From the NCBI GenBank assembly GCA_017798145.1, contig CP059069.1, positions 248,001 to 312,000 of the forward strand: a stretch of 64,000 nt of DNA. The letters are read 5' to 3'. The stretch is from Akkermansiaceae bacterium. GTDB lineage: Bacteria; Verrucomicrobiota; Verrucomicrobiia; Verrucomicrobiales; Akkermansiaceae. Each line of letters begins with the position of its first letter. Positions within the stretch are counted from its first letter, which is position 1. Positions 1 through 64,000 of this stretch are shown here, piece after piece. The notes beneath the pieces were generated by a model that searched no databases, was not told the DNA's origin, and saw nothing but the letters and a program-made list of their open reading frames with translations. Position numbers and translations under genes: made by a program.

Positions 1-240
1 TTATGCTGCCTGAGCGAATCCTATTTCAAGAAGCGCCTCGAAGCTCTCGGTTGCAGGCCTGTGCTGATGACCAGGCAGCTCATGTATCCGGGTTCGTTCA
101 TCCTCTCGTCCTCCATCGAAAGCTGGCGCAAAGGCGAGGGTAGGGCGGAAATTCGATCTGCGGCAGGCCGGGCGTATGCAAAGAATCAGAAGATATCGGC
201 CAAAGCCGCGACCGGGGTCTTTGCGGATCTCGGAGAATGA
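1..240 (+). CDS. 3' end of an unrecognised gene (partial)
   Basis: Frame 1 is open from the first base to a TGA at 238-240, giving the last 79 residues of a protein whose start lies left of the window. The piece is basic and soluble-looking, with the stretches YFKKRLEALGCRPVLMTRQ and later SAAGRAYAKN. I do not recognise the family; a flavodoxin or NAD(P)H-reductase-like C-terminus is only a guess. The TGA overlaps the ATG of the ankyrin gene (ATGA), so the two are probably translated together. Confidence 0.5.
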   Translation, partial: LCCLSESYFKKRLEALGCRPVLMTRQLMYPGSFILSSSIESWRKGEGRAEIRSAAGRAYAKNQKISAKAATGVFADLGE

Positions 241-1022
241 CTAAGACTAACATAACAATTATGAGAGTTTCCGGGAAACGGATATGGATCGTCCTCGCTT
301 GGCTATTGCTGGGATTTCTTGTCGCAGTTGCCGCAGCCGCGATCATGGTTTGGTGGCCTGATGCGAATCGACTCACCGGCTACTCGGCCAAAGGCGACAT
401 CAAGGGGGTTCGGCTATGCATGAGGCTTGGCGTGGATTTGAATGAGCCAAGCCGGTGGGGTTGGACCCTCGGCAATACCGGCGAAACCCCTCTCACCGCC
501 GCTGCGAAACACGGTCGTGTGGATGTGGTTAGATACCTGTTGGCACATGGCGCTAGGATCAATCAGCCGGATGGGTTTGGGGACACGGCGATCATCAAAG
601 CATGCTTCAGCGGGGATTTGTCATTGGTCGCGTTGCTGGTCAAGGAGGGTGGCGACCCTGCGTTCAAAGGGGAAAGCCACACGGCCATGCACCTGGCGGC
701 GGCACTGGGGCATGTCGATATCGTGGAATTTCTTTTGAAAGCGGGATTGCCCGTCGATATCCCGGATAAGAACGGAAGACCGCCGCTGTATGCTGCATCG
801 AGGAGCGGGAATCTCGAAGGTGCGCGCTTTCTCGTGGCGCACGGTGCGATCGAAAAGCTGGATGCGGTTTCCAAAAGGGAACTGATCTACGATCTTCGTT
901 CGATCATTGGCCAGAGCAAGAGAGACCACGATGAGTATGCGGAAAAGAACGGGTGGCCTGCGGGAAGCGACGGGAAGTCAGAGGCCCGGCAACAGATACT
1001 TAGTTGGCTCGAGGAAAAGTGA
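237..1022 (+). CDS. Membrane-anchored ankyrin-repeat protein
   Basis: 261 residues. A short basic head is followed by one hydrophobic segment at about residues 17-41, so the rest probably faces the periplasm as a single-pass protein. From about residue 50 to 215 there are ankyrin-type repeats, recognisable by TPLTAAAKHGRVDVVRYLL, TAIIKACFSGDLSLVALLV, TAMHLAAALGHVDIVEFLL and PPLYAASRSGNLEGARFLV. Ankyrin repeats bind other proteins; no catalytic domain is visible. The start overlaps the stop of the preceding gene by ATGA. Its partner is unknown, but the hypothetical gene downstream on the same strand may belong with it. Confidence 0.85.
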   Translation: MTKTNITIMRVSGKRIWIVLAWLLLGFLVAVAAAAIMVWWPDANRLTGYSAKGDIKGVRLCMRLGVDLNEPSRWGWTLGNTGETPLTAAAKHGRVDVVRYLLAHGARINQPDGFGDTAIIKACFSGDLSLVALLVKEGGDPAFKGESHTAMHLAAALGHVDIVEFLLKAGLPVDIPDKNGRPPLYAASRSGNLEGARFLVAHGAIEKLDAVSKRELIYDLRSIIGQSKRDHDEYAEKNGWPAGSDGKSEARQQILSWLEEK

Positions 1023-1219
1023 ATCCGCCCTGATCAAATCCGCCACGTGGCGATGCGGTGCGCGACTTTCACAAACGCCGGGCCGGGGAACCTGCCCTTT
1101 GTTGTCCGTCCATATCGGGGATGGTTCCGCCGGTTGGCCGCACAAGTGGATCGACAGTATCGGCCATTTGTTTTTTTCTCCGGAGAGTGATCAGGAAGTT
1201 GCTGAGTTTCATCCGTCAT

Positions 1220-1798
1220 ATGCGCGAACCGGTCTATGAGGATCCGAAGGCTTCGCGTTGGGCCGATCTATACCAGAGGCGAGCCAGGCTGACAGGGGAA
1301 TTACCGGAGCCGGAAATACTGGCCCGGTTTGGGATTCCGGCCGATGATCCCTTTTGGAAGGAAGACAATGCCAATCCCTGGAAAGGATTTGCTGTAAACC
1401 TCAGCGTTCCCATGGCTTCCGCCCTGCAGGCCGCCGGTCCCGGAGATATGGGCATCGTTGGGCGCGATGATTTCGGGCGTTCCGTCACCAATCTCCCTCT
1501 CGCAGAGACCTCGCCCAGGTTCTATTTCGGGTTCGAGAAGAACATGTACCGGCTTGAAGGGACTGGCCGCAGCATCGCGATCAGCGAATTCATCTGGAAG
1601 GTGTCCCGGGTATTCCGCGAATTGCTTTTGAAGGCCGAGAACGAGCCAGAAGAGATTCCGGAAGAGGATGATGACGAGGAGGAAGAAGAAATCGATGAAC
1701 CGATGAGCTACAGTCCTGCCGACTATACTATCCATCGCATATCATGGAATCCAAGGCAGCAAACTTGGTATGTTATGACGGAACGGACTGCAGAGTGA
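1220..1798 (+). CDS. Hypothetical acidic protein
   Basis: 192 residues from the ATG at 1220. The frame stays open to 1058, but the upstream part (Cys- and Arg-rich) looks like non-coding sequence, so the later start is preferred. I do not recognise a family. There is no signal peptide or membrane segment. The body has WADLYQRRARLTGELP and FYFGFEKNMYRLEG, and a very acidic run of Asp and Glu lies near residues 148-162 before a short C-terminal domain ending in WNPRQQTWYVMTE. It follows the ankyrin gene after about 200 bases in which I see no gene. No Shine-Dalgarno sequence is obvious. Confidence 0.6.
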   Translation: MREPVYEDPKASRWADLYQRRARLTGELPEPEILARFGIPADDPFWKEDNANPWKGFAVNLSVPMASALQAAGPGDMGIVGRDDFGRSVTNLPLAETSPRFYFGFEKNMYRLEGTGRSIAISEFIWKVSRVFRELLLKAENEPEEIPEEDDDEEEEEIDEPMSYSPADYTIHRISWNPRQQTWYVMTERTAE

Positions 1799-1818
1799 GT
1801 CGCTGGACGGACTCACTC
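1793..1818. terminator. Stem-loop between convergent genes
   Basis: A perfect 9 bp inverted repeat, GAGTGAGTC / GACTCACTC with an 8-base loop, sits exactly across the facing stop codons of the hypothetical gene and the release-factor-like gene. It has no T-run, so it may terminate transcription weakly in both directions or simply protect mRNA ends. Confidence 0.4.
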
Positions 1819-2217
1819 AGCCGGCGGCCTGCGCAGCGCTTTCTTATCCGAGAGCTTCCGCTTGTCCGCGACGGAGCGCTGCTTGGAGCGCCGCGATCTC
1901 TGCCGTTTCTGGCGGCGTAGCTTCTCGATGGCCTGGGATTTCGCGGAGGCTTTCCCGTTGGCGATGGCATCGATCTGATCGCACAGCTCGCGGCGGGCGA
2001 GGAAACGGTTCATTTCCCGCGAGCGCTCCATCTGGCACTTGATCGCGATGCCGGTGGGCAGGTGTTTCAGGAAAACGCAGTTCGAGGTCTTATTGATTTT
2101 CTGGCCGCCCGCGCCGGAGCCGCGCACGAATTTCTCAAGCAGATCTGCGGGGTCAATTCCGAGCGAAGCCATCCTCTGTTCGAGGGCGTTGGATTTTTCC
2201 GGCGAAGGTAGGTTCAT
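1813..2217 (-). CDS. Peptide chain release factor-like protein (GGQ ribosome rescue factor)
   Basis: 134 residues. The N-terminal half is a class I release-factor catalytic domain with the GGQ motif at residues 37-39 inside VRGSGAGGQKINKTSN. This tripeptide triggers peptidyl-tRNA hydrolysis in the ribosomal peptidyl transferase centre. The C-terminal third is very basic (LRRQKRQRSRRSKQR), as in short rescue factors of the ArfB and mitochondrial C12orf65 type, whose tail binds in the empty mRNA channel. Domains for stop-codon recognition are absent. The start is the ATG at 2217; the open frame runs further upstream but that part crosses the beginning of the divergent gene. A role in rescuing stalled ribosomes is inferred from the family. 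Confidence 0.88.
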   Translation of the reverse strand: MNLPSPEKSNALEQRMASLGIDPADLLEKFVRGSGAGGQKINKTSNCVFLKHLPTGIAIKCQMERSREMNRFLARRELCDQIDAIANGKASAKSQAIEKLRRQKRQRSRRSKQRSVADKRKLSDKKALRRPPAE

Positions 2218-2286
2218 TGGGCTTTTTTTCTGGAAATGTGTTTTTCTGTTGAGAGATCGTAGGTGTCCGGGGAGTATCTTCCCACA

Positions 2287-4797
2287 ATGAAAAACACAGT
2301 TCTTGGAGTGTTTGCAGCCGGATTCGCATTCAGTGTCCTCGCTCAAGCGGAAGTTACGGACATGACGGCGGATTTCAAGGTTGCCGCTGGTTTCAAGCTG
2401 GAAAAAATCCATGATGTTACCAAAGACGAGGGAAGCTGGGTGGGCCTGACGGAAGACGACAAGGGTCGGCTCATTGCAACGGATCAATACGGTGGGCTTT
2501 TCCGTATTACCGTTCCGCCGCTGTCCGGCGGGCAGACGAAGGTGGAGGCGCTTGATATCGCGGTCTCGGGCGGACACGGGGTTCTCTGGTTCAAAGGCAA
2601 GCTTTACATCGTGGTCAACGAGAACGTGAAGAAGAACCCGTCCCAGACAGGCGTGTGGGTTGTCGAGGATAAGGGCGATGGCTGGGGCACGCCGGAGCTT
2701 TTGAAGGGCATCAAGGCGGGCGGTGAGCACGGCATTCACTCGCTGGTCGTATCGCCTGACAAGGAGTGGCTCTATCTGGTATCCGGAAACTACGGCCAGC
2801 TCCCTGATCTTTCCGACTCCTTCCCCGCAAAGGTCTGGGAGGAAGACCAGCTGCTACCAAAAAACAAGGATGGCCGAGGACACGCGGCAAACGTGAACGC
2901 GCCCGCCGGCTGGATCACAAGGTTCAGGCCGGACGGCTCCGACTGGCAGCTCGTCTCCATGGGCCAGCGCAATACCTATGACGCCGCCTTCCACGACAAC
3001 GGCGAGCTTTTCTCCTACGATGCGGACATGGAATGGGACTTCGGGATGCCATGGTACCGTCCGACGCGCATCATTCACGCTGTCCCCGGCACGGAGCAGG
3101 GCTGGCGCAATGGCAGCGGAAAATGGCCGGAGTATTACGAGGACAGCGTCAAGCCTGTGCTCAACATCGGGCCGGGATCGCCGACGGGTGTGGTGGCCGG
3201 CCGCGGCTTCAAGGCACCTGCGAAATACCAGCAGGCCATCTATGCGCTGGACTGGACTTTTGCGACAATTTACGCGCTGCACATGACGCCGGATGGTGCC
3301 TCGTACTCCGTGGAGAAAGAGGAATTCGTGGCCGGTGCCGGGCTGCCCGTGACGGATGCCGTGATCGGCAGGGACGGTGCCATGTATTTCGCCACCGGCG
3401 GGCGCAAGGGGGTGTCGCATCTGTGGAGGGTGATCTACACCGGCAGCGAGCCGACCGCTCCGCAGCCTGCGGCAAAGGCGGTGCATGAGGTGCGTGACAA
3501 GCTTTCCGAATATGTCCGGAATCCGAAAAGCGCGGATGGTGCGCTGGTATTGGAAAACCTCGGCTCCGACGACAGGACACTGCGCTTTCTCGCCAAGGCC
3601 GCGCTTGAGCGTTTCCCCAACACCGATTGGGCACCGCGCATTGCGGAGCAGGAGAATCCATGGACACGCATCATGGGCACCATGGCCATGGCCAGGATGG
3701 ATGGGAAGAAGCACCGCGACCTCGCCCTGAAAATTCTCATGGATACCGGTTGGGAGAGCCTTTCCCTCCAACAAAAGCTCAACTGGCTGCGTTCCGCCGG
3801 GCTTGTGTTTATCCGTGGCGGTGAGCCGTCGGATGCAGAGCGCAAAGCGGTGATCGCGAAGATCGACAAGTCGTACCCCTCCGATGAGCGGACGCTCAAT
3901 TTCGAACTGGCGCGTATGCTCTGCTACCTCCAAGCACCCGGAGTGGTGGCGCGGACACTGAAACTGATGGACGAAGCTCCCGCGGAGCAACCAGAGCCGT
4001 GGCAGGATCTTGTGGAAAGGAACTCCCGGTATGGCAAGGACATCAACGAGGTGATGAAGAACCAGCCGCCACGCACGCAGATCCATTATCTCTACTGCCT
4101 GCGTGCCGTGAAGGGGCCGTGGGGTCCCGGAGAGCGGAGACGCGCATTCAACTGGTTCCGCGAAATCGAGAGCCGCAGAGGAGGCAACAGCTATGCACCG
4201 GCTATCGCGATGATACGCCAGCAGATTTATGATAACGGCACGGAGGATGAGAAAAAACTCTTCGCCGCCGATGCCAAGGCTCCCGCCAAGGCTCCCAAGG
4301 CGCTTCCACCCGTCCAAGGGCCAGGCCGTGCCTGGACTATTGAGGAGGTGGTGAAAGTTACCAGCGAAGGGCTGGAAGGCCGCGATAAGGCCAAGGGGCA
4401 GGCGATGTTCGAGGCTTCCCTCTGCTCTGCCTGCCACAAATTCGGAACGGAAGGTGGCGCCCAGGGCCCGGATCTGACGAATCTTGCGGGTCGTTTCTCC
4501 GCCGAGGATCTTGCCCATTCGATTATCGAGCCGAGCGAGGTGATTTCCGACCAGTATGAGTTCACGGAAATCATCACCCACGACGGCAAGACAACCGTCG
4601 GGCGCGTGCTCAACGAGCAGGATGAGATCCTTGTGATCGGCATCAACCCCTTCGATTTCGCACAGCAGATCGAGATCAGCCGCGCCGATATCAAATCCAT
4701 CGCACCCTCCAAGGTATCCCCGATGCCACCCGCGATGATCAATCGTCTCAATCCGGACGAGCTGAAGGATCTCTTCGCCTACCTGTTGGGCAAGTGA
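2287..4797 (+). CDS. Secreted PVC-type CxxCH heme-binding beta-propeller protein
   Basis: 836 residues from the ATG at 2287, which gives a clean signal peptide (MKNTVLGVFAAGFAFSVLAQA). Residues about 20-380 resemble the sugar-dehydrogenase-like beta-propeller found in large Planctomycetes/Verrucomicrobia proteins, with GHGVLWFKGKLYIVVNE and HGIHSLVVSPD. The middle part, about 400-690, is helical and HEAT-like. The last ~150 residues carry one c-type heme site, CSACH, and the block typical of the Pirellula/Verrucomicrobium heme-binding domain (PSEVISDQYEF). This suggests a periplasmic or exported electron-transfer or oxidoreductase role, probably in carbohydrate breakdown; the substrate is unknown. 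A longer paralogue lies at 55156-58209. It stands alone, diverging from the release-factor-like gene. Confidence 0.88.
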   Translation: MKNTVLGVFAAGFAFSVLAQAEVTDMTADFKVAAGFKLEKIHDVTKDEGSWVGLTEDDKGRLIATDQYGGLFRITVPPLSGGQTKVEALDIAVSGGHGVLWFKGKLYIVVNENVKKNPSQTGVWVVEDKGDGWGTPELLKGIKAGGEHGIHSLVVSPDKEWLYLVSGNYGQLPDLSDSFPAKVWEEDQLLPKNKDGRGHAANVNAPAGWITRFRPDGSDWQLVSMGQRNTYDAAFHDNGELFSYDADMEWDFGMPWYRPTRIIHAVPGTEQGWRNGSGKWPEYYEDSVKPVLNIGPGSPTGVVAGRGFKAPAKYQQAIYALDWTFATIYALHMTPDGASYSVEKEEFVAGAGLPVTDAVIGRDGAMYFATGGRKGVSHLWRVIYTGSEPTAPQPAAKAVHEVRDKLSEYVRNPKSADGALVLENLGSDDRTLRFLAKAALERFPNTDWAPRIAEQENPWTRIMGTMAMARMDGKKHRDLALKILMDTGWESLSLQQKLNWLRSAGLVFIRGGEPSDAERKAVIAKIDKSYPSDERTLNFELARMLCYLQAPGVVARTLKLMDEAPAEQPEPWQDLVERNSRYGKDINEVMKNQPPRTQIHYLYCLRAVKGPWGPGERRRAFNWFREIESRRGGNSYAPAIAMIRQQIYDNGTEDEKKLFAADAKAPAKAPKALPPVQGPGRAWTIEEVVKVTSEGLEGRDKAKGQAMFEASLCSACHKFGTEGGAQGPDLTNLAGRFSAEDLAHSIIEPSEVISDQYEFTEIITHDGKTTVGRVLNEQDEILVIGINPFDFAQQIEISRADIKSIAPSKVSPMPPAMINRLNPDELKDLFAYLLGK

Positions 4798-4846
4798 GGA
4801 ATTGCTGGGGACTTGCAAATGCGGGTGATCCCGCCATGCTACTACC

Positions 4847-5428
4847 ATGACAGCGTTGGTAAAACATGCGAACATCTCCGTGGAGGAGTATCTGGAGGGA
4901 GAAATCCTTGCGGATGTTCGCCATGAATACATTGGCGGGACGGTTCATGCGATGGCTGGCGGGACTAACAATCATGCGGAAATATCAGCCAATACGATAG
5001 GAACCCTTTTCGGATACCTGAAGGGAAAGCCATGCAAGGCTTTTACCAGTGACACGAAAGTCCGCCTCGAGCTCTCAGACCACACTCGTTTCTACTACCC
5101 TGACGTGCAGGTCGTTTGCGATTCCAAATCAGGTACCTCCCATTATCAGGACAGACCGGTGGTGATCATTGAGGTGCTCAGTAAATCCACCCGCCGCACC
5201 GATCTCGGTGAAAAGCGCGATGCGTATCTCGCCATCCCGACTCTCAAGGTCTTGCTCTTTATCGAATCCGAGGCGGAGACGGCATTGGTCTTGCGGCGCA
5301 AACCGAGCGGGGGATTTGCCGAGGAGTTTTACACCGGCAGGGAGGCGGTCATCGCGCTAGCGGAAATCGAGGCGGCACTGCCGCTGGCGGATGTCTTCGA
5401 TGGGATCGTTTTCCCTGAAAACGCCTGA
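4847..5428 (+). CDS. Uma2 family (DUF820) endonuclease-like protein
   Basis: 193 residues, the usual size for the family. Uma2 proteins have a PD-(D/E)xK restriction-nuclease fold. Here the order of motifs is right: an N-terminal SVEEYLEGE, HEYIGGTVHAM, YYPDVQVVCD giving the catalytic Asp, and VVIIEVLSKSTRRTDLGEK giving Glu and Lys residues. These families are expanded in cyanobacteria and Verrucomicrobia; their biological role is not established. It starts 49 bases after the heme-binding gene and faces the GH78 gene downstream. Confidence 0.87.
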   Translation: MTALVKHANISVEEYLEGEILADVRHEYIGGTVHAMAGGTNNHAEISANTIGTLFGYLKGKPCKAFTSDTKVRLELSDHTRFYYPDVQVVCDSKSGTSHYQDRPVVIIEVLSKSTRRTDLGEKRDAYLAIPTLKVLLFIESEAETALVLRRKPSGGFAEEFYTGREAVIALAEIEAALPLADVFDGIVFPENA

Positions 5429-5507
5429 ACCTGAGACCGGTTTCGCAGGCACCCCGATGATGCCGGAAACTTCGGCAGTCAGGGAGTGGAGCCTGGGAAT
5501 CTTTTGC

Positions 5508-8222
5508 TCAGCGGGCTGTGTATTTCCCGCTGAAGCTATAGGTGCCTGAGCCGATGGATTTCGGGATGTCAGCCGAGTCGATGGGTAGCGCCACTGAGGC
5601 GGAGGCATTCGGTGGGATGGTGATTTCCACGGAGAAATTGTCGCCCTTGATCTTCCATGAGCATGAGACCTTGCCGTGGCGTGTGCCGGTGGAGACGGAG
5701 CACTGTTTGATGGTGCCGGTGGGGCGGGGGGCGATGCGGATCTCATCGTAGCCGGGTGTGAGGAGGTCGATGCCGCCCAGCTCGGAGAACATCCATTCGG
5801 AGACTGCGCCGAAGGCGTAGTGGGAGAAGGAGTTCATGCCGGGATCGTGGACGCCTTTGCCGGCGACATAGCTGTTCCAGCGTTCCCAGATTGTCGTGGC
5901 TCCGTTCTCCACCTCGTAGCCCCAGCTTGGGTATTCTTTCTGCTGCATCAGGATGCCGGATAGGTCGTGGTGGCCGGTGGAGGAAAGGGCTGGCAGTAGG
6001 GGGCGGGTGCCGAGGAATCCGGTGGACATCTTGTTGCCGTTGTCGCGGATCAGCTTTGCGAGGTGTGCTCCGGTTTTGACGCGCATATCATCTGGGATGA
6101 GGCCGAGTTTGAGACTCATCGCGTAGGTGCTCTGGTTTGCGACATCCAGCGATCCGTCTTCCTTGAGATGGATTTTCTGGAAACTGGCGAGTAGTTCCGT
6201 ATGGCGTTTTTTCCAGAATTCCTGCCTGTCCGTTTTTCCGATGACCGCCGCCATTTCCGCCATCAATCCGGCATCGTGGGCATGGTATGCGAGGTCGATG
6301 AACTCGATGGGGGTCTTTGGTTCGTAAAGGGATAGCCAGTCACCGTAATTGGAATCGCCCTTGGCGGTTCCCTTCATCTGCGGATCGCGGTCGGCACGGA
6401 ATTTCATGAATTTCTCCATGTTGTCCCAGTGCTCGGAGATCACCTGTGTATCGCCATAGACGCGCCAGATCGTCCATGGGCAGATGATGCCCGCATCGCC
6501 CCATGCAGATGCGAACTTATCGTTCGGGCGGACAAAAGGGCGGGGGGCGAAGTTAGGGTATGCGCCCCATTCCCATTGGTCGTCGTTGAGATCGCGGAGC
6601 CACTTCGTGTAGAAGGAGGCGATATCCGCGTTGTAGGTTGCGGCGCGGACATAGATCTGTGCGTCGCCGGTCCAGCCCATGCGTTCGTCGCGCTGTGGGC
6701 AGTCGGTGGGAACATCGAAGAAGTTTCCGCGCTGGGTCCAGGTGATGTTCGAGTGGAGTTTGTTGAGCATCTCGTCGTCGCACACGAACTCGCCGTGGAA
6801 GGGGGTGTCTGAATGGATGACGACGCCGGTGACCGCATCCTTGTCAGGTTTCCCGGGGAAGCCGGTGAGCTCCACATACTGGAAACCGTGGTAGGTGAAT
6901 TCGGGAGTCCAAGTTTCCCCGGCAGGATCGCCCTTCAGGATGTAGGTGTCCACGGTGCGGGCGCAGCGCAGGTTCTCGGTGGAGAGGCGGCCGTCGTTGT
7001 GCAACACCTCGGCGAAGCGCAGTGTGACCTTATCGCCGGCTTTGCCCTTGACCTTGAGCCGCACGACTCCGGAAATGTTTTGGCCTAGGTCGAAGATGAA
7101 TGTTCCCGGTTTGTGCTCGGTGACAGATACCGGCGTGATCTCGCGGATTGCACGGACGGGGACGCCAGGATGCGGATCGATGGCTCCCTTGCTGCCCTTG
7201 TGGATTGCGACTGGTTTCCATGAGGAATCGTCGAAGCCGGGTATTGACCAGCCGGGTATTTCCTCGCGAGCGTCATAGGTTTCCCCCATGAGGATGTCGG
7301 CTTCCTTGTAGGGGCCGAGGGCGGATTTCCATGATTGGTCGGTTACCACGGAGGCTTTGCTGCCATCCGAATACTCGATGTCGAGGCGTGCCTTGAGGGC
7401 GGGATTGATCCCGTAGTAGTAGCGACCCATGGCATTCGGGTCTGGCTCGGGAAATTTCACGAAGAGGCCGAAGGCGAAATAGCCGGAATACCAGCCGTCC
7501 GCGAGGGTGGCGCCGATCACGTTCTTGCCGGAGCGGATGTCTTGTGTGACGTCATAAGTCAGGGAATTGATGCGGTGATCGTAACTCGTCGAGCCGGGAG
7601 CCAGGAACCAATCGCCGATGCGTTTGCCGTTGATCTCAACGGTGTGGACGCCCAGCGAGGTGATGTGGAGCCTGGCCTTGGCCACTTCCTTGGGCGACTC
7701 GAATTCCTTGCGGAGATGTTTCGCGGGGGTGAGAACAAGCGTTCCCCTATCCTTGTCGTTGGCGAAATTCTGGACGTTTTCCTTGGTCTTGTGTGAGGGA
7801 TTTTCCGCGGCTTCGATCCATTCCGCCTGCCAGTCTTCTGCTGCCAGCAGGCCTACCTCAAAGGTCGCCATCTCTGACCATGGGCCAGGTTCGGTTTCGC
7901 CCGCGATCCATGAGCGGACGCGCCATGTTGTGGAGCTGCGGGATGTCAGCGGCTTGCCTGCGTAGGGGATAAGGGATGTGTTGGAGGATTCCACTTTTCC
8001 CGTGGTCCAGAGGTCGGCGGCACCGGGCTTGGTGGAAACCTCGATCTCGTAGGCGGTCTGGCGGATGTCCTTGGCATCGCCTGCGGCAAGCTGCCAGGAA
8101 AGGCGCGGGGTGACGGTGCCGAGCGCGAGCGGATTCTCGAGATGCTCGGCGCGCAGCTTTTCCGGAGTGACGGCGGCGGCGGAGAGGCACGAGAGTGCGA
8201 CGAGGAGGAAAAGGGATTTCAT
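5508..8222 (-). CDS. Secreted alpha-L-rhamnosidase, glycoside hydrolase family 78
   Basis: 904 residues with a signal peptide (residues 1-17). The order is that of full-length GH78 enzymes: N-terminal fibronectin-like domain (about 18-125), Bac_rhamnosid_N beta-sandwich (about 155-345), a concanavalin-like domain (about 360-460), the (alpha/alpha)6 catalytic barrel (about 465-800) and a C-terminal beta-domain. The barrel contains CPQRDERMGWTGDAQ, whose Glu near residue 513 is the expected general acid, and ATTIWERWNSY, whose Glu is the second catalytic residue. It releases terminal L-rhamnose from glycans outside or in the periplasm. It is the last gene of a leftward rhamnose locus, 6 bases after the second GH78-type gene. 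Confidence 0.93.
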   Translation of the reverse strand: MKSLFLLVALSCLSAAAVTPEKLRAEHLENPLALGTVTPRLSWQLAAGDAKDIRQTAYEIEVSTKPGAADLWTTGKVESSNTSLIPYAGKPLTSRSSTTWRVRSWIAGETEPGPWSEMATFEVGLLAAEDWQAEWIEAAENPSHKTKENVQNFANDKDRGTLVLTPAKHLRKEFESPKEVAKARLHITSLGVHTVEINGKRIGDWFLAPGSTSYDHRINSLTYDVTQDIRSGKNVIGATLADGWYSGYFAFGLFVKFPEPDPNAMGRYYYGINPALKARLDIEYSDGSKASVVTDQSWKSALGPYKEADILMGETYDAREEIPGWSIPGFDDSSWKPVAIHKGSKGAIDPHPGVPVRAIREITPVSVTEHKPGTFIFDLGQNISGVVRLKVKGKAGDKVTLRFAEVLHNDGRLSTENLRCARTVDTYILKGDPAGETWTPEFTYHGFQYVELTGFPGKPDKDAVTGVVIHSDTPFHGEFVCDDEMLNKLHSNITWTQRGNFFDVPTDCPQRDERMGWTGDAQIYVRAATYNADIASFYTKWLRDLNDDQWEWGAYPNFAPRPFVRPNDKFASAWGDAGIICPWTIWRVYGDTQVISEHWDNMEKFMKFRADRDPQMKGTAKGDSNYGDWLSLYEPKTPIEFIDLAYHAHDAGLMAEMAAVIGKTDRQEFWKKRHTELLASFQKIHLKEDGSLDVANQSTYAMSLKLGLIPDDMRVKTGAHLAKLIRDNGNKMSTGFLGTRPLLPALSSTGHHDLSGILMQQKEYPSWGYEVENGATTIWERWNSYVAGKGVHDPGMNSFSHYAFGAVSEWMFSELGGIDLLTPGYDEIRIAPRPTGTIKQCSVSTGTRHGKVSCSWKIKGDNFSVEITIPPNASASVALPIDSADIPKSIGSGTYSFSGKYTAR

Positions 8223-8228
8223 TTTCTG

Positions 8229-9983
8229 TTAGGGTTTCACTTGTTCGATGCCGGCGGGAAGTTCCACCGTGGATTTGATGCTGCCGTCTGCCTGTTTATC
8301 ATGGCGGACTTTGATTGGTCCCCTCGGCGTGGGGTAGGTGCCTTCCGCCCATTCGAGGTTTCCGAGATTGGGTGCGATCACGACCTGCGCGCAGCCTGGG
8401 GCGACGGGTCTGACACCAAGCACGTTTGCGCTCAGCCATGCTGTCGGGCCACCCGCCCAGCCGTGGGCGAAGCTGTGGCGGAAGCCGATGTAGCAGTGTG
8501 CTCCGAAATCGCCGTGGAGATCCTTTTTCCCGGGCGGGACGATCTCGTCGATGCGGCCTGCGTTTTCCGTCCATGCGAGATCGAAGTCTTCCCAGAAGGT
8601 GGTTGCGCCGAAATCTAACATCCCGCCCCAGTATTGGCTGATGAAATCGAGGCCGGTCTGGATGTCGCCGGATTTGGCGAGGGCGTTGAGGACATAGAAA
8701 CCGTAGAACGTGCTGAGATCCTTCGGGCCGTCCTTTTTGAGTGTGCCTTCGGAAACCTGTTTTGCATCGCGCAAGCCAGCGAGGGATAGGAGGGCGGCGG
8801 GGGATTTGCGGCCGCTGGATGCGGGGCTGTGTTTGCGGAGCTTCGCGGCGGTGGCATCACAGAGCGCGGCGGTTTCCTTGTCTCCGAGGATGGTGGAAAG
8901 GCGGGAGCCGCTTTCCATTGTCATTGTCATCATCGCCTGCAAGCCCTCGTGGACGGCGACCTTGTCATCAGCAGTTGGCCAATCGAGGAAGCGGTGTCCG
9001 TCGAGGGTTTCTTTCCCATCCGCATCGACGAAGGTGGATAGGCGTTTCAGCAGATCTGTTAGGTAAGGTTTCTGCGCGGTGAGATAAGGCAGGTTCCCGT
9101 GGTGGAGATACCAGTCCTCATGAATGATGACCCACCACATCGAGTAGGAGCTGATCCCGTTCATCCAGTCCGTGACGGGGGTGACATCGCGTATCATGTC
9201 GAGGCTCTTTGGGACGACCTCGTTGTATCCGAACACGGAATTGATGATGCTCACCTCCGGATGCATGTCGCCGAGCCAGACAAGGCGGTCGCGCTTGATG
9301 CCGTCCCAGAGGTATTCCTGCATGTTGAGGTGGACTGTGTAAGCCCCGGTTTCCCAGATTTTGTTGAGCCTCTCATCGGAGCATTTGAAAGAGCCGATGT
9401 ATGGCACATCGCGGAGCGTCAGGATGGCCTGGATGTGGCTGAGCTCTGCGGGGATCTTCGCATCGGCGTTGTCGATGCGGACAAAACGGAATCCGCTGGG
9501 GCCGAGGGTGGTTTTTCCAAGCCACGGGATCTTCACGGTCATGTCGCGCAGCGCGTGGTCGTTCTGTGCGCCGCGCTCGCCGATCTCTGCCATGGTTTCC
9601 GCCACGGATTCCCCGAAGCGTATGCGGAGCGAAGGCATGTCCTTGCTTTTGGTGAGGGTCGTGAAAAGCTCGATGGAGCCGGTGATCTCAACGCCGAAGT
9701 CGATCACCACCGCGCCGCCGGGCTGGAGCATAAGCGGCGGGGAGGGTTCCTTGAGGACAGCCTGGCCGGAGTGTGGTTTGAGCAGGTTTTGCTCGTTGGA
9801 GACACCTTTCTCCGATTTCCAGACAATACGGGTCGGCTGGATGACGAAAGAGGTGAGGGGCGATTTTTCGGCTTTTTCTTTGAGGGCGGGCGGCAGGGCG
9901 TTGGCTAGGCCTTGGACGAGGAAAAAGAGGAAGAGGAACCGCGGATTTACGCGGATGCACGCGGATGAAAGACGGGTGTTCAT
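8229..9983 (-). CDS. GH78-like (alpha-L-rhamnosidase-related) secreted protein
   Basis: 584 residues from the ATG at 9983; the frame is open upstream to 10034 but those codons come from a hairpin region. The protein has a short N-terminal beta-domain and then a GH78-type (alpha/alpha)6 barrel. At the site where the neighbour has CPQRDERMGW this one reads GIKRDRLVWLGD, so the general-acid Glu is replaced by Asp, as in many shorter GH78-like proteins. The signal peptide is odd: its first ~16 residues (MNTRLSSACIRVNPRF) are encoded by a dispersed GCGGAT repeat, and only the following FLFLFFLVQGLANA is a normal hydrophobic core. It is probably a rhamnosidase or related exo-hydrolase acting with the adjacent full-length enzyme. 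Confidence 0.85.
   Translation of the reverse strand: MNTRLSSACIRVNPRFLFLFFLVQGLANALPPALKEKAEKSPLTSFVIQPTRIVWKSEKGVSNEQNLLKPHSGQAVLKEPSPPLMLQPGGAVVIDFGVEITGSIELFTTLTKSKDMPSLRIRFGESVAETMAEIGERGAQNDHALRDMTVKIPWLGKTTLGPSGFRFVRIDNADAKIPAELSHIQAILTLRDVPYIGSFKCSDERLNKIWETGAYTVHLNMQEYLWDGIKRDRLVWLGDMHPEVSIINSVFGYNEVVPKSLDMIRDVTPVTDWMNGISSYSMWWVIIHEDWYLHHGNLPYLTAQKPYLTDLLKRLSTFVDADGKETLDGHRFLDWPTADDKVAVHEGLQAMMTMTMESGSRLSTILGDKETAALCDATAAKLRKHSPASSGRKSPAALLSLAGLRDAKQVSEGTLKKDGPKDLSTFYGFYVLNALAKSGDIQTGLDFISQYWGGMLDFGATTFWEDFDLAWTENAGRIDEIVPPGKKDLHGDFGAHCYIGFRHSFAHGWAGGPTAWLSANVLGVRPVAPGCAQVVIAPNLGNLEWAEGTYPTPRGPIKVRHDKQADGSIKSTVELPAGIEQVKP
9941..9970. repeat. Triple GCGGAT repeat, 10 bp period
   Basis: GCGGAT occurs at 9941, 9951 and 9961, exactly ten bases apart. 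It belongs to a type of short repeat seen scattered through genomes of Verrucomicrobia and Planctomycetes (recalled from general knowledge of such spurious translations, not searched). Here it lies inside the 5' end of the GH78-like gene. Confidence 0.6.
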
Positions 9984-9993
9984 GGATACGGGG

Positions 9994-10042
9994 AAGGGTT
10001 TCTGAAAACCCTTTGCAGAGAAAGGGGGAAACAAACCCCCTT
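9994..10042 (-). promoter_or_regulatory. Two tandem hairpins in the rhamnose operon
   Basis: Between the small membrane gene and the GH78-like gene there are two perfect stem-loops: AAGGGTTT/AAACCCTT at 9994-10013 and AAGGGGG/CCCCCTT at 10022-10042. On the transcribed (minus) strand the second is followed by TTTCTC. They could be a partial terminator or mRNA stabiliser separating uptake genes from hydrolase genes. Confidence 0.45.
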
Positions 10043-10049
10043 CTCCATG

Positions 10050-10241
10050 TTACTCGGATTTCATCCAGAGGGATGCGCTGACGAACCAGATGAAAGTCCC
10101 TGCGAGAAGGAGCTGTGTCATCAGGTCGGCCTTGATCGTACCGCTGAAGTGGAGCAGGGGCGGGGCGACGATGAGCAGTAGGGAAACCCAGCTGACGGGT
10201 TTTGCGATGGTGAGTATGGTTTTCATAAAAGGATCAGGCAT
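10050..10241 (-). CDS. Small two-helix membrane protein, possible permease subunit
   Basis: 63 residues with two hydrophobic segments, roughly 10-31 and 38-60, ending in FVSASLWMKSE. The start at 10241 overlaps the end of the permease gene by 8 bases, so translation is likely coupled; a second ATG at 10226 (MKTIL) is an alternative. No family is recognised. Small membrane partners of this size are known for some secondary transporters (for example MetS and MctS), so an accessory role for the permease is a reasonable inference, but nothing in the sequence proves it. Confidence 0.7.
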   Translation of the reverse strand: MPDPFMKTILTIAKPVSWVSLLLIVAPPLLHFSGTIKADLMTQLLLAGTFIWFVSASLWMKSE

Positions 10242-11664
10242 GGGATTTGTTGGAGAACATGATTTTTCCGAGGATCACATAAAGGATGGCCGAGGCGATC
10301 CATGCGGGGATGACGAGATAGGCTGCGAAGACACCTTTTGACAGGATCAGCCACAATCCGGGAATGGCCGGAATCAGCCATGCGAGCAGCACAGCGATGT
10401 TGAATCCCGATCTCGTGGCATCCGCCGCATCCTCCAGGAAGCCGAGGCGTTTCGCGAGGTAGTGGTTCACGAAAATGATCGCACCCATGGGGCCGAGGAT
10501 CATTCCGTAGGTTCCGACGAAGCCGAGGAGCTGGGCGGAGAGGTTGGGGAAGGCTCCGGCGACGGTTGCGACGATGCCTGCGAGGATCACGCCTGTTACT
10601 TTCGGTGCGCCTTTGAAAAGGCTCTGGAAGGCGAGGCCGGCGCGGTAGATGGTCGGGTTCGCGGTGGTCCAGCCTGCGATGACGACGACGATGATGCCGG
10701 TCCAACCGAGGGCGTTCCATGCGAGGAAGCCGGGATCCGCCTGGACCTTTCCGTTCGCATCGAGCGAGGCGGCGGGATTCGTGGCGATGAGGGCGGCAAG
10801 CAGGAGCGCGGCGCAGATCCATGCCATGTAGTGGCCGAGGAACATCCCGACGGCCGGTGCCCAGCCTGCGGATTTGTTTTTCGAGAAACGGAAGATGGAG
10901 AGATCCGCCATCCCGAAGTGCATTGCGGCATTGCAGAGCCAGGAGAAGATGATGATTTTGCCGAGCCCGAATTCCTGCGGGCCGTTCTTGGTTTGGACGA
11001 AGGAGACGCCGTCGTTCCAGATTGTATTGAGGGCGCTGAACGAATGGGCATCCATCTGGGCGAGCGAAACGATGCCGCAGGCGGCGAACACAAGGATCAT
11101 CCACGGTGCCGCGATGTTCGCGAAACGGGCAACGGTATTGTATCCCGCCGCCGCGACCACTGTGATGACAACCCCGACCACCGCGACGATGGCCGTGAAA
11201 CCGAAACCGCTCAGCCCGAAGGTGGCTTCCGGCACGACAAAGCGTGTGTTGAAAGGGATCCCCACTGCTGAGGCGGAGACGGTGATCATGGCACCTGCGA
11301 GGAAACAGAAGAGTATGCCGTTGGTGATGTTGTAGATCTTGACCATGTTTCCGCCCGCGATTTTCTCAAGCTGGTAGTAGAGCGTGAGGCGGCGGTTCAT
11401 CGCGATGGGCACCACCAGGAAACGCCATGTCAGGACTGCGAGGATGTTCCCGATCAGCAGGCCTACGGTCAGATCCATGAGGCTGGCACCTGCGGCCAGG
11501 AATAGCGGCCCGATCATGAATTCGGTTCCGGCGGCGTGCTCGCCGGCATACATGCCCCAGAAAGCCTTTGGCCCTTTCTGGGCCTTTGCAGGCACGGGTT
11601 CGCGTTCGTATTCACCTCCGACGATTTCTTCGACGGCTTCCGGATCGATGTGGACGTTTGACAT
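10234..11664 (-). CDS. NCS1-type (purine-cytosine permease family) transporter
   Basis: 476 residues and about 12 predicted membrane segments. The hydrophilic head (about residues 1-32) leads into AFWGMYAGEHAAGTEFMIGPLFLAAG, matching the first helix region of nucleobase-cation symporter 1 proteins. Typical family substrates are cytosine, allantoin, hydantoins and vitamins. Here the gene lies 24 bases after rhaA and before two rhamnosidases, so I infer that it carries rhamnose or a rhamnose-derived compound across the inner membrane. That substrate is not visible from the sequence itself. Confidence 0.82.
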   Translation of the reverse strand: MSNVHIDPEAVEEIVGGEYEREPVPAKAQKGPKAFWGMYAGEHAAGTEFMIGPLFLAAGASLMDLTVGLLIGNILAVLTWRFLVVPIAMNRRLTLYYQLEKIAGGNMVKIYNITNGILFCFLAGAMITVSASAVGIPFNTRFVVPEATFGLSGFGFTAIVAVVGVVITVVAAAGYNTVARFANIAAPWMILVFAACGIVSLAQMDAHSFSALNTIWNDGVSFVQTKNGPQEFGLGKIIIFSWLCNAAMHFGMADLSIFRFSKNKSAGWAPAVGMFLGHYMAWICAALLLAALIATNPAASLDANGKVQADPGFLAWNALGWTGIIVVVIAGWTTANPTIYRAGLAFQSLFKGAPKVTGVILAGIVATVAGAFPNLSAQLLGFVGTYGMILGPMGAIIFVNHYLAKRLGFLEDAADATRSGFNIAVLLAWLIPAIPGLWLILSKGVFAAYLVIPAWIASAILYVILGKIMFSNKSHA

Positions 11665-11688
11665 ATGGGTTTTTGTTAGATTCTGAAA

Positions 11689-12954
11689 TTATCGCTTCGA
11701 GAGGACTTCGGATTCGTATTGTTTGGTTTCCTTCATCCAATCCATGCCTACAGGGACTCCCTGGGTTTCGCAATAACGATCCCACACCGCGCCCCAGGGC
11801 ATGGTTTTGAGTTCCTCCATAAGCGCGAGGCGGGTGGTGAGGTCTCCGGCTTTTTCCGCGTCCCTGAGGGCGGCGGGTTCGAGCAAGGCCATTAGCAGGG
11901 ACTTGAGGGTATTGCGGGTGCCTATCGTCCAGGCGGCTATGCGGTTGATGCTGGCGTCGAAGAAATCGAGGCCGATGTGGGTGCGGGGGAGGAGGTTGTT
12001 GCGGACAAGCTCGGCGGAGATGGATTGGAGCGCATCGTCGAGGGTGACGACGTGGTCGCTGTCCCAACGGACGCCGCGGCTGACGTGGAGGAGGATTTCC
12101 GGCACATACATGAGCATCGTGCCGAGCTTGTCGGCGATGCCCTCGGTGGGGTGGAAATGCCCGGCATCGAGGCAGAGCAGCTTCTGGTTTTTCACGGCAT
12201 AGCCCATATAGAATTCGTGCGAGCCTACGACGTAGCTCTCGCTGCCGATTCCGAAGAGCTTGCACTCCACGGCGTCTAACATGTGCTTCGGGTTCTGTTT
12301 TTTGGAGAACACTGCATCGAGGGATTTCTCTAGGCGCTGGCGGGGCGAGACCCGGTCAACCGGGGTGTCCTTGTAGCCGTCCGGGATCCAGACATTCATC
12401 ACGCTGGGGGAGCCGAGAGCCTTGCCCATCGCGGCGGAAATCTCGCGGGAGCGCTGGCAGTGCTCGATCCAGAAATCGCGGATGCCTTTTTTCGCATGGG
12501 AGAGGGTGAAGCCATCCGCGGCCTTGGGGTGGGCGAAGCAGGTCGGGTTGAAATCCATGCCCATGCTTTTCGCCTTCGCCCAGTCGATCCAGTTTTGGAA
12601 ATGCTTGGCCTCGATCTGATCGCGATCCACTTTCTTGCCGCCGAACTCGCCGTAGAAGGCGTGGAGGTTGAGGCGGTGCGTGCCGGGGATGAGGGAGAGG
12701 GCTTTGTCGAGATCGGCGCGGAGTTCTTCCGGGGTGTTGGCTTTTCCTGGATAATTTCCTGTCACCGCGATTCCGCCGCTGAGTCCTTGCCCGGTGTTTT
12801 CAAATCCGCCGACGTCATCGCCCTGCCAGCAGTGGAGAGAGATCGGGATCCCAGAAAGGCGTTTCATTGCAGCCTCGGTATCGACGCCCATTTCTGCGTA
12901 ACGTTCTTGGGCTTGGGAGTAGGACTGGGCGATGCTTTTGGGTTTTCTGGACAT
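11689..12954 (-). CDS. rhaA: L-rhamnose isomerase
   Basis: 421 residues, close to the 419 of the E. coli RhaA type. It converts L-rhamnose to L-rhamnulose in the cytoplasm, using divalent metal ions. Conserved blocks are visible in order: [15 protein letters not shown] near the start, [31 protein letters not shown], the metal-site segments [21 protein letters not shown] and [11 protein letters not shown], and VRWDSDHVV. It is the first gene of the leftward locus and starts 97 bases from the divergent AraC-type gene. No rhamnulokinase or aldolase gene is in the window, so the rest of the pathway lies elsewhere. Confidence 0.95.
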
Positions 12955-13051
12955 GGGAAGTTGGGTTTTTAGTTGCGAGTGATTGCGATGCTAGGGCAGA
13001 AATCCGAGAAAAACCTCCACACTTCCGCCAAAAAGAAGCACGATCCCGCCA
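12955..13051. promoter_or_regulatory. Divergent promoter region of the rhamnose locus
   Basis: These 97 bases separate rhaA from the AraC-type regulator and must hold both promoters. Two TTGCGA hexamers at 12973 and 12983 are spaced exactly ten bases, one helical turn, which is how AraC-family half-sites are often arranged. I infer an operator here; no clear -35/-10 pair is convincing by eye. Confidence 0.45.
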
Positions 13052-13909
13052 ATGAAGCGGGTGCTCAAGATCGAGGAATGGTTCCATCCCGATGGCTTTC
13101 CCATCAGCGTCGAACGCAGGGAGCCGCAGGGGGAGTTCGGCCCGCACGGGCATGAGTTTGCGGAGCTGGTGCTGGTGATCGGCGGGAAATGCCTGCATGT
13201 GAGCGGCAGCGAATCGTGGGAACTGACGGCGGGGGACGTGTTCGTCATCAATGCCGACCGCGAGCACGAATATCGGGACTTGGACGACCTCAAGCTCGTG
13301 AATATCCTGTTCCAGCCGGATCAGCTCAAGATGCGCTTGCTGGATCTGGCTTCCGTGGCGGGTTACCATGCGCTTTTCACCTTGGAGCCATCACGGAAGT
13401 CCCGTGCGCCCGCCCGCAGCCGGATGCATCTGGGTAGCCGTGAGCTGGCGCAGGTTTTGGAGCTCGCGGACAGGTTGGAGGCAGAGCTGGATGCCCGTGA
13501 GCCGGGCTTCGGATTCATGGCCACGGCGACCTTCATGCAGCTCATCGGGATGCTATCGAGGCTTTATGGAAGCAATCCATCGCCGGACGGGAAAGCGCTC
13601 CTCCGCATCGGCGAGGCACTGTCCCACCTTGAGCGGAACATCAACAACGAGGTGAATCTGGATGAACTGGCCAGCATCGCGCACATGTCCTCGCGGAGTT
13701 TCCTGCGGATTTTCCGCTCCGCCACCGGCACTTCGCCGCTGGCGTGGATGCTTGGCCAGCGCATCAACCGCGCCTGCATGTTGCTGCGCAACACCGACAA
13801 GCCGGTCACCGAGATCGCCTTGGATGTGGGCTTCAACGACAGCAACTATTTCAGCCGCCAGTTCCGCAAGGCCACCGGCTTCTCTCCGAGGGATTACCGC
13901 AGACGGTGA
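13052..13909 (+). CDS. AraC-family transcriptional regulator, RhaR/RhaS-like
   Basis: 285 residues. The N-terminal half is a cupin sensor domain: GPHGHEFAELVLVIGGK, then GDVFVINADREHEYRDLDDL. About residues 185-283 form the two helix-turn-helix units of AraC/XylS regulators, with LDELASIAHMSSRSFLRIFRSATG and the signature VTEIALDVGFNDSNYFSRQFRKATGFSPRDYR. Known RhaR and RhaS have the same layout and bind rhamnose through the cupin. The divergent placement beside rhaA makes it the likely activator of the rhamnose locus. It faces the heparinase-like gene, only 3 bases from its end. Confidence 0.92.
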   Translation: MKRVLKIEEWFHPDGFPISVERREPQGEFGPHGHEFAELVLVIGGKCLHVSGSESWELTAGDVFVINADREHEYRDLDDLKLVNILFQPDQLKMRLLDLASVAGYHALFTLEPSRKSRAPARSRMHLGSRELAQVLELADRLEAELDAREPGFGFMATATFMQLIGMLSRLYGSNPSPDGKALLRIGEALSHLERNINNEVNLDELASIAHMSSRSFLRIFRSATGTSPLAWMLGQRINRACMLLRNTDKPVTEIALDVGFNDSNYFSRQFRKATGFSPRDYRRR

Positions 13910-13912
13910 GGT

Positions 13913-15697
13913 TCACTCAGCACCGCGAAACACCGCCTTGATCGTCATCTTGCCGTCATCCCCGGCAATCGCATTGAGGAAGATCCTTGTCATGCCGGGG
14001 TTCGGCTCGTCGTGGTCGGTGGTCGGGGGATCGGCGGGGGAGATCTCGATGGATTTCGATTGGGGTGAGGAAAGGTCGAGTGCCATTCTCTTGCCGCCGA
14101 GCCGGAGTTCGATTCCGTCTTTCCCGGAATCCACCTTTGCGCGGGTGATCATGTGCCAGGTGATCTTGTCGCCGGGCTTCAGGCTTTCGAGGGTGTCCGT
14201 CACGGTCACGGTTCCATCCTCCATCGTGAAGCGGCGCTGCGCGGTTGCTTCCTTCGGAAGGCCGAGCGGTGCGGACATGTCCAGGAGTGTCTCGTTCTCC
14301 GGTGCGCCTCTTGAGGAAAGGATTTTCGCCTTTCCATCAATACGGTGGAGCCCGCCGTTGTAAGTGAGCGTGTTGTGGGTGTGGTTGTTGAGCCGGAACA
14401 CCTCCCAGCGCCTGCTTTCCTGCTCCATTTGGAAAAGGACGAAGCCCTTCTGCTCCAGCGAGTGGTAATCCTGTTTCCCGAGATCCGCCGCCCACCGTTG
14501 TCCCGCCCAATCGAGCACGAAGGATCCCGCATCCATGTGGCCGTGGGGGACATCGGCCTTTCCCGCCTTGATTCCGAGGAAAAGCCCATCCTCCTTGTAT
14601 CCGGTGCGGTGGAAGGCCACCGGGCTGTGGCCGCTTCCTAGGAAGTGCAATGGCAGGCTGTCCTCCTTCACATCTCCCGCTGCCGGAATCCAGAAGGCTG
14701 CGAGTGCGAGGAAACGGCTGGATCTGGCGAGTTTGGGGGCGAGGATGGGTTGGATGGCAAAATGGCGCAAAGACCCGCTGCGGTTCTCCCGTGCCATCCA
14801 CGCAAGCGCCGGGCTAATCCCCGGTTGGCTCTCATTCGTATCGCCATAGTTGTAGAGCAAGCCACTGGTTCCATGAGCTTGCACGAGGTAGCGGCCGCTT
14901 TCGAGAAATCCCGGGTGGGAAACAATGCCCGCTTCCGGCAAGCCCGCCGTCCTGAGTGCTTCGACGATGAGGATCGCGAAATCCGTACCATACTGCCAGT
15001 AACCGCCGCCCTCCGCGTAGGCGCCGTCCGGCGCATAGCTGCCCTTCATCCCGACCTTGATCGCCGCACGCGCCTCGGCCATCGCCTGTTTGCAAAGATC
15101 CGGCTCAATGTCCATGAGCGCGATGGACGAAAAAACCATCCCGGCCATGCATACCTGGTTCCAGTTGTTAGGGCGTTCCTGGAGCGATTTGTAACCGAAG
15201 GTCTCCCGCAGCCCTTTCTCCAACAGCGCAGTCCCGATGGCCTTGCGCTGCTCCGCGCTGAGTTCGGCGTGGAGCCAGTCGTATCCGATCGCCACCGCTG
15301 TCTGCATCTCCGCCGTGTCGAGGTGGTGTGCGGGGTGCCAGTCCTTGAAGGCACAGACCGCCAGTAATTCCTCCCGGCAGCGTTCGAGGTATTTCCGGTC
15401 GCCGGAAACCTTCCATGTCGTCGCCAGGTCGAGCACCCGCTGGAGAGCCTCGCGGGAAACGGAAAGCATGCGCCGCCCAGTCAGCACGTAGGTGACTGGA
15501 GGGGCATCGAGCACCGAGTCGGCGCGCGCAACCGTGGCTTGTATGATATTGCGGACAGCCGGCTCCGCCTCCATCCGTGCGGGCAGTTTTTCCCAATCAG
15601 CCGCCGTGACCAGAAGCCGGGGATGGGCGGGGAGTCCTGCATCGCAGACGGCCAGCGAAACGGCAAGGGAGAGGGGAACAAGCAGGCTTTTCAACAT
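13913..15697 (-). CDS. Secreted heparinase II/III-like polysaccharide lyase
   Basis: 594 residues from the ATG at 15697, giving a signal peptide (MLKSLLVPLSLAVSLAVCDA). The N-terminal part is an alpha-helical toroid: LLVTAADWEKL, ETFGYKSLQERPNNWNQVC, APDGAYAEGGGYWQYGTDF. The C-terminal part, from about 385, has PHGHMDAGSFVLDWAGQRWAADLG and NNHTHNTLTYNG, typical of the heparinase II/III beta-sheet domain. Asn, Tyr and His in these blocks fit the lyase active site. The family cleaves uronic-acid polysaccharides such as alginate, heparin or ulvan fragments; the substrate here is unknown. It is adjacent to the rhamnose locus, which would suit rhamnose- and uronate-containing algal glycans such as ulvan, but this is inference. 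Confidence 0.85.
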   Translation of the reverse strand: MLKSLLVPLSLAVSLAVCDAGLPAHPRLLVTAADWEKLPARMEAEPAVRNIIQATVARADSVLDAPPVTYVLTGRRMLSVSREALQRVLDLATTWKVSGDRKYLERCREELLAVCAFKDWHPAHHLDTAEMQTAVAIGYDWLHAELSAEQRKAIGTALLEKGLRETFGYKSLQERPNNWNQVCMAGMVFSSIALMDIEPDLCKQAMAEARAAIKVGMKGSYAPDGAYAEGGGYWQYGTDFAILIVEALRTAGLPEAGIVSHPGFLESGRYLVQAHGTSGLLYNYGDTNESQPGISPALAWMARENRSGSLRHFAIQPILAPKLARSSRFLALAAFWIPAAGDVKEDSLPLHFLGSGHSPVAFHRTGYKEDGLFLGIKAGKADVPHGHMDAGSFVLDWAGQRWAADLGKQDYHSLEQKGFVLFQMEQESRRWEVFRLNNHTHNTLTYNGGLHRIDGKAKILSSRGAPENETLLDMSAPLGLPKEATAQRRFTMEDGTVTVTDTLESLKPGDKITWHMITRAKVDSGKDGIELRLGGKRMALDLSSPQSKSIEISPADPPTTDHDEPNPGMTRIFLNAIAGDDGKMTIKAVFRGAE

Positions 15698-15745
15698 GGG
15701 ATCGCGGGTGTAGGAAGCGTTATGCACATCGCACACTGCATCGGC

Positions 15746-17053
15746 ATGGCAACTGTCTCGGCTTTAAACGCGGGCAGCCTGCTGGATTTTTCATACGGGG
15801 TGTTGGAGGAGCTGCGCGGCAAGGAGGATCTAGCAGGTGAGTATTACGAAAAAGCTTACGCCGCCGATCCCACCGCCATGCACCTCGTCCGCATGATCGC
15901 GGAAAAACGCCTAGCAGAGGGCGATCGTGCAGCCGCCTTCGGGATCTTCCAGGATGCCGTCGGTGCACGTCCCGACGAGCCGATGATACGCATCGAGTTC
16001 GGGGATTTTCTCGGGCGCATCGGGAAAGGTGATTCCATCGCGGAGGGAAAACGTCGCGAAGCCTACCAGCAAGCGCTTGCCGCCATGCCCGGCGATCACT
16101 TGCCAATCGAGCGCCTCATCCGACAGGAGCGCGAGCTCAGCAACGACAACAGCGCCCGCGAATATCTTGAGAGGCTGAGGCTCGATACGCCGGAGGCCGT
16201 CCGCTATTACGTCGCTACAACGAAGAGCCTCTACGACAGCAAGGACAAGGGCGCTCGGGCCCGCATCGAGAAATGCTTTGCCGATGCTGCGGAAAATCAC
16301 CCCGAGTGGTCATCCATTTCCCGCGCCGCCAGCGACCATTTCCGCGAGGCCGGGGACATGGGGAAAGCCATCTCCATCCTTCGGAAGCACGTGGCGGCCG
16401 TCCCTTCCTCGCTCGATCTGAAAATCCGCCTCGGGATCCTGCTTCTCTCCGAAAAGGAGATCGGGGAAGGCATCGCCATACTCAAGGAGGTTCTGGAGGC
16501 GCATCCCGGGAAATCCCTCGCCCACGAATCCCTCGCCAAGCAATACCGCCTCCAGGGAAAGCATGAGGAGGCGAGAAGCCATGCCGCCGAGCTCCTCAAG
16601 ATCCGCGGCGGCACCCCCGATGAATTCCTGGAACTCGCCGACGAGCTCATCGCCGACGGCGAGTTCCGCGCCGCCCGCCTGCTCTTGGAAAAAGCCGTCT
16701 TCGATCGACCCGAGGACGCCGCTCTCATGATGAAACTCGCCATGGCCAGCTCCCGGGATCCGGAGACCAAAGACAAGTCCGCCCGCCTTTTCCGCGAGGC
16801 CGAGGCGATGTTGGCCAACCCCGCCGACATGTCGCCCGCCTTCCTGCTGGAGTCCGCCCGCGAGCTCGTTGCCCAAGGCCAGGCCAAAGCCGCCGAGGAA
16901 CGCCTCCGCAATGCCATCCGCAATTTCCCCAAGGAGGCAAAAAACGAAACCGCCGCAGCCATGCGTGCCCTCGCGGATCTCTGGATCTCGGAAGGCCGCA
17001 ATACCGACGCGGCCAAGGCCCTGATCTCACGCGCCGAGGCACTGGAAAAGTAA
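15746..17053 (+). CDS. Tetratricopeptide-repeat protein
   Basis: 435 residues from the ATG at 15746; an in-frame ATG at 15722 is an alternative, and the longer open frame to 15539 lies over the divergent gene. There is no signal peptide. Helical TPR-like pairs run over most of the length, for example MGKAISILRKHVAAVPSSLDLKIRLGILLL, IAILKEVLEAHPGKSLAHESLAKQYRLQGKHEEAR and AARLLLEKAVFDRPEDAALMMKLAMA. Such repeats build protein-binding solenoids. No enzyme domain is visible and no partner is obvious; the next gene, pdxJ, starts 61 bases downstream. Confidence 0.85.
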   Translation: MATVSALNAGSLLDFSYGVLEELRGKEDLAGEYYEKAYAADPTAMHLVRMIAEKRLAEGDRAAAFGIFQDAVGARPDEPMIRIEFGDFLGRIGKGDSIAEGKRREAYQQALAAMPGDHLPIERLIRQERELSNDNSAREYLERLRLDTPEAVRYYVATTKSLYDSKDKGARARIEKCFADAAENHPEWSSISRAASDHFREAGDMGKAISILRKHVAAVPSSLDLKIRLGILLLSEKEIGEGIAILKEVLEAHPGKSLAHESLAKQYRLQGKHEEARSHAAELLKIRGGTPDEFLELADELIADGEFRAARLLLEKAVFDRPEDAALMMKLAMASSRDPETKDKSARLFREAEAMLANPADMSPAFLLESARELVAQGQAKAAEERLRNAIRNFPKEAKNETAAAMRALADLWISEGRNTDAAKALISRAEALEK

Positions 17054-17114
17054 TCCTCACACTCCTCGCCAGTCTTGCATTGCGGGTGGGGGGAACGCGG
17101 GCTAGCTTACGCAC

Positions 17115-17855
17115 ATGGGACTTTTGCTCGGGGTGAACATCGATCACGTGGCCACGCTGCGGCAGGCGCGCTACGCCCTTTTGCCGGATTCCCCGAATGC
17201 GGAGCCTTCCGTCGTGGACGCTGCGCTGGAGGCGAAGGCCGGCGGGGCGGACTCGATCACCGTGCACGTGCGCGGCGACCGCAGGCACATGCAGGATGCC
17301 GATGTGTTCCGGATCAAGGATGCCTGCGACCTGCCGCTCAACCTGGAGCTTGGCATCACCGAGGAGATGATGGATCTCGCGTTCCGGCTCAAACCGCAAT
17401 TCGCGTGCCTCGTCCCGGAAACGCGTGAGGAAGTCACCACCGAGGGCGGGCTGGATGTTGTCGCGCTTTCCGGGACGGTGAGGGAAGCGGTGAAACGTCT
17501 CAAAGACCGCGGCATCAAGGTCAGCCTGTTCATCGATCCGGTGCCGCAGCATGTTGAGGAGGCATCCCGCTCCGGGGCGGACATGATCGAGCTTCACACC
17601 GGGGCTTTCGCCAACGCGGAGGATCCTGCGGAGGAACTTTCCCGTCTCATCGCTGCGGCGGAGCTGGGTCATTCGCTCGGCCTCCAGGTGAACGCGGGCC
17701 ACGGACTCAACTACCGGAATCTCCCGCTGCTCTTCAAGGTGCCCCATCTGACGGAGCTGAACATCGGCCACAGCATTGTCTCCCGTGCGGTTAGCGTGGG
17801 CATCAGGCAGGCGGTCGCGGAGATGGTGTCGGGGATGAAGGGATACGGCGCATGA
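17115..17855 (+). CDS. pdxJ: Pyridoxine 5'-phosphate synthase
   Basis: 246 residues, the usual length. PdxJ condenses 1-deoxyxylulose 5-phosphate with 3-amino-2-oxopropyl phosphate to make pyridoxine phosphate, the last ring-forming step of the DXP-dependent vitamin B6 route. Family blocks are all present: LLGVNIDHVATLRQARY, DSITVHVRGDRRHMQDADV, LNLELGITEEM, VCLVPE-like FACLVPETREEVTTEGGLDV, VSLFIDP, ELHTGAFAN, LQVNAGHGLNYRN and ELNIGHSIVSRAV. It overlaps acpS by 4 bases (ATGA). The pdxJ-acpS pairing is also common in proteobacteria. Confidence 0.96.
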   Translation: MGLLLGVNIDHVATLRQARYALLPDSPNAEPSVVDAALEAKAGGADSITVHVRGDRRHMQDADVFRIKDACDLPLNLELGITEEMMDLAFRLKPQFACLVPETREEVTTEGGLDVVALSGTVREAVKRLKDRGIKVSLFIDPVPQHVEEASRSGADMIELHTGAFANAEDPAEELSRLIAAAELGHSLGLQVNAGHGLNYRNLPLLFKVPHLTELNIGHSIVSRAVSVGIRQAVAEMVSGMKGYGA

Positions 17856-18241
17856 TCATCTACGGGATCGGGATCGATGTGGTGGAGGTGGATCGCATCG
17901 AGGCGGCCATGGAAAAGCTGGGGGATGTGTTCGTTGGGAGATTGTTCACGATCCGGGAGCAGGAGTATTGCTCGAAACAAAAACGACCCGCCCTCCATTA
18001 CGCGGCGCGCTTCGCAGCGAAGGAAGCGGTCTCGAAAGCCCTCGGGACAGGGATAGGCGGGCAGGCGGGTTGGTTGGATATGGAAGTGGAGCGGGCGGAA
18101 ACCGGCGCACCGAAAATGGTTTTCAGCGGCAATGCGGCGGAATTCCTTGCCCGGGAGGGGATCGCGGAGGTGCAGGTGAGCCTCAGCCATGCCAAGGAAT
18201 ACGCGGCGGCGAATGCCGTGGCGGTGCGCATCCCCCGCTAA
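17852..18241 (+). CDS. acpS: Holo-[acyl-carrier-protein] synthase
   Basis: 129 residues. AcpS transfers phosphopantetheine from CoA to a serine of acyl carrier protein, activating fatty-acid synthesis. The family signatures are GIGIDVVEVDRIEAAM near the start and YAARFAAKEAVSKALGTGIG, which holds the Mg-binding Glu and catalytic Lys. The end reads VSLSHAKEYAAANAV, as expected. It overlaps pdxJ by ATGA and is followed 43 bases later by hemB. Confidence 0.95.
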   Translation: MIIYGIGIDVVEVDRIEAAMEKLGDVFVGRLFTIREQEYCSKQKRPALHYAARFAAKEAVSKALGTGIGGQAGWLDMEVERAETGAPKMVFSGNAAEFLAREGIAEVQVSLSHAKEYAAANAVAVRIPR

Positions 18242-18284
18242 ATTTCGGTTTCCAGCCAGGCGGGATGGGATGTAGCCTCCCGTC

Positions 18285-19280
18285 ATGGAAATGATGATGC
18301 GCGGCAGGAGGAACAGGCGGACGGCCGCGATACGCGGCTTGGTGCGGGAAACCCGGTTGCATGTGGAAGACCTGATCCTACCGCTGTTTTTCCATGCGGA
18401 TGCCGAGGATGTGGCGATCGCCTCCATGCCCGGATGCACCCGATGGTCGCTGCAAGGACTCGTCGCCGAGGTGCAGTCCGCCCGCGCGCTCGGCATCCGC
18501 GCGGTGGTGCTTTTCCCGAAAATCGAGGAACGCCTGAAATCCCCGGACGCGGCGGAATGCGCGAACGATGACGGCCACGTCCCCCAGGCCATCCGCGCCA
18601 TCAAATCCGCCTGCCCGGATGTCTGCGTGATCACCGATGTCGCCCTGGACCCCTACAACTCCGACGGCCACGACGGCATCGTGGTGAGGGAGGGGGACTC
18701 CCTCAAAATCCTCAACGACGAGACCGTTGAGGTACTCTGCAGGCAAGCGCTCTGCCATGCCCGCGCCGGGGCGGACATTGTCGCCCCCTCCGACATGATG
18801 GACGGGCGGATCGGCGCGATCCGCGTGGCCCTGGACGAGTCCGGTTTCGAGGAAGTCGGGATCATGGCCTACACGGCGAAATACGCCTCCGCCTTCTACG
18901 GCCCATTTCGGGGGGCTTTGGATTCGGCTCCCAAGGAGGGCGACAAGAAGACCTACCAGATGGATCCCGGCAACGTCCGCGAGGCGGTCCGCGAGCTGCT
19001 CATGGACGAGGAGGAGGGCGCGGACATCGTCATGGTCAAGCCCGCCGGACCCTACCTCGATGTGATCGCCCGGCTCCGGGATGAGACGACCTTACCCATC
19101 GCCGCCTACCAGGTGAGCGGCGAATACCTCATGATCAAGAGCGCCTGTGCGGGCGGCTGGCTCGACGAAAACGCGGTGGTCATGGAAAGCCTGCTCGGGA
19201 TTCGGCGCGCCGGTGCCGACATGATACTCACCTACTTCGCAAAACATGTCGCTGGCTATCTGAATAAATACGCTGAGTAA
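18285..19280 (+). CDS. hemB: Porphobilinogen synthase (delta-aminolevulinic acid dehydratase)
   Basis: 331 residues. HemB joins two aminolevulinate molecules into porphobilinogen for heme and corrinoids. The two active-site lysines are visible in AYTAKYASAFYGPFR and IVMVKPAGPYLDVI. At the metal site the sequence is TDVALDPYNSDGHDGIV, with Asp residues where zinc enzymes carry three cysteines, so this is the non-zinc, Mg-type HemB. Other landmarks are LFPKIEERLKSPDAAE and ADIVAPSDMMDGRIGAIR. The stop overlaps the next start by one base (TAATG), so the serine hydrolase is probably cotranscribed. Confidence 0.96.
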   Translation: MEMMMRGRRNRRTAAIRGLVRETRLHVEDLILPLFFHADAEDVAIASMPGCTRWSLQGLVAEVQSARALGIRAVVLFPKIEERLKSPDAAECANDDGHVPQAIRAIKSACPDVCVITDVALDPYNSDGHDGIVVREGDSLKILNDETVEVLCRQALCHARAGADIVAPSDMMDGRIGAIRVALDESGFEEVGIMAYTAKYASAFYGPFRGALDSAPKEGDKKTYQMDPGNVREAVRELLMDEEEGADIVMVKPAGPYLDVIARLRDETTLPIAAYQVSGEYLMIKSACAGGWLDENAVVMESLLGIRRAGADMILTYFAKHVAGYLNKYAE

Positions 19281-20392
19281 TGGAATTCAGTGAGTTGGAG
19301 ATATATTTCCGGGAAAACTTTTCTCTGCGCGGAGAGCTTGGAGCCGGGCTCAGCGTGTGGATGAATGGCGAGGAAATCTCAGAAATCGAAGGTGGCTGGC
19401 TCAATAGGGAGCGATCCAGCAAATGGTTAAAGCGAACGTTGGCTCCGGTGTATTCGGCGACCAAGGCTCCGGCGGCGGCAACCCTGCTGCATGTGCTCGA
19501 TGGGCGCGGACTAACGATTGAAACGAATGTTGGTGAGGTTTGGCCGGGATTTCCTCTGCCGGATGCGAGCTTCGCGGAGATGCTTTCCCATCAGTGCGGT
19601 CTGGCGGCCTTGGATGAGGTGGTGGACGTGTTCGACCATACGGCGGTGGTTGCGGCGATGCAGCGGCAGAAGCCAGGGTGGCAGCCGGGAGAGGGGCACG
19701 GGTATCATCCGCGTACGTATGGTTTCCTGCTGGACGAATGCGTGCGCAGGCTTGATGGGCGGTGCCTGGGGCGGGTCTGGAACGAGGACATCGCCGCCCC
19801 GGCGGGGATCGACTTCTGGATCGGCCTGCCCGAAAGCGAGTGGGGTCGGGTGGCGTCCTTGGTTCCGGGAAGGGCTACGGTCTCGCCGTCCGAGCAGGAA
19901 TTTTACGAAGCGTTCGGGACTCCAGGAAGCCTGACCCGGCGCGCATTTTCCTCGCCGAAAGGGCTCCATGCGATCGCGGAAATGAACAGCCCGAAGGCGT
20001 GGTCGGCCGCCCTGCCGGCGATGGGTGGCGTAGGCTCGGCAAGCGGATTGGCGAAATTCTACCAGCTCGCCATCGGTGCGATGCCTGGGCCTTTTTCCGA
20101 TGCGGTGCGGAAATCCCTGGCCGGGCTCCAGTCCAGCGGGGATGACAGGGTGCTGCTGCGTCAGACCGCCTTCACCTGCGGTTGCCAAAAAGACCCGGTG
20201 GATGCGGATGGCAACAAGAAGCGCTTTCTTTACGGGAAATCCACCGCCGCCTTCGGCCATCCGGGCGCAGGAGGCAGCCACGGCTTCGGTGATCCCGCAA
20301 GCGGGCTGTCCTTCGGCTACGTGATGAACCAGATGGAACTCAGCGTCATGCCAGGTGAGCGTTGCCTGGGGCTGGTGCAGCGGCTCGGTTGA
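19280..20392 (+). CDS. Serine hydrolase of the class C beta-lactamase/esterase fold
   Basis: 370 residues, no signal peptide, so cytoplasmic. The SxxK nucleophile motif is YSATKAPAAATLLH near residue 58, followed by LSHQCGLAAL. The second motif region reads GHGYHPRTYGFLLDE, with the Tyr expected of EstB-type esterases, and the third is FGHPGAGGSHGFGDP. Proteins of this family act as esterases, D-aminopeptidases or related hydrolases; the substrate cannot be told here. The 1-base overlap with hemB suggests cotranscription without an obvious metabolic link. Confidence 0.88.
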   Translation: MEFSELEIYFRENFSLRGELGAGLSVWMNGEEISEIEGGWLNRERSSKWLKRTLAPVYSATKAPAAATLLHVLDGRGLTIETNVGEVWPGFPLPDASFAEMLSHQCGLAALDEVVDVFDHTAVVAAMQRQKPGWQPGEGHGYHPRTYGFLLDECVRRLDGRCLGRVWNEDIAAPAGIDFWIGLPESEWGRVASLVPGRATVSPSEQEFYEAFGTPGSLTRRAFSSPKGLHAIAEMNSPKAWSAALPAMGGVGSASGLAKFYQLAIGAMPGPFSDAVRKSLAGLQSSGDDRVLLRQTAFTCGCQKDPVDADGNKKRFLYGKSTAAFGHPGAGGSHGFGDPASGLSFGYVMNQMELSVMPGERCLGLVQRLG

Positions 20393-20445
20393 GTTCGCAG
20401 CCCGATCCCGTGTGAGGCGTTTGCTTGGTGGGAGGACCCTTGCTT

Positions 20446-21801
20446 TTAGGAAGACCTCTCCGGCAACGACTTCTGCCCGAACTCAGCGAGGATCGCGGCA
20501 TGGACATCTTCAGCGCACCGCACCCCGTAACGGGAACCGATCAGCAGGGGTTTTTCCGCATCCGCAACCTTTTCCCTGCCATGTGAGCCTTTGACGAGGC
20601 TGGCATCCAACGGGATGACATCGAGCAGGCCGCGTATCCCCAGTTTTTTCTTGAGCAGGAATTTTGCGATCCTGAGCTTGGGGAAACCGATCTGGGGATC
20701 GATGAAAAGCTCGCAGGGATCGTAGCCGGGCTTGCGGTGAATATCGATGGTGCGGGCGAAGTCGGGGGCTTTCGCGTCATCGGTCCAGTAGTAGTAGGTG
20801 AACCATGCGTCGGGATCGGCGATGGCGATGAGGTCGCCGGAACGGGGATGGTTCTGCGGGCGGATCTCGGCGATGCCGGGGGTGCTTTCCAGGAGGGCGC
20901 GGACTTCCGGGAGGGTGCCTGGATCGTTCACATAGACGTGTGCGATCTGGTGGTCGGCGACGGCGAACGCCTTGCAGCCGCCGCAATCGAGGGTTTCGCG
21001 CCCAAGCTCGTTCTTGATCGAGAGCCAGCCCTTTTCGCGGAAAAGGCGGTTGAGATGGATGGGCTTGTCCACGGGCGAGATCCCGTATTCGGAAAGAAGC
21101 ATTACCTTCACGCCGCGCGATTCGTAGAAGCGGATCAGATCCGTGACCACCCGGTCGATGGCCTGCACCTCATGGGCAATGCTTGGCGCGCCCGGCCCGT
21201 CTTTCTGGAGGCAGTAGTCGAGGTGAGGGAGATAGACCAGGGAGAGGGTGGGGGAGTTGATTTCCTCAACGTGTTTGGCCGATGCGGCGATCCATTCCGA
21301 GGAGGCGATCCCCGCCGCAGGGCCCCAGAACGCCGGGAAGGGGAAGGGGCCGAGCGCGGCCTTTAGCTCATCGCGCAGACCCATGGGCTGGGTGTGGATA
21401 TCGAAGTGTTTTGATCCGTCCGCCGGATAAAGCGGGCGGGGGGTGACGGTGAAGTCCGCCGAGGAGTGCATGTTGTACCACCAGAACAGCTTCGCGCAGG
21501 TGAAGCCGGGGACGGTCTTGCGCAGGGTGTCCCAGATCTTTTCGCCGTGGACGATATGGTTCGACTGCTTCCAGAATCGCACCTCCGCCGTCTCGCGGTC
21601 ATACCAGCCGTTGGCGACGATCCCGTGTCTTTCCGGCGGCGTGCCGGTGAGGATGGAGGACTGGGCGGTGGTCGTGAGTGCGGGGAAGGCCGGGGCATAG
21701 TTCTGGAGACCGTTCTTTTCCGCAAAGGCCGTGATGCCCGGGGCATTTCCCCCAAGCAGGGATTCCGAGAGGCCGACAACATTGAGGACTGCGAGGCGCA
21801 T
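20446..21801 (-). CDS. Alkaline-phosphatase-superfamily phosphodiesterase/nucleotide pyrophosphatase
   Basis: 451 residues from ATG 21801 (MRLAVLNVVGLSESLLG); two ATGs just upstream (21822 and 21819) are less likely. The metal-binding and nucleophile region reads NYAPAFPALTTTAQSSILTGTPPERHGIVANGWYD, with a Thr nucleophile as in nucleotide pyrophosphatases. Further ligands are in YLPHLDYCLQKDGP and LLSEYGISPVDKPIHLN. There is no signal peptide. Similar proteins are often linked to ebo-type gene clusters, but no other ebo genes are seen here. It faces the serine hydrolase gene; the substrate is unknown. Confidence 0.85.
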   Translation of the reverse strand: MRLAVLNVVGLSESLLGGNAPGITAFAEKNGLQNYAPAFPALTTTAQSSILTGTPPERHGIVANGWYDRETAEVRFWKQSNHIVHGEKIWDTLRKTVPGFTCAKLFWWYNMHSSADFTVTPRPLYPADGSKHFDIHTQPMGLRDELKAALGPFPFPAFWGPAAGIASSEWIAASAKHVEEINSPTLSLVYLPHLDYCLQKDGPGAPSIAHEVQAIDRVVTDLIRFYESRGVKVMLLSEYGISPVDKPIHLNRLFREKGWLSIKNELGRETLDCGGCKAFAVADHQIAHVYVNDPGTLPEVRALLESTPGIAEIRPQNHPRSGDLIAIADPDAWFTYYYWTDDAKAPDFARTIDIHRKPGYDPCELFIDPQIGFPKLRIAKFLLKKKLGIRGLLDVIPLDASLVKGSHGREKVADAEKPLLIGSRYGVRCAEDVHAAILAEFGQKSLPERSS

Positions 21802-21864
21802 GGGCGTAGCATGAGACATCAAGGATGAAACTCCAAGGGAAACGAGGCGAAGCCAAGCCCGGGG

Positions 21865-21934
21865 GGATGATTTTGCCCGCTAGCCTCGCGCCTGCGTTCG
21901 AACCCTTTGCTTCGCAGGGGATCTCATCCCTCCC
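21865..21934 (+). repeat. Inverted ~70 bp repeat, copy A
   Basis: This segment, containing CCTGCGTTCGAACCC and CGCAGGGGATCTCATCCC, is matched imperfectly by the reverse complement of 23421-23488. The matched blocks include ATGATT, CTCGC, CTGCGTTCGAACCC and CTCATCCC. The two copies bracket tRNA-Ser, argC and tRNA-Pro. Confidence 0.65.
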
Positions 21935-21966
21935 TTGGCTGGTTGGCGATTCGGTGCCGAAAGACG

Positions 21967-21996
21967 AAAAAAGCCCGCTGAAGCTGCGGGCTTTGA
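21967..21996 (-). terminator. Rho-independent terminator of tRNA-Ser
   Basis: On the minus strand AAAGCCCGC, a 7-base loop and GCGGGCTTTTTT form a strong hairpin ending in a T-run, just after the tRNA-Ser 3' end. Confidence 0.8.
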
Positions 21997-21997
21997 A

Positions 21998-22087
21998 TGG
22001 CGGACAGGGAGGGATTCGAACCCTCGGTGACGTTGCCGCCACACACGCTTTCCAAGCGTGCTCATTCGACCACTCTGACACCTGCCC
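21998..22087 (-). tRNA. tRNA-Ser (anticodon GGA)
   Basis: 90 bases including an encoded CCA end. The acceptor arm GGGCAGG pairs with CCTGTCC (one G-U), the anticodon loop is TTGGAAA giving GGA, which reads UCC/UCU, the T-arm contains GGTTCGAATCC, and the long variable arm is typical of serine tRNAs. It is read leftward and followed by a terminator. Confidence 0.95.
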
Positions 22088-22161
22088 TTGGAGAGCGGGA
22101 AACTAGGTAGGCTTGCGATGGCGGGCAAGCTCATTTTTATGGGAAAATGCGGGAGGCGCTG

Positions 22162-23205
22162 TCACCATGTGCCAAGGCCGGTTCGCTCGTCGATGCCGGC
22201 CATGAGGTTGAAGCTCTGGACGGCCTGTCCTCCGGCGCCTTTTCCGAGGTTGTCCTCCGCGCTCATGAGGATGACGCGACCCGTGCGCGGGTCGGTTTCC
22301 CAGCCGATGTCGATGAAATTGGTGCGGGTCACCATTTTCGTGTCGGCGGGCTTGCCACGTCCTAACAGTCGGACGAAGGCGGCATCGGAATACGCGGCAT
22401 CGAGAGCTGCGCCGATCTGATCGGGCGAGACGCCTTGGCGGAGAATTGCGGTGCTTGTGGTGCAGATGCCGGCATTGACCGGGATGAGGTGGGGTATGAA
22501 GGAAATGGTCACGATCTCGCCCGCTGCGATGGAGAGTTCCTGTTCGATCTCGGAAAGGTGCCTGTGCTTCGGCACGCCGTAAGCGCGGGCGCTTTCATTG
22601 CACTCGCAGAAGAGCAGGGAGAGATCCGCCTTGCGGCCTGCGCCGCTGACGCCGCTCATGGAGTTTGCGACGATGGTTGCTGGGTCGATGAGGTTTTCAC
22701 GCAGCAAGGGAAGCAAGGGCAGGATGATGCTGGTTGGATAACATCCGGGGGAGGCGATGAGGCTGGCGGCGGCGATTTCCGCAGAACGGATTTCCGGAAG
22801 GCCATAGACCGCCTTTTCCAAAAGATCCGGGGCGGGGTGCGGGTGGCCGTAGAATTCCTCATAGATTGCTGCCGAGCGGAGACGGAAATCCGCGCTGAGG
22901 TCGATGACTTTCAGCCCACGCTCCAAGAGGGCGCGCGCGATCTCCGCCGCAATGCCGTGGGGCAGGGCGAGGAATGCGACCTCCGCGCCGGTGGCGGCGA
23001 TGAGATCGGGATCCGGCTCGGAAAATGTCAGCGCGGCGGAACCGGCCTTTGCGAAGCGAGGGAACACCTGGTCGAGGCGCCTGCCCGCTTCAGCGCGGGA
23101 GGTCACGGCGGCAAGTTCCACGTTAGGATGCGTGAGGAGGATGCGCAGGAGTTCCATGCCGGTGTATCCGCTGGCTCCGACGATGGCTGTCTTGGTTCGT
23201 TTCAC
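22162..23205 (-). CDS. argC: N-acetyl-gamma-glutamyl-phosphate reductase
   Basis: 347 residues. ArgC reduces N-acetylglutamyl 5-phosphate to the semialdehyde with NADPH, third step of arginine synthesis. The NADP-binding start is AIVGASGYTGMELLRIL. The catalytic cysteine is in IASPGCYPTSIILPLLP, and the family blocks NSMSGVSGAGRKA and RHLSEIEQEL with FIPHLIPVNAGI are present. It lies alone between two tRNA genes, so it appears to be a single-gene unit rather than part of an arg operon. Confidence 0.96.
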   Translation of the reverse strand: MKRTKTAIVGASGYTGMELLRILLTHPNVELAAVTSRAEAGRRLDQVFPRFAKAGSAALTFSEPDPDLIAATGAEVAFLALPHGIAAEIARALLERGLKVIDLSADFRLRSAAIYEEFYGHPHPAPDLLEKAVYGLPEIRSAEIAAASLIASPGCYPTSIILPLLPLLRENLIDPATIVANSMSGVSGAGRKADLSLLFCECNESARAYGVPKHRHLSEIEQELSIAAGEIVTISFIPHLIPVNAGICTTSTAILRQGVSPDQIGAALDAAYSDAAFVRLLGRGKPADTKMVTRTNFIDIGWETDPRTGRVILMSAEDNLGKGAGGQAVQSFNLMAGIDERTGLGTW

Positions 23206-23281
23206 GGTCTTTACATCCCATGATTTTCCGTGCTTGCCAATGAGCGAATCGGCTGCTTTGTTGTGCGTCCGTTCGCGGAAA

Positions 23282-23358
23282 CGGGCTATAGCGCAGTCTG
23301 GTAGCGCGCTACACTGGGGGTGTAGAGGCCGTGGGTTCGAATCCCGCTAGCCCGACCA
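23282..23358 (+). tRNA. tRNA-Pro (anticodon GGG)
   Basis: 77 bases including the encoded ACCA end. The acceptor arm CGGGCTA pairs with TAGCCCG, the anticodon stem CTACA/TGTAG encloses CTGGGGG giving GGG (reads CCC/CCU), and the T-arm contains GGGTTCGAATCCC. It has the unusual C1-G72 start pair normal for bacterial proline tRNAs. Confidence 0.95.
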
Positions 23359-23372
23359 CGGAGGTCGTTTTT
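23353..23372 (+). terminator. Short terminator overlapping the tRNA-Pro 3' end
   Basis: CGACC-ACGGA-GGTCG followed by TTTTT. The left arm includes the discriminator and CC of the tRNA tail, so termination and 3' processing may be coupled. Confidence 0.45.
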
Positions 23373-23420
23373 CCGGAAATGCGCGGAACCATCTTTCGCG
23401 CGGCTCCCTTTCATGGGTCT

Positions 23421-23488
23421 GGCGGGATGAGAAGCCCTGCGGAGGACCGGGTTCGAACGCAGGGGCGAGCATCGCGAGCGAATCATTC
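23421..23488 (-). repeat. Inverted ~70 bp repeat, copy B
   Basis: Reverse-oriented partner of the repeat at 21865-21934, 63 bases after tRNA-Pro. It shares CTGCGTTCGAACCC and CTCATCCC in the same order when read on the minus strand. Confidence 0.65.
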
Positions 23489-23569
23489 CTTGCGTGCAGC
23501 GCAAACCGGCATGGCCGCAGGGGATTCCGCTATCCCGACTTACCGATATCCTGGCCGGGGGCAAAGAAA

Positions 23570-23598
23570 AGCGGCGCACCTTTGTGGGGTGCGCCGCT
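23570..23598 (-). terminator. Rho-independent terminator of the MFS gene
   Basis: A perfect 11 bp stem, AGCGGCGCACC / GGTGCGCCGCT, with a 7-base loop. On the minus strand it is followed by TTTTCTTT, as expected downstream of the MFS stop at 23617. Confidence 0.85.
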
Positions 23599-23616
23599 GG
23601 GGAAGTTGCCAAGGTC

Positions 23617-25199
23617 TTATGCCTGATCGTCCACTTTCAGCGGACGGTATCCGCCGATGGATTTGAAATAGAGGATAAGGAACAGGAAGATGCCTGCCAT
23701 GGTAAGGGGTATGATGGAGTCAACCCGCAGGGTCTTGCGGTTGCCAACTATGTCAGCCGCTACGACGGTTTGTTCGGCAGCGGTTCTTTCCGTGGATTTC
23801 TTAGCTGCTTCAAGCTTGACCGGATCTATGCTGGCAACTTCCTCGAATGCGAGGAACTTGCTGGTGTTATCGCCGGCAGTCCACTCTGCGTGGATGGCGG
23901 AGTCTTGTTTGGCGAGTTCTTCCGCAGCGAAGCGATCCTGAAATATCCGAGCCCTGGGCCACCGATGAGTCCGGCAGACATCATGCCGACACCGCCCATG
24001 AGCGAGATCGCGATACCGCCCGTGCGCGGGAACCTGTCGGATACGACAGCGAGCATGGTGGGCCAGAAGAAGGTTTTACCGAATGCATACACGAGGAGTG
24101 CGCCGAGCGCAGGGCCGAAGGCGGAGACTGCGCTGACGAGATTCAGGCCGAGCACCGCGAGCAGCGAGCAGACAAAGAGCAGGCCGACGGGTTTCAGGCC
24201 GCACTTGGTCTCGATGAAGTGGGCGCAGAAGCGGAGTCCGAACATCATCAGCGATGTGAAGACGAAGAGGATCTTGCCCTGTGTTGGGTTGAGGATGGCT
24301 CCGGTGATGTTCTGGATCCAGCCGTCGGTGCCGAGTTCGACGGCGCCGACAAGTGCGTGGGCGATGAAGAGGAGTGCGAGCATCCAGTGACCGATGGCAA
24401 AGCCCGTGAGTTTCGCAATGGAAGCGAGGACGAGAACCGCGATCACCGATGCGAGAATGGTGCCGGCAACGGGTGTTTCAAAGAACGGGGTGAGCAGGCC
24501 CTTGAAGAAGAGGTAGAGCATGAAGCTCACCACTGCGCCGCCGAGGAGACCGACGTCCTTGAGCATTTCGCCGAATTTGAGGCCTTTCTGGGTGGCTTCG
24601 GATTTGGGGTATTTCTGTCCGAAGAACATTGCGCCGTAAATGACGGTGGGGATGAGGTAGAGGGAGAGCTGAGCTTTCCAGCCCCAGCCTAATTTGTCAC
24701 CGAGCACCCATCCGATCACGCCGCCGAACACCATTCCAAGCGGCCATGAGGCATGAAGGATGTTGAGGTAGTGGTTGCGGTTGTTCGGGAAGAGGGTGGC
24801 GACCAATGGGTTGGAGACGGCTTCGAGGACGCCGTTGGCAGCACCGAAGGCGAACATGCCCCAGAAAAGGAACTGGTAGGCCACGCCCTGGGCTTGTCCT
24901 GCGGATGCTCCGAAAGTGACGAAAGCGGAAATGACGTGGAGGGCGAAGGCGGCGAAGACGAGTTTGCCGTAACCGAATTTATCCACCAGCACACCGCCGA
25001 TCATGATGCCGAAGCAGAAGCTGGTGAAGCCTGCCCCTCCGATCGCACCGAGCTGCGCGCCGGTGAAGCCGAAGTCGGCGGCCCATGTTCCGAAGATACC
25101 TCCCCGGACACCGAAGCCAACACCGGCTGCTAGGATGGCTGTGAATCCGGCCCATAGGAGCCGGCGTGCGTTTGGTGCGATTGCGTCTGTGTTACTCAT
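23617..25199 (-). CDS. MFS transporter, interrupted by an apparent one-base frameshift
   Basis: The gene reads as an MFS permease from 25199 through [11 protein letters not shown], with [20 protein letters not shown] and [18 protein letters not shown] as landmarks. Near 23940 the frame breaks. In the original frame a Ser/Pro-rich tail runs to 23826. One base shifted, a normal continuation [15 protein letters not shown] starts at 23937 and runs 106 residues, ending with a hydrophobic helix ([16 protein letters not shown]), the polar tail [14 protein letters not shown] and TAA at 23617. Inserting one C (GGATATTTC-C-AGGATCGC) would restore a protein of about 527 residues. This is either a sequencing error or a recent loss-of-function mutation. 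The substrate is unknown; sugar transport is a guess. Confidence 0.8.
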
Positions 25200-25392
25200 A
25201 GGTTTTACAAATGTGTTTGTTGGAACTATCGGCTCCGTGCGGGCTTGGCAAGCATTCGGGCCGGGAAATACAGGATTTTTCCGTGGATGATTCCCTGAAC
25301 CTGCCGCTGCGTTGCGCTCGGAGGGAAAAAATCGTTTGAAAAACGGCGTTGCGGGTTAGGGTGCGCTGCCGGGGAATCGGGCTGTGGACTGC

Positions 25393-26793
25393 ATGGGATA
25401 CGAGAATCTTTTACCGACGAGCATCACGGCGGGGGCGGCGTGCCTGCTTCTGGTTTCCTGCCCATCGCTGCCTGATCCGAAGGCGGGGGCGATGGATGCG
25501 GGGCTGGGCATACCCGCCGGTTACAATGGCGGCAGGGCGCCGGTGCCGGAGCTGGTGGAAAGCATGGGCAGCCTTTTCGGGGATGCGAACCTGCGTCGGC
25601 AGATCGCACGGGCGGAAAAGCACAATCCCGACCTGGATGCGGCGGCGGCGAGGCTTGAGGAAGCCGGCTTCCATACCCGGAGCGCTCGCTCCGGCCTTTT
25701 TCCATCCCTTGCCGGAAACGCGGGATCGAGCCGCTCGCAGACGAATGCAGCGGGCGCGGGCTTCAACTTCGGATCGGTGATCACCGAGCGCAACAGCGCC
25801 TCGCTCGACGCGCAGTGGGAGGTGGATGTCTGGGGGCGGATCCGGGCGGGGGTGGCTGCGGCGGATGCGAGCCGCGATGCGGTGGCGGCGGATTACGAGG
25901 CGGCGCGGCAATCCATCGCGGCGCAAACCGCTCAGGCGTGGTTCGAGCTGGTGGCGGCGACCAAGCTCCGCGATCTGGCGGGGGAGCGGATGGATTCCTT
26001 CCAAAGCACCTACGACCTTGTGGACAGGAGGTTCGCGCTTGGCACGGCGGGACTGGGCGAGCTGAGCCTTGCGAAAACGGACATAGAGAACGCGAGGGCT
26101 GAGATCAACGGGCGGCAGGACAGCCGCGACCGTGCGGCACGCAGGCTTGCCACGCTCAGCGGCAGCTACCCGGATGCGGGCGGTCGTGCGGCGGACTGGC
26201 CTTCGATGAAGCGGGCGGTTGCTGCGGGGATCCCTTCCACCTTGCTGGAGTCGCGGCCTGATATTTTTTCCGCCTACATGCGCATCCTTGCGGCGGACGC
26301 GAGCGTGAAGGTGGCGCACAGGGATCTTTTCCCGCGCTTCAGCCTCACCTCCGGCGGCGGCCAGCAATCCTCCGCGCTGCGCGATCTTGCGGACACCGAT
26401 TTCACCGTCTGGGGGATAGCCGCGAACCTGAGTGCGCCTATCGTCGATGGCGGGAGCAGGCGGGCGGAACTGGGTGCCGCCAATGCGAGGGCGAAGCAGG
26501 CGCTCGCCGCCTACCGCTCGACCGTGCTCAATGCCTTCCGCGAGGTGGAGGACGCGCTGGGCTCCGAGCTTTATCTTGCAAAACAGGAGGAGGCGACCGC
26601 CGCCGCGCTCAAGGCGGCATCCACCGCGGAGGAACAAGCCCTGCGCAACTACGAATCCGGCCTGGTGGAAATCCTCACGGTTCTGGATGCGAAGCGCCGC
26701 CGTTTTTCTGCGGAGGAAAGCCTGATCCAGCTCCGCAACCTGCGTTTCCAGAACCGCGTCGCCCTCGCCCTCGCCCTTGGAAAGGCATACTGA
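25393..26793 (+). CDS. Outer-membrane efflux lipoprotein, NodT/TolC type
   Basis: 466 residues from ATG 25393. The N-terminus ends in the lipobox LLLVSC, so it is likely a lipoprotein anchored in the outer membrane. Two internal repeats with long coiled-coil helices (LDAAAARLEEAGFHTRSA..., and later KEAL-like LGAANARAKQALAAYRS) are typical of the trimeric TolC channel. It contains the family phrase IPSTLLESRPDIFSAYMRILAADASVKVA. It forms the exit duct of a tripartite pump with the adaptor encoded 6 bases downstream. The inner-membrane transporter is missing at this locus. Confidence 0.9.
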   Translation: MGYENLLPTSITAGAACLLLVSCPSLPDPKAGAMDAGLGIPAGYNGGRAPVPELVESMGSLFGDANLRRQIARAEKHNPDLDAAAARLEEAGFHTRSARSGLFPSLAGNAGSSRSQTNAAGAGFNFGSVITERNSASLDAQWEVDVWGRIRAGVAAADASRDAVAADYEAARQSIAAQTAQAWFELVAATKLRDLAGERMDSFQSTYDLVDRRFALGTAGLGELSLAKTDIENARAEINGRQDSRDRAARRLATLSGSYPDAGGRAADWPSMKRAVAAGIPSTLLESRPDIFSAYMRILAADASVKVAHRDLFPRFSLTSGGGQQSSALRDLADTDFTVWGIAANLSAPIVDGGSRRAELGAANARAKQALAAYRSTVLNAFREVEDALGSELYLAKQEEATAAALKAASTAEEQALRNYESGLVEILTVLDAKRRRFSAEESLIQLRNLRFQNRVALALALGKAY

Positions 26794-26799
26794 AACGCC

Positions 26800-27930
26800 A
26801 TGAAGACCGCCCTCAAGATCATCATCCCCATCGCCATCCTCGTGCTTGCGGTGGGCGGTTACAAATTCCTCGGCAGCCTCAAGCCGAAGCCGCAGAACCG
26901 ACAGCCTCCGCCGGTCGTTCCGGTGGTGGATCTCGCCTCGGTCTCGCCGCAAGACCACGCGCCGCCGGTGCTCAGCTATGGAACGGTGACGAGCCATTTC
27001 GAGACCGCACTCACGCCGCAGGTCAGTGGGAAAATCACGGAGGTCTCGCGGCAATTCCGGGTTGGCGAGAAGGTCGCTGCAGGGGAAGTGCTGGTGAGGA
27101 TCGATCCCACCGATTACGACGCGGCCTTGGCGCAACGCGAGTCGGAGCTGACGCTTGCCGAGAGGGCGCTCGCGGAGGAGGAGATCCGCGCGGAGCAGGC
27201 GGCGGGTGATTGGGAGGCATCCGGGCGGGATCTTTCCAAGGCTTCGGATTTTGTTTTGAGGAAACCGCAGCTGGCGGCGGCGAGGGCGAGCATCGCATCG
27301 GCGGAGGCGGCGATCAAGAAGGCGCGCGCGGATCGGTCAAGGACGGAAGTTCGTTCTCCGTTCGCTGCGGTGGTGACGGCACGTGAGGCATCGCCGGGGA
27401 ATCAGGCATCGCCGCAGGTCTCGCTAGGGACATTGGTTGCGACGGAAAAAGTGGAGATCCGCCTGCCTTTGACAGCGAGCCAGATGGCGCGGGTGAGCTT
27501 GCCGACGGAGGTGGAGCTGAGCAGCCCGCTGCAGCCCGGGGTGGTATGGCAGGCCAAGTTGGTGAGGATGGAGCCGACCGTTGATGCCCGCAATCAGGTG
27601 ATGTATGCGGTGGCGGAGGTTGCGGATCCGTATGGTGATGGGAAGACGGCGCTGCCGGTGGGGATTTTTGCGAACGCCTCGGTCAAGGCCGCGGCGATCC
27701 CGGAGTCCTACCGCATCCCGGAGGCGGCGTTCGTGGAGGACAGGTATTTTTGGGCGATGGACGGGGAGGGGGAGTTGATGCGTGTGGAGGCGGAGCGGGT
27801 GCATTCGCATGGCGGCGAGACCTATGTCAGACCCCTGGAGGGCGGACGCGGCGGGCTGAAGGTGGTCATCCGGCCCCTGAGCAATTTCCGCAAGGGCATG
27901 AAGGTGAAAGCGGGCGACCTTTCCGAATGA
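26800..27930 (+). CDS. RND efflux pump periplasmic adaptor (membrane fusion protein)
   Basis: 376 residues with an N-terminal hydrophobic anchor (about 5-24). The order is that of HlyD/AcrA adaptors: lipoyl-like half domain ALTPQVSGKITEVSRQFRVGEKVAAGEVLVRIDP, alpha-helical hairpin about 108-180, second lipoyl half (TEVRSPFAAVVTAREASPGNQ), then beta-barrel and membrane-proximal domains. It should bridge the outer-membrane channel and an RND pump. The stop at 27928-27930 overlaps an ATG that opens only a 13-codon frame, MSEPFQGLRGTCR, resembling the beginning of an RND pump; the pump itself is absent. Confidence 0.9.
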   Translation: MKTALKIIIPIAILVLAVGGYKFLGSLKPKPQNRQPPPVVPVVDLASVSPQDHAPPVLSYGTVTSHFETALTPQVSGKITEVSRQFRVGEKVAAGEVLVRIDPTDYDAALAQRESELTLAERALAEEEIRAEQAAGDWEASGRDLSKASDFVLRKPQLAAARASIASAEAAIKKARADRSRTEVRSPFAAVVTAREASPGNQASPQVSLGTLVATEKVEIRLPLTASQMARVSLPTEVELSSPLQPGVVWQAKLVRMEPTVDARNQVMYAVAEVADPYGDGKTALPVGIFANASVKAAAIPESYRIPEAAFVEDRYFWAMDGEGELMRVEAERVHSHGGETYVRPLEGGRGGLKVVIRPLSNFRKGMKVKAGDLSE

Positions 27931-27968
27931 GCGAGCCTTTCCAAGGACTCAGAGGAACCTGCCGATGA
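27927..27968 (+). pseudogene. Possible 5' stub of a lost RND pump gene
   Basis: ATGA-overlapping frame of 13 codons (MSEPFQGLRGTCR) directly after the adaptor. RND pumps in this position often begin with a short polar head and a Gly-Leu-Arg-Gly-type motif before the first helix. The last part overlaps the 3' end of mtnP on the other strand, so a deletion joint near 27950 would explain it. Evidence is thin because the stub is so short. Confidence 0.3.
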
Positions 27969-28839
27969 TGGGCTTGAGCTTCTGGGTGGTCTTTGACGGC
28001 CAGTTTGCGACCGGCGTCAGGATGGCGTTGTCCAGCGAGCGGTGCTCCGGCCAAGCGGTTTCGTGCGGCAGGCTGGGGATGAGGGCTTTGATGATGTCCT
28101 TGGCCAGCGTGGAGTTCGCATGCAGGTTCGCGATGACCGAGGCGACATCGACCGCCGCCTCGTCCTCCTTCCAGCAATCGTAGTCGGTGACCATGCAGAG
28201 CGTGGCGAGGGCGATCTCCGCCTCGCGGCAAAGCCGGGCTTCCGGGGCGTTGGTCATGCCGATGAGATCGAAGCCCATGGCCCGGTGCATGTTGGATTCC
28301 GCGCGGGTGGAGAAGGCCGGGCCGTTCATGGATACGTAAGTGCCGCCGTCGTGATGGCGGGTTGTGTGCTGCGCCGCGGCATCTAACAGGATCCTCCGCA
28401 TTTCCGAGCTGTAGGGATCTGCGAAGCCGACATGGGCGGCGATGCCGTTTCCGAAAAAGGTGTGCTCGTGGCCGCGCCCCGTCCTGTCAACGAGCTGATC
28501 CGGGACGACGACATCGCGGGGCGCGAGCTCCTGCCGCAGCGAGCCGACGGCGGTGACGGAAACGGCCCAGCGGGCGCCGAGCGAGCGCAGTGCCCAGATG
28601 TTTGCGCGGTGGTTGATTTCGTGAGCCAGCAGGCGGTGCCCCCTGCCGTGGCGAGGGAGGAAGAGGACGCTGCGTCCGGCCAGGTTACCCTCGATGATGT
28701 CGTCGGAAACCTCGCCGAAGGGGGTGATGGGGTTGTGGCGTTGGATGACTTCGAGCGTGTCGATCTCGTAGAGGCCGGAGCCGCCGATGATGGCTAGGGA
28801 TGGGTTCACGTGAGTTGGGGGCTTGAGTTTCAAAGGCAT
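27949..28839 (-). CDS. mtnP: S-methyl-5'-thioadenosine phosphorylase
   Basis: 296 residues from ATG 28839 (MPLKLKPPTHV); an upstream ATG at 28866 overlaps the divergent DUF2293 gene. The enzyme splits methylthioadenosine with phosphate into adenine and methylthioribose 1-phosphate, starting methionine salvage. Family blocks are AIIGGSGLYEI, LPRHGRGHRLLAHEINHRANIWALRSLG, TAVGSLRQELAPRDVVVPDQLVDRT, GGTYVSMNGPAFSTRAESNMHRAMGFDLIGMTNAPEARLCREAEI and MVTDYDCWKED. Other Mtn genes are not in the window. Confidence 0.93.
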   Translation of the reverse strand: MPLKLKPPTHVNPSLAIIGGSGLYEIDTLEVIQRHNPITPFGEVSDDIIEGNLAGRSVLFLPRHGRGHRLLAHEINHRANIWALRSLGARWAVSVTAVGSLRQELAPRDVVVPDQLVDRTGRGHEHTFFGNGIAAHVGFADPYSSEMRRILLDAAAQHTTRHHDGGTYVSMNGPAFSTRAESNMHRAMGFDLIGMTNAPEARLCREAEIALATLCMVTDYDCWKEDEAAVDVASVIANLHANSTLAKDIIKALIPSLPHETAWPEHRSLDNAILTPVANWPSKTTQKLKPIIGRFL

Positions 28840-28859
28840 CCTGTTTCTTAATTCCCAAT

Positions 28860-29246
28860 ATGGCAAACGTGGAGACGATGGATGTGAAACGGGCCGAGGA
28901 TTTCGCCGGGGCGGTGTGGGATTTCCTTTCCTTCCATGCCGACTGCGCGGATCTGGAGGCGAAAATGGCTGGGCTGATCGCGTCGCACGCGGTTCCGGTT
29001 GGAAGCGGGACGGTGGCGCGGACCAAGCGCATCCCGATCGAGAAACGGGCGGAGGCGGCGACGATCGCCTGGCTGCGCCATCAGACGACGGCCTACGATT
29101 TCATGAATATCCGGGGAGACAGGCGCGAGGTGAGGCAGATGCTCGCAAAGGAATCGAGGAGGCGGCTGGAAGGGTATCGGAGCGGTGTGAAGCTGGGGAG
29201 GGGCTGCCCGATTTGGCAGGCGGTGACACACGGCGGGACGCAGTAG
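28860..29246 (+). CDS. DUF2293 domain protein
   Basis: 128 residues. The block VPVGSGTVARTKRIPIEKRAEAATIAWLRHQTTAYD followed by REVRQMLAKESRRRL is the DUF2293 signature, a family of unknown function that is often basic and small. There is no signal peptide. It is divergent from mtnP and ends right at the stop of the opposing VF530 gene (stops abut at 29246/29247). Confidence 0.85.
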   Translation: MANVETMDVKRAEDFAGAVWDFLSFHADCADLEAKMAGLIASHAVPVGSGTVARTKRIPIEKRAEAATIAWLRHQTTAYDFMNIRGDRREVRQMLAKESRRRLEGYRSGVKLGRGCPIWQAVTHGGTQ

Positions 29247-29480
29247 CTACATTTCGCGCTGCTGGCGTTCCAGGGTTTCGATGAAAAGCGCCTCCACCTT
29301 GCCGCGCGCCCATGGGGTTTTACGGAGGAATTTCAGGGTTGATTTCACCGAGGGGTCATTGGCGAAGCAGCGGATGCGGATGCGGTCAGCGAGATCGTCC
29401 CAGCCGTATTCCTCGGCGAGGCGGGTGACGATGATCTCCAGGGTGTAGCCGTGGAGCGGGTCGTTGGGATGGGGATTCAT
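29247..29480 (-). CDS. VF530 family (DUF2132) small protein
   Basis: 77 residues. The sequence [28 protein letters not shown], then [29 protein letters not shown], matches the VF530 family, compact helical proteins with a DNA-binding-like fold and unknown role. Its ATG overlaps the stop of arsS by 4 bases, so the two are translated from one transcript. Confidence 0.9.
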
Positions 29481-30436
29481 GCGCTTGCGGTTTCGAGCGC
29501 CCCGCCGCAGGAGCTTCCCGCCCCGGCAGTGCAGCCGAAGCAGTGGTTGGCGGTGAGGATGGGGAGATCCTGCATGGAGTCCGGGGTCACATCCCAGAGG
29601 AAAAGTCTTTTGCCGCCGGATTGCTGCTGCATGAACAGCATCTGGTTGAAATCGCAGTCAAAGACCTCGCCCTTCCAGCCGATGTTGATGGTGCTGCGGC
29701 ACATCAGCCCGCCGACGGTGGCGGGGTTGAAGGAGTCTGTCAGGAGTGCCATGTATTCATCCCATTTCCCCTGTTTGCGCAGATCCGCGGCGAAGCGTGC
29801 GATGGGCAGGTTGGTGATGGTGAAAAGTCGGGTGAAGACGATGCCGAAGTGTTTCTCAAGCTCCTCCCTGTAGTCCGCCTCAAGCTCCGCCTGATCGGGT
29901 GGCAGCTTGGCGCCGATGGGATTGTAAACAAGGGTCAGCGGGAGGGTGGTTCCGTAGCCGACGGCATTGAGTTTTCTCAGGGCGGAAATGCTTTTGCCGA
30001 ACACCCCGTCGCCGCGCTGGGCGTTGACGTTTTCCGCCGAGTAGCAGGGCAGGGAGGCGACGACCTCGACGCGATGCCGTGCGAGGAACTCCGGCAGGTA
30101 GGCATAGCGCTTCGTCTCGATGATGGTCAGGTTGTTGCGATCGATCACATGCGCCCCGACCGAGCGTGCGGTCTCCACGAAATGGTCGAAGTGTTCCGAG
30201 ATCTCCGGAGCACCGCCGGTGATGTCCACGGTGGCGGGCTTGTGCTCGATGATCCACTCGACGACCTTCCGCGCCGTCTCGGCATCCATCATTTCCGTGC
30301 GATCCGGCCCGGCATCGACGTGGCAGTGGGCGCAGGCTTGGTTGCACTTGCGGCCGACGTTGATCTGGAGGGTCTCGAAACGGCCGCGGCCGAGGGGTGT
30401 GCCGTACCTTTGGAGCTGCGCTTGGAAGTCGTTCAC
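29477..30436 (-). CDS. arsS: Arsenosugar biosynthesis radical SAM protein ArsS (radical SAM/Cys-rich)
   Basis: 319 residues from the GTG at 30436; the frame upstream overlaps the preceding gene and is not convincing. The radical SAM cluster motif is CNQACAHC in [26 protein letters not shown]. The C-terminal Cys-rich region has [26 protein letters not shown] and [18 protein letters not shown], typical of this family. ArsS is thought to attach adenosyl-derived sugar to dimethylarsenic in arsenosugar synthesis. The methyltransferase arsM usually found nearby is not in the window. It overlaps VF530 and follows the DUF1080 gene by 16 bases. Confidence 0.9.
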
Positions 30437-30452
30437 GGAGGTGGCGCTCAGC

Positions 30453-31166
30453 TTAGGGCAATTCCCGGATGCGGAGATTGCGGAACTTGATGGGCGAGCC
30501 TTCGGACTCGAGGCAGAGGTAGCCGCTGTTGGGCTGGCAGTCCTTGCCTCCGGAAAGCTCCACGCCATTCACCCAGAGACGGATCTCACCGTTGATGGCG
30601 CGGATGTAGTAGTGATTCCACTCGCCGTGCGGCTTGGTGTTTTCCGCGGAGGGGAAGCTGCGGACCCCATCGGGCGAGAGCGGGGGGAAAGGGGTCATCC
30701 TGGCTTTCCTGACCGGAAAAACATCGCCATGGCAGGTGAACCAATTCCCGGGCTTGCCGGAGGACTTTTCGTAGGAAGCCTTGAAACCGGGATCGAGCAC
30801 CTGCACCTCTATGCCCTCGTCGGGCAGGCCTGGCTTGATGAGGGCCTCAAGCGATGACTTGCTGGTCCACACGAAGACCCCGGAATTGCCGGATTCCTTT
30901 TCGTGCATCCACTCGAGGACGAGCTCGAAGTTTTTGTATTCCTTCACGGAGCGCATCACGCCGATGGGTTGGCCGGTGCAGGAGATGAGCCTTGCGGCAT
31001 CGTCGAAGCTCCATGTTTCCGGGCTGCAGTTCACGTTTTCGAAATCCGCCTCCAGCATGGGCTTCCAGCCGTCCTCGAGGCCGGTGATGGAGGCTGCGGG
31101 GACGGCCTCCGCTGCGGCGATGCATGCGGTTAGGAAAAGGGCGAAGGCACTTCGTTTTGCGGTCAT
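30453..31166 (-). CDS. Secreted DUF1080 (3-keto-disaccharide hydrolase family) protein
   Basis: 237 residues from ATG 31166, giving a signal peptide (MTAKRSAFALFLTACIAAAEA). The rest is one concanavalin-like beta-sandwich: NFELVLEWMHEKESGNSGVFVWTS, EVQVLDPGF, GEWNHYYIRAINGEIRLWVNGVEL and YLCLESEGSPIKFRNLRIREL. The family is very abundant in PVC bacteria and includes 3-keto-glycoside hydrolases. It is the first gene of a short leftward group with arsS and VF530, without an obvious metabolic link. Confidence 0.88.
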   Translation of the reverse strand: MTAKRSAFALFLTACIAAAEAVPAASITGLEDGWKPMLEADFENVNCSPETWSFDDAARLISCTGQPIGVMRSVKEYKNFELVLEWMHEKESGNSGVFVWTSKSSLEALIKPGLPDEGIEVQVLDPGFKASYEKSSGKPGNWFTCHGDVFPVRKARMTPFPPLSPDGVRSFPSAENTKPHGEWNHYYIRAINGEIRLWVNGVELSGGKDCQPNSGYLCLESEGSPIKFRNLRIRELP

Positions 31167-31269
31167 GGCATGGAGCATAGGAGCGAAAGGAAATGGGGCA
31201 ATTCCATTTATCCCGCCGCCAACCAGGGTTTTACCTCAGGCACCCTGGCACCAGGCCGCATCCTGATCC

Positions 31270-31725
31270 GTGCTTGATGTTTCCGTGCTCCCGCGCTCCA
31301 TTCCGTGTGTGAGCGGAATCAGGGAGAAACAGGAACAATTGCTGGAGGATCTGGGTATCTTCCAGGACTGGACGGAGCGCTATGAATACGTGATCGGCCT
31401 CGGGAAAAAGCTGGAGCCGCTGCCGGAGGGTGCCCGCAATGCGGATCATCTCATCAAGGGCTGCCAATCGCAGGTCTGGCTGGATGCTGAGGAAAAGGAC
31501 GGCCTCATGAATTTCCGCGCCGACTCGGATTCCCTCATCACCAAGGGCATGATCGCGCTGTTCATCCATGTCCTCAACGGCGAGACCCCGGATGCCATCC
31601 TCACCGCTGACATGGATTTCATCGAGAAAACCGGGCTCAAGGAGCATCTTGCGCCCACCCGCGCGAACGCCCTCAACCTGATGGCCACCCAGATGAAACA
31701 GCGGGCGCTCGCTTTTGCGAAATGA
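31270..31725 (+). CDS. sufE: SufE family sulfur-acceptor protein
   Basis: 151 residues from the GTG at 31270; an in-frame GTG at 31309 (VSGIREKQEQ) would give 138 residues, closer to the usual size. SufE takes persulfide sulfur from a cysteine desulfurase and activates it for iron-sulfur cluster assembly. The acceptor cysteine is in ADHLIKGCQSQVWLDAE. Other family blocks are DWTERYEYVIGLGKKLEPLP and FIHVLNGETPDAIL. A stand-alone cysteine desulfurase gene lies 4 kb downstream. Confidence 0.9.
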   Translation: MLDVSVLPRSIPCVSGIREKQEQLLEDLGIFQDWTERYEYVIGLGKKLEPLPEGARNADHLIKGCQSQVWLDAEEKDGLMNFRADSDSLITKGMIALFIHVLNGETPDAILTADMDFIEKTGLKEHLAPTRANALNLMATQMKQRALAFAK

Positions 31726-31771
31726 CGCATTGCCGTTGACGAGCGGGGCCGGGGAGAAGAACACTGCGGGA

Positions 31772-32824
31772 ATGTTCATCGATCACATCAGGATTCTTGC
31801 GAAAGCGGGCGACGGCGGCGACGGAGCCGTCTCATGGCGCCGTGAAAAATTCGTCCCCCGCGGCGGGCCGGATGGCGGGGATGGCGGGAATGGCGGCAAG
31901 GTCATCCTCGTGGTTGACAACTCCACCGACACCCTGCGGCAATACCATTACGACCCGAAGCTGATCGCCGAGGACGGCAAGCCCGGCGGAAAGCACAAGA
32001 AGACCGGCAAGAGCGGCAGGGACAAGATCGGCAAGGTGCCGCCGGGGACCGTCGTCTATCGCACCGATGCGGCAACGGTGAACGAGGCGGTCGAGTTCGA
32101 GCGCAGCGAGGACGGCATCGATCTCGATCCCATCGCGGATCTCGTGGAGGAGGGGCAGCGCATCGTTCTTTGTGAGAATGGCGTGGGAGGCGAAGGCAAT
32201 TTCAAGTTCCGCACCGCCACGAACCAGACCCCCACCGAGCACACCCTCGGCACGCCGGGGCAGCAGGGGGTCTATTACCTGGAGCTGCGCCGCATCGCCG
32301 ATGCCGGTCTTGTCGGATTTCCCAATGCCGGCAAATCCACCCTGCTCGGAGCCATCTCCCACGCCAAGCCGAAGGTCGGCTCCTATCCGTTCACGACCCT
32401 CCAGCCTATGATCGGCGTTGTGGAGTTCGGCGGCTTCCGCCGCTGCACCGTCGCGGATATCCCGGGGCTCATCGAGGGTGCGCATGAGAACCGCGGCCTA
32501 GGCCATGAGTTCCTGCGCCACATCACCCGCTGCCGGGTTTTGCTCTTCGTGCTCGATATGGCCGGCAGCGAGGGGCGCGATCCCATCGGCGATCTGGAAA
32601 TCCTGCGCAAGGAAATCAAGGAATACGACGAGGATCTTGCGAAATTCCCTTGGAAGGTGATCGCCAACAAAATGGATCTTGAGGGTGCGGGGGAAAACCT
32701 CGCCGCGTTCAAGCAGCGTTTTCCGAAGGTGGATGTAATCGCGATTTCCGCCGAGAAGGGCGAGGGGCTGGACAATTTGAAAATGATGTTGGATTCCGAA
32801 GTCTCGCACCGCGCCAAGAAATGA
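31772..32824 (+). CDS. obgE: Obg-type GTPase (ribosome assembly)
   Basis: 350 residues from ATG 31772 (MFIDHIRILAKAGDGGDGAVSWRRE). Residues 1-158 form the glycine-rich OBG fold (GGPDGGDGGNGG, KTGKSGRDKIGKVPPGT). The G domain follows with G1 GFPNAGKSTLLG, G3 DIPGLIEGAHENRGLGHEFLRHI, G4 NKMD and a G5-like SAEKGEG. Obg binds the large ribosomal subunit and senses GTP and ppGpp. The protein stops right after the G domain, lacking the variable C-terminal extension. It overlaps the next gene by ATGA. Confidence 0.95.
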   Translation: MFIDHIRILAKAGDGGDGAVSWRREKFVPRGGPDGGDGGNGGKVILVVDNSTDTLRQYHYDPKLIAEDGKPGGKHKKTGKSGRDKIGKVPPGTVVYRTDAATVNEAVEFERSEDGIDLDPIADLVEEGQRIVLCENGVGGEGNFKFRTATNQTPTEHTLGTPGQQGVYYLELRRIADAGLVGFPNAGKSTLLGAISHAKPKVGSYPFTTLQPMIGVVEFGGFRRCTVADIPGLIEGAHENRGLGHEFLRHITRCRVLLFVLDMAGSEGRDPIGDLEILRKEIKEYDEDLAKFPWKVIANKMDLEGAGENLAAFKQRFPKVDVIAISAEKGEGLDNLKMMLDSEVSHRAKK

Positions 32825-33213
32825 ATGTGAATCCGGTCTTCGTCTATGGCACCCTGAAAAAGGGCGGTTCCAACCACTTCCGGATGGGGCGCACCAGCTT
32901 CGTGGGTGCGGGCAGAATTTTTGGGAAAATGTATCGCATCGATTGGTATCCGGCGCTGGTTTGCGGTGGGGACTCATTGGTGAGGGGGGAGCTCTATCTC
33001 GTCAGCGATGCGGATCTTGCGGCGCTGGATCGCTTTGAGGGCATCACCCCGGAGACCGATGAACCGCGCGAATACCGCCGTGTGAAAACCATGGTGACCC
33101 TTGACTCCGGGGAGACAGGCGAGGCATGGGTCTGGGAGTGGGCAGGCGGGATCGGTGCCGCCATACCCTTGGACGGCGAGGATTGGCTGGCCTACGAGCC
33201 GAACCCCAGCTGA
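32821..33213 (+). CDS. Gamma-glutamylcyclotransferase-like (AIG2/GGCT fold) protein
   Basis: 130 residues. The start VFVYGTLKKGGSNHF is the substrate-binding YGTL motif of the family, and LAALDRFEG carries the expected Glu region. Family enzymes cyclise gamma-glutamyl groups or gamma-glutamylamines to 5-oxoproline, but many bacterial members are uncharacterised. It overlaps obgE by 4 bases and is followed 7 bases later by aat. Confidence 0.86.
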   Translation: MNVNPVFVYGTLKKGGSNHFRMGRTSFVGAGRIFGKMYRIDWYPALVCGGDSLVRGELYLVSDADLAALDRFEGITPETDEPREYRRVKTMVTLDSGETGEAWVWEWAGGIGAAIPLDGEDWLAYEPNPS

Positions 33214-33220
33214 GATCCAC

Positions 33221-33781
33221 GTGGAGCCGGAAATCATCCCACCGGAGATCCTGCTCGATGCCTACGCACAGGGCGTTTTTCCCATGGCGGAGGGGGGCGA
33301 GATCGTATGGTTCTCGCCCATGCTGCGCGGGATCATCCCGCTCGACGAGAGGTTCCACATTCCCCACGGATTGCGGAAAAAGCTCAGGAAGTCGCCGTTT
33401 GAGATCCGATACGACACCGCGTTCCGGGAAGTCATGCTCGGCTGCGCGGCGCGCGACAGCACCTGGATCGACAACGTGATCCTAGAAAGCTACTGCCGCC
33501 TGCACGAACTCGGTCACGCGCATTCCGTGGAGTGCTGGGATGCGGATGGCCTGCAGGGTGGGCTCTACGGTGTCGCAATGGGCAAGGCTTTCTTTGGCGA
33601 GAGCATGTTCACAAGGAAGACGGATGCTTCGAAAATCGCCCTTGTGGCCTTGGTCGGAAGGCTGCGGGAGCTGGGCTTCGGGCTGCTGGATACCCAGTGG
33701 ATGACGGATCACCTGCGTGCCTTCGGGGGCTGTGAGATAAGTCGCCATGAATATTTAAGCTTACTTGATGAGCTGACTTGA
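33221..33781 (+). CDS. aat: Leucyl/phenylalanyl-tRNA--protein transferase
   Basis: 186 residues from the GTG at 33221; the open frame further left runs over the GGCT-like gene. The enzyme adds Leu or Phe from tRNA to proteins with basic N-termini, marking them for ClpAP degradation. Family blocks are LLDAYAQGVFPMAE, IVWFSPMLRGIIPLDERFHIP, TWIDNVILESYCRLHELGHAHSVECWD, GGLYGVAMGKAFFGESMFTRKTDASKIALVAL and LLDTQWMTDHLRAFGG. It closes the obgE-GGCT-aat run. Confidence 0.94.
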   Translation: MEPEIIPPEILLDAYAQGVFPMAEGGEIVWFSPMLRGIIPLDERFHIPHGLRKKLRKSPFEIRYDTAFREVMLGCAARDSTWIDNVILESYCRLHELGHAHSVECWDADGLQGGLYGVAMGKAFFGESMFTRKTDASKIALVALVGRLRELGFGLLDTQWMTDHLRAFGGCEISRHEYLSLLDELT

Positions 33782-33796
33782 TTGATATTACTATAG

Positions 33797-33825
33797 TTGA
33801 AATCATATTGTTTAGTTGGTTTAAT
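33797..33825 (+). promoter_or_regulatory. Putative promoter of the first PEP-CTERM gene
   Basis: In an AT-rich pocket (33782-33870), TTGAAA and TTTAAT are separated by 17 bases. Other spacings are possible, so this is a weak call. Confidence 0.3.
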
Positions 33826-33921
33826 TTTAATTAAACTTAACTTAAAAAGTATATTTTTTGCTTGTTGTGTATCTAGGTGTCTGGTCATTTAGGTGCGTCT
33901 GGCCGTAACTCGGTTAAGACA

Positions 33922-33950
33922 CCCCCCACCCCCCACCCCCCACCCCCCCA
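33922..33950 (+). repeat. C-rich tandem tract (ACCCCCC x4) before a start codon
   Basis: Four copies of A followed by six C, the last with seven C, end five bases before the ATG at 33955. The other strand has four runs of six or more G, enough for a G-quadruplex. The tract occupies the place where a Shine-Dalgarno sequence would be. Confidence 0.9.
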
Positions 33951-33954
33951 CAAC

Positions 33955-34659
33955 ATGAAAGCATTGATCGCACTAGCGGCCGCTCTGGTCGTTGCCTCCG
34001 CAATGTCCTCACAAGGACAAACACTCACTTGGAACCTGGGCGGCTCTGCCGGATATGGTTCCTCCAATGGAAACTCCCTCTCTTTCACCCAGAGCGGCGT
34101 CAAGGTTACAGCCTCGGCATGGAGTTACACCAAGGGTTCCTCAAACAACGCGCTCGAAAGCGCCAAGCTCGGCCAATGGAGTCCGGGTCTTGGGGTTGTA
34201 AACCGTGAGGAGAATAACTCCAGCCCATGGCACCAGGTTGATAACTACCTTCAGAACGACTATATCCTTTTCGTCTTCGATCATCTTGTAACCGTGCAAT
34301 CGGTCAAAATCACACCTTCCCCCGGGCCATACGACCAGGATGTTTCCTACTGGGTGGGTAACATTGCCAACAGCAATCTCGATGGCGTGAGTTACTCCGG
34401 CCTTGCCGCTCTCGGTTTCCTCCCTGAGAAGGTAGTGTCAGGAAATTCCTCCAGCTCATCCAAGATCGTTGGAATCGATTCTCCTTCCAGCGGAATCAAC
34501 GCAATCCTCTTCGGCCCGGAGCGGGGCCTTGAAACGGACAGTACATTCATCGACGCCTTCAAGGTCGGAAATATCACGGCGAAAGTCGTCCCTGAGCCTT
34601 CCGCAGCCCTTCTTTTTGTCATCAGCTCACTGGGTTTCTGCCTCCGCCGCCGCCGCTAG
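33955..34659 (+). CDS. PEP-CTERM sorting-domain exported protein
   Basis: 234 residues from ATG 33955, with a signal peptide (MKALIALAAALVVASAMSSQG). The C-terminus has the sorting signal: VVPEPSAALLFVISSLGFC followed by LRRRR, i.e. PEP motif, hydrophobic helix and arginine tail, to be recognised by an exosortase-type system. The middle is Ser-, Asn- and Gly-rich beta-type sequence without a known catalytic motif. It is a single-gene unit with an AT-rich upstream region, a C-rich leader and a strong terminator. No exosortase gene is in the window. Confidence 0.9.
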   Translation: MKALIALAAALVVASAMSSQGQTLTWNLGGSAGYGSSNGNSLSFTQSGVKVTASAWSYTKGSSNNALESAKLGQWSPGLGVVNREENNSSPWHQVDNYLQNDYILFVFDHLVTVQSVKITPSPGPYDQDVSYWVGNIANSNLDGVSYSGLAALGFLPEKVVSGNSSSSSKIVGIDSPSSGINAILFGPERGLETDSTFIDAFKVGNITAKVVPEPSAALLFVISSLGFCLRRRR

Positions 34660-34689
34660 GCACATCGGTCTTTTTCGTGGAATTGTTTT

Positions 34690-34719
34690 CCCGCGCCCCC
34701 TTGGGGCGCGGGTTTTTTT
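34690..34719 (+). terminator. Rho-independent terminator of the PEP-CTERM gene
   Basis: A perfect 10 bp stem CCCGCGCCCC / GGGGCGCGGG with a 3-base loop, followed by seven T. Confidence 0.9.
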
Positions 34720-34788
34720 GTGCCGGAATCCGGAAGCCGGGGCTTGATTCGTTAAGTTTTCCGAAATACCTTCCATGTGAGTTTGTCC

Positions 34789-35712
34789 ATGAGCCGCACG
34801 AAGATAAAGGCCAGCACGAGGAATCAGCAGAACAGGAAGAGGGTGCGTCCGCAGGGCGTGCCCGCATTCCTTTCGTCAGTGAAGAAGCGCAGCCACGAGG
34901 AGAACAAGCGCCGCCTGCGTCGGCGCAGCGGCAAGGATTTCCTCGCCTCCGTCGGCATCGATGAAATCCACTGCGAGGAATCCCAACCGGGGCTCCGCAC
35001 CCATTTCCTGCGCTTCCTTCTCGCCTGCATCCTGCTGCCGGTCTGCTGGGTGACGACCTGGACTTTCCTCATCCGCTTCTCCCACACAACCGTGGAGCAG
35101 GGATTCTGGCAGGCCTCGCAGTTCTGGTATTTCGCGGTGGGCGCGCTGGTGATGCTAGGTTGGTTCTGGTCACGGATCTGGCAGCCGGCCTTCCTGTATT
35201 GCTACGTCTTCGGCCACGAGGTCACCCACGCCGCATTCGTGAAATGCTTCGGCGGCAGGGTGCTCGACATGGACTGGGGCACGCAGGGTGGTTATGTGAC
35301 CACCGACAAGACCAACTGGGTTATCGCCCTCTCCCCGTATTTCGTTCCGTTCTGGAGCGTGATCGCGGTGATCGCCTATGTGACGGCGAGCCTCCTCTAC
35401 GAGATCACGCCGCTGGGCAACATGGTTTTCTACGGAGTGATCGGAGCCACGTGGTCATTTCACCTGACTTGGACGCTCTGGATGATCCCGAGGGATCAGC
35501 CGGACCTCAAGGACAACGGCACCTTCCTTTCGCTTGTCCTCATCTACTTCGGGAATCTCATCGTCCTCATCGGGCTGCTCTGCCTTGCCGCGCCTTCGCC
35601 CGTGGAAAGTTTGCGGGATTTCGCATACTCATGGCTCAGCACAGCCGCGACATGGGCTGATGCCGCGCTGCGCTGGATCCAGGATCTCGCGGAAAACGCC
35701 GCCCGCAGCTGA
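34789..35712 (+). CDS. Integral membrane protein with HExxH motif (M50-like)
   Basis: 307 residues from ATG 34789; ATG 34777 is an alternative. A basic, polar N-terminal region of about 75 residues is followed by roughly six membrane segments. The third region reads YVFGHEVTHAAFVKCFGG, a HExxH zinc-protease motif inside a membrane helix as in site-2 proteases, and later ALSPYFVPFWSVIAV occupies the place of the conserved NxxPxxxxDG segment but lacks the Asp-Gly. So it may be a zinc peptidase-like protein that is catalytically uncertain. Its function is unknown. It precedes the cysteine desulfurase by 51 bases. Confidence 0.75.
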   Translation: MSRTKIKASTRNQQNRKRVRPQGVPAFLSSVKKRSHEENKRRLRRRSGKDFLASVGIDEIHCEESQPGLRTHFLRFLLACILLPVCWVTTWTFLIRFSHTTVEQGFWQASQFWYFAVGALVMLGWFWSRIWQPAFLYCYVFGHEVTHAAFVKCFGGRVLDMDWGTQGGYVTTDKTNWVIALSPYFVPFWSVIAVIAYVTASLLYEITPLGNMVFYGVIGATWSFHLTWTLWMIPRDQPDLKDNGTFLSLVLIYFGNLIVLIGLLCLAAPSPVESLRDFAYSWLSTAATWADAALRWIQDLAENAARS

Positions 35713-35763
35713 GAGGCGGGATTCGCAATTGTCTTCGGGCCGGAACGGTAGAAGTATCAGGCC

Positions 35764-36924
35764 GTGATCGATCTCGATGCAAACGCGACCACGGCCATGC
35801 TTCCCGAAGTTCTGGACGCGATGCTGCCTTGGCTTTCCGGGAACCATGCAAATCCATCCGGAAGCTACCGTGCCGCGAAGCTTGCCCGGGCCGCCATCGA
35901 CACGGCGCGCGGGCACGTCGCAGCTCTCATCGGGGCGGATGCCGGGGAAATCGCATTCACCGGCTCAGGCACCGAGAGTGTCAACACCGCCCTGCATTCC
36001 CTCGACAATCTGGCGGGCCATGGCAAGGCCGCCGTGTCAGCCATCGAGCACAGCGCGGTGCTGCGCCATGTGGAAAAGCAGGGCAGGGGAGTCCACCTGC
36101 TTCCTGTCGGTGTTGGCGGGAGGGTCGATCCGGATTCGCTGCGCACGGCGTGCGCCGGGCTGGCCTATCTCTCCATCATGTCCGCAAACAACGAGACCGG
36201 AGTCATCCAGCCGCTCGGAGAGTTGTCGTCCATCGCGCGCGGACTAGGCCTTCCGATCCATACGGATGCGATCCAGGCGATCGGCAAAATCCCTTTCGAT
36301 GTCCGCACCACAGCCGTTGACATGCTCTCCCTCTCCGCACACAAGTTCCACGGGCCGAAGGGGATCGGTGCCCTTTACATCCGGAATGGCCTGGATTTTT
36401 CACCCCTGCTCCTCGGTGGGGGGCAGGAAAACGGACGCCGCAGCGGCACCGAGAATGTGGCGGCCATCGTTGCCATGGGCGAGGCGGCGCGCCTGGCGAC
36501 CCTGGGTCTGGGAGATGGCATCTCTGAACGGATCCGCGGCATGAGGGATTCCTTTGAAAATGAAATCCTTGCAGCCGTCACCGGAGTGACTCTGAACGGC
36601 GATCCGCAAAACCGCCTTCCCAACACCTCTCACATTTCCTTCGAAGGCTGCGACGCGGCGGGTCTGCTCATCCTACTTGATGAGGCCGGGGTGGCCTGCT
36701 CAGCCGGCTCCGCCTGCATGACAGGAAAACAGAAACCATCCCACGTCCAGCTAGCCATGGGCATCCCGGAGCAGCGGGCGAAAACCAGCCTGCGTTTTTC
36801 GTTTTCCCGCCTGAACACCGCGGAAGAGTCCGCCGCCGCCGCCGCGAAAGTCATAGCTGCAGTCGGAAAGCTCCGCCGCGTCCAGGGAAACGGGATCGGA
36901 CCGGTGGCGGTGTATTCCGGGTGA
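35764..36924 (+). CDS. Cysteine desulfurase (NifS/IscS-like, class V aminotransferase fold)
   Basis: 386 residues starting with GTG at 35764 (IDLDANATTAMLPEVLDAM). It uses PLP to take sulfur from cysteine. The PLP lysine is in LSLSAHKFHGPKGIGALYI, the substrate pocket has HTDAIQAIGKIPFDV, and the catalytic cysteine is in CSAGSACMTGKQKPSHV. The layout is that of NifS-type group I enzymes. It stands apart from a suf or isc operon; SufE encoded at 31270 could be its acceptor. Confidence 0.93.
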   Translation: MIDLDANATTAMLPEVLDAMLPWLSGNHANPSGSYRAAKLARAAIDTARGHVAALIGADAGEIAFTGSGTESVNTALHSLDNLAGHGKAAVSAIEHSAVLRHVEKQGRGVHLLPVGVGGRVDPDSLRTACAGLAYLSIMSANNETGVIQPLGELSSIARGLGLPIHTDAIQAIGKIPFDVRTTAVDMLSLSAHKFHGPKGIGALYIRNGLDFSPLLLGGGQENGRRSGTENVAAIVAMGEAARLATLGLGDGISERIRGMRDSFENEILAAVTGVTLNGDPQNRLPNTSHISFEGCDAAGLLILLDEAGVACSAGSACMTGKQKPSHVQLAMGIPEQRAKTSLRFSFSRLNTAEESAAAAAKVIAAVGKLRRVQGNGIGPVAVYSG

Positions 36925-37064
36925 TAAGGATTTTCGTAATATCACCGGAAACGAAGTGACTAGGAATCTGTTTACAAGATTCCCCCCTTTTGGGTACACA
37001 CAGGGCGCTACCTCAGCCGAGTTCCGGACACCCTCTTGGAATCACCCCCCACGCAGAGCTTGCC

Positions 37065-37679
37065 ATGTCACCCACACCACCCACCCTTAATCCGTCCCAG
37101 ACGGTGGAGCGCATCCGCGAGATCATCGTCGGCCGCCATTTGGAGCGTCTCGAAGGCCGCATATCCCGCCTCGAGTCCGCCCCTTCCGTCATGCCACGCT
37201 CGGTGAATCCCGAGCAGTTCGAAGACAGGCTGCTTGTGACCGAAGCCCGTGTCGAAGCCCTGCAGGATCATGTCCATCGCATTGAGAACAGCCGCGGCGA
37301 CCTTGAGGCGACCGCCGCCATGCAGCGCCAGGAAGCGCAGCGGCTTGCATTCCAGATTCAGGAAATCGCCCGTGAAAAGTCCGCCGCCACCACCCTTCCG
37401 GCGGTGGAGAACCTTGAGCGGAAGCTCGGAGCTTGGCTCGTTGAGTGGCAGAAATCCATCAACGCCCGCCTCGAAAGCCACGACCGCCAGCTTGCCGAGG
37501 GCCTGCGTGCGGAACTCGCCGCGATCAAGGACGGCTTCGAAAGGCGTTTTTCCGAGCTTGAGGCCAAGTCTGGGTGCCTGGGCTCTGTCGAGGAAAGATT
37601 CGCAAGGATCGCCGCCGCCGCCCGCGCGCTAGCCGAAAGCGCAGCTTCCTTTTCAAATCCCATCCCGCCCAAGGCATGA
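37065..37679 (+). CDS. Coiled-coil protein
   Basis: 204 residues from ATG 37065. There is no signal peptide. Heptad-rich helices fill most of the chain: VERIREIIVGRHLERLEGRISRLES, FEDRLLVTEARVEALQDHVHRIENS, and a second stretch from about 115 to 190 (LERKLGAWLVEWQKSINARLESHDRQL, AAIKDGFERRFSELEA). It resembles scaffold proteins rather than an enzyme. The stop overlaps the start of the next gene (ATGA), so the two products probably work together. Confidence 0.75.
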   Translation: MSPTPPTLNPSQTVERIREIIVGRHLERLEGRISRLESAPSVMPRSVNPEQFEDRLLVTEARVEALQDHVHRIENSRGDLEATAAMQRQEAQRLAFQIQEIAREKSAATTLPAVENLERKLGAWLVEWQKSINARLESHDRQLAEGLRAELAAIKDGFERRFSELEAKSGCLGSVEERFARIAAAARALAESAASFSNPIPPKA

Positions 37680-38671
37680 GCGGCAGGCATTTCAGCCCCA
37701 TACCAAGTGCCGCCGCTCCCGGTGGCGACGGCGGATTCCAGAACATGCCGCAGTTCCGCTCCGCCCTGCCGGTTTCCTCGGACGAAGTGCCCAAAAGCTG
37801 GTTCCGCCCGCTCATGGTGCTTCCAGCCGTCCCCGCCGCCCGCGCCTACGCGGATCCATCATACACGCCGCCACTGGCGAAATCCATCGGGCATCTACCG
37901 GTCCAGCACTCCGCAGCCACTCCGCCCAAGCCGGTTCTCCTGCCGGAAATCGTCCTGCCCCCGGAAGCCCCGTCCGCCGACGATTACCCGTTCAAGGCCG
38001 CCCCGGACTACAGCGACGAGGATCTGACGGAAGCCTTCGCACCCATCGTGCAGGCCGCCGTCCGCCATGCCATCTATCAGAGCGAAGGCAGCAGGATGGA
38101 TGCCTTCCTTGAGCCAATGCTCCGCGCCACCGTCCGCCGCGCCCTTGCGGAATACAGCCCCGCCTCGCGCCCCTTCCAGGCTCCGGGCTTCATGGATCGA
38201 ACCGTCTGGAGGCTCCAGGCGCTTTTCTCCAGCCGCTCCTTCGAGGATGTGCTTTTCGAAAAAACCAACCGCTTCCAGGTCGAGGAGGTCTTCCTTTTCG
38301 ATTCGGAGACCCTCGCCTTGATCTCCTTCGCAAGCTGCGACCCCGCCCGACATTCCTCCGCCAAGCGCGTCGAGGGCGCGGCCCACAGGATCGCCATCCA
38401 GGTCCGCGATGACGCGGGCGCCATCCGCCGCTCCTTCGAGCAGGCGGACGGGCGCAACGTCATCGCCGAAGTCGGCAAGCACGTGCTGCTTGTCGCAATA
38501 GTCCGCGGCAAGCCCAACGAACTCATGCTCGCCGACCTAGGTTTTTCCCTGCACCGCATCGAGGATCATTTCCGAGAGCGCTTCGAGCAGGCCGGTTCCG
38601 CCCTCATGCACGCCCTCCAGCCCTTCCTTGAGGATTGTCTCCTCATACAGGCTCCGGCCAGCGCGGCCTGA
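37676..38671 (+). CDS. Hypothetical protein with roadblock-like C-terminal domain
   Basis: 331 residues from ATG 37676. The first ~120 residues are Pro- and Ala-rich and look disordered. A short helical segment (TEAFAPIVQAAVRHAIYQSEG, then MLRATVRRALAEYSP) follows. The last ~110 residues, FQVEEVFLFDSETLALISFASCDP to VLLVAIVRGKPNELMLADLGFSLHRIEDHF, resemble the alpha/beta domain that precedes OmpA domains in some cyanobacterial and PVC proteins. This match is from memory and uncertain. Coupled translation with the coiled-coil gene suggests one complex. Confidence 0.7.
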   Translation: MSGRHFSPIPSAAAPGGDGGFQNMPQFRSALPVSSDEVPKSWFRPLMVLPAVPAARAYADPSYTPPLAKSIGHLPVQHSAATPPKPVLLPEIVLPPEAPSADDYPFKAAPDYSDEDLTEAFAPIVQAAVRHAIYQSEGSRMDAFLEPMLRATVRRALAEYSPASRPFQAPGFMDRTVWRLQALFSSRSFEDVLFEKTNRFQVEEVFLFDSETLALISFASCDPARHSSAKRVEGAAHRIAIQVRDDAGAIRRSFEQADGRNVIAEVGKHVLLVAIVRGKPNELMLADLGFSLHRIEDHFRERFEQAGSALMHALQPFLEDCLLIQAPASAA

Positions 38672-38744
38672 TCTTTTTGCCTGCATGTTCCGCAATCATT
38701 CGGATGAAAGGGCAGTTGAGCGCTGCGCTGCGCAAGGATCCAGG

Positions 38745-38892
38745 GCTTTCTCAGAGACTTTCTGAAAAACGGTTCACACGCGGCTAACCTCCTAAGCTTC
38801 CGCTTTGCCATTGGGACACGGATCAAGCTCCGGGACTGGATCAACCAGCCGAACGTGCTTTCCACGACCCATCGTTTCTGAAAGAGCCGCAC
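38745..38892 (-). mobile_element. Remnant of an IS5-family transposase
   Basis: On the minus strand KRWVVESTFGWLIQSRSLIR matches the strongly conserved C-terminal block of IS5-type transposases (KRWVVERTFGWL.R.RRL). After this the frame degrades. No upstream DDE part or inverted repeats are visible, so this is a dead fragment between two genes. Confidence 0.6.
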
Positions 38893-38919
38893 TCGTTGCG
38901 GGATATTTCCTGAAACGAA

Positions 38920-39381
38920 TCAGGCAACTTCGACGACGAGGTTGATCTCCACGGAAACATCCAGCGGCAATGCCGCGACGCCAAGCGCGGTGCGGGAGTG
39001 CTTGCCGCGCTCGCCGAAGATTTCCACCAAAAGTTCGGACGCCCCGTTGATCACGGTGGGATGTCCCGTGAAGTCGGGTTCCGAGTTCACGAAGCCATTG
39101 AGGGTGACGATCTGCTTCACGTTGTCCAGCGAGCCGATCGCCTCCTTGATCACCGCCAGCCGGTTGAGGATGGCGATGCGGGATCCCTCGACCGCCTTCT
39201 CCACCGGGCAGGCGGAGGGGACTTTCCCGAGGATCTTGGCATCACCGTCGATGGGGAGACCGCCTGAGAGGAACAGGAGGTTTCCGGTGCGCACCCAGTT
39301 CACGTAGGCGGCGATGGGCTGGGGCACTTCCGGCAGTTTCAGTCCGAGCGATTCGATCTTGGCGAGGGTCTTGTCTTGCAT
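38920..39381 (-). CDS. RidA family (YjgF/YER057c/UK114) protein
   Basis: 153 residues, typical for the longer branch of the family. Blocks are YVNWVRTGNLLFLSGGLPIDG, VKQIVTLNGFVNSEPDFTGHPTVINGASELLVEIFGERGKHSRTALGVAALPLDVSVEINLVVEV. The Arg of SRTA is the residue that binds the substrate carboxylate in active RidA enamine/imine deaminases. These proteins remove reactive 2-aminoacrylate or act on related imines. It is divergent from the sugar dehydrogenase gene with 104 bases between them. Confidence 0.92.
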   Translation of the reverse strand: MQDKTLAKIESLGLKLPEVPQPIAAYVNWVRTGNLLFLSGGLPIDGDAKILGKVPSACPVEKAVEGSRIAILNRLAVIKEAIGSLDNVKQIVTLNGFVNSEPDFTGHPTVINGASELLVEIFGERGKHSRTALGVAALPLDVSVEINLVVEVA

Positions 39382-39485
39382 GTGCGGGAAAGGTGCGGAG
39401 CGAGGCGGAACGGGTCACGAAAAATCCGCCCTGCATTGAAATCCGTATCTTGCCTATGGGAAAAACGGGGATAGAATGCGAATGC

Positions 39486-40646
39486 ATGTATTCAGCAACA
39501 GCATTTTCCATCCTGCCCATCGCCCTTGCATCAAGCCTCCACGCGGGGATAGGAACCGAAGTGGTTTACAAAGGCCTCGAACGCCCGGTCTGGGCCGGTG
39601 CCCCCGCCTCCGTGAAAGGTAAGCTCTGGGTCATGGAGCAGGCCGGCACCGTCTGGATCATCGACCTGGCGACGGGGGAAAAATCCAAGGAGCCTTTCCT
39701 GGATATCAGGGACAAGGTCACGCGCAAGAGCAACGAACAGGGATTGCTTGGCCTGGCTTTCGCCCCGGATTTCGGGAAATCCGGCAGATACTACATCAAC
39801 TACAACGAGCTGGGCGGCGACTCGCGCATCGTGCGCTATGTCACCAAGGACGGTGCCACGACCGATCCGGAATCCGGCGAAATCATCCTCGAATACAAGC
39901 AGCCTTTCGGAAACCACAACGGCGGCTGGCTCGATTTCGGCCACGACGGATTCCTCTACATCGCTACCGGGGACGGCGGTGCGGCGAATGATCCGAAGAA
40001 CCTCGCCCAGGATCTAACCAGCCACCTGGGCAAGCTCCTGCGCCTCGATGTCTCCGGCGAGAAAGGCTACAAAGTGCCGAAGGACAATGCCTTCGCGGGG
40101 AAAAGAGGTGCCCTTCCAGAGATCCATGCCATCGGCCTGCGCAACCCATGGCGCTGCTCCTTTGATCGCCAGACCGGTGATTTCTGGATCGGCGATGTCG
40201 GCCAGAACCATTGGGAGGAAATCAACTTCGTGGAGAACGGCAAAGCGGGTGGCATGAACTTCGGATGGAGGCTCCGCGAGGGCGAGATCGAGACGCCCAA
40301 GAAGGAGGTGGGTGGGAAGAAACCCAATGCCAATGTCGAGCCGGTATATGTCTACAAGCACGGCAGCGGCCCGAGCGAAGGCCTCTCGGTGACGGGCGGC
40401 TACGTGTATCGCGGCTCCAAGGTTCCTGATCTGATAGGCCGCTACGTGTTCGCGGATTACCAGAATCCCCGGATTTGGTCGCTTGTCGAAAAGGATGGGA
40501 GCGTTTCCGGTTTCACCGATCACACCAGCGAACTTCAGCCTGAGGGCGGCCGCATCAACCTCATCTCCTCCTTCGGCGAGGACGCCGAGGGCGAGCTTTA
40601 CATCACCGATCTGAGCGGTCCGGTGTATCGGGTGGTGGAGAAGTGA
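39486..40646 (+). CDS. Secreted PQQ-dependent sugar dehydrogenase-like beta-propeller
   Basis: 386 residues from ATG 39486, which gives a signal peptide (MYSATAFSILPIALASSLHA); an upstream ATG at 39456 is in frame. The chain is a six-bladed propeller of the soluble glucose/aldose dehydrogenase and HHIP type: NEQGLLGLAFAPDF, FGNHNGGWLDFGHDGFLYIATGDGG, AIGLRNPWRCSFDRQTGDFWIGDVGQNHWEEINFVENGKAGGMNFGW, and GGYVYRGSKVPDLIGRYVFADY. The His in NHNGG is the expected catalytic base. It probably oxidises sugars in the periplasm; whether PQQ is bound is not shown. Confidence 0.88.
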   Translation: MYSATAFSILPIALASSLHAGIGTEVVYKGLERPVWAGAPASVKGKLWVMEQAGTVWIIDLATGEKSKEPFLDIRDKVTRKSNEQGLLGLAFAPDFGKSGRYYINYNELGGDSRIVRYVTKDGATTDPESGEIILEYKQPFGNHNGGWLDFGHDGFLYIATGDGGAANDPKNLAQDLTSHLGKLLRLDVSGEKGYKVPKDNAFAGKRGALPEIHAIGLRNPWRCSFDRQTGDFWIGDVGQNHWEEINFVENGKAGGMNFGWRLREGEIETPKKEVGGKKPNANVEPVYVYKHGSGPSEGLSVTGGYVYRGSKVPDLIGRYVFADYQNPRIWSLVEKDGSVSGFTDHTSELQPEGGRINLISSFGEDAEGELYITDLSGPVYRVVEK

Positions 40647-40653
40647 TTCAGCC

Positions 40654-41922
40654 CTATCCGCGTGTGCGGAGCGAGCGGGCCATGCCGAGCCATGATGCGC
40701 CTGCGCATAGCACGATCATGGTGGTGAAAAGATTCCCGGCACGGTGCTTCATCAGGCCGTTTTCCGGGTGAGCAATCACTTCCGCAGTGAGTCCTGCCCC
40801 GGCGATGAATATGGCGGCGGTGATCAGCGCAAAGACGGCGGTGCCTTTGCGGGATGGGTTGGTGAAAACCATGGATGCCGGGATCGCGGCGGCCAGCAGG
40901 GCGCAGCCGGCTGCGGCGAGCGGCATCATGGGCATGGTGAAGCCCACAAGGACGGAGCTTGTCCCACCGAAAAAAAGCGCGGCGATGGCCATCCCTTCGA
41001 TCTTTTCCATGCGATCCAGCGACATCCTCGCGACAGGATCCCGGAGCAGGAAAAAATTTGCGAGCCCGCTGCTCAGCCAGCTGCCGAAGACGAAAAGATA
41101 GTAGGCGAAGACCACAAGGACCACGAGCAGCGGATGGATGCCTGCGGCCAGGGTGCGCAGCACGCGGAAGCCGATGATGAGGGAAATGATGATCAGGGTG
41201 CGGTTGCTCTCGCTGAATTTCTGAAGGAAAAACGACCATTTCAGGAACAGCCGGAAAAAGGCGGAGCGTGCGCGGAACGATTCCTTGAGGCCTTCGCGGG
41301 CGTATCCCATCTCCGGATCGATGCGGAGCGACTCGCGGAATTTTTCCTCGGCTCCCTTGATGTCGCCGCGTTGGAGGGCCGCCCAGCCGGCGGTGGCGAA
41401 GGAGAAGGCGTTCTCCGGATCGCGGGCGAGGCGGCGGGAGGATTCCTCCTCGGATTCGTCGAGGCGGTTCTGCATGCGCAGGACGTGGGCGAGGAGGTTT
41501 GACCCCATCTCATCGTCCGGGTCGATCTCAAGCGCCTTGCGCGCGGCTTCCTCGGCATCCTTCCAGCGGGTGAGGTCGATGAGGGCGACGCATTTGGAAT
41601 TCCACGCGTAATCGGAATCCGGTTCCAGGGCGATGGCGGACTCGGCGAGAGCAAGGGCTTCCTTGGCCTTGTTCAGGTGGGTGAGGATGCGGGACTGGAG
41701 GGCGAGGGGAAAGGCGAGTCCTGGCAGCAGGCCGGTGGCGGAACGGGCATCGCCGAGGGCGAGCTTCATCTGGCCGGGGATCTCCATGCGGTTGAGCGCA
41801 AGCTCGATGAAGGCGGCGGGATCCTCCGGGTGGTGCGCGAGGTGGGACAAGAGGATGGCGACGGCTTCCTCATGGCGGCCGCGCTCACGCAGGAGCTGTG
41901 CGCGGGTGAATGCGGCGCTCAT
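40654..41922 (-). CDS. TPR protein with C-terminal membrane domain
   Basis: 422 residues. The first ~220 residues are TPR repeats (HEEAVAILLSHLAHHPEDPAAFIELALN, WKDAEEAARKALEIDPDDEMGSNLLAHVLRMQ, IKGAEEKFRESLRIDPEMGYAREGL). About five membrane helices follow from residue 240, then a short cytoplasmic tail. No enzyme motif is seen. The start overlaps the stop of the AAA+ gene by 4 bases (both read leftward), so the two proteins are likely partners. Confidence 0.82.
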   Translation of the reverse strand: MSAAFTRAQLLRERGRHEEAVAILLSHLAHHPEDPAAFIELALNRMEIPGQMKLALGDARSATGLLPGLAFPLALQSRILTHLNKAKEALALAESAIALEPDSDYAWNSKCVALIDLTRWKDAEEAARKALEIDPDDEMGSNLLAHVLRMQNRLDESEEESSRRLARDPENAFSFATAGWAALQRGDIKGAEEKFRESLRIDPEMGYAREGLKESFRARSAFFRLFLKWSFFLQKFSESNRTLIIISLIIGFRVLRTLAAGIHPLLVVLVVFAYYLFVFGSWLSSGLANFFLLRDPVARMSLDRMEKIEGMAIAALFFGGTSSVLVGFTMPMMPLAAAGCALLAAAIPASMVFTNPSRKGTAVFALITAAIFIAGAGLTAEVIAHPENGLMKHRAGNLFTTMIVLCAGASWLGMARSLRTRG

Positions 41923-43310
41923 TTCTTCAGGCCGAGGTAGGTGAGGATGTCATCGTAGAATCCGCTCTGGTTTGCATAGAGCGCGTGGTTCTTGGCGCTC
42001 TCGAACCATTTTTTCGTGGAAGGCTTCACATCCTTCGCCGCCTTGGCGAGCATCTTGCCGGTCACGGGGACGATGCCGCCTTTCCTCATGGCCTCCGCGA
42101 TGGCGGCTTCCGTGGCCTGATCGAAGACCGCCTTCATGTCTGCGCCGGAAAATCCCTCGGTGCGCTTGGCGATGTCCGCCGGATCGAAGTCCGCCAGCGG
42201 CCTGTTGCGGGCATGGATTTTCGCAATCTCCTCGCGTGCCTTGAGATCCGGCGGTGGGACGAAAATGATGCGGTCGAAGCGGCCGGGGCGGAGGAAGGCG
42301 CCATCGAGTTGCCACGGGGCGTTGGTCGCACCGAGGATGAGCAGATCGTCGTTCTGCGCCTGTGCGCCATCCAGCTCGGAGAGGAACTGGTTGATGAGGG
42401 TGCGGCCTGCGGATTGGCGCATGTCGCGGCGGTCTGCGGCGAGGGCGTCCGTCTCATCGAAGAAAAGCACGGCTGGCGTGGACTTGCGGGCCAGCTCGAA
42501 GATCTTGTGGAGCTTCTGCTCGGACTCGCCGATGTACATGTCTAGGATCTGGTGGAGGCCGACGGAGAGGAAGGTGGATTCGATCTCACCGGCGGTGGCC
42601 TGCGCCATCATCGTCTTCCCGCAGCCGGGTGGGCCGTAGAGCAAAACCCCGCCCCCGGCTTTCTTTCCGTATGCGGCAAAGAGCTCCGGGTTTTTCAAGG
42701 GGTGGATGATCTTCATCCGGATATCATCCTTCACTTTTTCCATGCCTCCGACGTCCGCGAACCTGGTGTCCGTCCTCACCCGGAACTCGACCCCGAGATC
42801 CAGCGCGGCGGCGGCGTCCAGACCCTCGAAGGGGAAATCGTCATCGTCATCGAAATCATCGTTGTCCTCGAAATCGTGGATATCTCCGTTGGAGGCCATC
42901 ACGCCGCGCTTCTGGCCGGGGCTGGAGAGGATTTTTTCCAGCAGTTCGTCGTCCGCCACGGAGCGATCCAGCCCGACGGCCTTGTCGTAGAATTTGCGGG
43001 CGGCGGCGGCATCCTTCTCGCCGAGCGACATGCTCGCGCGGAGCATCCAGGCCGGTGCGAAATGCGGCTTGCGGGAGCAGAGATCCTCCAGCCTTACGAT
43101 GGCCTCGGAGCTTTTTCCCGTCATCTCGAGGACGCGTGCGATGCCTAGCAGCGCCTCGCTGTTGTCGGGATCGAGGACGAGCACGCGATCATACAGATCC
43201 CGTGCGCGGAAAAAACCGAAGTGGTACTCCTCCGCCTTCGCGACCATGAGGATGAGCGGGACGTTGTCCGGCGAAGCGGCGAGCGCCGCGTGAAGTCCTT
43301 CAAGATCCAT
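41919..43310 (-). CDS. AAA+ ATPase with N-terminal TPR-like region
   Basis: 463 residues from ATG 43310; the frame to 43346 is only leader. The first ~125 residues are TPR-like helices, 145-160 is a strongly acidic linker, and 180-463 is one AAA+ module: Walker A GPPGCGKT at 226-233, Walker B VLFFDE at 281-286, sensor 1 GATNAPWQLDGAFLRPGRFDRIIFVPPP with the arginine finger, and a C-terminal lid (GFSGADMKAVFDQA). It is closest in pattern to the CDC48/FtsH/spastin group but has no protease domain. Being in an LPS operon between lpxC-fabZ and a TPR membrane protein, it may remodel envelope proteins; this is inference. Confidence 0.86.
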   Translation of the reverse strand: MDLEGLHAALAASPDNVPLILMVAKAEEYHFGFFRARDLYDRVLVLDPDNSEALLGIARVLEMTGKSSEAIVRLEDLCSRKPHFAPAWMLRASMSLGEKDAAAARKFYDKAVGLDRSVADDELLEKILSSPGQKRGVMASNGDIHDFEDNDDFDDDDDFPFEGLDAAAALDLGVEFRVRTDTRFADVGGMEKVKDDIRMKIIHPLKNPELFAAYGKKAGGGVLLYGPPGCGKTMMAQATAGEIESTFLSVGLHQILDMYIGESEQKLHKIFELARKSTPAVLFFDETDALAADRRDMRQSAGRTLINQFLSELDGAQAQNDDLLILGATNAPWQLDGAFLRPGRFDRIIFVPPPDLKAREEIAKIHARNRPLADFDPADIAKRTEGFSGADMKAVFDQATEAAIAEAMRKGGIVPVTGKMLAKAAKDVKPSTKKWFESAKNHALYANQSGFYDDILTYLGLKK

Positions 43311-43352
43311 GCGAGGTATGACAAATGAATTTCCGGGCTCGGGCAAGCCCGG

Positions 43353-44660
43353 CTAGCGGTCGAAGAGGGCGAACTTGAGATCCGCTTCGGAGACGACCTC
43401 GCCGTTGACGAGGCAGCGGCAGGAGGTTTGGCCGATGTTTCCGCGCACCTTGGTCGTTTTCGCCTCGGTGATGAGGGTGTCCCCGGGCATGACCGGCTTG
43501 CGCCACTTGACGTTGTCGGCGGACAGGAAGTAACCGATTTTCCCGAGATTCTCGGGCTTGCGGAGCATGAGGATGGAGGAAACCTGGGCCATGCCCTCAA
43601 GCTGGAGCACGCCCGGCATGATGGGATGGCCGGGGAAGTGGCCTTGGAAAAACGGCTCGTTGATCGAGACGTTCTTGAGCGCGGTGCAGGAGCTTTCGCC
43701 GAAGTCGATCACCCGATCCACCATCAGGAAAGGGTAGCGGTGGGGGAGGATGCGCATGACCTCGTTGACATCGAGGACGCTCTCCCCATCCGGGATGGTG
43801 ATGGGGGATGGCACCATCGCCTTCATCCGCTCGTATTCCTTCTTGAGCGTGGAGGCCATCTTCGTGTTCGGGCCGTGGCCGGGCTTGACGGCGATGACGT
43901 GGCCGAGGATACGCTTGCCGGAGAGCATGAGATCGCCGATCAGGTCGAGCGCCTTGTGGCGGGCGAACTCGTTGGGGTAGCGGACGGGTTCCTTGGACAT
44001 CACCTCGTTTCCGCGGATGACGACGGCGCTTTCGAGCGAGCCGCCCTTGATCAGGCCTTTCTCTAACAAGGGTTTCACATCCTCGTAGTAGACGAAGGTG
44101 CGGGCGGGTGCGATTTCCGTCTCGTAGGTCTCCGGCGATATCTCGGAGGAAAAGTATTGGGTGAATCGGCCTTCGGGGCCGACGTTGGTGACGGAGACGC
44201 GGAAGGTCTTGCTGGGGACGATGGTGATGATGGTGCCGTCGCCCATTTCCTGGTGGATGGGCTCGCGGATCTCCCAGACCTTGCGCGGGGCTTCCTGCTG
44301 GGCGATGCCGGCCTGCTTGATGAGCTCCACGAAGGGACGGGAGGAGCCGTCGCCGATTGGAGGCTCGTTGGCATCCATCTCGATGAGGGCGTTGTCGATG
44401 CCCATGCCGGTCAGGGCGGAGAGGACGTGCTCGACGGTGTGAACCTTGACCGAGCCCTCGGCCAGGGTGGTGGCGCGCTCGACGGTCTGGACCTTATCGA
44501 CATCCGCATTGATGAAGGGCTGGTCGGGGAGATCGACGCGGCGGAACTTGAAACCGTGGTTCTCGGGGGCGGGCTTGAGGGTGAGCGAGACTTTCGATCC
44601 GGTGTGGAGCGAGGTTCCTTCGAGGGTGGCGGAGCCGGCGAGGGTCTGTTGTTTGGACAT
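43353..44660 (-). CDS. lpxC-fabZ: Bifunctional UDP-3-O-acyl-N-acetylglucosamine deacetylase / 3-hydroxyacyl-ACP dehydratase
   Basis: 435 residues. Residues 1-280 are LpxC, the committing zinc deacetylase of lipid A synthesis: HTVEH at 74-78, EFARHKALD with His235 and Asp239 as metal ligands, and the catalytic GHGPNTK near 261-267. Residues 285-435 are a FabZ hot-dog dehydratase: LPHRYPFLMVDRV with active His307 and GHPIMPGVLQLEGMAQ with Glu355. Fusions of this kind are known in Bacteroidetes and PVC bacteria and tie lipid A to fatty-acid synthesis. It implies a true LPS-bearing outer membrane. Confidence 0.95.
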   Translation of the reverse strand: MSKQQTLAGSATLEGTSLHTGSKVSLTLKPAPENHGFKFRRVDLPDQPFINADVDKVQTVERATTLAEGSVKVHTVEHVLSALTGMGIDNALIEMDANEPPIGDGSSRPFVELIKQAGIAQQEAPRKVWEIREPIHQEMGDGTIITIVPSKTFRVSVTNVGPEGRFTQYFSSEISPETYETEIAPARTFVYYEDVKPLLEKGLIKGGSLESAVVIRGNEVMSKEPVRYPNEFARHKALDLIGDLMLSGKRILGHVIAVKPGHGPNTKMASTLKKEYERMKAMVPSPITIPDGESVLDVNEVMRILPHRYPFLMVDRVIDFGESSCTALKNVSINEPFFQGHFPGHPIMPGVLQLEGMAQVSSILMLRKPENLGKIGYFLSADNVKWRKPVMPGDTLITEAKTTKVRGNIGQTSCRCLVNGEVVSEADLKFALFDR

Positions 44661-44687
44661 GAAAGTTAGTTTTCTTGGCGAAAGTGT

Positions 44688-46526
44688 TCAGTTTTCAGGG
44701 GAAGATTTCTCTTCGGGGGGAGCCGATTGATCGGAGGCGGGCTCTTCGGTTTGCTCCGGCGTGGGTTCCGGCGGTGTTGCCCCGGATTCCGGCGCGGATG
44801 GGGCCGCTTCGCAGCTTGGCTCTCCTGAAGCGGGTTCGGATGGGTTTTCTTCGCCGGGCACCGGGATGATTTCGGGCTCGTTGGCGTGCTTGTCTTCAGG
44901 AGCCTTTTTGTTGTCTTTCGGCTTCTTGGGTTTCTTGGGTTCCTGGGGTTTTGGGACTTCCTGAACGGAGAGGGTGTCGTCGGTGTAGAGGAGGATGTGG
45001 CCTTGCTGGAGGAGCCAGAAAAGGTCAGCGGCGTATTCGGCGGGCGGTGCGGTGGCACCTTCCGGGAGGCAGGCTTTCCAGAGGCCTTCGAGTTTCGCGG
45101 GCGGGTTCTCACGGATCCATTTGACCATTTCGGCGGGCCGCTGGGCGAGCACCGCATCGGCGGCAAGCGGCTTGGGTCGGGCCGGGCCGGTGAAGAGTTT
45201 GCCTTTGCGCTTGAAGACCGGCATGTGCTCGGCCTCGAGGATCTGGCAGATGATGGGGATGAGGATGGCGGGGTGCTTGCGGTGGTGGTTGCCGGTGCCT
45301 TTGAGGCGGACAAGCAGCCCGGGGGAAAGGTTTTTTCCGGAAATGGCGGCGGAAACCTTGGTCTTGCGGGTGATGTGGAAGGCTTTTTCCAAAACCTCGG
45401 CGGCGAGGGCTCGCTCGAATTCGGCGCGGTCGGTGAACCATTTGATCCTGTCATCGGCGGCGGGCTCGGCGGTGGCTTCGCTGGGTTCGGATGCATCGCC
45501 TGGAATTTCTTCCTGTTCGGGGATCTCTTCGTTTTCCTCAGGGGGCGTGGAGGTATCGGATTCCGCTACAGGTTCTCCGGCGGTGGCTTCTTCGACCGCT
45601 TCTTCGACCGGGGCTTCCTCCACCGCTGGGGCTTCCTGCTCGGCCTTGGGCTGTTCGGCGGATGGCGGAGCCTGGGGCAGGCGGGTGGAATCCGCCGCCA
45701 CCGCCGCGGATTCCTCGTCGGAAAGGATGCGCCAGCGGGTTTGGGTTTTCATGGAGTCCAGCCATGCGTTGACGGCTTCCTCGCCGCGCTCGGTGCGGAC
45801 TTTTGCCTGATAGGCTGCGAAGGGCATGTTGGGGAAGCGCTCGCGATGGATGCGGCGGATCTCTGTCTGGTAGGCATGGAAGTTCGGCGGGCCGAGCCAC
45901 TCGCCGGAAATGCCGCAGCGGGCGACGGACTGGAAGTTCCCTTTCGGTGGATCGATCTCGATGGTGGATTCCTCGATGAAACGGTTGCGCCAGGGGGCTT
46001 CGAGGAGATGGCGCAGCGCTTCCTCTTTCGTCAGGTAGATGGCTTCATCGATCTTGCAGCGGAAGAAAGGGTCTTTCCGTTCGGATATCTCAAAGGTGGC
46101 GCGCAGGCGGGAGCGCTCTGCGAGGATGATTTCGGCGACATCGAAGAGCGGATAGACGCGCGCGACCTGGTGGACTTCCTTGATGATGAGCTGGATCGCA
46201 GTTTTGTCCGGGGCCAGTGTCACGGTGACTCCCTCGGCGGGCGGGATTTCCTCCCGCTGGAAGTCCGGCCGTCCGCCGCGGCCTCCCTTTTCGGAATCAC
46301 GCCGTCCGCCGCCGCTGCGCTGCCCTCCTCCGCGCCTGTCGTCGCGGCTGCCACCGCCGCCACGCTGACCGTCCCTGCGCTCGCCGCCACCGCGCGGCTT
46401 GAACTCGCGCTCGGCGGCGTGCTTGAATTTTTTCTCTACCGGTTCGGATTTCGCCCGCGCCCAGGCGGGGCCTAGGGCGAAATTTGAAAGAAGTCCTTCG
46501 AGGGGATTGGGAGGGGTGTCGCTCAC
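44688..46526 (-). CDS. Low-complexity conserved hypothetical protein (RGG-rich head, charged tail)
   Basis: 612 residues from a GTG at 46526; the longer frame overlaps the end of waaA. Residues about 35-105 are rich in Arg-Gly-Gly (GGGERRDGQRGGGGSRDDRRGGGQRSGGG), as in RNA-binding or condensing regions. A folded part at about 110-300 (VHQVARVYPLFDVAEIILAERSRLR, CGISGEWLGPPNFHAYQTEIRRIH) is followed by a Glu/Pro-rich linker, a second folded part (WFTDRAEFERALAAEVLEKAFHITRKTKVSAAISG...) and a Pro/Glu-rich tail. The family is not recognised; a nucleic-acid role is inferred from the RGG region only. It sits inside the rsmD-waaA-lpxC run. Confidence 0.8.
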   Translation of the reverse strand: MSDTPPNPLEGLLSNFALGPAWARAKSEPVEKKFKHAAEREFKPRGGGERRDGQRGGGGSRDDRRGGGQRSGGGRRDSEKGGRGGRPDFQREEIPPAEGVTVTLAPDKTAIQLIIKEVHQVARVYPLFDVAEIILAERSRLRATFEISERKDPFFRCKIDEAIYLTKEEALRHLLEAPWRNRFIEESTIEIDPPKGNFQSVARCGISGEWLGPPNFHAYQTEIRRIHRERFPNMPFAAYQAKVRTERGEEAVNAWLDSMKTQTRWRILSDEESAAVAADSTRLPQAPPSAEQPKAEQEAPAVEEAPVEEAVEEATAGEPVAESDTSTPPEENEEIPEQEEIPGDASEPSEATAEPAADDRIKWFTDRAEFERALAAEVLEKAFHITRKTKVSAAISGKNLSPGLLVRLKGTGNHHRKHPAILIPIICQILEAEHMPVFKRKGKLFTGPARPKPLAADAVLAQRPAEMVKWIRENPPAKLEGLWKACLPEGATAPPAEYAADLFWLLQQGHILLYTDDTLSVQEVPKPQEPKKPKKPKDNKKAPEDKHANEPEIIPVPGEENPSEPASGEPSCEAAPSAPESGATPPEPTPEQTEEPASDQSAPPEEKSSPEN

Positions 46527-46581
46527 GGGCGGGAGGATATGGGGTTGGATGGGAAAAGACAAACTCGGTTTGTGCGCGGAT

Positions 46582-47877
46582 TCAGGCATGCCCTGAGATG
46601 GGATGCAAGACCCGGAGATGGCGGTTTGTCGCGCCCTCGTGGCGGGCGAGGACGATGGAGGCCTTTTCCACAAGCTCATTGGCGGCAGTGGGATCGAGGG
46701 CGGTGCGTATTGTCCTCACGATGGAGTCTTTGTCATCGGCCGAGAGGGCGGCGCCCGCAGATACCAGGTGGCCAGCGAGTGGCTGGAAATTCTCCATGTG
46801 CGGGCCGAGAATGAGCGGCTTGTGTGCGATGATTGCCTCGGCGGGGTTCTGGCCGCCAATGGAGAGGAAGGATTTCCCGATGATGACGGCATCCGCATGG
46901 GTCATCCAAGTGGCGAGCTCGCCGGTGGAGTCGATGACGAAAGCCTGGCGGGTTCCCTGGGCGGGAGGGATCTTCCCCCATGAGCTGCGCAGGCTTACGG
47001 AAAAACCGGCGGCGGCGAGATCTGCGGCGACTTCCGCGCGCCTCTCCGCATGGCGGGGGACGATGACGGCAAGGGCGTTATCATCGGCGGCAAGAATGGC
47101 TCCGGCGAGGAGGGTTTCCTCTCCGGGAAAGGTGCTGGCTGCCAGGACGATGGGGCGGCCTGGGCCGAAGGAGGCGAGCATTTCCGCAAAAGCCGGGTCG
47201 GGAGTGGGAGGCGCGGAAGATCGCGGGTCGAACTTGATGCTGCCGGTCAGGTGGATGTTTTCCGGGTTTATCCCAAGCGCTTGCCACAGGCTGCGGTGCT
47301 CCTCTTCCTGGATGCAAACGGCGGATAGGCGGGAAAAAAACGGGCGGAGCAGGGGTGCGAGCTTGAGGAAGCGCTTCGCGGATCGGGGTGAGGTGCGGGC
47401 GTTGGCGAGTGAGACGGGGATGTTGCGGCGCTCCGCAGAGATGAGCAGTCCCGGCCAGATCTCGCCCTCGATGAGGACGATGGACGATGGCTCGAAGCGC
47501 GATAGATAGCTGCGTATCATCCACGGGAAATCGAGCGGGCAATAGGTGACGCGCAGGTCCGGAAGATTGGCGGCGGTGGCCGCGTCGTGCCCGGTGGAGG
47601 TGCCGGTGGCGAGGACGAAACGGCTGCCGGGGTGTGCCGTGAGCCATGCCCGGACTAGCTTGAGGGCGAGCATCGTCTCTCCGACGCTGACGGCGTGGAG
47701 GTGAATCGCTCCGCAGGGCTCGAATTCCTTTTCGGTCAGATAGATGCCGATGCGCTCGTTCAGAGCGGTTCCGAAGCCACCCCGGCGCAGCATTTTCAGG
47801 ATCCATCCGGGAAATGCCACGAGGAAAAGCAAGGGCAGCAGGAGCCGGTAGATGATGAGGACGAGGTGCTCTTTCAT
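46582..47877 (-). CDS. waaA: 3-deoxy-D-manno-octulosonic acid (Kdo) transferase
   Basis: 431 residues. WaaA/KdtA adds Kdo to lipid A at the cytoplasmic face of the inner membrane. An N-terminal hydrophobic anchor (about 6-28) precedes the GT-B fold. Conserved blocks are IHLHAVSVGETMLALKLV with the catalytic Glu, VLIEGEIWPGLLISAERRNIPVSLANARTSPRSAKRF, VCIQEEEHRSLWQALGI, GSIKFD, and a donor-site region ESFL-like GKSFLSIGGQNPAEAIIAHKPLILGPHMENF. The start overlaps the stop of rsmD by 4 bases. Confidence 0.94.
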   Translation of the reverse strand: MKEHLVLIIYRLLLPLLFLVAFPGWILKMLRRGGFGTALNERIGIYLTEKEFEPCGAIHLHAVSVGETMLALKLVRAWLTAHPGSRFVLATGTSTGHDAATAANLPDLRVTYCPLDFPWMIRSYLSRFEPSSIVLIEGEIWPGLLISAERRNIPVSLANARTSPRSAKRFLKLAPLLRPFFSRLSAVCIQEEEHRSLWQALGINPENIHLTGSIKFDPRSSAPPTPDPAFAEMLASFGPGRPIVLAASTFPGEETLLAGAILAADDNALAVIVPRHAERRAEVAADLAAAGFSVSLRSSWGKIPPAQGTRQAFVIDSTGELATWMTHADAVIIGKSFLSIGGQNPAEAIIAHKPLILGPHMENFQPLAGHLVSAGAALSADDKDSIVRTIRTALDPTAANELVEKASIVLARHEGATNRHLRVLHPISGHA

Positions 47878-48428
47878 GCTTCCGGGTGGGTGAGAATGAG
47901 GATGGCGCTGGAGCCGTATTCGCGGCGGGCGAGCAAGCGGAAATGCGGGGATGGGGGAGTCGGTTGGGCGGAGGAAATCTCTGCGACGAGGTGGCCGCCG
48001 GGGGCGAGGCGGTCGGGGAGCTCCGGCAATTCCAGGAGTTTTGCGACGAGATCCGTATCGCCGTAGCCCTTCCAGTAGGGCGGATCGGCGAGGATGAGAT
48101 CGTAGGTGGCGGGATCGCGCTTCAGGAAATGGAAGGCCTCCGCCTTGGCCGTTCGCCCGCCTTCGAGCCGGGCTTTCCTCAGGTTCTCCTCCGTCACGGA
48201 AACTGCCTGTCTGTGCTCGTCCACAAACACGCAGGACGCCGCGCCCCGGCTGAGCGCCTCAAGCCCCAGCGCGCCGGAACCGCAGAAGAGATCCAGCACG
48301 CGGGCACCGCCCACCGTTTCCCCGAGGATGGAAAAGATCGCCTGGCGGACGAAATCGGTGGTCGGCCGTGCGACCGCCGAGGGCACCTTGATGGCGGTGC
48401 GCCCGGCTTTTCCCGCGATGATCCTCAT
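47874..48428 (-). CDS. rsmD: 16S rRNA (guanine(966)-N2)-methyltransferase
   Basis: 184 residues. It is a Rossmann-fold SAM methyltransferase: MRIIAGKAGRTAIKVP at the start, RPTTDFVRQAIFSIL, the SAM-binding VLDLFCGSGALGLEALSRGA, and the catalytic DPPY in LILADPPYWKGYGDT. RsmD methylates G966 of 16S rRNA in the small subunit. It is the first gene of the leftward run and overlaps waaA by ATGA, showing the common mixture of translation and envelope genes. Confidence 0.94.
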   Translation of the reverse strand: MRIIAGKAGRTAIKVPSAVARPTTDFVRQAIFSILGETVGGARVLDLFCGSGALGLEALSRGAASCVFVDEHRQAVSVTEENLRKARLEGGRTAKAEAFHFLKRDPATYDLILADPPYWKGYGDTDLVAKLLELPELPDRLAPGGHLVAEISSAQPTPPSPHFRLLARREYGSSAILILTHPEA

Positions 48429-48514
48429 GTGGGCGCAAACTTCATTTTTCAGGTTTCAAACTTCAAGGAAGAACCGTTGCAGACTTCCGGGCAGGCGGTG
48501 TAGGGTCTGCGGAG

Positions 48515-48925
48515 ATGTCTGATGAACCTATCAAGGACGGCCTGAGATCCGTCGTGAGGATCGACTTCTACGGCAACGTCCACAAGCGGATGCGGGGAAG
48601 CGATGTTGCGGAGCGCTATGCGCAGGAGGTCGCGGTGCTCAAGGTCCTGGAGGAAAGGGGCTGCCCGTATGTGCCGAGGATCCTTGAAGAGCATCCGGAG
48701 GAATATTATTTCGTCTCCACCAATTGCGGTAGGCCGGCGCCGCAGGTGACGAAAAAGAAAGCCGACAGCCTGTTCGCCGCGCTGGAGAAGGACTACGGGG
48801 TGCGCCATCTCGATGCCGAGCCGCGCAACATCACCTACTCCGACAAGATGGGCCGCTTTTGCATCATCGATTTCGAGCTTGCGGAGATTTTGCCGGATCC
48901 CCATTCATCATCGGAAAAACACTGA
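48515..48925 (+). CDS. Minimal serine/threonine kinase-like protein
   Basis: 136 residues, about half a normal kinase domain. The N-terminal part (VVRIDFYGNVHKRMRG, AERYAQEVAVLKVLEERGCPYVPRIL) resembles a beta-lobe with the Glu helix but no glycine-rich loop. The C-terminal part GVRHLDAEPRNITYSDKMGRFCIIDFELAEIL keeps a catalytic-loop-like HLD...RN and a metal-binding DFE in place of DFG. This is the pattern of small RIO/APH-like kinases paired with PP2C phosphatases in Verrucomicrobia. Only 3 bases separate it from the phosphatase gene, so they form a pair. Confidence 0.82.
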   Translation: MSDEPIKDGLRSVVRIDFYGNVHKRMRGSDVAERYAQEVAVLKVLEERGCPYVPRILEEHPEEYYFVSTNCGRPAPQVTKKKADSLFAALEKDYGVRHLDAEPRNITYSDKMGRFCIIDFELAEILPDPHSSSEKH

Positions 48926-48928
48926 GCC

Positions 48929-49738
48929 GTGGGACAGGTCTGCCAGATCGAGTGGGCGGGAGCCACACGCAGCGGGTCGCGCAAGGAGCGAAATGACGAC
49001 TCGTGGATCGTTTTCTCGGCCGATGCCAAGGGGTCTAGGCAGCTTGCGGAAAGCGGGAAGATGTCGATCTCCGACCAGGACCTGGTGTTCGCGGTTTCCG
49101 ACGGGATGGGCGGGGGGAATGCGGGGCACTTGGCCTCCGCGCTGCTCCTGGAAAGGATGGCCGAACTGATCCCCGAGACTTTCAAGTCCGCCGCGATGGG
49201 TTTTTTCCCGGACTCGATGTCCTATCTGGAGCAGCTAATCAAGGATGTGCACGAGCATATCAATGAGGCTGCCCTCGCTTCCGTGGACTGCGGGGGCATG
49301 GCGGCTACCTTGGCGCTCGCGTGGTTTTCCCCGGAGAACATGTATCTCGCCAATGTCGGCGATTCGCGGATTTACCGCTGCCGCGACGGCAAGACGGAAC
49401 AGCTCAGCAAGGATCACACCTCTGCCTGGGGGCAGTTGGCGCGGGGCGAGATTTCGGAGTTCGAATACCGCAAACATCCGAGGCGGGCCGCGCTCTATCG
49501 GGTGATCGGCGGCGGAAAGCCGGGTGGTGCCCCGCACTTCGCCGCCGTCCAATACCAGCCGGGCGACCGTTTCATGGTCTGTTCGGATGGCCTGATCGAC
49601 GGCCTGTGGGAAAGGCACATCAGGGATGCTCTTGCGGACGGTGGGGCGCCCGCGGAGTGCTGTGAAAAGCTGCTGCAACGCGCCATGGAAAACGCGGGCA
49701 GGGACGACACCACTCTGATTGTCATCCATGTCTCGTGA
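48929..49738 (+). CDS. PP2C-family serine/threonine protein phosphatase
   Basis: 269 residues starting with GTG at 48929. All PP2C metal motifs are present: RNDDSWIVFS, VFAVSDGMGGGNAGHLAS, CGGMAATLALAWF, LANVGDSRIYRC, and MVCSDGLIDGL with GRDDTTLIVIHV at the end. It removes phosphate from Ser/Thr with Mn or Mg ions. It is soluble, without membrane segment or sensor domain. The 3-base gap to the kinase-like gene suggests a reversible phosphorylation switch whose target is not known. Confidence 0.92.
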   Translation: MGQVCQIEWAGATRSGSRKERNDDSWIVFSADAKGSRQLAESGKMSISDQDLVFAVSDGMGGGNAGHLASALLLERMAELIPETFKSAAMGFFPDSMSYLEQLIKDVHEHINEAALASVDCGGMAATLALAWFSPENMYLANVGDSRIYRCRDGKTEQLSKDHTSAWGQLARGEISEFEYRKHPRRAALYRVIGGGKPGGAPHFAAVQYQPGDRFMVCSDGLIDGLWERHIRDALADGGAPAECCEKLLQRAMENAGRDDTTLIVIHVS

Positions 49739-49769
49739 GTTTCACGCCCGCGGCCGGAATTGCGCAGAA

Positions 49770-49785
49770 TGGCACGCAATTTGCT
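49770..49785 (+). promoter_or_regulatory. Sigma-54 (RpoN) promoter of glutamine synthetase II
   Basis: TGGCACG, four bases, TTGCT is an exact match to the -24/-12 consensus TGGCACG-N4-TTGCW. It lies 92 bases before the glnII ATG, in the only intergenic gap of the region, giving a predicted transcript start near 49796. Confidence 0.85.
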
Positions 49786-49877
49786 TTTATTTGGCTTGTC
49801 GGTGAAGCTGGCGGATGATTTTTTGTCCGTGCCTCACCGCAAAACCAATCGCTAACCCGAAATAGAAACCGAACAAC

Positions 49878-50903
49878 ATGTCTAAAGAAAAATACGTATT
49901 GGAGTACCTCTGGCTCGACGGATACACCCCTGTCCCGAATATCCGCGGTAAATCCCAGGTGAAAGAGTTTTCCGCTTTCCCAACCCTCGAAGAACTTCCT
50001 CTCTGGGGCTTCGACGGCAGCTCGACGCGCCAGGCTCCCGGCGGCAGCTCCGACTGCATGCTCAAGCCCGTCGCCGTCTTTCCTGATTGCACCCGCAAGA
50101 ACGGCGTGATCGTGATGTGCGAGGTGGTGATGCCGGACGGGGAGACCCCGCACCCCTCCAACGCACGTGCCACCATCCTCGACGACGAAACCGCATGGTT
50201 CGGCTTCGAGCAGGAATACTTCCTTGTCAAGGATGGCCTCCCGCTCGGTTTCCCCACAGGCGGCTACCCGAATCCGCAGGGTGAATACTATTGCGGTGTC
50301 GGCTACGCCAATGTCGGCGGCATCGCTCGCTCCATCGTCAACGAGCACCTCGACATCTGCCTCGCAGCAGGCATCAACCACGAGGGCATCAACGCAGAGG
50401 TCGCCAAAGGCCAGTGGGAATTCCAGATTTTCGGAAAAGGCTCCAAGAAAGCCGCCGACCAGATCTGGGTCGCCCGTTACCTCCTCCAGCGCCTCTGCGA
50501 GGAATACGGGGTCGACGTGGAATACCACTGCAAGCCGATCCAGGGCGACTGGAACGGCTCCGGTATGCACGCGAACTTCTCCACCGCATACATGCGCGAA
50601 AAAGGCGGCAAGGATTACTTCCTCGCCCTCATGGCCCAGTTCGAGAAAAACTGCGAGGAACACATCGCCGTTTACGGCCCGGACAACCACCTGCGCCTCA
50701 CCGGCCTGCACGAGACGCAATCCATCGACCAGTTCTCGTGGGGTGTTGCTGACCGTGGTGCCTCGATCCGTGTCCCGCACAGCTTCGTCAAGGGCGACAA
50801 GTACCAGGGCTACCTGGAAGACCGTCGTCCCAACTCGCAGGGAGACCCCTACCAGATCGCTTCGCGCATCCTCAAGACGATCTCCGAGGTCCCGACCCCC
50901 TGA
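49878..50903 (+). CDS. glnII: Glutamine synthetase type II
   Basis: 341 residues, far shorter than the ~470 of GlnA type I and typical for the eukaryote-like GSII. It makes glutamine from glutamate, ammonia and ATP. Key blocks are LPLWGFDGSSTRQAPGGSSDCML, AWFGFEQEYFLV, GVGYANVGGIARSIVNEHLDICLAAGINHEGINAEVAKGQWEFQIF, GDWNGSGMHANFS, DNHLRLTGLHETQSIDQFSWGVADRGASIRVP. GSII lacks the adenylylation site of GlnA, so control is likely at transcription, matching the sigma-54 promoter just upstream. It has its own terminator. Confidence 0.96.
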   Translation: MSKEKYVLEYLWLDGYTPVPNIRGKSQVKEFSAFPTLEELPLWGFDGSSTRQAPGGSSDCMLKPVAVFPDCTRKNGVIVMCEVVMPDGETPHPSNARATILDDETAWFGFEQEYFLVKDGLPLGFPTGGYPNPQGEYYCGVGYANVGGIARSIVNEHLDICLAAGINHEGINAEVAKGQWEFQIFGKGSKKAADQIWVARYLLQRLCEEYGVDVEYHCKPIQGDWNGSGMHANFSTAYMREKGGKDYFLALMAQFEKNCEEHIAVYGPDNHLRLTGLHETQSIDQFSWGVADRGASIRVPHSFVKGDKYQGYLEDRRPNSQGDPYQIASRILKTISEVPTP

Positions 50904-50938
50904 TCGGCCTTCCGGTAGATTGTTTCTGCCATTCCAGG

Positions 50939-50969
50939 AAACCGTCTTCCCTATCAGGGGAGGCGGTTT
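50939..50969 (+). terminator. Terminator of glutamine synthetase II
   Basis: A 13 bp stem AAACCGTCTTCCC / GGGGAGGCGGTTT (two G-U pairs) with a 5-base loop, followed by TGCTTTG; the right arm ends in TTTT. Confidence 0.75.
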
Positions 50970-51040
50970 TGCTTTGTGCGGACTGGGTTTTCAGAAACCT
51001 TGCATCACCTCGGGAAAATGTTCAGCGTTTTGGGGCAGAG

Positions 51041-52801
51041 ATGGGAGAAATGGAGAAGGAAATCACATACATGGGCATACCGGCATCGCCCGGCATCGCC
51101 ATCGGCCCCATCCATGTGGTTGCGCGCGGCTTTTCCGCTCCGGAAATCTATGTGATCTCCGAGGAGGAGATCGGCGATGAGCAAGCCCGCTTCGAGGATG
51201 CGGTGGCGCTCACCAAGAAACAGCTCACGGAACTCCAGGAGCGGCTCGAATCCCTGGCGGGGAATTCCGAGAGCGAGATCTTCGAGGCGCACGTGATGTT
51301 GCTGGAGGACAAGGCCTTGCTGAGCCGGGTGGAGAAAGCCATCGCCACCCGGCTGCAGAACGCGGAATATGCATTCTATGCGGTGATGCAGAATTTCCTG
51401 GAGGCCATGCGCCGCATCCCTGACCCATACCTACGCGAGCGCACGGCGGACATCGAGGATGTCTGCCAGCGGGTGCTGCGGAATTTCAAGGTCGATGAGG
51501 ATTCCGACCACAGCGAGCCGGACGAAAAGCACATCCTGCTGGCCTACGACCTTTCACCATCGGACACCGTTTCGATGAACCGGAGACACCTCCTCGGCTT
51601 CGCCACCGAGCAGGGCAGCGTCAACTCCCATACCGCCATCCTCGCCCGCTCCTTCGGCATCCCAGCGGTCGTCGGGCTTGGCGCTTCCGTCATCCAGGTC
51701 ACGGCACTGACCCCGGCTCTCATCGATGGCTATTCGGGAAAGCTCATCCTCAATCCCAGCGAGGAAACTTTGGGCAGATACGTCGCCTTCATGGCGGAAA
51801 AGGAAAAGCAGCGCACCGAGCTGGACGCCAAGCGCGACGAGGCCACGGAGACCATCGACGGGCGCAAGGTCACCCTTTCCGCGAACATCGAATTCCTCGA
51901 AGAGCTTCACCAGGTGAAGCGCAGCGGCGCGAAGGGAGTGGGCCTCTACCGCACCGAGTTCCTGCTCCTCAACGGCAGCGAAATGCCTGACGAGGCGGAG
52001 CAGGAAGCCGCCTACACCCGTGTGGCCAGGGAGGTTGCGCCCGACATGGTCATCGTCCGCACGCTGGATGCCGGCGGCGACAAGCTCCCTGTGGAGCCGC
52101 TCACCGAGCCGGAGCCGAACCCATTCCTCGGATGGCGCGGGATCCGCGTATCCCTCTCCCGCCCCGCCATGTTCCGGGATCAGCTCCGCGCCATCCTGCG
52201 CGCCAGCCATCATGGCAAGACCGCGATCATGTTCCCGCTCGTCTCCGGCCTGACGGAACTCCTAGAGGCGAAGGAAATCCTCAAACGCTGCATGGATGAC
52301 CTGGATGCCGAGGGCATACCCTTCAACCATCAGATCCCGGTCGGCGTGATGATCGAGGTGCCATCCGCCGCTGTCTGCGCGGATTTGCTCGCTCCCCATG
52401 CCGATTTCTTCTCCATCGGGACTAACGACCTGATCCAATACACCGTTGCGGTGGACAGGGTGAACCCACACGTCGCAAACCTCTACAAACCAACCCATCC
52501 GGCAGTCATCCGGCTCATCAAGAGCACCGTTGATGCCGGTGCCGGGCAGGGTATCTGGACAGGTGTCTGCGGGGAGATGGCAGGCGATATCCGCCTCACC
52601 CCGCTCCTCGTCGGACTCGGGGTTTCCGAACTTTCGGTCTCCCCAAAAAACCTCCCGAAAGTGGGCCAGGTGATCCGCTCGCTCGATTTCGCACAGTGCC
52701 AGGACGCCGCCGTGGAAGCCCTCCGGCAGACGAATTCCAAGAGCGTCATGGAAGTGACCCTGTCCGTCGCCAGGCAGCGCTATCCGGATCTGCTGGACTG
52801 A
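51041..52801 (+). CDS. ptsI: Phosphoenolpyruvate-protein phosphotransferase (PTS enzyme I)
   Basis: 586 residues from ATG 51041; ATG 51050 and 51071 are alternatives, the last giving the usual 576. The open frame further left is not coding-like. Enzyme I takes phosphate from PEP and passes it to HPr. The phospho-His is His197 in EQGSVNSHTAILARSFGIPAVVG, the PEP-binding barrel has GVGLYRTEFLLLNG, VRTLDAGGDKLPVEPL, FLGWRGIRVSLSRP, MIEVPSAAVCADLLAPHADFFSIGTNDLIQYTVAVDRVN and the catalytic Cys in GVCGEMAGD. HPr and EII genes are not nearby, so it may serve regulation rather than sugar uptake. Confidence 0.94.
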   Translation: MGEMEKEITYMGIPASPGIAIGPIHVVARGFSAPEIYVISEEEIGDEQARFEDAVALTKKQLTELQERLESLAGNSESEIFEAHVMLLEDKALLSRVEKAIATRLQNAEYAFYAVMQNFLEAMRRIPDPYLRERTADIEDVCQRVLRNFKVDEDSDHSEPDEKHILLAYDLSPSDTVSMNRRHLLGFATEQGSVNSHTAILARSFGIPAVVGLGASVIQVTALTPALIDGYSGKLILNPSEETLGRYVAFMAEKEKQRTELDAKRDEATETIDGRKVTLSANIEFLEELHQVKRSGAKGVGLYRTEFLLLNGSEMPDEAEQEAAYTRVAREVAPDMVIVRTLDAGGDKLPVEPLTEPEPNPFLGWRGIRVSLSRPAMFRDQLRAILRASHHGKTAIMFPLVSGLTELLEAKEILKRCMDDLDAEGIPFNHQIPVGVMIEVPSAAVCADLLAPHADFFSIGTNDLIQYTVAVDRVNPHVANLYKPTHPAVIRLIKSTVDAGAGQGIWTGVCGEMAGDIRLTPLLVGLGVSELSVSPKNLPKVGQVIRSLDFAQCQDAAVEALRQTNSKSVMEVTLSVARQRYPDLLD

Positions 52802-52975
52802 TCAGTCCGCCAGCCCCTGCGCGTAAATGTCCTCCGCCGAGTTCAGTATGATGACCATGGGCCGGCAGCACACCTCGCAGTCGTAATCGTATTCCGCAGG
52901 CATTTCTGAATCCGTCGGGACGGCGATCTCGAAGGTCTCGAAACATGTCGGGCAGGTGACAGGGAAGGTGTCCAT
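52802..52975 (-). CDS. Small CPXCG-type cysteine-rich protein
   Basis: 57 residues, too short for many gene callers. MDTFPVTCPTCFETFEIAVPTDS is followed by YDCEVCCRPMVIILN. The two pairs, CPTC and CEVC, form a zinc ribbon as in the CPXCG motif family of unknown function. The stop abuts the stop of ptsI (52801/52802). It lies just downstream of the small membrane gene on the same strand, 12 bases apart. Confidence 0.8.
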   Translation of the reverse strand: MDTFPVTCPTCFETFEIAVPTDSEMPAEYDYDCEVCCRPMVIILNSAEDIYAQGLAD

Positions 52976-52987
52976 GGCAAGTGGCGC

Positions 52988-53347
52988 TCAAGGGGCTGGC
53001 AGGCGGACCAAGCCATCTGCGATGATGATTTTGCGCTCGTCGAGCATGGCTACGACCACCGATTTCCCGATGGCCTTCGCCTCGTCGCCGTAGCACCCGC
53101 CGGTGATGTCCTCCACCAGCGTGGCAATGGCCAGGGGTTCCCTGGCCAGAGCGGAGTAGATGAGCAGCGCGAAGTGGCCATAGTCCTTTTCTTTCCTCGG
53201 CGCAGCCCACAGCGCCGCGGAAATCAGGCAGGCGGATGCCACCATGGAAAATCCTATTGATACGGCACCGTTATCCCTCGATTCCAAGACGATCACAAAC
53301 CCGGCAAGGGCGATGAACAAACCAGAAGCTACCAAGAACCCTTTCAT
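52988..53347 (-). CDS. Hypothetical small membrane protein
   Basis: 119 residues from ATG 53347, which has a GAGAT Shine-Dalgarno-like sequence; the frame continues to 53434 without support. Two hydrophobic helices are at about residues 2-19 and 29-47, followed by a soluble part (YGHFALLIYSALAREPLAIATLVEDITGG, SVVVAMLDERKIIIADGLVRL) that looks like a small winged-helix-type fold. No family recognised. It is 12 bases upstream of the CPXCG gene, probably an operon. Confidence 0.65.
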   Translation of the reverse strand: MKGFLVASGLFIALAGFVIVLESRDNGAVSIGFSMVASACLISAALWAAPRKEKDYGHFALLIYSALAREPLAIATLVEDITGGCYGDEAKAIGKSVVVAMLDERKIIIADGLVRLPAP

Positions 53348-53452
53348 AATGATCTCATTGGTAGTTAGCTTACGCCGGTTCGTGCCACAAGCATCATTCT
53401 CCGGACTTCTTCCATCCTTGCGGAACAACTGCACAGGGCTACCTTACCAGGC

Positions 53453-55024
53453 ATGAGCCGCCGTTCTAGGAGGAAAAAGGGAGCCGGGAAAAGCCCATGG
53501 CTCGGCAAGCTGCTGATCGTCATGGGCGGATTGCTCATCCTTGCGGCAGGCTTCGGCTACTTCGGCCTCCGCTCTTACCTGCATAGCGAAGGTTTCCGGA
53601 AATTTCTTTCCGCAGAGGTCAGCCGGTTGACGAAGATGGAGGGTTCCTTCGATCCGTTCAAGTGGGACGGCCTTGCGGTGGAGACTCCCGGTTTCCGTGC
53701 CAGCGGCAGCGGGGTGATGGCATCCGTCGAGGCGGATGGCATCGATACTGAGGTGGGCTTCGGCGGCGTTGGCCGGGGAGTCTGGGAAATCAAGGCCACA
53801 CGCATCTCCCGGCTCGGGATCGGGCTGGATCTGAAGAAAAAGGATGAGCCGCCTCCCACCGCTCCGGCCGCCCACAAGGAGCAGGTCATGAGAAAACAGC
53901 CGGGCTGGGTGCCCCAGGAAGTGGAGATCGAGTCCCTTGAAATCGGTGACATCGCCGTCCGTGCGAAGATGGAATCCGGCGAGGTCATCGCCAAGGGCTT
54001 GTCTCTCTCGGCGACTCCGGACACCGGGAAAAACACTTTCAAGGGGGAGATCGGCGGCGGGACGATTGCAACACCTTTCGGGTTCGTGCCGGAACTCAGG
54101 GTGAAGCGCATCGTCGGTGCCTACCGGGACGGCAGCGCATTCATCACCGAGGCGGAGCTGGGTGCCTGGGAGAATGGCCGCATCCAGTCCTTCGGGGAAT
54201 GGGACTCGCGCAGCGGCCGATATTCCTTCGAGGGCGATCTGCAGGGCGTGAAATGCGCGGAGCTTCTCAGCGAGAACTGGGCGCGACGGCTGACCGGCGA
54301 TGTCTCCTCCACCTTCTCCATCGACAACCTCCGCGGCTCCATGGCCATGGCCGGCGAGCTCCGCGTCCTCAACGGCACGCTCACCGCACTGCCCATGCTC
54401 GATTCGCTGGCCGCCTACGCCGATACCCGCCGCTTCCGCATCCTCCAACTCAACGAGGCGCGCACGAAATGGCGTTGGACGGAAGACGAGATCCTCCTGA
54501 CCGATATCGCCATGGGCAGCGAGGGGCTGATACGCATCGAGGGCAGCCTGTCCATACGCGGCAATGCCATCGACGGGCGCTTCCGCCTCGGCCTGGTGCC
54601 GGGCACCCTTTCGGCCATTCCCGGAGCGGAAAACAAGGTTTTCCTCCCGGGCACCCACGGCCTTCTCTGGGCGCCTTTGCATGTCACGGGCACTTTGGAG
54701 GATCCCCAGGAAGACCTTACCGGGCGTCTCATTGAGGCCGCAGGCATGAGGATGTTCGAGAAGCTCCCGGAGACCGGCGAGACAGTACTTCGTTTCACGA
54801 AAAAGGCCATTGGCGAGGATCCCGGAGGAGCCATCGGCAAGGGGCTTGAACTCTTGGAAAAAAGCGGAACCGCCATCGATAAGGGTCGCGATATCATCAG
54901 GCAAGGCGAGGACGTCATCGATGCCGCCGGGGGTGTTCTCGACGGTGTGATCGGCAGCGGTTTCCTGCTGCCCAAGCTGCCGCGTGAAAATCCGCAAGAC
55001 ATCCCCATCCCGCAGGGCGAGTGA
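53453..55024 (+). CDS. AsmA-like inner-membrane-anchored periplasmic protein
   Basis: 523 residues. A basic head and one helix (about 20-42) are followed by a long beta-rich periplasmic part: LRSYLHSEGFRKFLSAEVSRLTKMEGSFDPFKWDG near the membrane, then repetitive beta strands (VEIESLEIGDIAVRAKM, YSFEGDLQGVKCAELL) and a region like the AsmA C-terminus, SMAMAGELRVLNGTLTALPMLDSLAAYADTRRFRILQLNEARTKW. AsmA-like proteins bridge inner and outer membranes and move phospholipids. The final 80 residues are helical. Placement in the family is by pattern only. Confidence 0.75.
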   Translation: MSRRSRRKKGAGKSPWLGKLLIVMGGLLILAAGFGYFGLRSYLHSEGFRKFLSAEVSRLTKMEGSFDPFKWDGLAVETPGFRASGSGVMASVEADGIDTEVGFGGVGRGVWEIKATRISRLGIGLDLKKKDEPPPTAPAAHKEQVMRKQPGWVPQEVEIESLEIGDIAVRAKMESGEVIAKGLSLSATPDTGKNTFKGEIGGGTIATPFGFVPELRVKRIVGAYRDGSAFITEAELGAWENGRIQSFGEWDSRSGRYSFEGDLQGVKCAELLSENWARRLTGDVSSTFSIDNLRGSMAMAGELRVLNGTLTALPMLDSLAAYADTRRFRILQLNEARTKWRWTEDEILLTDIAMGSEGLIRIEGSLSIRGNAIDGRFRLGLVPGTLSAIPGAENKVFLPGTHGLLWAPLHVTGTLEDPQEDLTGRLIEAAGMRMFEKLPETGETVLRFTKKAIGEDPGGAIGKGLELLEKSGTAIDKGRDIIRQGEDVIDAAGGVLDGVIGSGFLLPKLPRENPQDIPIPQGE

Positions 55025-55155
55025 TGGCTTCAGGGGCTTTTTTGGCCAGATCTGACAGGGGCTTCCGGCAGGCACAGTAAAAGATTGCGCTTGCGGGCTA
55101 CCCGGCGAAAGTTTGCCCTGCAAGCGGCATATACAATCTAATCGGCGGAGTCATC

Positions 55156-58100
55156 ATGGGAAAACAGGAATTGGTAAAAAACGCGGCATTGCATGTCGGT
55201 TTGGCATTGGTGTTCACAGGCTTTGCAAGCGCCTTGCCCGAGGGGTGGAAGATCACCGAATTCGCATCCCCGCCGGAAGCCGAATACCCCACCGCGATCT
55301 CCGCCGCCGCCAACGGCGACATCTACATCTCCGCGGATCGCAACGGCTCGCTGGGCCACAGCCCGGATTTCGGAAAGATCGTCCGTGCCACCGACAAGGA
55401 CGGCGATGGCAAGGCGGACGAGTTCCAGGACTTCGTGCCGCACGTCACAAGCCCACGCGGCGGCCATTACATCAATGGGACGTTCTACCTGATCCACCCG
55501 CCTTACCTGAGCGCTTACCGCGATACCAACGGCGATGGCGTGGCCGATGAGAACAAGGTGCTGGTGAAAGGCTTCGGCTGGGGCATCGAGCACCCGCGCG
55601 GCGCAGACCACACCACCAACGGCGTCCGAATGGGCATCGACGGATGGCTCTACGTGGCCGTCGGCGATTTCGGGATGCCGGATGCCGTCGGCGCGGATGG
55701 CACCCGCGTCACCCTATGGGGTGGCGGGGTCGCAAGGGTGCGTCCCGATGGCTCGGAGCTGGAGATCTATTCCTACAACCTCCGCAACATCTGCGATATC
55801 GCCATCACCCCCACGCTGGACATGTTTTCCCGCGACAACACCAACGACGGCAAGGGCTGGAACACGCGTTTCCACCACTACGTCCCGATGGGCGACCACG
55901 GGTACCCTAGGCTCTATCAGAAATTCGCCAACGAGACGGTGCAGGCCCTCAAGGACTACGGCGGAGGCTCCGGCACCGGAGCCCTTGCCCTCGACGAGCC
56001 GGGCTTCCCTGCGGAATACAAGAACGCCATCTTCACCTGCGATTGGACCACCGGGAACATCTACCGCCATCCCATGAAACCCATGGAGGCGACCTTCCAG
56101 GTGGAACAGGAAATTTTCCACCCGCTGACCCGCGCCGTCGACATCGATGTCGACGGCTCGTCCCGTCTCTATCTGGCCGACTGGCGCAACGGCCGCTTCA
56201 ACTACGATGCGAAACAGAAGGTCGGCATGATCCATCAGGTGCTGCCCCCAGGCTGGGAGAAAAGGGATTTTCCCGATCTGAAAAAAATGGCCGATGCGGA
56301 ACTCGCCGATCAGATCGGTTCCGATAGCGCGGTGATGCGGCTTGAGGCGCAGCGGGAAATGATTTCCCGTGGCGGAAAAAATGTCTTTGCCGATAAAATG
56401 CTCGCGCTGGCAAAGGATGGCACCGCCGGCATCGCCAAGCGCGTCGCGGCCATCTTCACCTACAAGCAGATCTTTGGCGAGGCAGCGAACCAAGAACTGA
56501 ACAAGCTTGCGGGAGGTGATGCCTCCATCCGCGAGTTCGTCCTCCGCGCCCTTGCCGATCGCAAGACCCAGCTCAAGGGTGTGGATCACTCGAACTTTGC
56601 CCTTATGCTCAAGCACGAGGATCCGCGAGTCCGCCTCCAGGCAATCAACGGCCTCGCCCGCCTCGGTGCCAAGGAATCCGCGCCCGCCATCCTCAAGGCG
56701 ATGGACGGCATGAACCTCGATTCTGGCAAAATCGATGAGGCCGAGCGCAGGGTCGTCCCGCATGTCGCGGTCAAAGCCCTTGCCGACCTCAAGGCGGTGG
56801 AGGCTTGTCTTGCCGCCGTCAAAAGCGGCACCGGGCGTGAACTCGCATTCCGCGCCCTCCAGGAAATGCACATCGACGAGGCCGTCGATGGCCTGATCTC
56901 CATCGCGGAGTCCAACCAGGACGCCGAAACCACTGAGGGAGCCTTGCTCACCATCGCGAGGCTCCATTTCAAGGAAGCGAAATGGGATCTCAACGAATGG
57001 TGGTCCACCCGCCCCGATGACCGCGGCCCCTACTACAAGCCGACCGCGTGGGAGGCCACCCCGAGGATCCGTGCCGCCATCGAGGCGAATTTCCCGAAAG
57101 TGCCGGAGGCTCGCCGCGGAATTTTCATCTCCAAGCTGGCCGACAACCGCATCCCCGTCAGCGAGCTCAAGCTCCCCGGGCTCGATCCCGTGGTCCTCGC
57201 ACTCTCCGTCCAGCAGCCCGATGATTCCATCCTTGCCCTGCTCTCTGGCGCAGCCGCCGATCCCAAGCGCGATTGGGAGCAGCGCCTCCTCGCCTATCAG
57301 GCGATCAACCGTGCGGAGCCCAAGAAAGCGGTGCCGATGATGGTCAAGACGCTTGCCGCATGGGTCGAGGCGAAGGAACCCAACGCAGGATCCCGGATCA
57401 CCGATTTCGTCAACGAGACCCGCCGCTTCACGGAAATCAACATCCTCAACAACATCGCCAAGAAGGGCAGCGATACCGAAAGCATGATTGCCTGGAAGGC
57501 GATGCTCACCGTCCTCAACAGCCCGCTCGTCAAGGACCAGAACAAGGAGGAGACCAAAAAACTCCTCGCCAAGAAACCGATGGAGGTCGGGCTTTTCCTC
57601 GCCATCGAGGACATGAAGCTCACCGGCTTCGATACCCAGATCGAGGCCGGCATCGCCAGCGACAACGAGAAGACCATCGCCGCCGCCAAGCGCGCCAGGG
57701 AAGCCGCCTCATCCAAGGTAGGTGACGGCCGCAAGGTCGGCGAAATGGACATCAAGGAAGTCGCGCAGCTCGCCATGAAGAACAAGGGCGACGCCGCCAA
57801 CGGCGAGCGGCTCTACCTCTCGCAGGGCTGCATTGCCTGCCATGCCATCGACCTCAAGGCCGCGCAGAAAGGCCCGTATCTCGGTGCTGCGGGCGCGAAG
57901 TTCGAGCGGGATTACCTGATCCAGTCCATCCTCGATCCGAACGCCGTCGTCGCCCAGGGCTTCCAGACCTCCGTCTTCACGATGAACGATGGCAAAGCCG
58001 CCATGGGCTTCGTCACCGGCGAGGAGGACGGCATCGTAGAGGTCCGCGACATCGCCGGCCAGGTCTCCACCCTCAAGCGCTCCGAGGTGAAGGAGGAAAA

Positions 58101-58209
58101 ACACCTCCCGCAATCGATGATGCCGCCCGGCCTCGCCAATCCCTTGACGGTCTCCGATTTCACCGATCTCGTCGAATACCTCGTCTCCCTGAGAAACGTC
58201 GGCGGCTAA
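55156..58209 (+). CDS. Large secreted PVC-type CxxCH heme-binding protein
   Basis: 1017 residues with a signal peptide (about 1-26). Residues about 27-380 are the PVC beta-propeller (AANGDIYISADRNGSLGHSPDFGKIVRATDKDGDGKADEF, HPRGADHTTNGVRMGIDGWLYVAVGDFG). About 400-830 are HEAT-like helices. The last ~150 residues have one c-type heme site CIACH and the PVC heme-binding tail (SILDPNAVVAQGFQTSVF, LPQSMMPPGLANPLT). It is a larger relative of the protein at 2287-4797. The ThuA gene follows after a hairpin, suggesting they act together in sugar oxidation. Confidence 0.9.
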   Translation: MGKQELVKNAALHVGLALVFTGFASALPEGWKITEFASPPEAEYPTAISAAANGDIYISADRNGSLGHSPDFGKIVRATDKDGDGKADEFQDFVPHVTSPRGGHYINGTFYLIHPPYLSAYRDTNGDGVADENKVLVKGFGWGIEHPRGADHTTNGVRMGIDGWLYVAVGDFGMPDAVGADGTRVTLWGGGVARVRPDGSELEIYSYNLRNICDIAITPTLDMFSRDNTNDGKGWNTRFHHYVPMGDHGYPRLYQKFANETVQALKDYGGGSGTGALALDEPGFPAEYKNAIFTCDWTTGNIYRHPMKPMEATFQVEQEIFHPLTRAVDIDVDGSSRLYLADWRNGRFNYDAKQKVGMIHQVLPPGWEKRDFPDLKKMADAELADQIGSDSAVMRLEAQREMISRGGKNVFADKMLALAKDGTAGIAKRVAAIFTYKQIFGEAANQELNKLAGGDASIREFVLRALADRKTQLKGVDHSNFALMLKHEDPRVRLQAINGLARLGAKESAPAILKAMDGMNLDSGKIDEAERRVVPHVAVKALADLKAVEACLAAVKSGTGRELAFRALQEMHIDEAVDGLISIAESNQDAETTEGALLTIARLHFKEAKWDLNEWWSTRPDDRGPYYKPTAWEATPRIRAAIEANFPKVPEARRGIFISKLADNRIPVSELKLPGLDPVVLALSVQQPDDSILALLSGAAADPKRDWEQRLLAYQAINRAEPKKAVPMMVKTLAAWVEAKEPNAGSRITDFVNETRRFTEINILNNIAKKGSDTESMIAWKAMLTVLNSPLVKDQNKEETKKLLAKKPMEVGLFLAIEDMKLTGFDTQIEAGIASDNEKTIAAAKRAREAASSKVGDGRKVGEMDIKEVAQLAMKNKGDAANGERLYLSQGCIACHAIDLKAAQKGPYLGAAGAKFERDYLIQSILDPNAVVAQGFQTSVFTMNDGKAAMGFVTGEEDGIVEVRDIAGQVSTLKRSEVKEEKHLPQSMMPPGLANPLTVSDFTDLVEYLVSLRNVGG

Positions 58210-58216
58210 TGCGGAA

Positions 58217-58276
58217 AGCCGTCCTTCCAGGCGGCTGCACAACCCTCGCTAAATCCGGTCGCCTGGAAGGACGGCT
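58217..58276 (+). repeat. Perfect 17 bp inverted repeat between heme-binding and ThuA genes
   Basis: AGCCGTCCTTCCAGGCG at 58217-58233 and its exact reverse complement at 58260-58276, with 26 bases between. No T-run follows, so it looks more like an mRNA processing or stability hairpin, or a mobile repeat, than a terminator. Confidence 0.8.
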
Positions 58277-58295
58277 CTCCAATCACACGAAAACC

Positions 58296-59096
58296 ATGAA
58301 AAACAAACCATCCATCCTCGCCCTCGCGGGCATCGCCCTCATCGCCACGGCTCACGCCGAGGAAACCAAGCCGCTCAAGGCCCTGCTCATCACAGGCGGG
58401 TGCTGCCACGACTACGCCACCCAGAAGGGGATCCTGAAAAAAGGCATCGAGGCGCGCGCCAACATCATCGTTGACCAGATCCATACCGATAACAAAACCG
58501 TCAAACCGGATCTCCCCATCTACGGAGTGCCGGAATATGCCAACGGCTACGACGTGGTCATCCACGACGAATGCGCAGCAGGCATCACCGATGTCGAGAT
58601 CATCGCAGGCGTGCTCGCCCCACACAAGGCTGGCACTCCGGGAGTGAACCTCCACTGCGCCATGCACTCCTACCGCTTCGGCGATTTCAAGAAGCCCGTC
58701 GAGGCAGGTGCTGCCAACGCCAGCTGGTACGAATACCTAGGCCTGCAATCCACCGGCCACGGCCCCCAGAAGCCGATCGACATCGTCCATACCGACAAGG
58801 AGCACCCGATCACCAAAGGCCTGGCCGATTGGACTACGGAAAACGAGGAACTCTACAACAACGTCAAGGTCTTCGACACCGCCCACGTACTCGCGAAGGG
58901 CAAGCAGGGCGACCAGGAGACCGTCGTCACATGGACCAACGACTACAAGGGCACCAAGGTGTTCAACACCACCATCGGCCACAACAACGTGACCGTGGAG
59001 GACGCACGCTACCTCGACCTCGTCACCCGCGGCCTCCTCTGGGCCTGTGGAAAACTCGATGAGAAAGGCGCAATCGCGGAAGGCTACGCGAAATAA
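58296..59096 (+). CDS. Secreted ThuA-domain protein
   Basis: 266 residues from ATG 58296 with a signal peptide (MKNKPSILALAGIALIATAHA). The body is a ThuA-like, glutamine-amidotransferase-type fold: LKALLITGGCCHDYATQKGILKKGI, YDVVIHDECAAGITD, GVNLHCAMHSYRFGDFK, and the family sequence HITKGL-like HPITKGLADWTTENEELYN with TTIGHNNVTVEDARYLDLVTRGLLWACGK. ThuA was named for trehalose use; in PVC bacteria such proteins commonly accompany heme-binding propellers and sugar dehydrogenases, suggesting keto-sugar metabolism. Confidence 0.92.
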   Translation: MKNKPSILALAGIALIATAHAEETKPLKALLITGGCCHDYATQKGILKKGIEARANIIVDQIHTDNKTVKPDLPIYGVPEYANGYDVVIHDECAAGITDVEIIAGVLAPHKAGTPGVNLHCAMHSYRFGDFKKPVEAGAANASWYEYLGLQSTGHGPQKPIDIVHTDKEHPITKGLADWTTENEELYNNVKVFDTAHVLAKGKQGDQETVVTWTNDYKGTKVFNTTIGHNNVTVEDARYLDLVTRGLLWACGKLDEKGAIAEGYAK

Positions 59097-59115
59097 TCCC
59101 AAAAACCTTCCCAAG

Positions 59116-59149
59116 GACGCATCCGCCCAAAGGCAGGTGCGTCTTTTTT
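59116..59149 (+). terminator. Rho-independent terminator after the ThuA gene
   Basis: GACGCATCCGCC / GGCAGGTGCGTC stem with one mismatch and a 4-base loop, followed by six T. Confidence 0.88.
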
Positions 59150-59204
59150 GTCCCTTTTTTCAACACTCCGCGAATAAAGCCGCTCCCACCCACGTCCCAA
59201 GATC

Positions 59205-60047
59205 ATGCGCCCTTTCCTTGCTTTCCTCATCCTTGCCACCGCACTTCGCGCTGACCCGCTGGCGGGTGCCAGGGAGTCCTTCGCTAGCGAAGCCAACGCC
59301 GACGCTTGGAACCTCTACACCTACAGCGATGGAATGTTCACAGCACCACCATGGGTTGGCCCTCCGGTTGACGAGAATCCATACGCATACTCATTGTTCA
59401 AAGGGGGCAAGGGCGTTTGGTTCTTTGCAGATGAATTCACCGCGCAGGGTGCCTTTGTCGGAAACTATGCCGCACAGAAAATCAGCGGGGTCGATCTCAG
59501 CCTGAACATCGACCCCGCAGAGATCGATTTCATCGACCTCGTCGTCTACGCCGACGGACCCGCCGGGCCGGGTTACTATTTCTCCGTGATCTATGCGCCG
59601 GAAGACCTCGGGGAACTGCCGGACTGGTATGACCTCCGCTTTCGCTTTGATGAAAACTGGTTCTCCATCGTATCCGGGGTCGCCAGCCCCTTTCTGCCCG
59701 ATGAAACATTCCTCGCATCCATCGAGGAGGTGGGTGTTCGGGTGTTTCCCCTGGCCGGCGTGGCGGAAGACAGCTACGTGGGCATGGACGATTTCATCCT
59801 GGTTCCCACCGTTGAGGCACCGACCCCTGCCGCGTCGGTTTCAGGCGCTAGCTTTGTGCTGCAATTCGCCCTAAACCCCGGCGTCGAGGCCACGATAGAG
59901 AAACTCGATCCTGACCTCATCTGGCGCGGCATTGCCGGGCAATCCGGCCTCACAGGTTCTAAGACTTTCACCACTCCGCTTGCTGCGGGGGCCGGGATCT
60001 TCCGCCTCGCCGCCCGGGAAAAACTGACCCTTGTCACCAGCCCCTGA
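59205..60047 (+). CDS. Secreted hypothetical protein with a laminin-like beta domain
   Basis: 280 residues. The N-terminus MRPFLAFLILATALRADP is a signal peptide. Residues about 25-200 contain aromatic-rich beta structure (FASEANADAWNLYTYSDGMFTAPPWVGPP, GGKGVWFFADEF, GNYAAQKISGVDLSLNIDPAEIDFIDLVVYAD, VGMDDFILVP), a pattern also found in proteins with PEP-CTERM tails. The last 75 residues (ASFVLQFALNPGVEATIEKLDPDLIWRGIAG) resemble the fibronectin-like tails of verrucomicrobial secreted proteins. No PEP motif or catalytic residue is visible; the function is unknown. Confidence 0.7.
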   Translation: MRPFLAFLILATALRADPLAGARESFASEANADAWNLYTYSDGMFTAPPWVGPPVDENPYAYSLFKGGKGVWFFADEFTAQGAFVGNYAAQKISGVDLSLNIDPAEIDFIDLVVYADGPAGPGYYFSVIYAPEDLGELPDWYDLRFRFDENWFSIVSGVASPFLPDETFLASIEEVGVRVFPLAGVAEDSYVGMDDFILVPTVEAPTPAASVSGASFVLQFALNPGVEATIEKLDPDLIWRGIAGQSGLTGSKTFTTPLAAGAGIFRLAAREKLTLVTSP

Positions 60048-60242
60048 GCGGGCTTCCTTGGAATTCGGTTCCCGGACGGTTCCAATGACACTTGGGATTT
60101 GAAATCGCCAGATACCGCTTTGGCATCAGGCACGGGACTCATCCACCACCACATCTGGCGGGAAACTCAAAATCCACCGTCTGCTCCGTAGGTTTTCCGT
60201 GGGCAGGCGAGAGATGGCATTCCGGGCAATGTTCGCAACCGA
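60048..60242. other. Intergenic stretch without a recognised gene
   Basis: About 195 bases between the ends of two convergent genes. Neither strand shows a credible gene, strong hairpin or repeat; one open frame on the plus strand (reading IRFPDGSNDTWDLKSPD) might be a gene relic but is too short to judge. Confidence 0.4.
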
Positions 60243-61607
60243 TTATCTGTTAGGCACCATCGCGTAGAGGCCCATGGTCATGCAGTAAGCCTCGTCCAGG
60301 CGCATGGTCTTCTGGTGGTGGCCTTCGCCCCAGGAGTCGCTGTAATAGATTTTCGGCACATCGCCGTCATAGTTGTAGCCGGTGATGAGGCGCATGTGTC
60401 CGCCGAAACTCTGGGGCAGACCCTTTTCAGGGAACATGCCGAGAAACAGAGTCCAGCATAGCGGGGTGCCCTGATCCACGTATTCCTTGATCTTGCGCTG
60501 GAAATGTTCGCAGCCGTTCTGCTCCGCCTTGATGGTCCGGAAGACTTCCTTATCCGCCTTTGACCAGAACCAGACAGGGTTGATGATCCACTCATCCGTA
60601 TCCATGTCCATGGTCCAGGCCCCCTCTTTCTTGGCCAAGCGGTTGTATGCTTTCATGTCCTTGTTGAGCTGTTTGTCGTCGTAATCGATCAGCCGCAGGG
60701 TGCGGACATGGATTTTTCCGGTCACTTTCTTGAAAGCCTCTTCCAACTCGTCCCCATTTGTGCCGCCTGAGGTGGTGTTCGCAAGCTGCGCCATTTCGTG
60801 CTGGTCCATTTCCAGTCCGTAGAGGCGTCCCACCCTTTCCACCGTGGCCACAACGCAATAGCCCTTCTCCCCCTGATCCACCATCGGGATTCCATCCACG
60901 TAGGTGAAGCCCGCCGCGTCCTTTTTCACGTTGTCCTCCAGGCTGGCGCGCCTCACGACCTTGCCGGTCTTGTTCCGTGCCCCGGAAACGGAGGCCATGC
61001 GGAGGCGGATGAACTCCGCGCGGCTCTCGGATTTGTTCCAACTGGACTCAAGCAGGAATGCGGAATCATCCTTGGTCCACATCATGCCACGGATCGGCAC
61101 CGCGCCGCGCTGGTCACGGCTGGAACCGCGTGTGCCCAGTTTTTCCTCAAGGGCTTTCCGCCAGTCTTCGTATCTGCTCTCGAAATCCGCTGCTTTGATT
61201 TCCCCATTGTCCCCGCGGTTGTAAAGGGAGATGTCCACGGTATCCACGGAGTCCGCATTCCCGCGCATGACAACCTCACCCAGCGCCTTGCCGAGCAGCT
61301 TGAAATTTCCGGGCCGGGCGCGCAGACCTTCCTTTTGCGAGGATAGCCAGGCAAAACCCTTTTCCGAGCCGCTGGCAAGTGTGTAGCCTTCCTCTTTCAA
61401 TTGTTTCATCAGTTCTTCCATTGCCGCCGCACTTCGCTTCTCGGCGGCTTCGTCTTTCTTTGGCTCCGTGGCGGCCTTGACGGATTCCAGGCCGTTTTCC
61501 CAGATTTTTGCGTCCAGGAGAATTTCGTCGAGCGAAGGAAGCTTGGCCTCGTCGGCAGAGAGAGGCATCAGGGAGGAAATTAGCAGCAGTGGAAGGAACG
61601 GCTTCAT
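60243..61607 (-). CDS. Secreted C39-like papain-fold cysteine peptidase
   Basis: 454 residues from ATG 61607 with a signal peptide (MKPFLPLLLISSLMPLSA). Residues 20-230 are a helical region with a charged coil (ATEPKKDEAAEKRSAAAMEELMKQLKEEG) and a mixed domain. The C-terminal ~220 residues are the peptidase part: VDQGEKGYCVVATVERVGRLYG with the catalytic Cys, ANTTSGGTNGDELEEAFKK, then FGGHMRLITGYNYDGD with the His, and YYSDSWGEGH with the Asp. It is likely a secreted protease or peptide-bond hydrolase, unlinked to a transporter. It ends beside a convergent hypothetical gene. Confidence 0.82.
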   Translation of the reverse strand: MKPFLPLLLISSLMPLSADEAKLPSLDEILLDAKIWENGLESVKAATEPKKDEAAEKRSAAAMEELMKQLKEEGYTLASGSEKGFAWLSSQKEGLRARPGNFKLLGKALGEVVMRGNADSVDTVDISLYNRGDNGEIKAADFESRYEDWRKALEEKLGTRGSSRDQRGAVPIRGMMWTKDDSAFLLESSWNKSESRAEFIRLRMASVSGARNKTGKVVRRASLEDNVKKDAAGFTYVDGIPMVDQGEKGYCVVATVERVGRLYGLEMDQHEMAQLANTTSGGTNGDELEEAFKKVTGKIHVRTLRLIDYDDKQLNKDMKAYNRLAKKEGAWTMDMDTDEWIINPVWFWSKADKEVFRTIKAEQNGCEHFQRKIKEYVDQGTPLCWTLFLGMFPEKGLPQSFGGHMRLITGYNYDGDVPKIYYSDSWGEGHHQKTMRLDEAYCMTMGLYAMVPNR

Positions 61608-61640
61608 TGTTCGGTATGCCATACTGGCATTCTTTCACTG

Positions 61641-62183
61641 CGTCGATCATCTTTCCGCGAAATTTCCGCCAGCCGCAGCACGCAAGCCGCGGGAGATCTC
61701 CTGGGCATCAACCGGCACCAGATCCAGACCATCATGGAACGTGCGGTTGGGCGCGGCCTGGCGCGTCGGGAACCCGGCGAGCTTGCATGGATTGGCATGG
61801 AGCACCTGAGCGATGAAGCCCCCTGCCGGATCAGGATGTCAGGCGGATGCGAGCTCGGGGTTTCCAAAGCCTGGTGTCTCAAGGAACTCTTCAAGCGCTT
61901 CTGGAACCGGCGGGACAGGGATGATGCGGAGCGCCACTTGGAGTATTGGGAGAAGGAGGTTGCCAGCTCGGGAGTGGATGAGATGAAGGAAGTGGCGGGG
62001 ATGCCCGGGAAGCATCTCGACAACATCCTCACCCACTTCGACTGCCACATCACCAACGCCATCCCGGAAGGGATCAACTCCAAGATCCAAGCCATCAAGG
62101 CCAATGCCCGGGGCTTCAGGAACTTCAAAAACTGCCGCACCAGAATCCTCTTCTTCTGCGGCAAGCTATCACTGGTTCCATAA
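61641..62183 (+). mobile_element. Degenerate ISL3-family transposase remnant
   Basis: In one frame, without a start codon, LLGINRHQIQTIMERAVGRGLARRE matches the helix-turn-helix region of ISL3 transposases. After a short junk-like joint the C-terminal block follows: LKELFKRFWNRRDRDDAERHLEYW and FDCHITNAIPEGINSKIQAIKANARGFRNFKNCRTRILFFCGKL, ending at TAA 62181. The central catalytic part is deleted, so it is inactive. The element's right end lies against a truncated L,D-transpeptidase gene, and terminal inverted repeats are not obvious. Confidence 0.8.
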
Positions 62184-62480
62184 AGATCTGCGGAGGAGCC
62201 CGGGGATCAGGCGGAGCAGTCCAAGATGCCCTACACCACCCAGAAATATCTCCGCGCCATCAATCCCGGCATCGAGTTCAACAGCGCCCCTCCTGGCCCC
62301 AACAACCTCGTCGGCATCCTCTGGGCCGGACAGAACCGCCCCGGCATAGGCGTCCACGGCAGCCCCGCCCCCGAACCCGTAGGCCGCGCCGGAAGCCATG
62401 GCTGTATCCGGCATTCGAACTGGGATGCCGCCACTTTTTACACGCTAGTTGGGAAAGGCATCGCTGTCACCATACGGTGA
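62184..62480 (+). pseudogene. Truncated L,D-transpeptidase (YkuD), copy 1
   Basis: In the same frame just after the transposase stop, the sequence reads RSAEEPGDQAEQSKMPYTTQKYLRAINPGIEFNSAPPGPNN and ends [32 protein letters not shown], with stop at 62478-62480. SHGCIR holds the catalytic His and Cys of peptidoglycan L,D-transpeptidases. The fold needs about 130 residues, but only the last 98 are present, and no signal peptide. The IS remnant appears to have removed the 5' half. Confidence 0.75.
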
Positions 62481-62521
62481 AATGCCTACCCATATTCAGG
62501 CCACATCCGAATGGGGCGGGA
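62314..62521 (+). repeat. Direct repeat unit 1 (YkuD 3' end)
   Basis: About 208 bases closely similar to 63656-63865, from GCATCCTC through GTCACxATACGGTGA and on into ATGGGG-CGGG beyond the stop. Identity looks like roughly 80% by eye. Confidence 0.7.
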
Positions 62522-62569
62522 TGGGATAATGTTAGAATGCGACGCCTGACCCCATTGACATCTAACTCC

Positions 62570-62597
62570 TTGACGCCGTCTACTACCGATGTAGGAT
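62570..62597 (+). promoter_or_regulatory. Putative promoter of the second PEP-CTERM gene
   Basis: TTGACG at 62570-62575 and TAGGAT at 62592-62597 are separated by 16 bases, 57 bases before the ATG. Another TTGACA at 62555 has no good -10 partner. Weak call. Confidence 0.3.
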
Positions 62598-62653
62598 CAA
62601 TATCCAAATTCAGTTTTTAGCTACCCCTTGAACGCCAGCAAATATCCCACATT

Positions 62654-63337
62654 ATGAATATCCCCACCCAACTCGTCCTCGGTTTTTGTCTCATGGCAGT
62701 GCCTGCACACGCCGCAACGGTCTTCTTGACCAACAACACGGCCTCCAAGACACTGCTGTCCAACCAAGGTGACGCTCTTCCCCTCCTGAGTGCTGGCGCC
62801 GGAAACATCAGGACTTTGACCTTGAGCGCCGATGACGGCGGAGGGACGATCAATATGGAGTTTCTGAGAGTTCAAACCGATATTGCCGGTAACAGCGGGA
62901 ACACGTCGATCGGCATGGACGCTGATTCCATGGGTATCAGCAACGACAAATGGGGTGATCCATCCCAGGGCATGGAATTCTCGTTTGACCAACCGATCGC
63001 TTTTCTCGGCATGGAGTTTATTGCAGGCAGCACCGCGATCACCTTGGAATCCACTGCGTGGGGCTCAGATACGACGGGTCAGACCGGAACCGGGTGGACT
63101 TTTACCAGTGACGGCACGACAGGCCAACTTAGGATCGTAGGTGCGGGTGATTATGATTTTTCTACAGGAACCTTTTCCACGGTTGCCGCAGACACGCCGA
63201 TGATTATGCGGAGAAATTCAGGTGGTAGCAGCGGGATCGGAATGGCGAGCTTCACGATCGCGGTGATTCCCGAGCCATCATCGGCCGCATTGTTGGGCAT
63301 CGCTGGGTGTGTTTTCTTCCTCCGTCGCCGGAGGTGA
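62654..63337 (+). CDS. PEP-CTERM sorting-domain exported protein
   Basis: 227 residues, signal peptide MNIPTQLVLGFCLMAVPAHA. The body is Gly-, Ser- and Thr-rich beta structure (DPSQGMEFSFDQPIAFLGMEFIAG) as in many verrucomicrobial surface proteins. The C-terminus is VIPEPSSAALLGIAGCVFFLRRRR: PEP motif, hydrophobic helix and Arg tail. It would be processed by an exosortase encoded elsewhere. It has its own putative promoter and a strong terminator, and lies between the two transpeptidase fragments. Confidence 0.9.
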   Translation: MNIPTQLVLGFCLMAVPAHAATVFLTNNTASKTLLSNQGDALPLLSAGAGNIRTLTLSADDGGGTINMEFLRVQTDIAGNSGNTSIGMDADSMGISNDKWGDPSQGMEFSFDQPIAFLGMEFIAGSTAITLESTAWGSDTTGQTGTGWTFTSDGTTGQLRIVGAGDYDFSTGTFSTVAADTPMIMRRNSGGSSGIGMASFTIAVIPEPSSAALLGIAGCVFFLRRRR

Positions 63338-63364
63338 ACATCTCCTGGAAACTTATCCATTTGG

Positions 63365-63401
63365 AAGAGCCACTCCTGAGATGGAGTGGCTCTTTTGTTT
63401 T
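63365..63401 (+). terminator. Rho-independent terminator of the second PEP-CTERM gene
   Basis: A perfect 12 bp stem AAGAGCCACTCC / GGAGTGGCTCTT with a 6-base loop, then TTGTTTT. Confidence 0.9.
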
Positions 63402-63655
63402 AGGCAGAGAAAATTCTGATTTCTCGGGTCATGTTTTTTGGGTCAGATGCTTCATCCCAACATTTCTCCCGGTTTTGCCGAGGCTTTCAAATTCCTTCCG
63501 TCCAGTTGAGAGGTTCCCAGGAGCCTGCTCACATCTGCCGCATGCTCCATCGCCAGGCAATCCGTAAGCCGGCGGGTTTCCCACCGAGGTGTGTTTGCCC
63601 AGAAGAGCAGCCACCAGCACCTTCCGCAGTTCCGCCAGCTTCACGGACTCTGGAA
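63402..63655. other. Mosaic stretch without a recognised gene
   Basis: About 250 bases between the terminator and the second transpeptidase fragment. The minus strand is open ([28 protein letters not shown] in pieces) and could be a gene relic, but I do not recognise it. Confidence 0.35.
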
Positions 63656-63822
63656 GCATCCTCAGGGCCGGACTGAACCGCCCCGGCATCGGCATCCACT
63701 GCAGACCCGTCCCCGAACCCATCGGCCGCGCCGGAAGCCATGGCTGTATCCGGCTTTCGAACCGGGATGCCGCCACTTTCTACACGCTGGTAGGGAAAAG
63801 CACCGCCGTCACAATACGGTGA
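63656..63822 (+). pseudogene. Truncated L,D-transpeptidase (YkuD), copy 2
   Basis: From [15 protein letters not shown] through [32 protein letters not shown] to the stop at 63820-63822. Only the last ~55 residues of the YkuD domain remain, though the SHGCIR active-site motif is intact. It repeats the end of copy 1 (62314-62480) and is joined at its left to unrelated sequence. A start codon in the same frame at 63589 would give a meaningless head. Confidence 0.7.
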
Positions 63823-63865
63823 AGCGCCTGCACTTATCCTGTCCACATCCTCAATGGGGTCGGGT
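63656..63865 (+). repeat. Direct repeat unit 2 (YkuD 3' end)
   Basis: Partner of 62314-62521; similarity continues about 40 bases past the stop codon into CCACATCC..AATGGGG.CGGG. Confidence 0.7.
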
Positions 63866-63875
63866 GCAGTTCGAT

Positions 63876-64000
63876 TCACAGTCCGCCAACCGCATCGGTC
63901 ACGATCCGCTTCACCGATTCCCAGGTTTGGCCGAACATTGGGATCGGATCGGGTTCCTGGTCGGCTTCCTCGAACCACGCAAGGCTGCGGATTACGGCGA
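63876..64000 (-). CDS. 3' end of a gene, possibly AbiEii/nucleotidyltransferase-like (partial)
   Basis: The last 40 residues of a leftward gene: AVIRSLAWFEEADQEPDPIP and then MFGQTWESVKRIVTDAVGGL, stop at 63876-63878. The pattern (LxxFxDAxxxPxP, then W..VK) resembles the C-terminal tail of nucleotidyltransferase AbiEii-type toxin family proteins. This is a weak match by memory; the domain that would prove it lies outside the window. Confidence 0.4.
   Translation of the reverse strand, partial: AVIRSLAWFEEADQEPDPIPMFGQTWESVKRIVTDAVGGL

Follow-up and report, generated by a model that had tools for sequence, protein, structure and literature searches.

A predicted sigma-54 promoter before the only glutamine synthetase gene found in an Akkermansiaceae genome, and an eroded NtrC-like protein as its candidate activator

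The usual account of sigma-54 (RpoN) control of glutamine synthetase is proteobacterial, and a 2025 survey describes such control as found primarily in Pseudomonadota (PMC12316311). The closest described system is that of the rhizobia. There, glnII of Sinorhizobium meliloti is described as directly activated by phosphorylated NtrC with RpoN (PMC5127829), and rhizobial glnII is also treated as an NtrC/RpoN target in PMC3616915; the enzyme is a second synthetase in these bacteria, and NtrC is phosphorylated by NtrB (PMC5127829). Sigma-54 activators of unusual build include CtcC of Chlamydia and FlgR of Helicobacter, both reported to have no DNA-binding domain (PMC3162934, PMC7482065), and Asp-less or pseudo-receiver regulators, in which the receiver has no phospho-acceptor Asp, are likewise on record (PMC4395418, PMC12632262). 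A Verrucomicrobiota methanotroph is reported to express glnA, glnB, glnK, glnD and four NtrC-type genes (PMC3404531). Searches of an open-access library, judged by titles and opening abstract lines, gave nothing on sigma-54/RpoN control of glutamine synthetase in Verrucomicrobia.

The locus described here lies in a window of 64,000 nt (G000:C1:248001-312000) taken from the single-contig, 4.39 Mb genome of an Akkermansiaceae bacterium. It resembles rhizobial glnII in that a -24/-12 box precedes a type II glutamine synthetase (GSII) gene by a similar distance, but here GSII is the only synthetase found, and the candidate activator, an orphan NtrC-like protein designated clade A, has no phospho-Asp. 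In the window's order, clade A shares with CtcC and FlgR an AAA+ core and, mostly, the lack of a recognisable helix-turn-helix (HTH); unlike them, it mostly keeps an eroded HTH remnant, and its phosphorylation site is damaged too. Compared with the Asp-less regulators, the protein that has lost the residue here is a sigma-54 activator, and its relatives from other orders retain the Asp. We consider it probable that the box is a functional RpoN promoter of glnII within a small nitrogen regulon, with clade A as the most likely activator. The initial annotation regarded a perfect site before a GSII gene as noteworthy in itself, a point that loses its force because rhizobial glnII is already described as an NtrC/RpoN target (PMC5127829). 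The promoter type is thus known; what is new is the regularity of the box among Verrucomicrobiota with GSII, where it occurs in nearly all loci read, together with the odd activator. As a circuit, the combination of a sole GSII with a sigma factor that regulates its own gene and an NtrC-like activator that is damaged would also be new.

The -24/-12 element before glnII

The glnII gene (49878..50903, plus strand) codes for a 341 residue GSII. The protein matches Pfam Gln-synt_N and Gln-synt_C and scores 369 bits with the NCBIfam GlnII model, under the model cut-off of 500; it is also the sole match to PF00120 in its own genome, and hence the only glutamine synthetase found. The exact -24/-12 element first noted before the gene is indeed present: TGGCACGCAATTTGCT, at 49770-49785 on the plus strand, fits TGGCACG-N4-TTGCW, with the -24 element TGGCACG at 49770..49776 and the -12 element TTGCT at 49781..49785. 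Counting 12 nt past the C of the -12 GC (49784) puts the predicted transcription start at 49796 (plus strand). With the ATG of glnII at 49878, the leader counted from this predicted start spans 49796-49877, or 82 nt, in agreement with the length of about 82 bases originally proposed.

The exact pattern has only one match in the 64,000-nt window, the one before glnII. Matches with up to two mismatches show no excess (9, versus 10.6 in shuffles), and since weaker matches are no commoner than in shuffled sequence, the signal is carried by the exact match only. The expected chance of a site this good is ~2e-5 in the 139-bp intergenic gap on this strand. A sigma-70 scan of 49000-51500, a weak test with 0.6 matches expected, found none, and an Rfam search of the same interval returned one sub-threshold match (18.7 bits, gathering score 50) at 51066-51105, inside ptsI. 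The glnII site is genuine and very probably functions as a promoter.

The initial annotation also stated that no NtrC palindrome is obvious upstream, and this holds: TGCACC-N5-GGTGCA shows no excess over shuffles there. It is likewise not in excess at the alphaproteobacterial loci, for whose group NtrC control has been published, and the test is therefore weak. Upstream inverted repeats and 7-mers were also considered as sites and rejected, as the strong ones resemble, by eye, coding sequence of the PP2C gene or of a divergent kinase gene.

Comparison with related loci, as the initial annotation had proposed, provides evidence for conservation of the box. Under a rule requiring a score of at least 9.5, GG and GC cores and a position within 165 nt of the gene, a box precedes glnII in 55/58 loci of a phylum-wide sample, in 24/27 loci of further relatives, in all 36 named Verrucomicrobiota loci and in 42/44 alphaproteobacterial loci; the same rule applied to reverse complements yields 6/165. 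These locus sets overlap, with some genomes in two of them, and contain 106 distinct Verrucomicrobiota box contexts. In the phylum sample, GSII was found in 59 of 288 genomes, one of which (G089) was dropped because its glnII lies at a contig edge. Across the 106 contexts TGGC of the -24 element is 95-100% conserved and TGCT of the -12 element 97-100%, while the spacer and flanks vary; the box stands 75-147 nt before the ATG. One locus scored as box-less, L220 (G007), bears a degenerate box, TGGCGTAAATCATGCT.

The box recurs before type III synthetase (GSIII) genes in Akkermansia-like genomes. In the examined genomes of a genus designated g11, which family and gene content suggest to be Akkermansia or a near neighbour, GSIII is present and GSII is not, and 14/17 of the GSIII loci read there carry a box at -28 to -88 with a score of 11.5 or 12.5; one GSIII locus was read per Akkermansia-like genome, though many have two. 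The GSIII loci of G124, G221 and G257 (g11) are without a box. Elsewhere, the GSIII genes of G024, G130, G197 and G208 have a weaker box (score 10.5), and none was found before those of G106, G108, G176 and G203. No GSI gene has a box above 9.5 (best scores 7.5-9.5, with the starts for G162 and G004 not properly located), and the GSI genes of G037 and G170, at 9.5, would pass the glnII rule.

The proposed sigma-54 regulon and the candidate activator

The site as first read implied an rpoN gene and an NtrC-like activator, and the genome contains both. rpoN is present at G000:C1:1332834-1333307 (E 8.3e-58); it is found in 29/30 genomes of the comparison set (own genome included) and in 284/288 genomes of the phylum. 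Two of the exceptions, G004 and G294, were considered as natural rpoN knock-outs and rejected: both are drafts that keep activators, and an assembly gap is likelier.

Genome-wide, the exact pattern TGGCACG-N4-TTGCW occurs three times (among 27 pattern matches), with ~1.2 expected from base composition, and in this genome all three sites precede nitrogen genes. The second, besides that of glnII, starts 91 or 109 nt before two possible ATGs of amt, identified by 358.6 bits to Ammonium_transp and a TIGR00836 score above cut-off. The third lies 43 nt before a gene for a 115-residue PII protein (P-II, 119.7 bits). Because all exact sites precede nitrogen-assimilation genes, they are strong evidence that the box is in use; as in a classical Ntr regulon, the set includes PII and an ammonium transporter. 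The sigma-54 regulon would thus comprise glnII, amt, PII and rpoN itself.

The last member rests on a one-mismatch copy, TGGCACAATTATTGCT, directly before the genome's own rpoN (L019, G000:C1:1331851). For Verrucomicrobiia, as for some other classes, an enrichment of sigma-54 promoters at rpoN has been described (PMC12316311); here such a box lies at -48 to -92 in 24/24 genomes read of the window's order, besides the genome itself, and near the rpoN start in 0/20 genomes of other orders of the class. The latter count rules out the rpoN box as a class-wide target of clade A, and rpoN autoregulation thus appears to belong to the lineage in which clade A is eroded. In G019, the single GSII genome of this order in which clade A was not found, the rpoN box is missing. 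Since the box is missing from 20/20 genomes of other orders, its absence from G144, a box-less genome considered below, is uninformative, and only G019 supports co-loss at rpoN.

Three strong sigma-54 activators (E <= 1e-30, with GAFTGA or GSFTGA) are encoded in the genome. One, L007, is RtcR-like. The second, L006 (G000:C1:361063), designated clade B, is a response regulator encoded next to a histidine kinase; it is intact, with the phospho-Asp in place and an HTH_8 domain found. The third, L005 (clade A, G000:C1:1984188-1985609), is an orphan; its neighbours resemble, by eye, a PDZ protease and a uracil phosphoribosyltransferase, and no NtrB is found beside it. The best NCBIfam model for clade A is NtrC (430 bits), for clade B AtoC and for its kinase AtoS, all below cut-off.

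The occurrence of clade A links the glnII box to this one candidate. Eighty GSII genomes were searched with clade A, and the best matches were fetched and placed in a midpoint-rooted FastTree phylogeny. Clade A is found in 70/70 box-bearing GSII genomes of the class Verrucomicrobiae (a class name inferred from kinship labels): 68 are placed by the tree and two by identity only, G012, where the gene is split, and G027, where it has an internal stop and is misplaced in the tree; 13 of the 70 boxes sit at the threshold of 9.5. Conversely, clade A was not found in the four box-less GSII genomes (G144, G232, G306 and G019), where the only match at E <= 1e-75 is clade B. G144, G232 and G306 combine GSII and a single activator, clade B, with no box; G144 and G232 share a genus, and G019 has two box-less GSII genes. 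The pattern suggests about three independent co-losses of box and clade A. Six GSII genomes of other classes (G044, G052, G121, G184, G213 and G088) were left out of this 70-versus-four comparison, since it was not possible to call clade A in them; they have a box (weak in G088) and no clear clade A.

A separate observation concerns the state of the clade A genes, which contain a stop inside the match or a frame change in G005, G015, G027, G150, G229 and G136. The last two genomes bear the box, and their genes, broken by the frame change, were placed by the tree; they may be decaying or mis-sequenced.

Clade A-like proteins also occur in GSII-less genomes, in G024 and G283 (437-474 bits) and, by score only, in 13 more (333-364 bits), as well as in G004, of the window's genus. 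Clade A therefore has, or had, other targets. GSIII bears a box in four of the GSII-less genomes with such proteins.

The build of clade A differs between orders. Clade A proteins of other orders retain the acidic pocket with its phospho-Asp, and most of them a Fis-type HTH. Within the window's genus, Ala or Ser takes the place of the Asp, in a pocket that reads VDPD or similar; the genome's own protein has Ala and VDPD, so that its receiver does not appear phosphorylatable. Several sister families have Glu at the Asp site, and g12, g13 and G260 keep the Asp with an altered pocket. Receiver matches to Pfam reach 42-72 bits in seven proteins of the window's branch versus 94-106 in four of other orders. 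Scored with a home-made HTH profile for which clade B served as training set, clade A of the window's order has a median of 3.4 bits (n=36, 4 above 10) versus 29.65 bits for other orders (n=32, 27 above 10). Pfam HTH_8 was not found in the genome's own clade A or in L267, L279, L287, L288, L293 and L299, the last belonging to genus g27 of another order; it was found in L297, L301, L309 and L316, of which L297 (G153) is at the base of the window's branch, and in the genome's own clade B and RtcR-like proteins. The AAA+ core of clade A is intact, with GSFTGA present. A C-terminal remnant remains, so the HTH seems eroded rather than absent, and DNA binding may still be possible.

A candidate enhancer follows a similar division. 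Among 32 loci of other orders (L164, a near-copy, omitted), the word GGCAAG occurs -59 to -102 from the box in 16, or in 15 of 31 non-redundant loci, versus a best 6-mer count of 8 in 200 shuffles; the word was found after looking, and the shuffles correct for word choice and not for relatedness. In the window's order, for which 41 loci were chosen by hand, GGCAAG occurs in 3, the best word reaches 7/35 non-redundant loci, within the range of shuffles, and before the genome's own glnII no candidate enhancer is visible. GGCAAG would look like an enhancer for intact clade A that was lost together with the HTH. Genus g27 is a misfit, as it is without the HTH and keeps GGCAAG in 3/4 loci.

These findings qualify the 'textbook' nitrogen control proposed in the initial annotation. 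The sigma-54 site and rpoN stand. An NtrC site is not seen, and what co-occurs with the box in this genus is an activator without a phospho-Asp or a recognisable Fis HTH. Sigma-54 polymerase would form a closed complex at 49770-49785, to be opened by an AAA+ activator, most likely the orphan clade A protein. Because its receiver and HTH are eroded and no enhancer is seen, clade A in the window's order probably acts independently of Asp phosphorylation, on some other input, and it perhaps works from solution or through weak DNA contacts. Autoregulation of rpoN may raise the gain. A fuller scheme is tentative: a descendant of NtrC that needs neither phosphate nor enhancer might run the regulon, with an input such as PII or the autoregulated amount of sigma-54, and with a second layer in the structured leader and perhaps in a kinase-PP2C pair. 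If neither phosphate nor enhancer is needed, the system would be a natural case of stepwise rewiring of an NtrC-type regulator, for which the sister orders offer both intact and eroded clade A relatives for comparison.

Other possible activators and the origin of GSII

It is conceivable, though unlikely, that the activator is clade B, itself seen in many of the class's genomes, acting with its adjacent histidine kinase as an intact NtrC-like pair; control would then be classical and phosphorylation-dependent. The intact phospho-Asp, HTH_8 and neighbouring kinase are what such control would call for. However, clade B is retained in G144, G232, G306 and G019, whose glnII is box-less, and its best models are AtoC and AtoS, whereas that of clade A is NtrC.

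Another improbable arrangement is that clades A and B are redundant, or that the whole pool of AAA+ proteins opens the promoter, with the joint loss of clade A and box reflecting genome reduction. The box-less G306, G232 and G144 have small genomes (1.7-2.4 Mb), clade A is broken in the box-bearing G229 and G136, and GSIII promoters bear the box in genomes without clade A. In particular, clade A is absent by score from 22/22 Akkermansia-like genomes (best 294 bits). This is in keeping with their lack of GSII, but the box before their GSIII would need some other protein to open it, perhaps the second activator of these genomes (L255, L260), which has no receiver motif; a glutamine synthetase promoter can thus be served without clade A. 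Against reduction, GSII genomes of equal or smaller size keep the box and an unbroken clade A (G173, 1.3 Mb; G030, 1.7 Mb), and G019, at 4.1 Mb, is without both. As a side observation, nine g11 genomes have an exact sigma-54 box 40 nt before GSIII (e.g. L399) and, by score, no clade A.

That the site is a chance match, or an unused fossil from a laterally acquired alphaproteobacterial glnII, is very improbable: among the best 80 loci, the alphaproteobacterial GlnII proteins do share 77-80% identity with this GSII, 42/44 of those loci are box-bearing and the GSII tree leaves the two groups unseparated (p-AU 0.30), but the box is near-invariant in 106 distinct contexts despite varying spacer and flanks, two further exact sites precede amt and PII, and rpoN and activators are present in the genome.

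In the same best 80 loci, Verrucomicrobiota sequences are 77-86% identical to the query, and the Verrucomicrobiota titles topping the named relatives include Akkermansiaceae bacterium, Haloferula, Prosthecobacter and Akkermansia. A tree of loci L043-L122, weakly supported, groups 43/44 alphaproteobacterial sequences in a single clade placed among those of Verrucomicrobiota; the direction of transfer was not recovered from it. The origin of rhizobial glnII may merit proper study.

The glnII leader and neighbouring genes

The predicted leader begins with a 5'-terminal stem-loop (49796..49842, plus strand) that recurs in Verrucomicrobiota without conservation of its sequence, followed by a little-structured A/C-rich stretch without a Shine-Dalgarno core before the start codon (49843..49877, plus strand). 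In leader statistics, calculated on 55 nt from the predicted +1 after removal of near-identical leaders and box-less loci, folding z relative to dinucleotide shuffles averages -1.89 over the 94 non-redundant Verrucomicrobiota leaders, 38% of which are below -2. Control windows upstream and within genes give -0.34 to 0.06, and the reverse complement -0.98. Pairing extends from +3 to about +45 and gives way to the A/C-rich stretch, with 7% G. The rhizobial type of leader differs in both folding z and Shine-Dalgarno content: the 35 alphaproteobacterial leaders have a folding z of -0.85 (20% below -2) and show as much pairing, but extending to the ATG, and a Shine-Dalgarno-like core is found in 16/42 of their loci versus 5/107 in Verrucomicrobiota. 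That the fold begins at the predicted +1 agrees with the predicted start.

Covariation in the hairpin is modest in a sister group of 10 (the score was reached by 1/500 shuffles, and the number of double-change pairs was matched by 286/500) and, in the group of 6 to which the window belongs, does not exceed shuffles. Hairpins at 5' ends can protect mRNA, and by this analogy the simplest reading is that the structure would protect the glnII mRNA.

A PP2C-type phosphatase gene (48929..49738, plus strand) lies upstream of glnII, preceded by a gene for a small kinase-like protein of 136 residues (48515..48925, plus strand), which has a Pfam APH match of 26.5 bits (cut-off 23.2) and is paired with PP2C by synteny. 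Most of the Verrucomicrobiota loci read have the two genes close to glnII: PP2C is in the flank in 27/36 named loci and 28/30 genome loci (own included), and in 0/13 alphaproteobacterial loci tested. Orientation varies, with the same strand in many loci close to that genus of the window and the opposite strand in others. It is possible that they form a phosphorylation pair acting on nitrogen assimilation.

Downstream, a hairpin scan identifies a terminator-like hairpin (50946..50970, plus strand) between glnII and ptsI; four such sites were found in the scanned region, where 2.4 were expected. The next gene, ptsI (51041..52801, plus strand), codes for PTS enzyme I by profile matches and adjoins glnII also in L043, L044, L046, G014 and G016. 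In two close relatives, G016 (L407) and G014 (L408), a pyrC-like gene (by eye), glnII, ptsI and rpoN are adjacent; in the genome described here, glnII and ptsI are adjacent and rpoN is 1 Mb distant.
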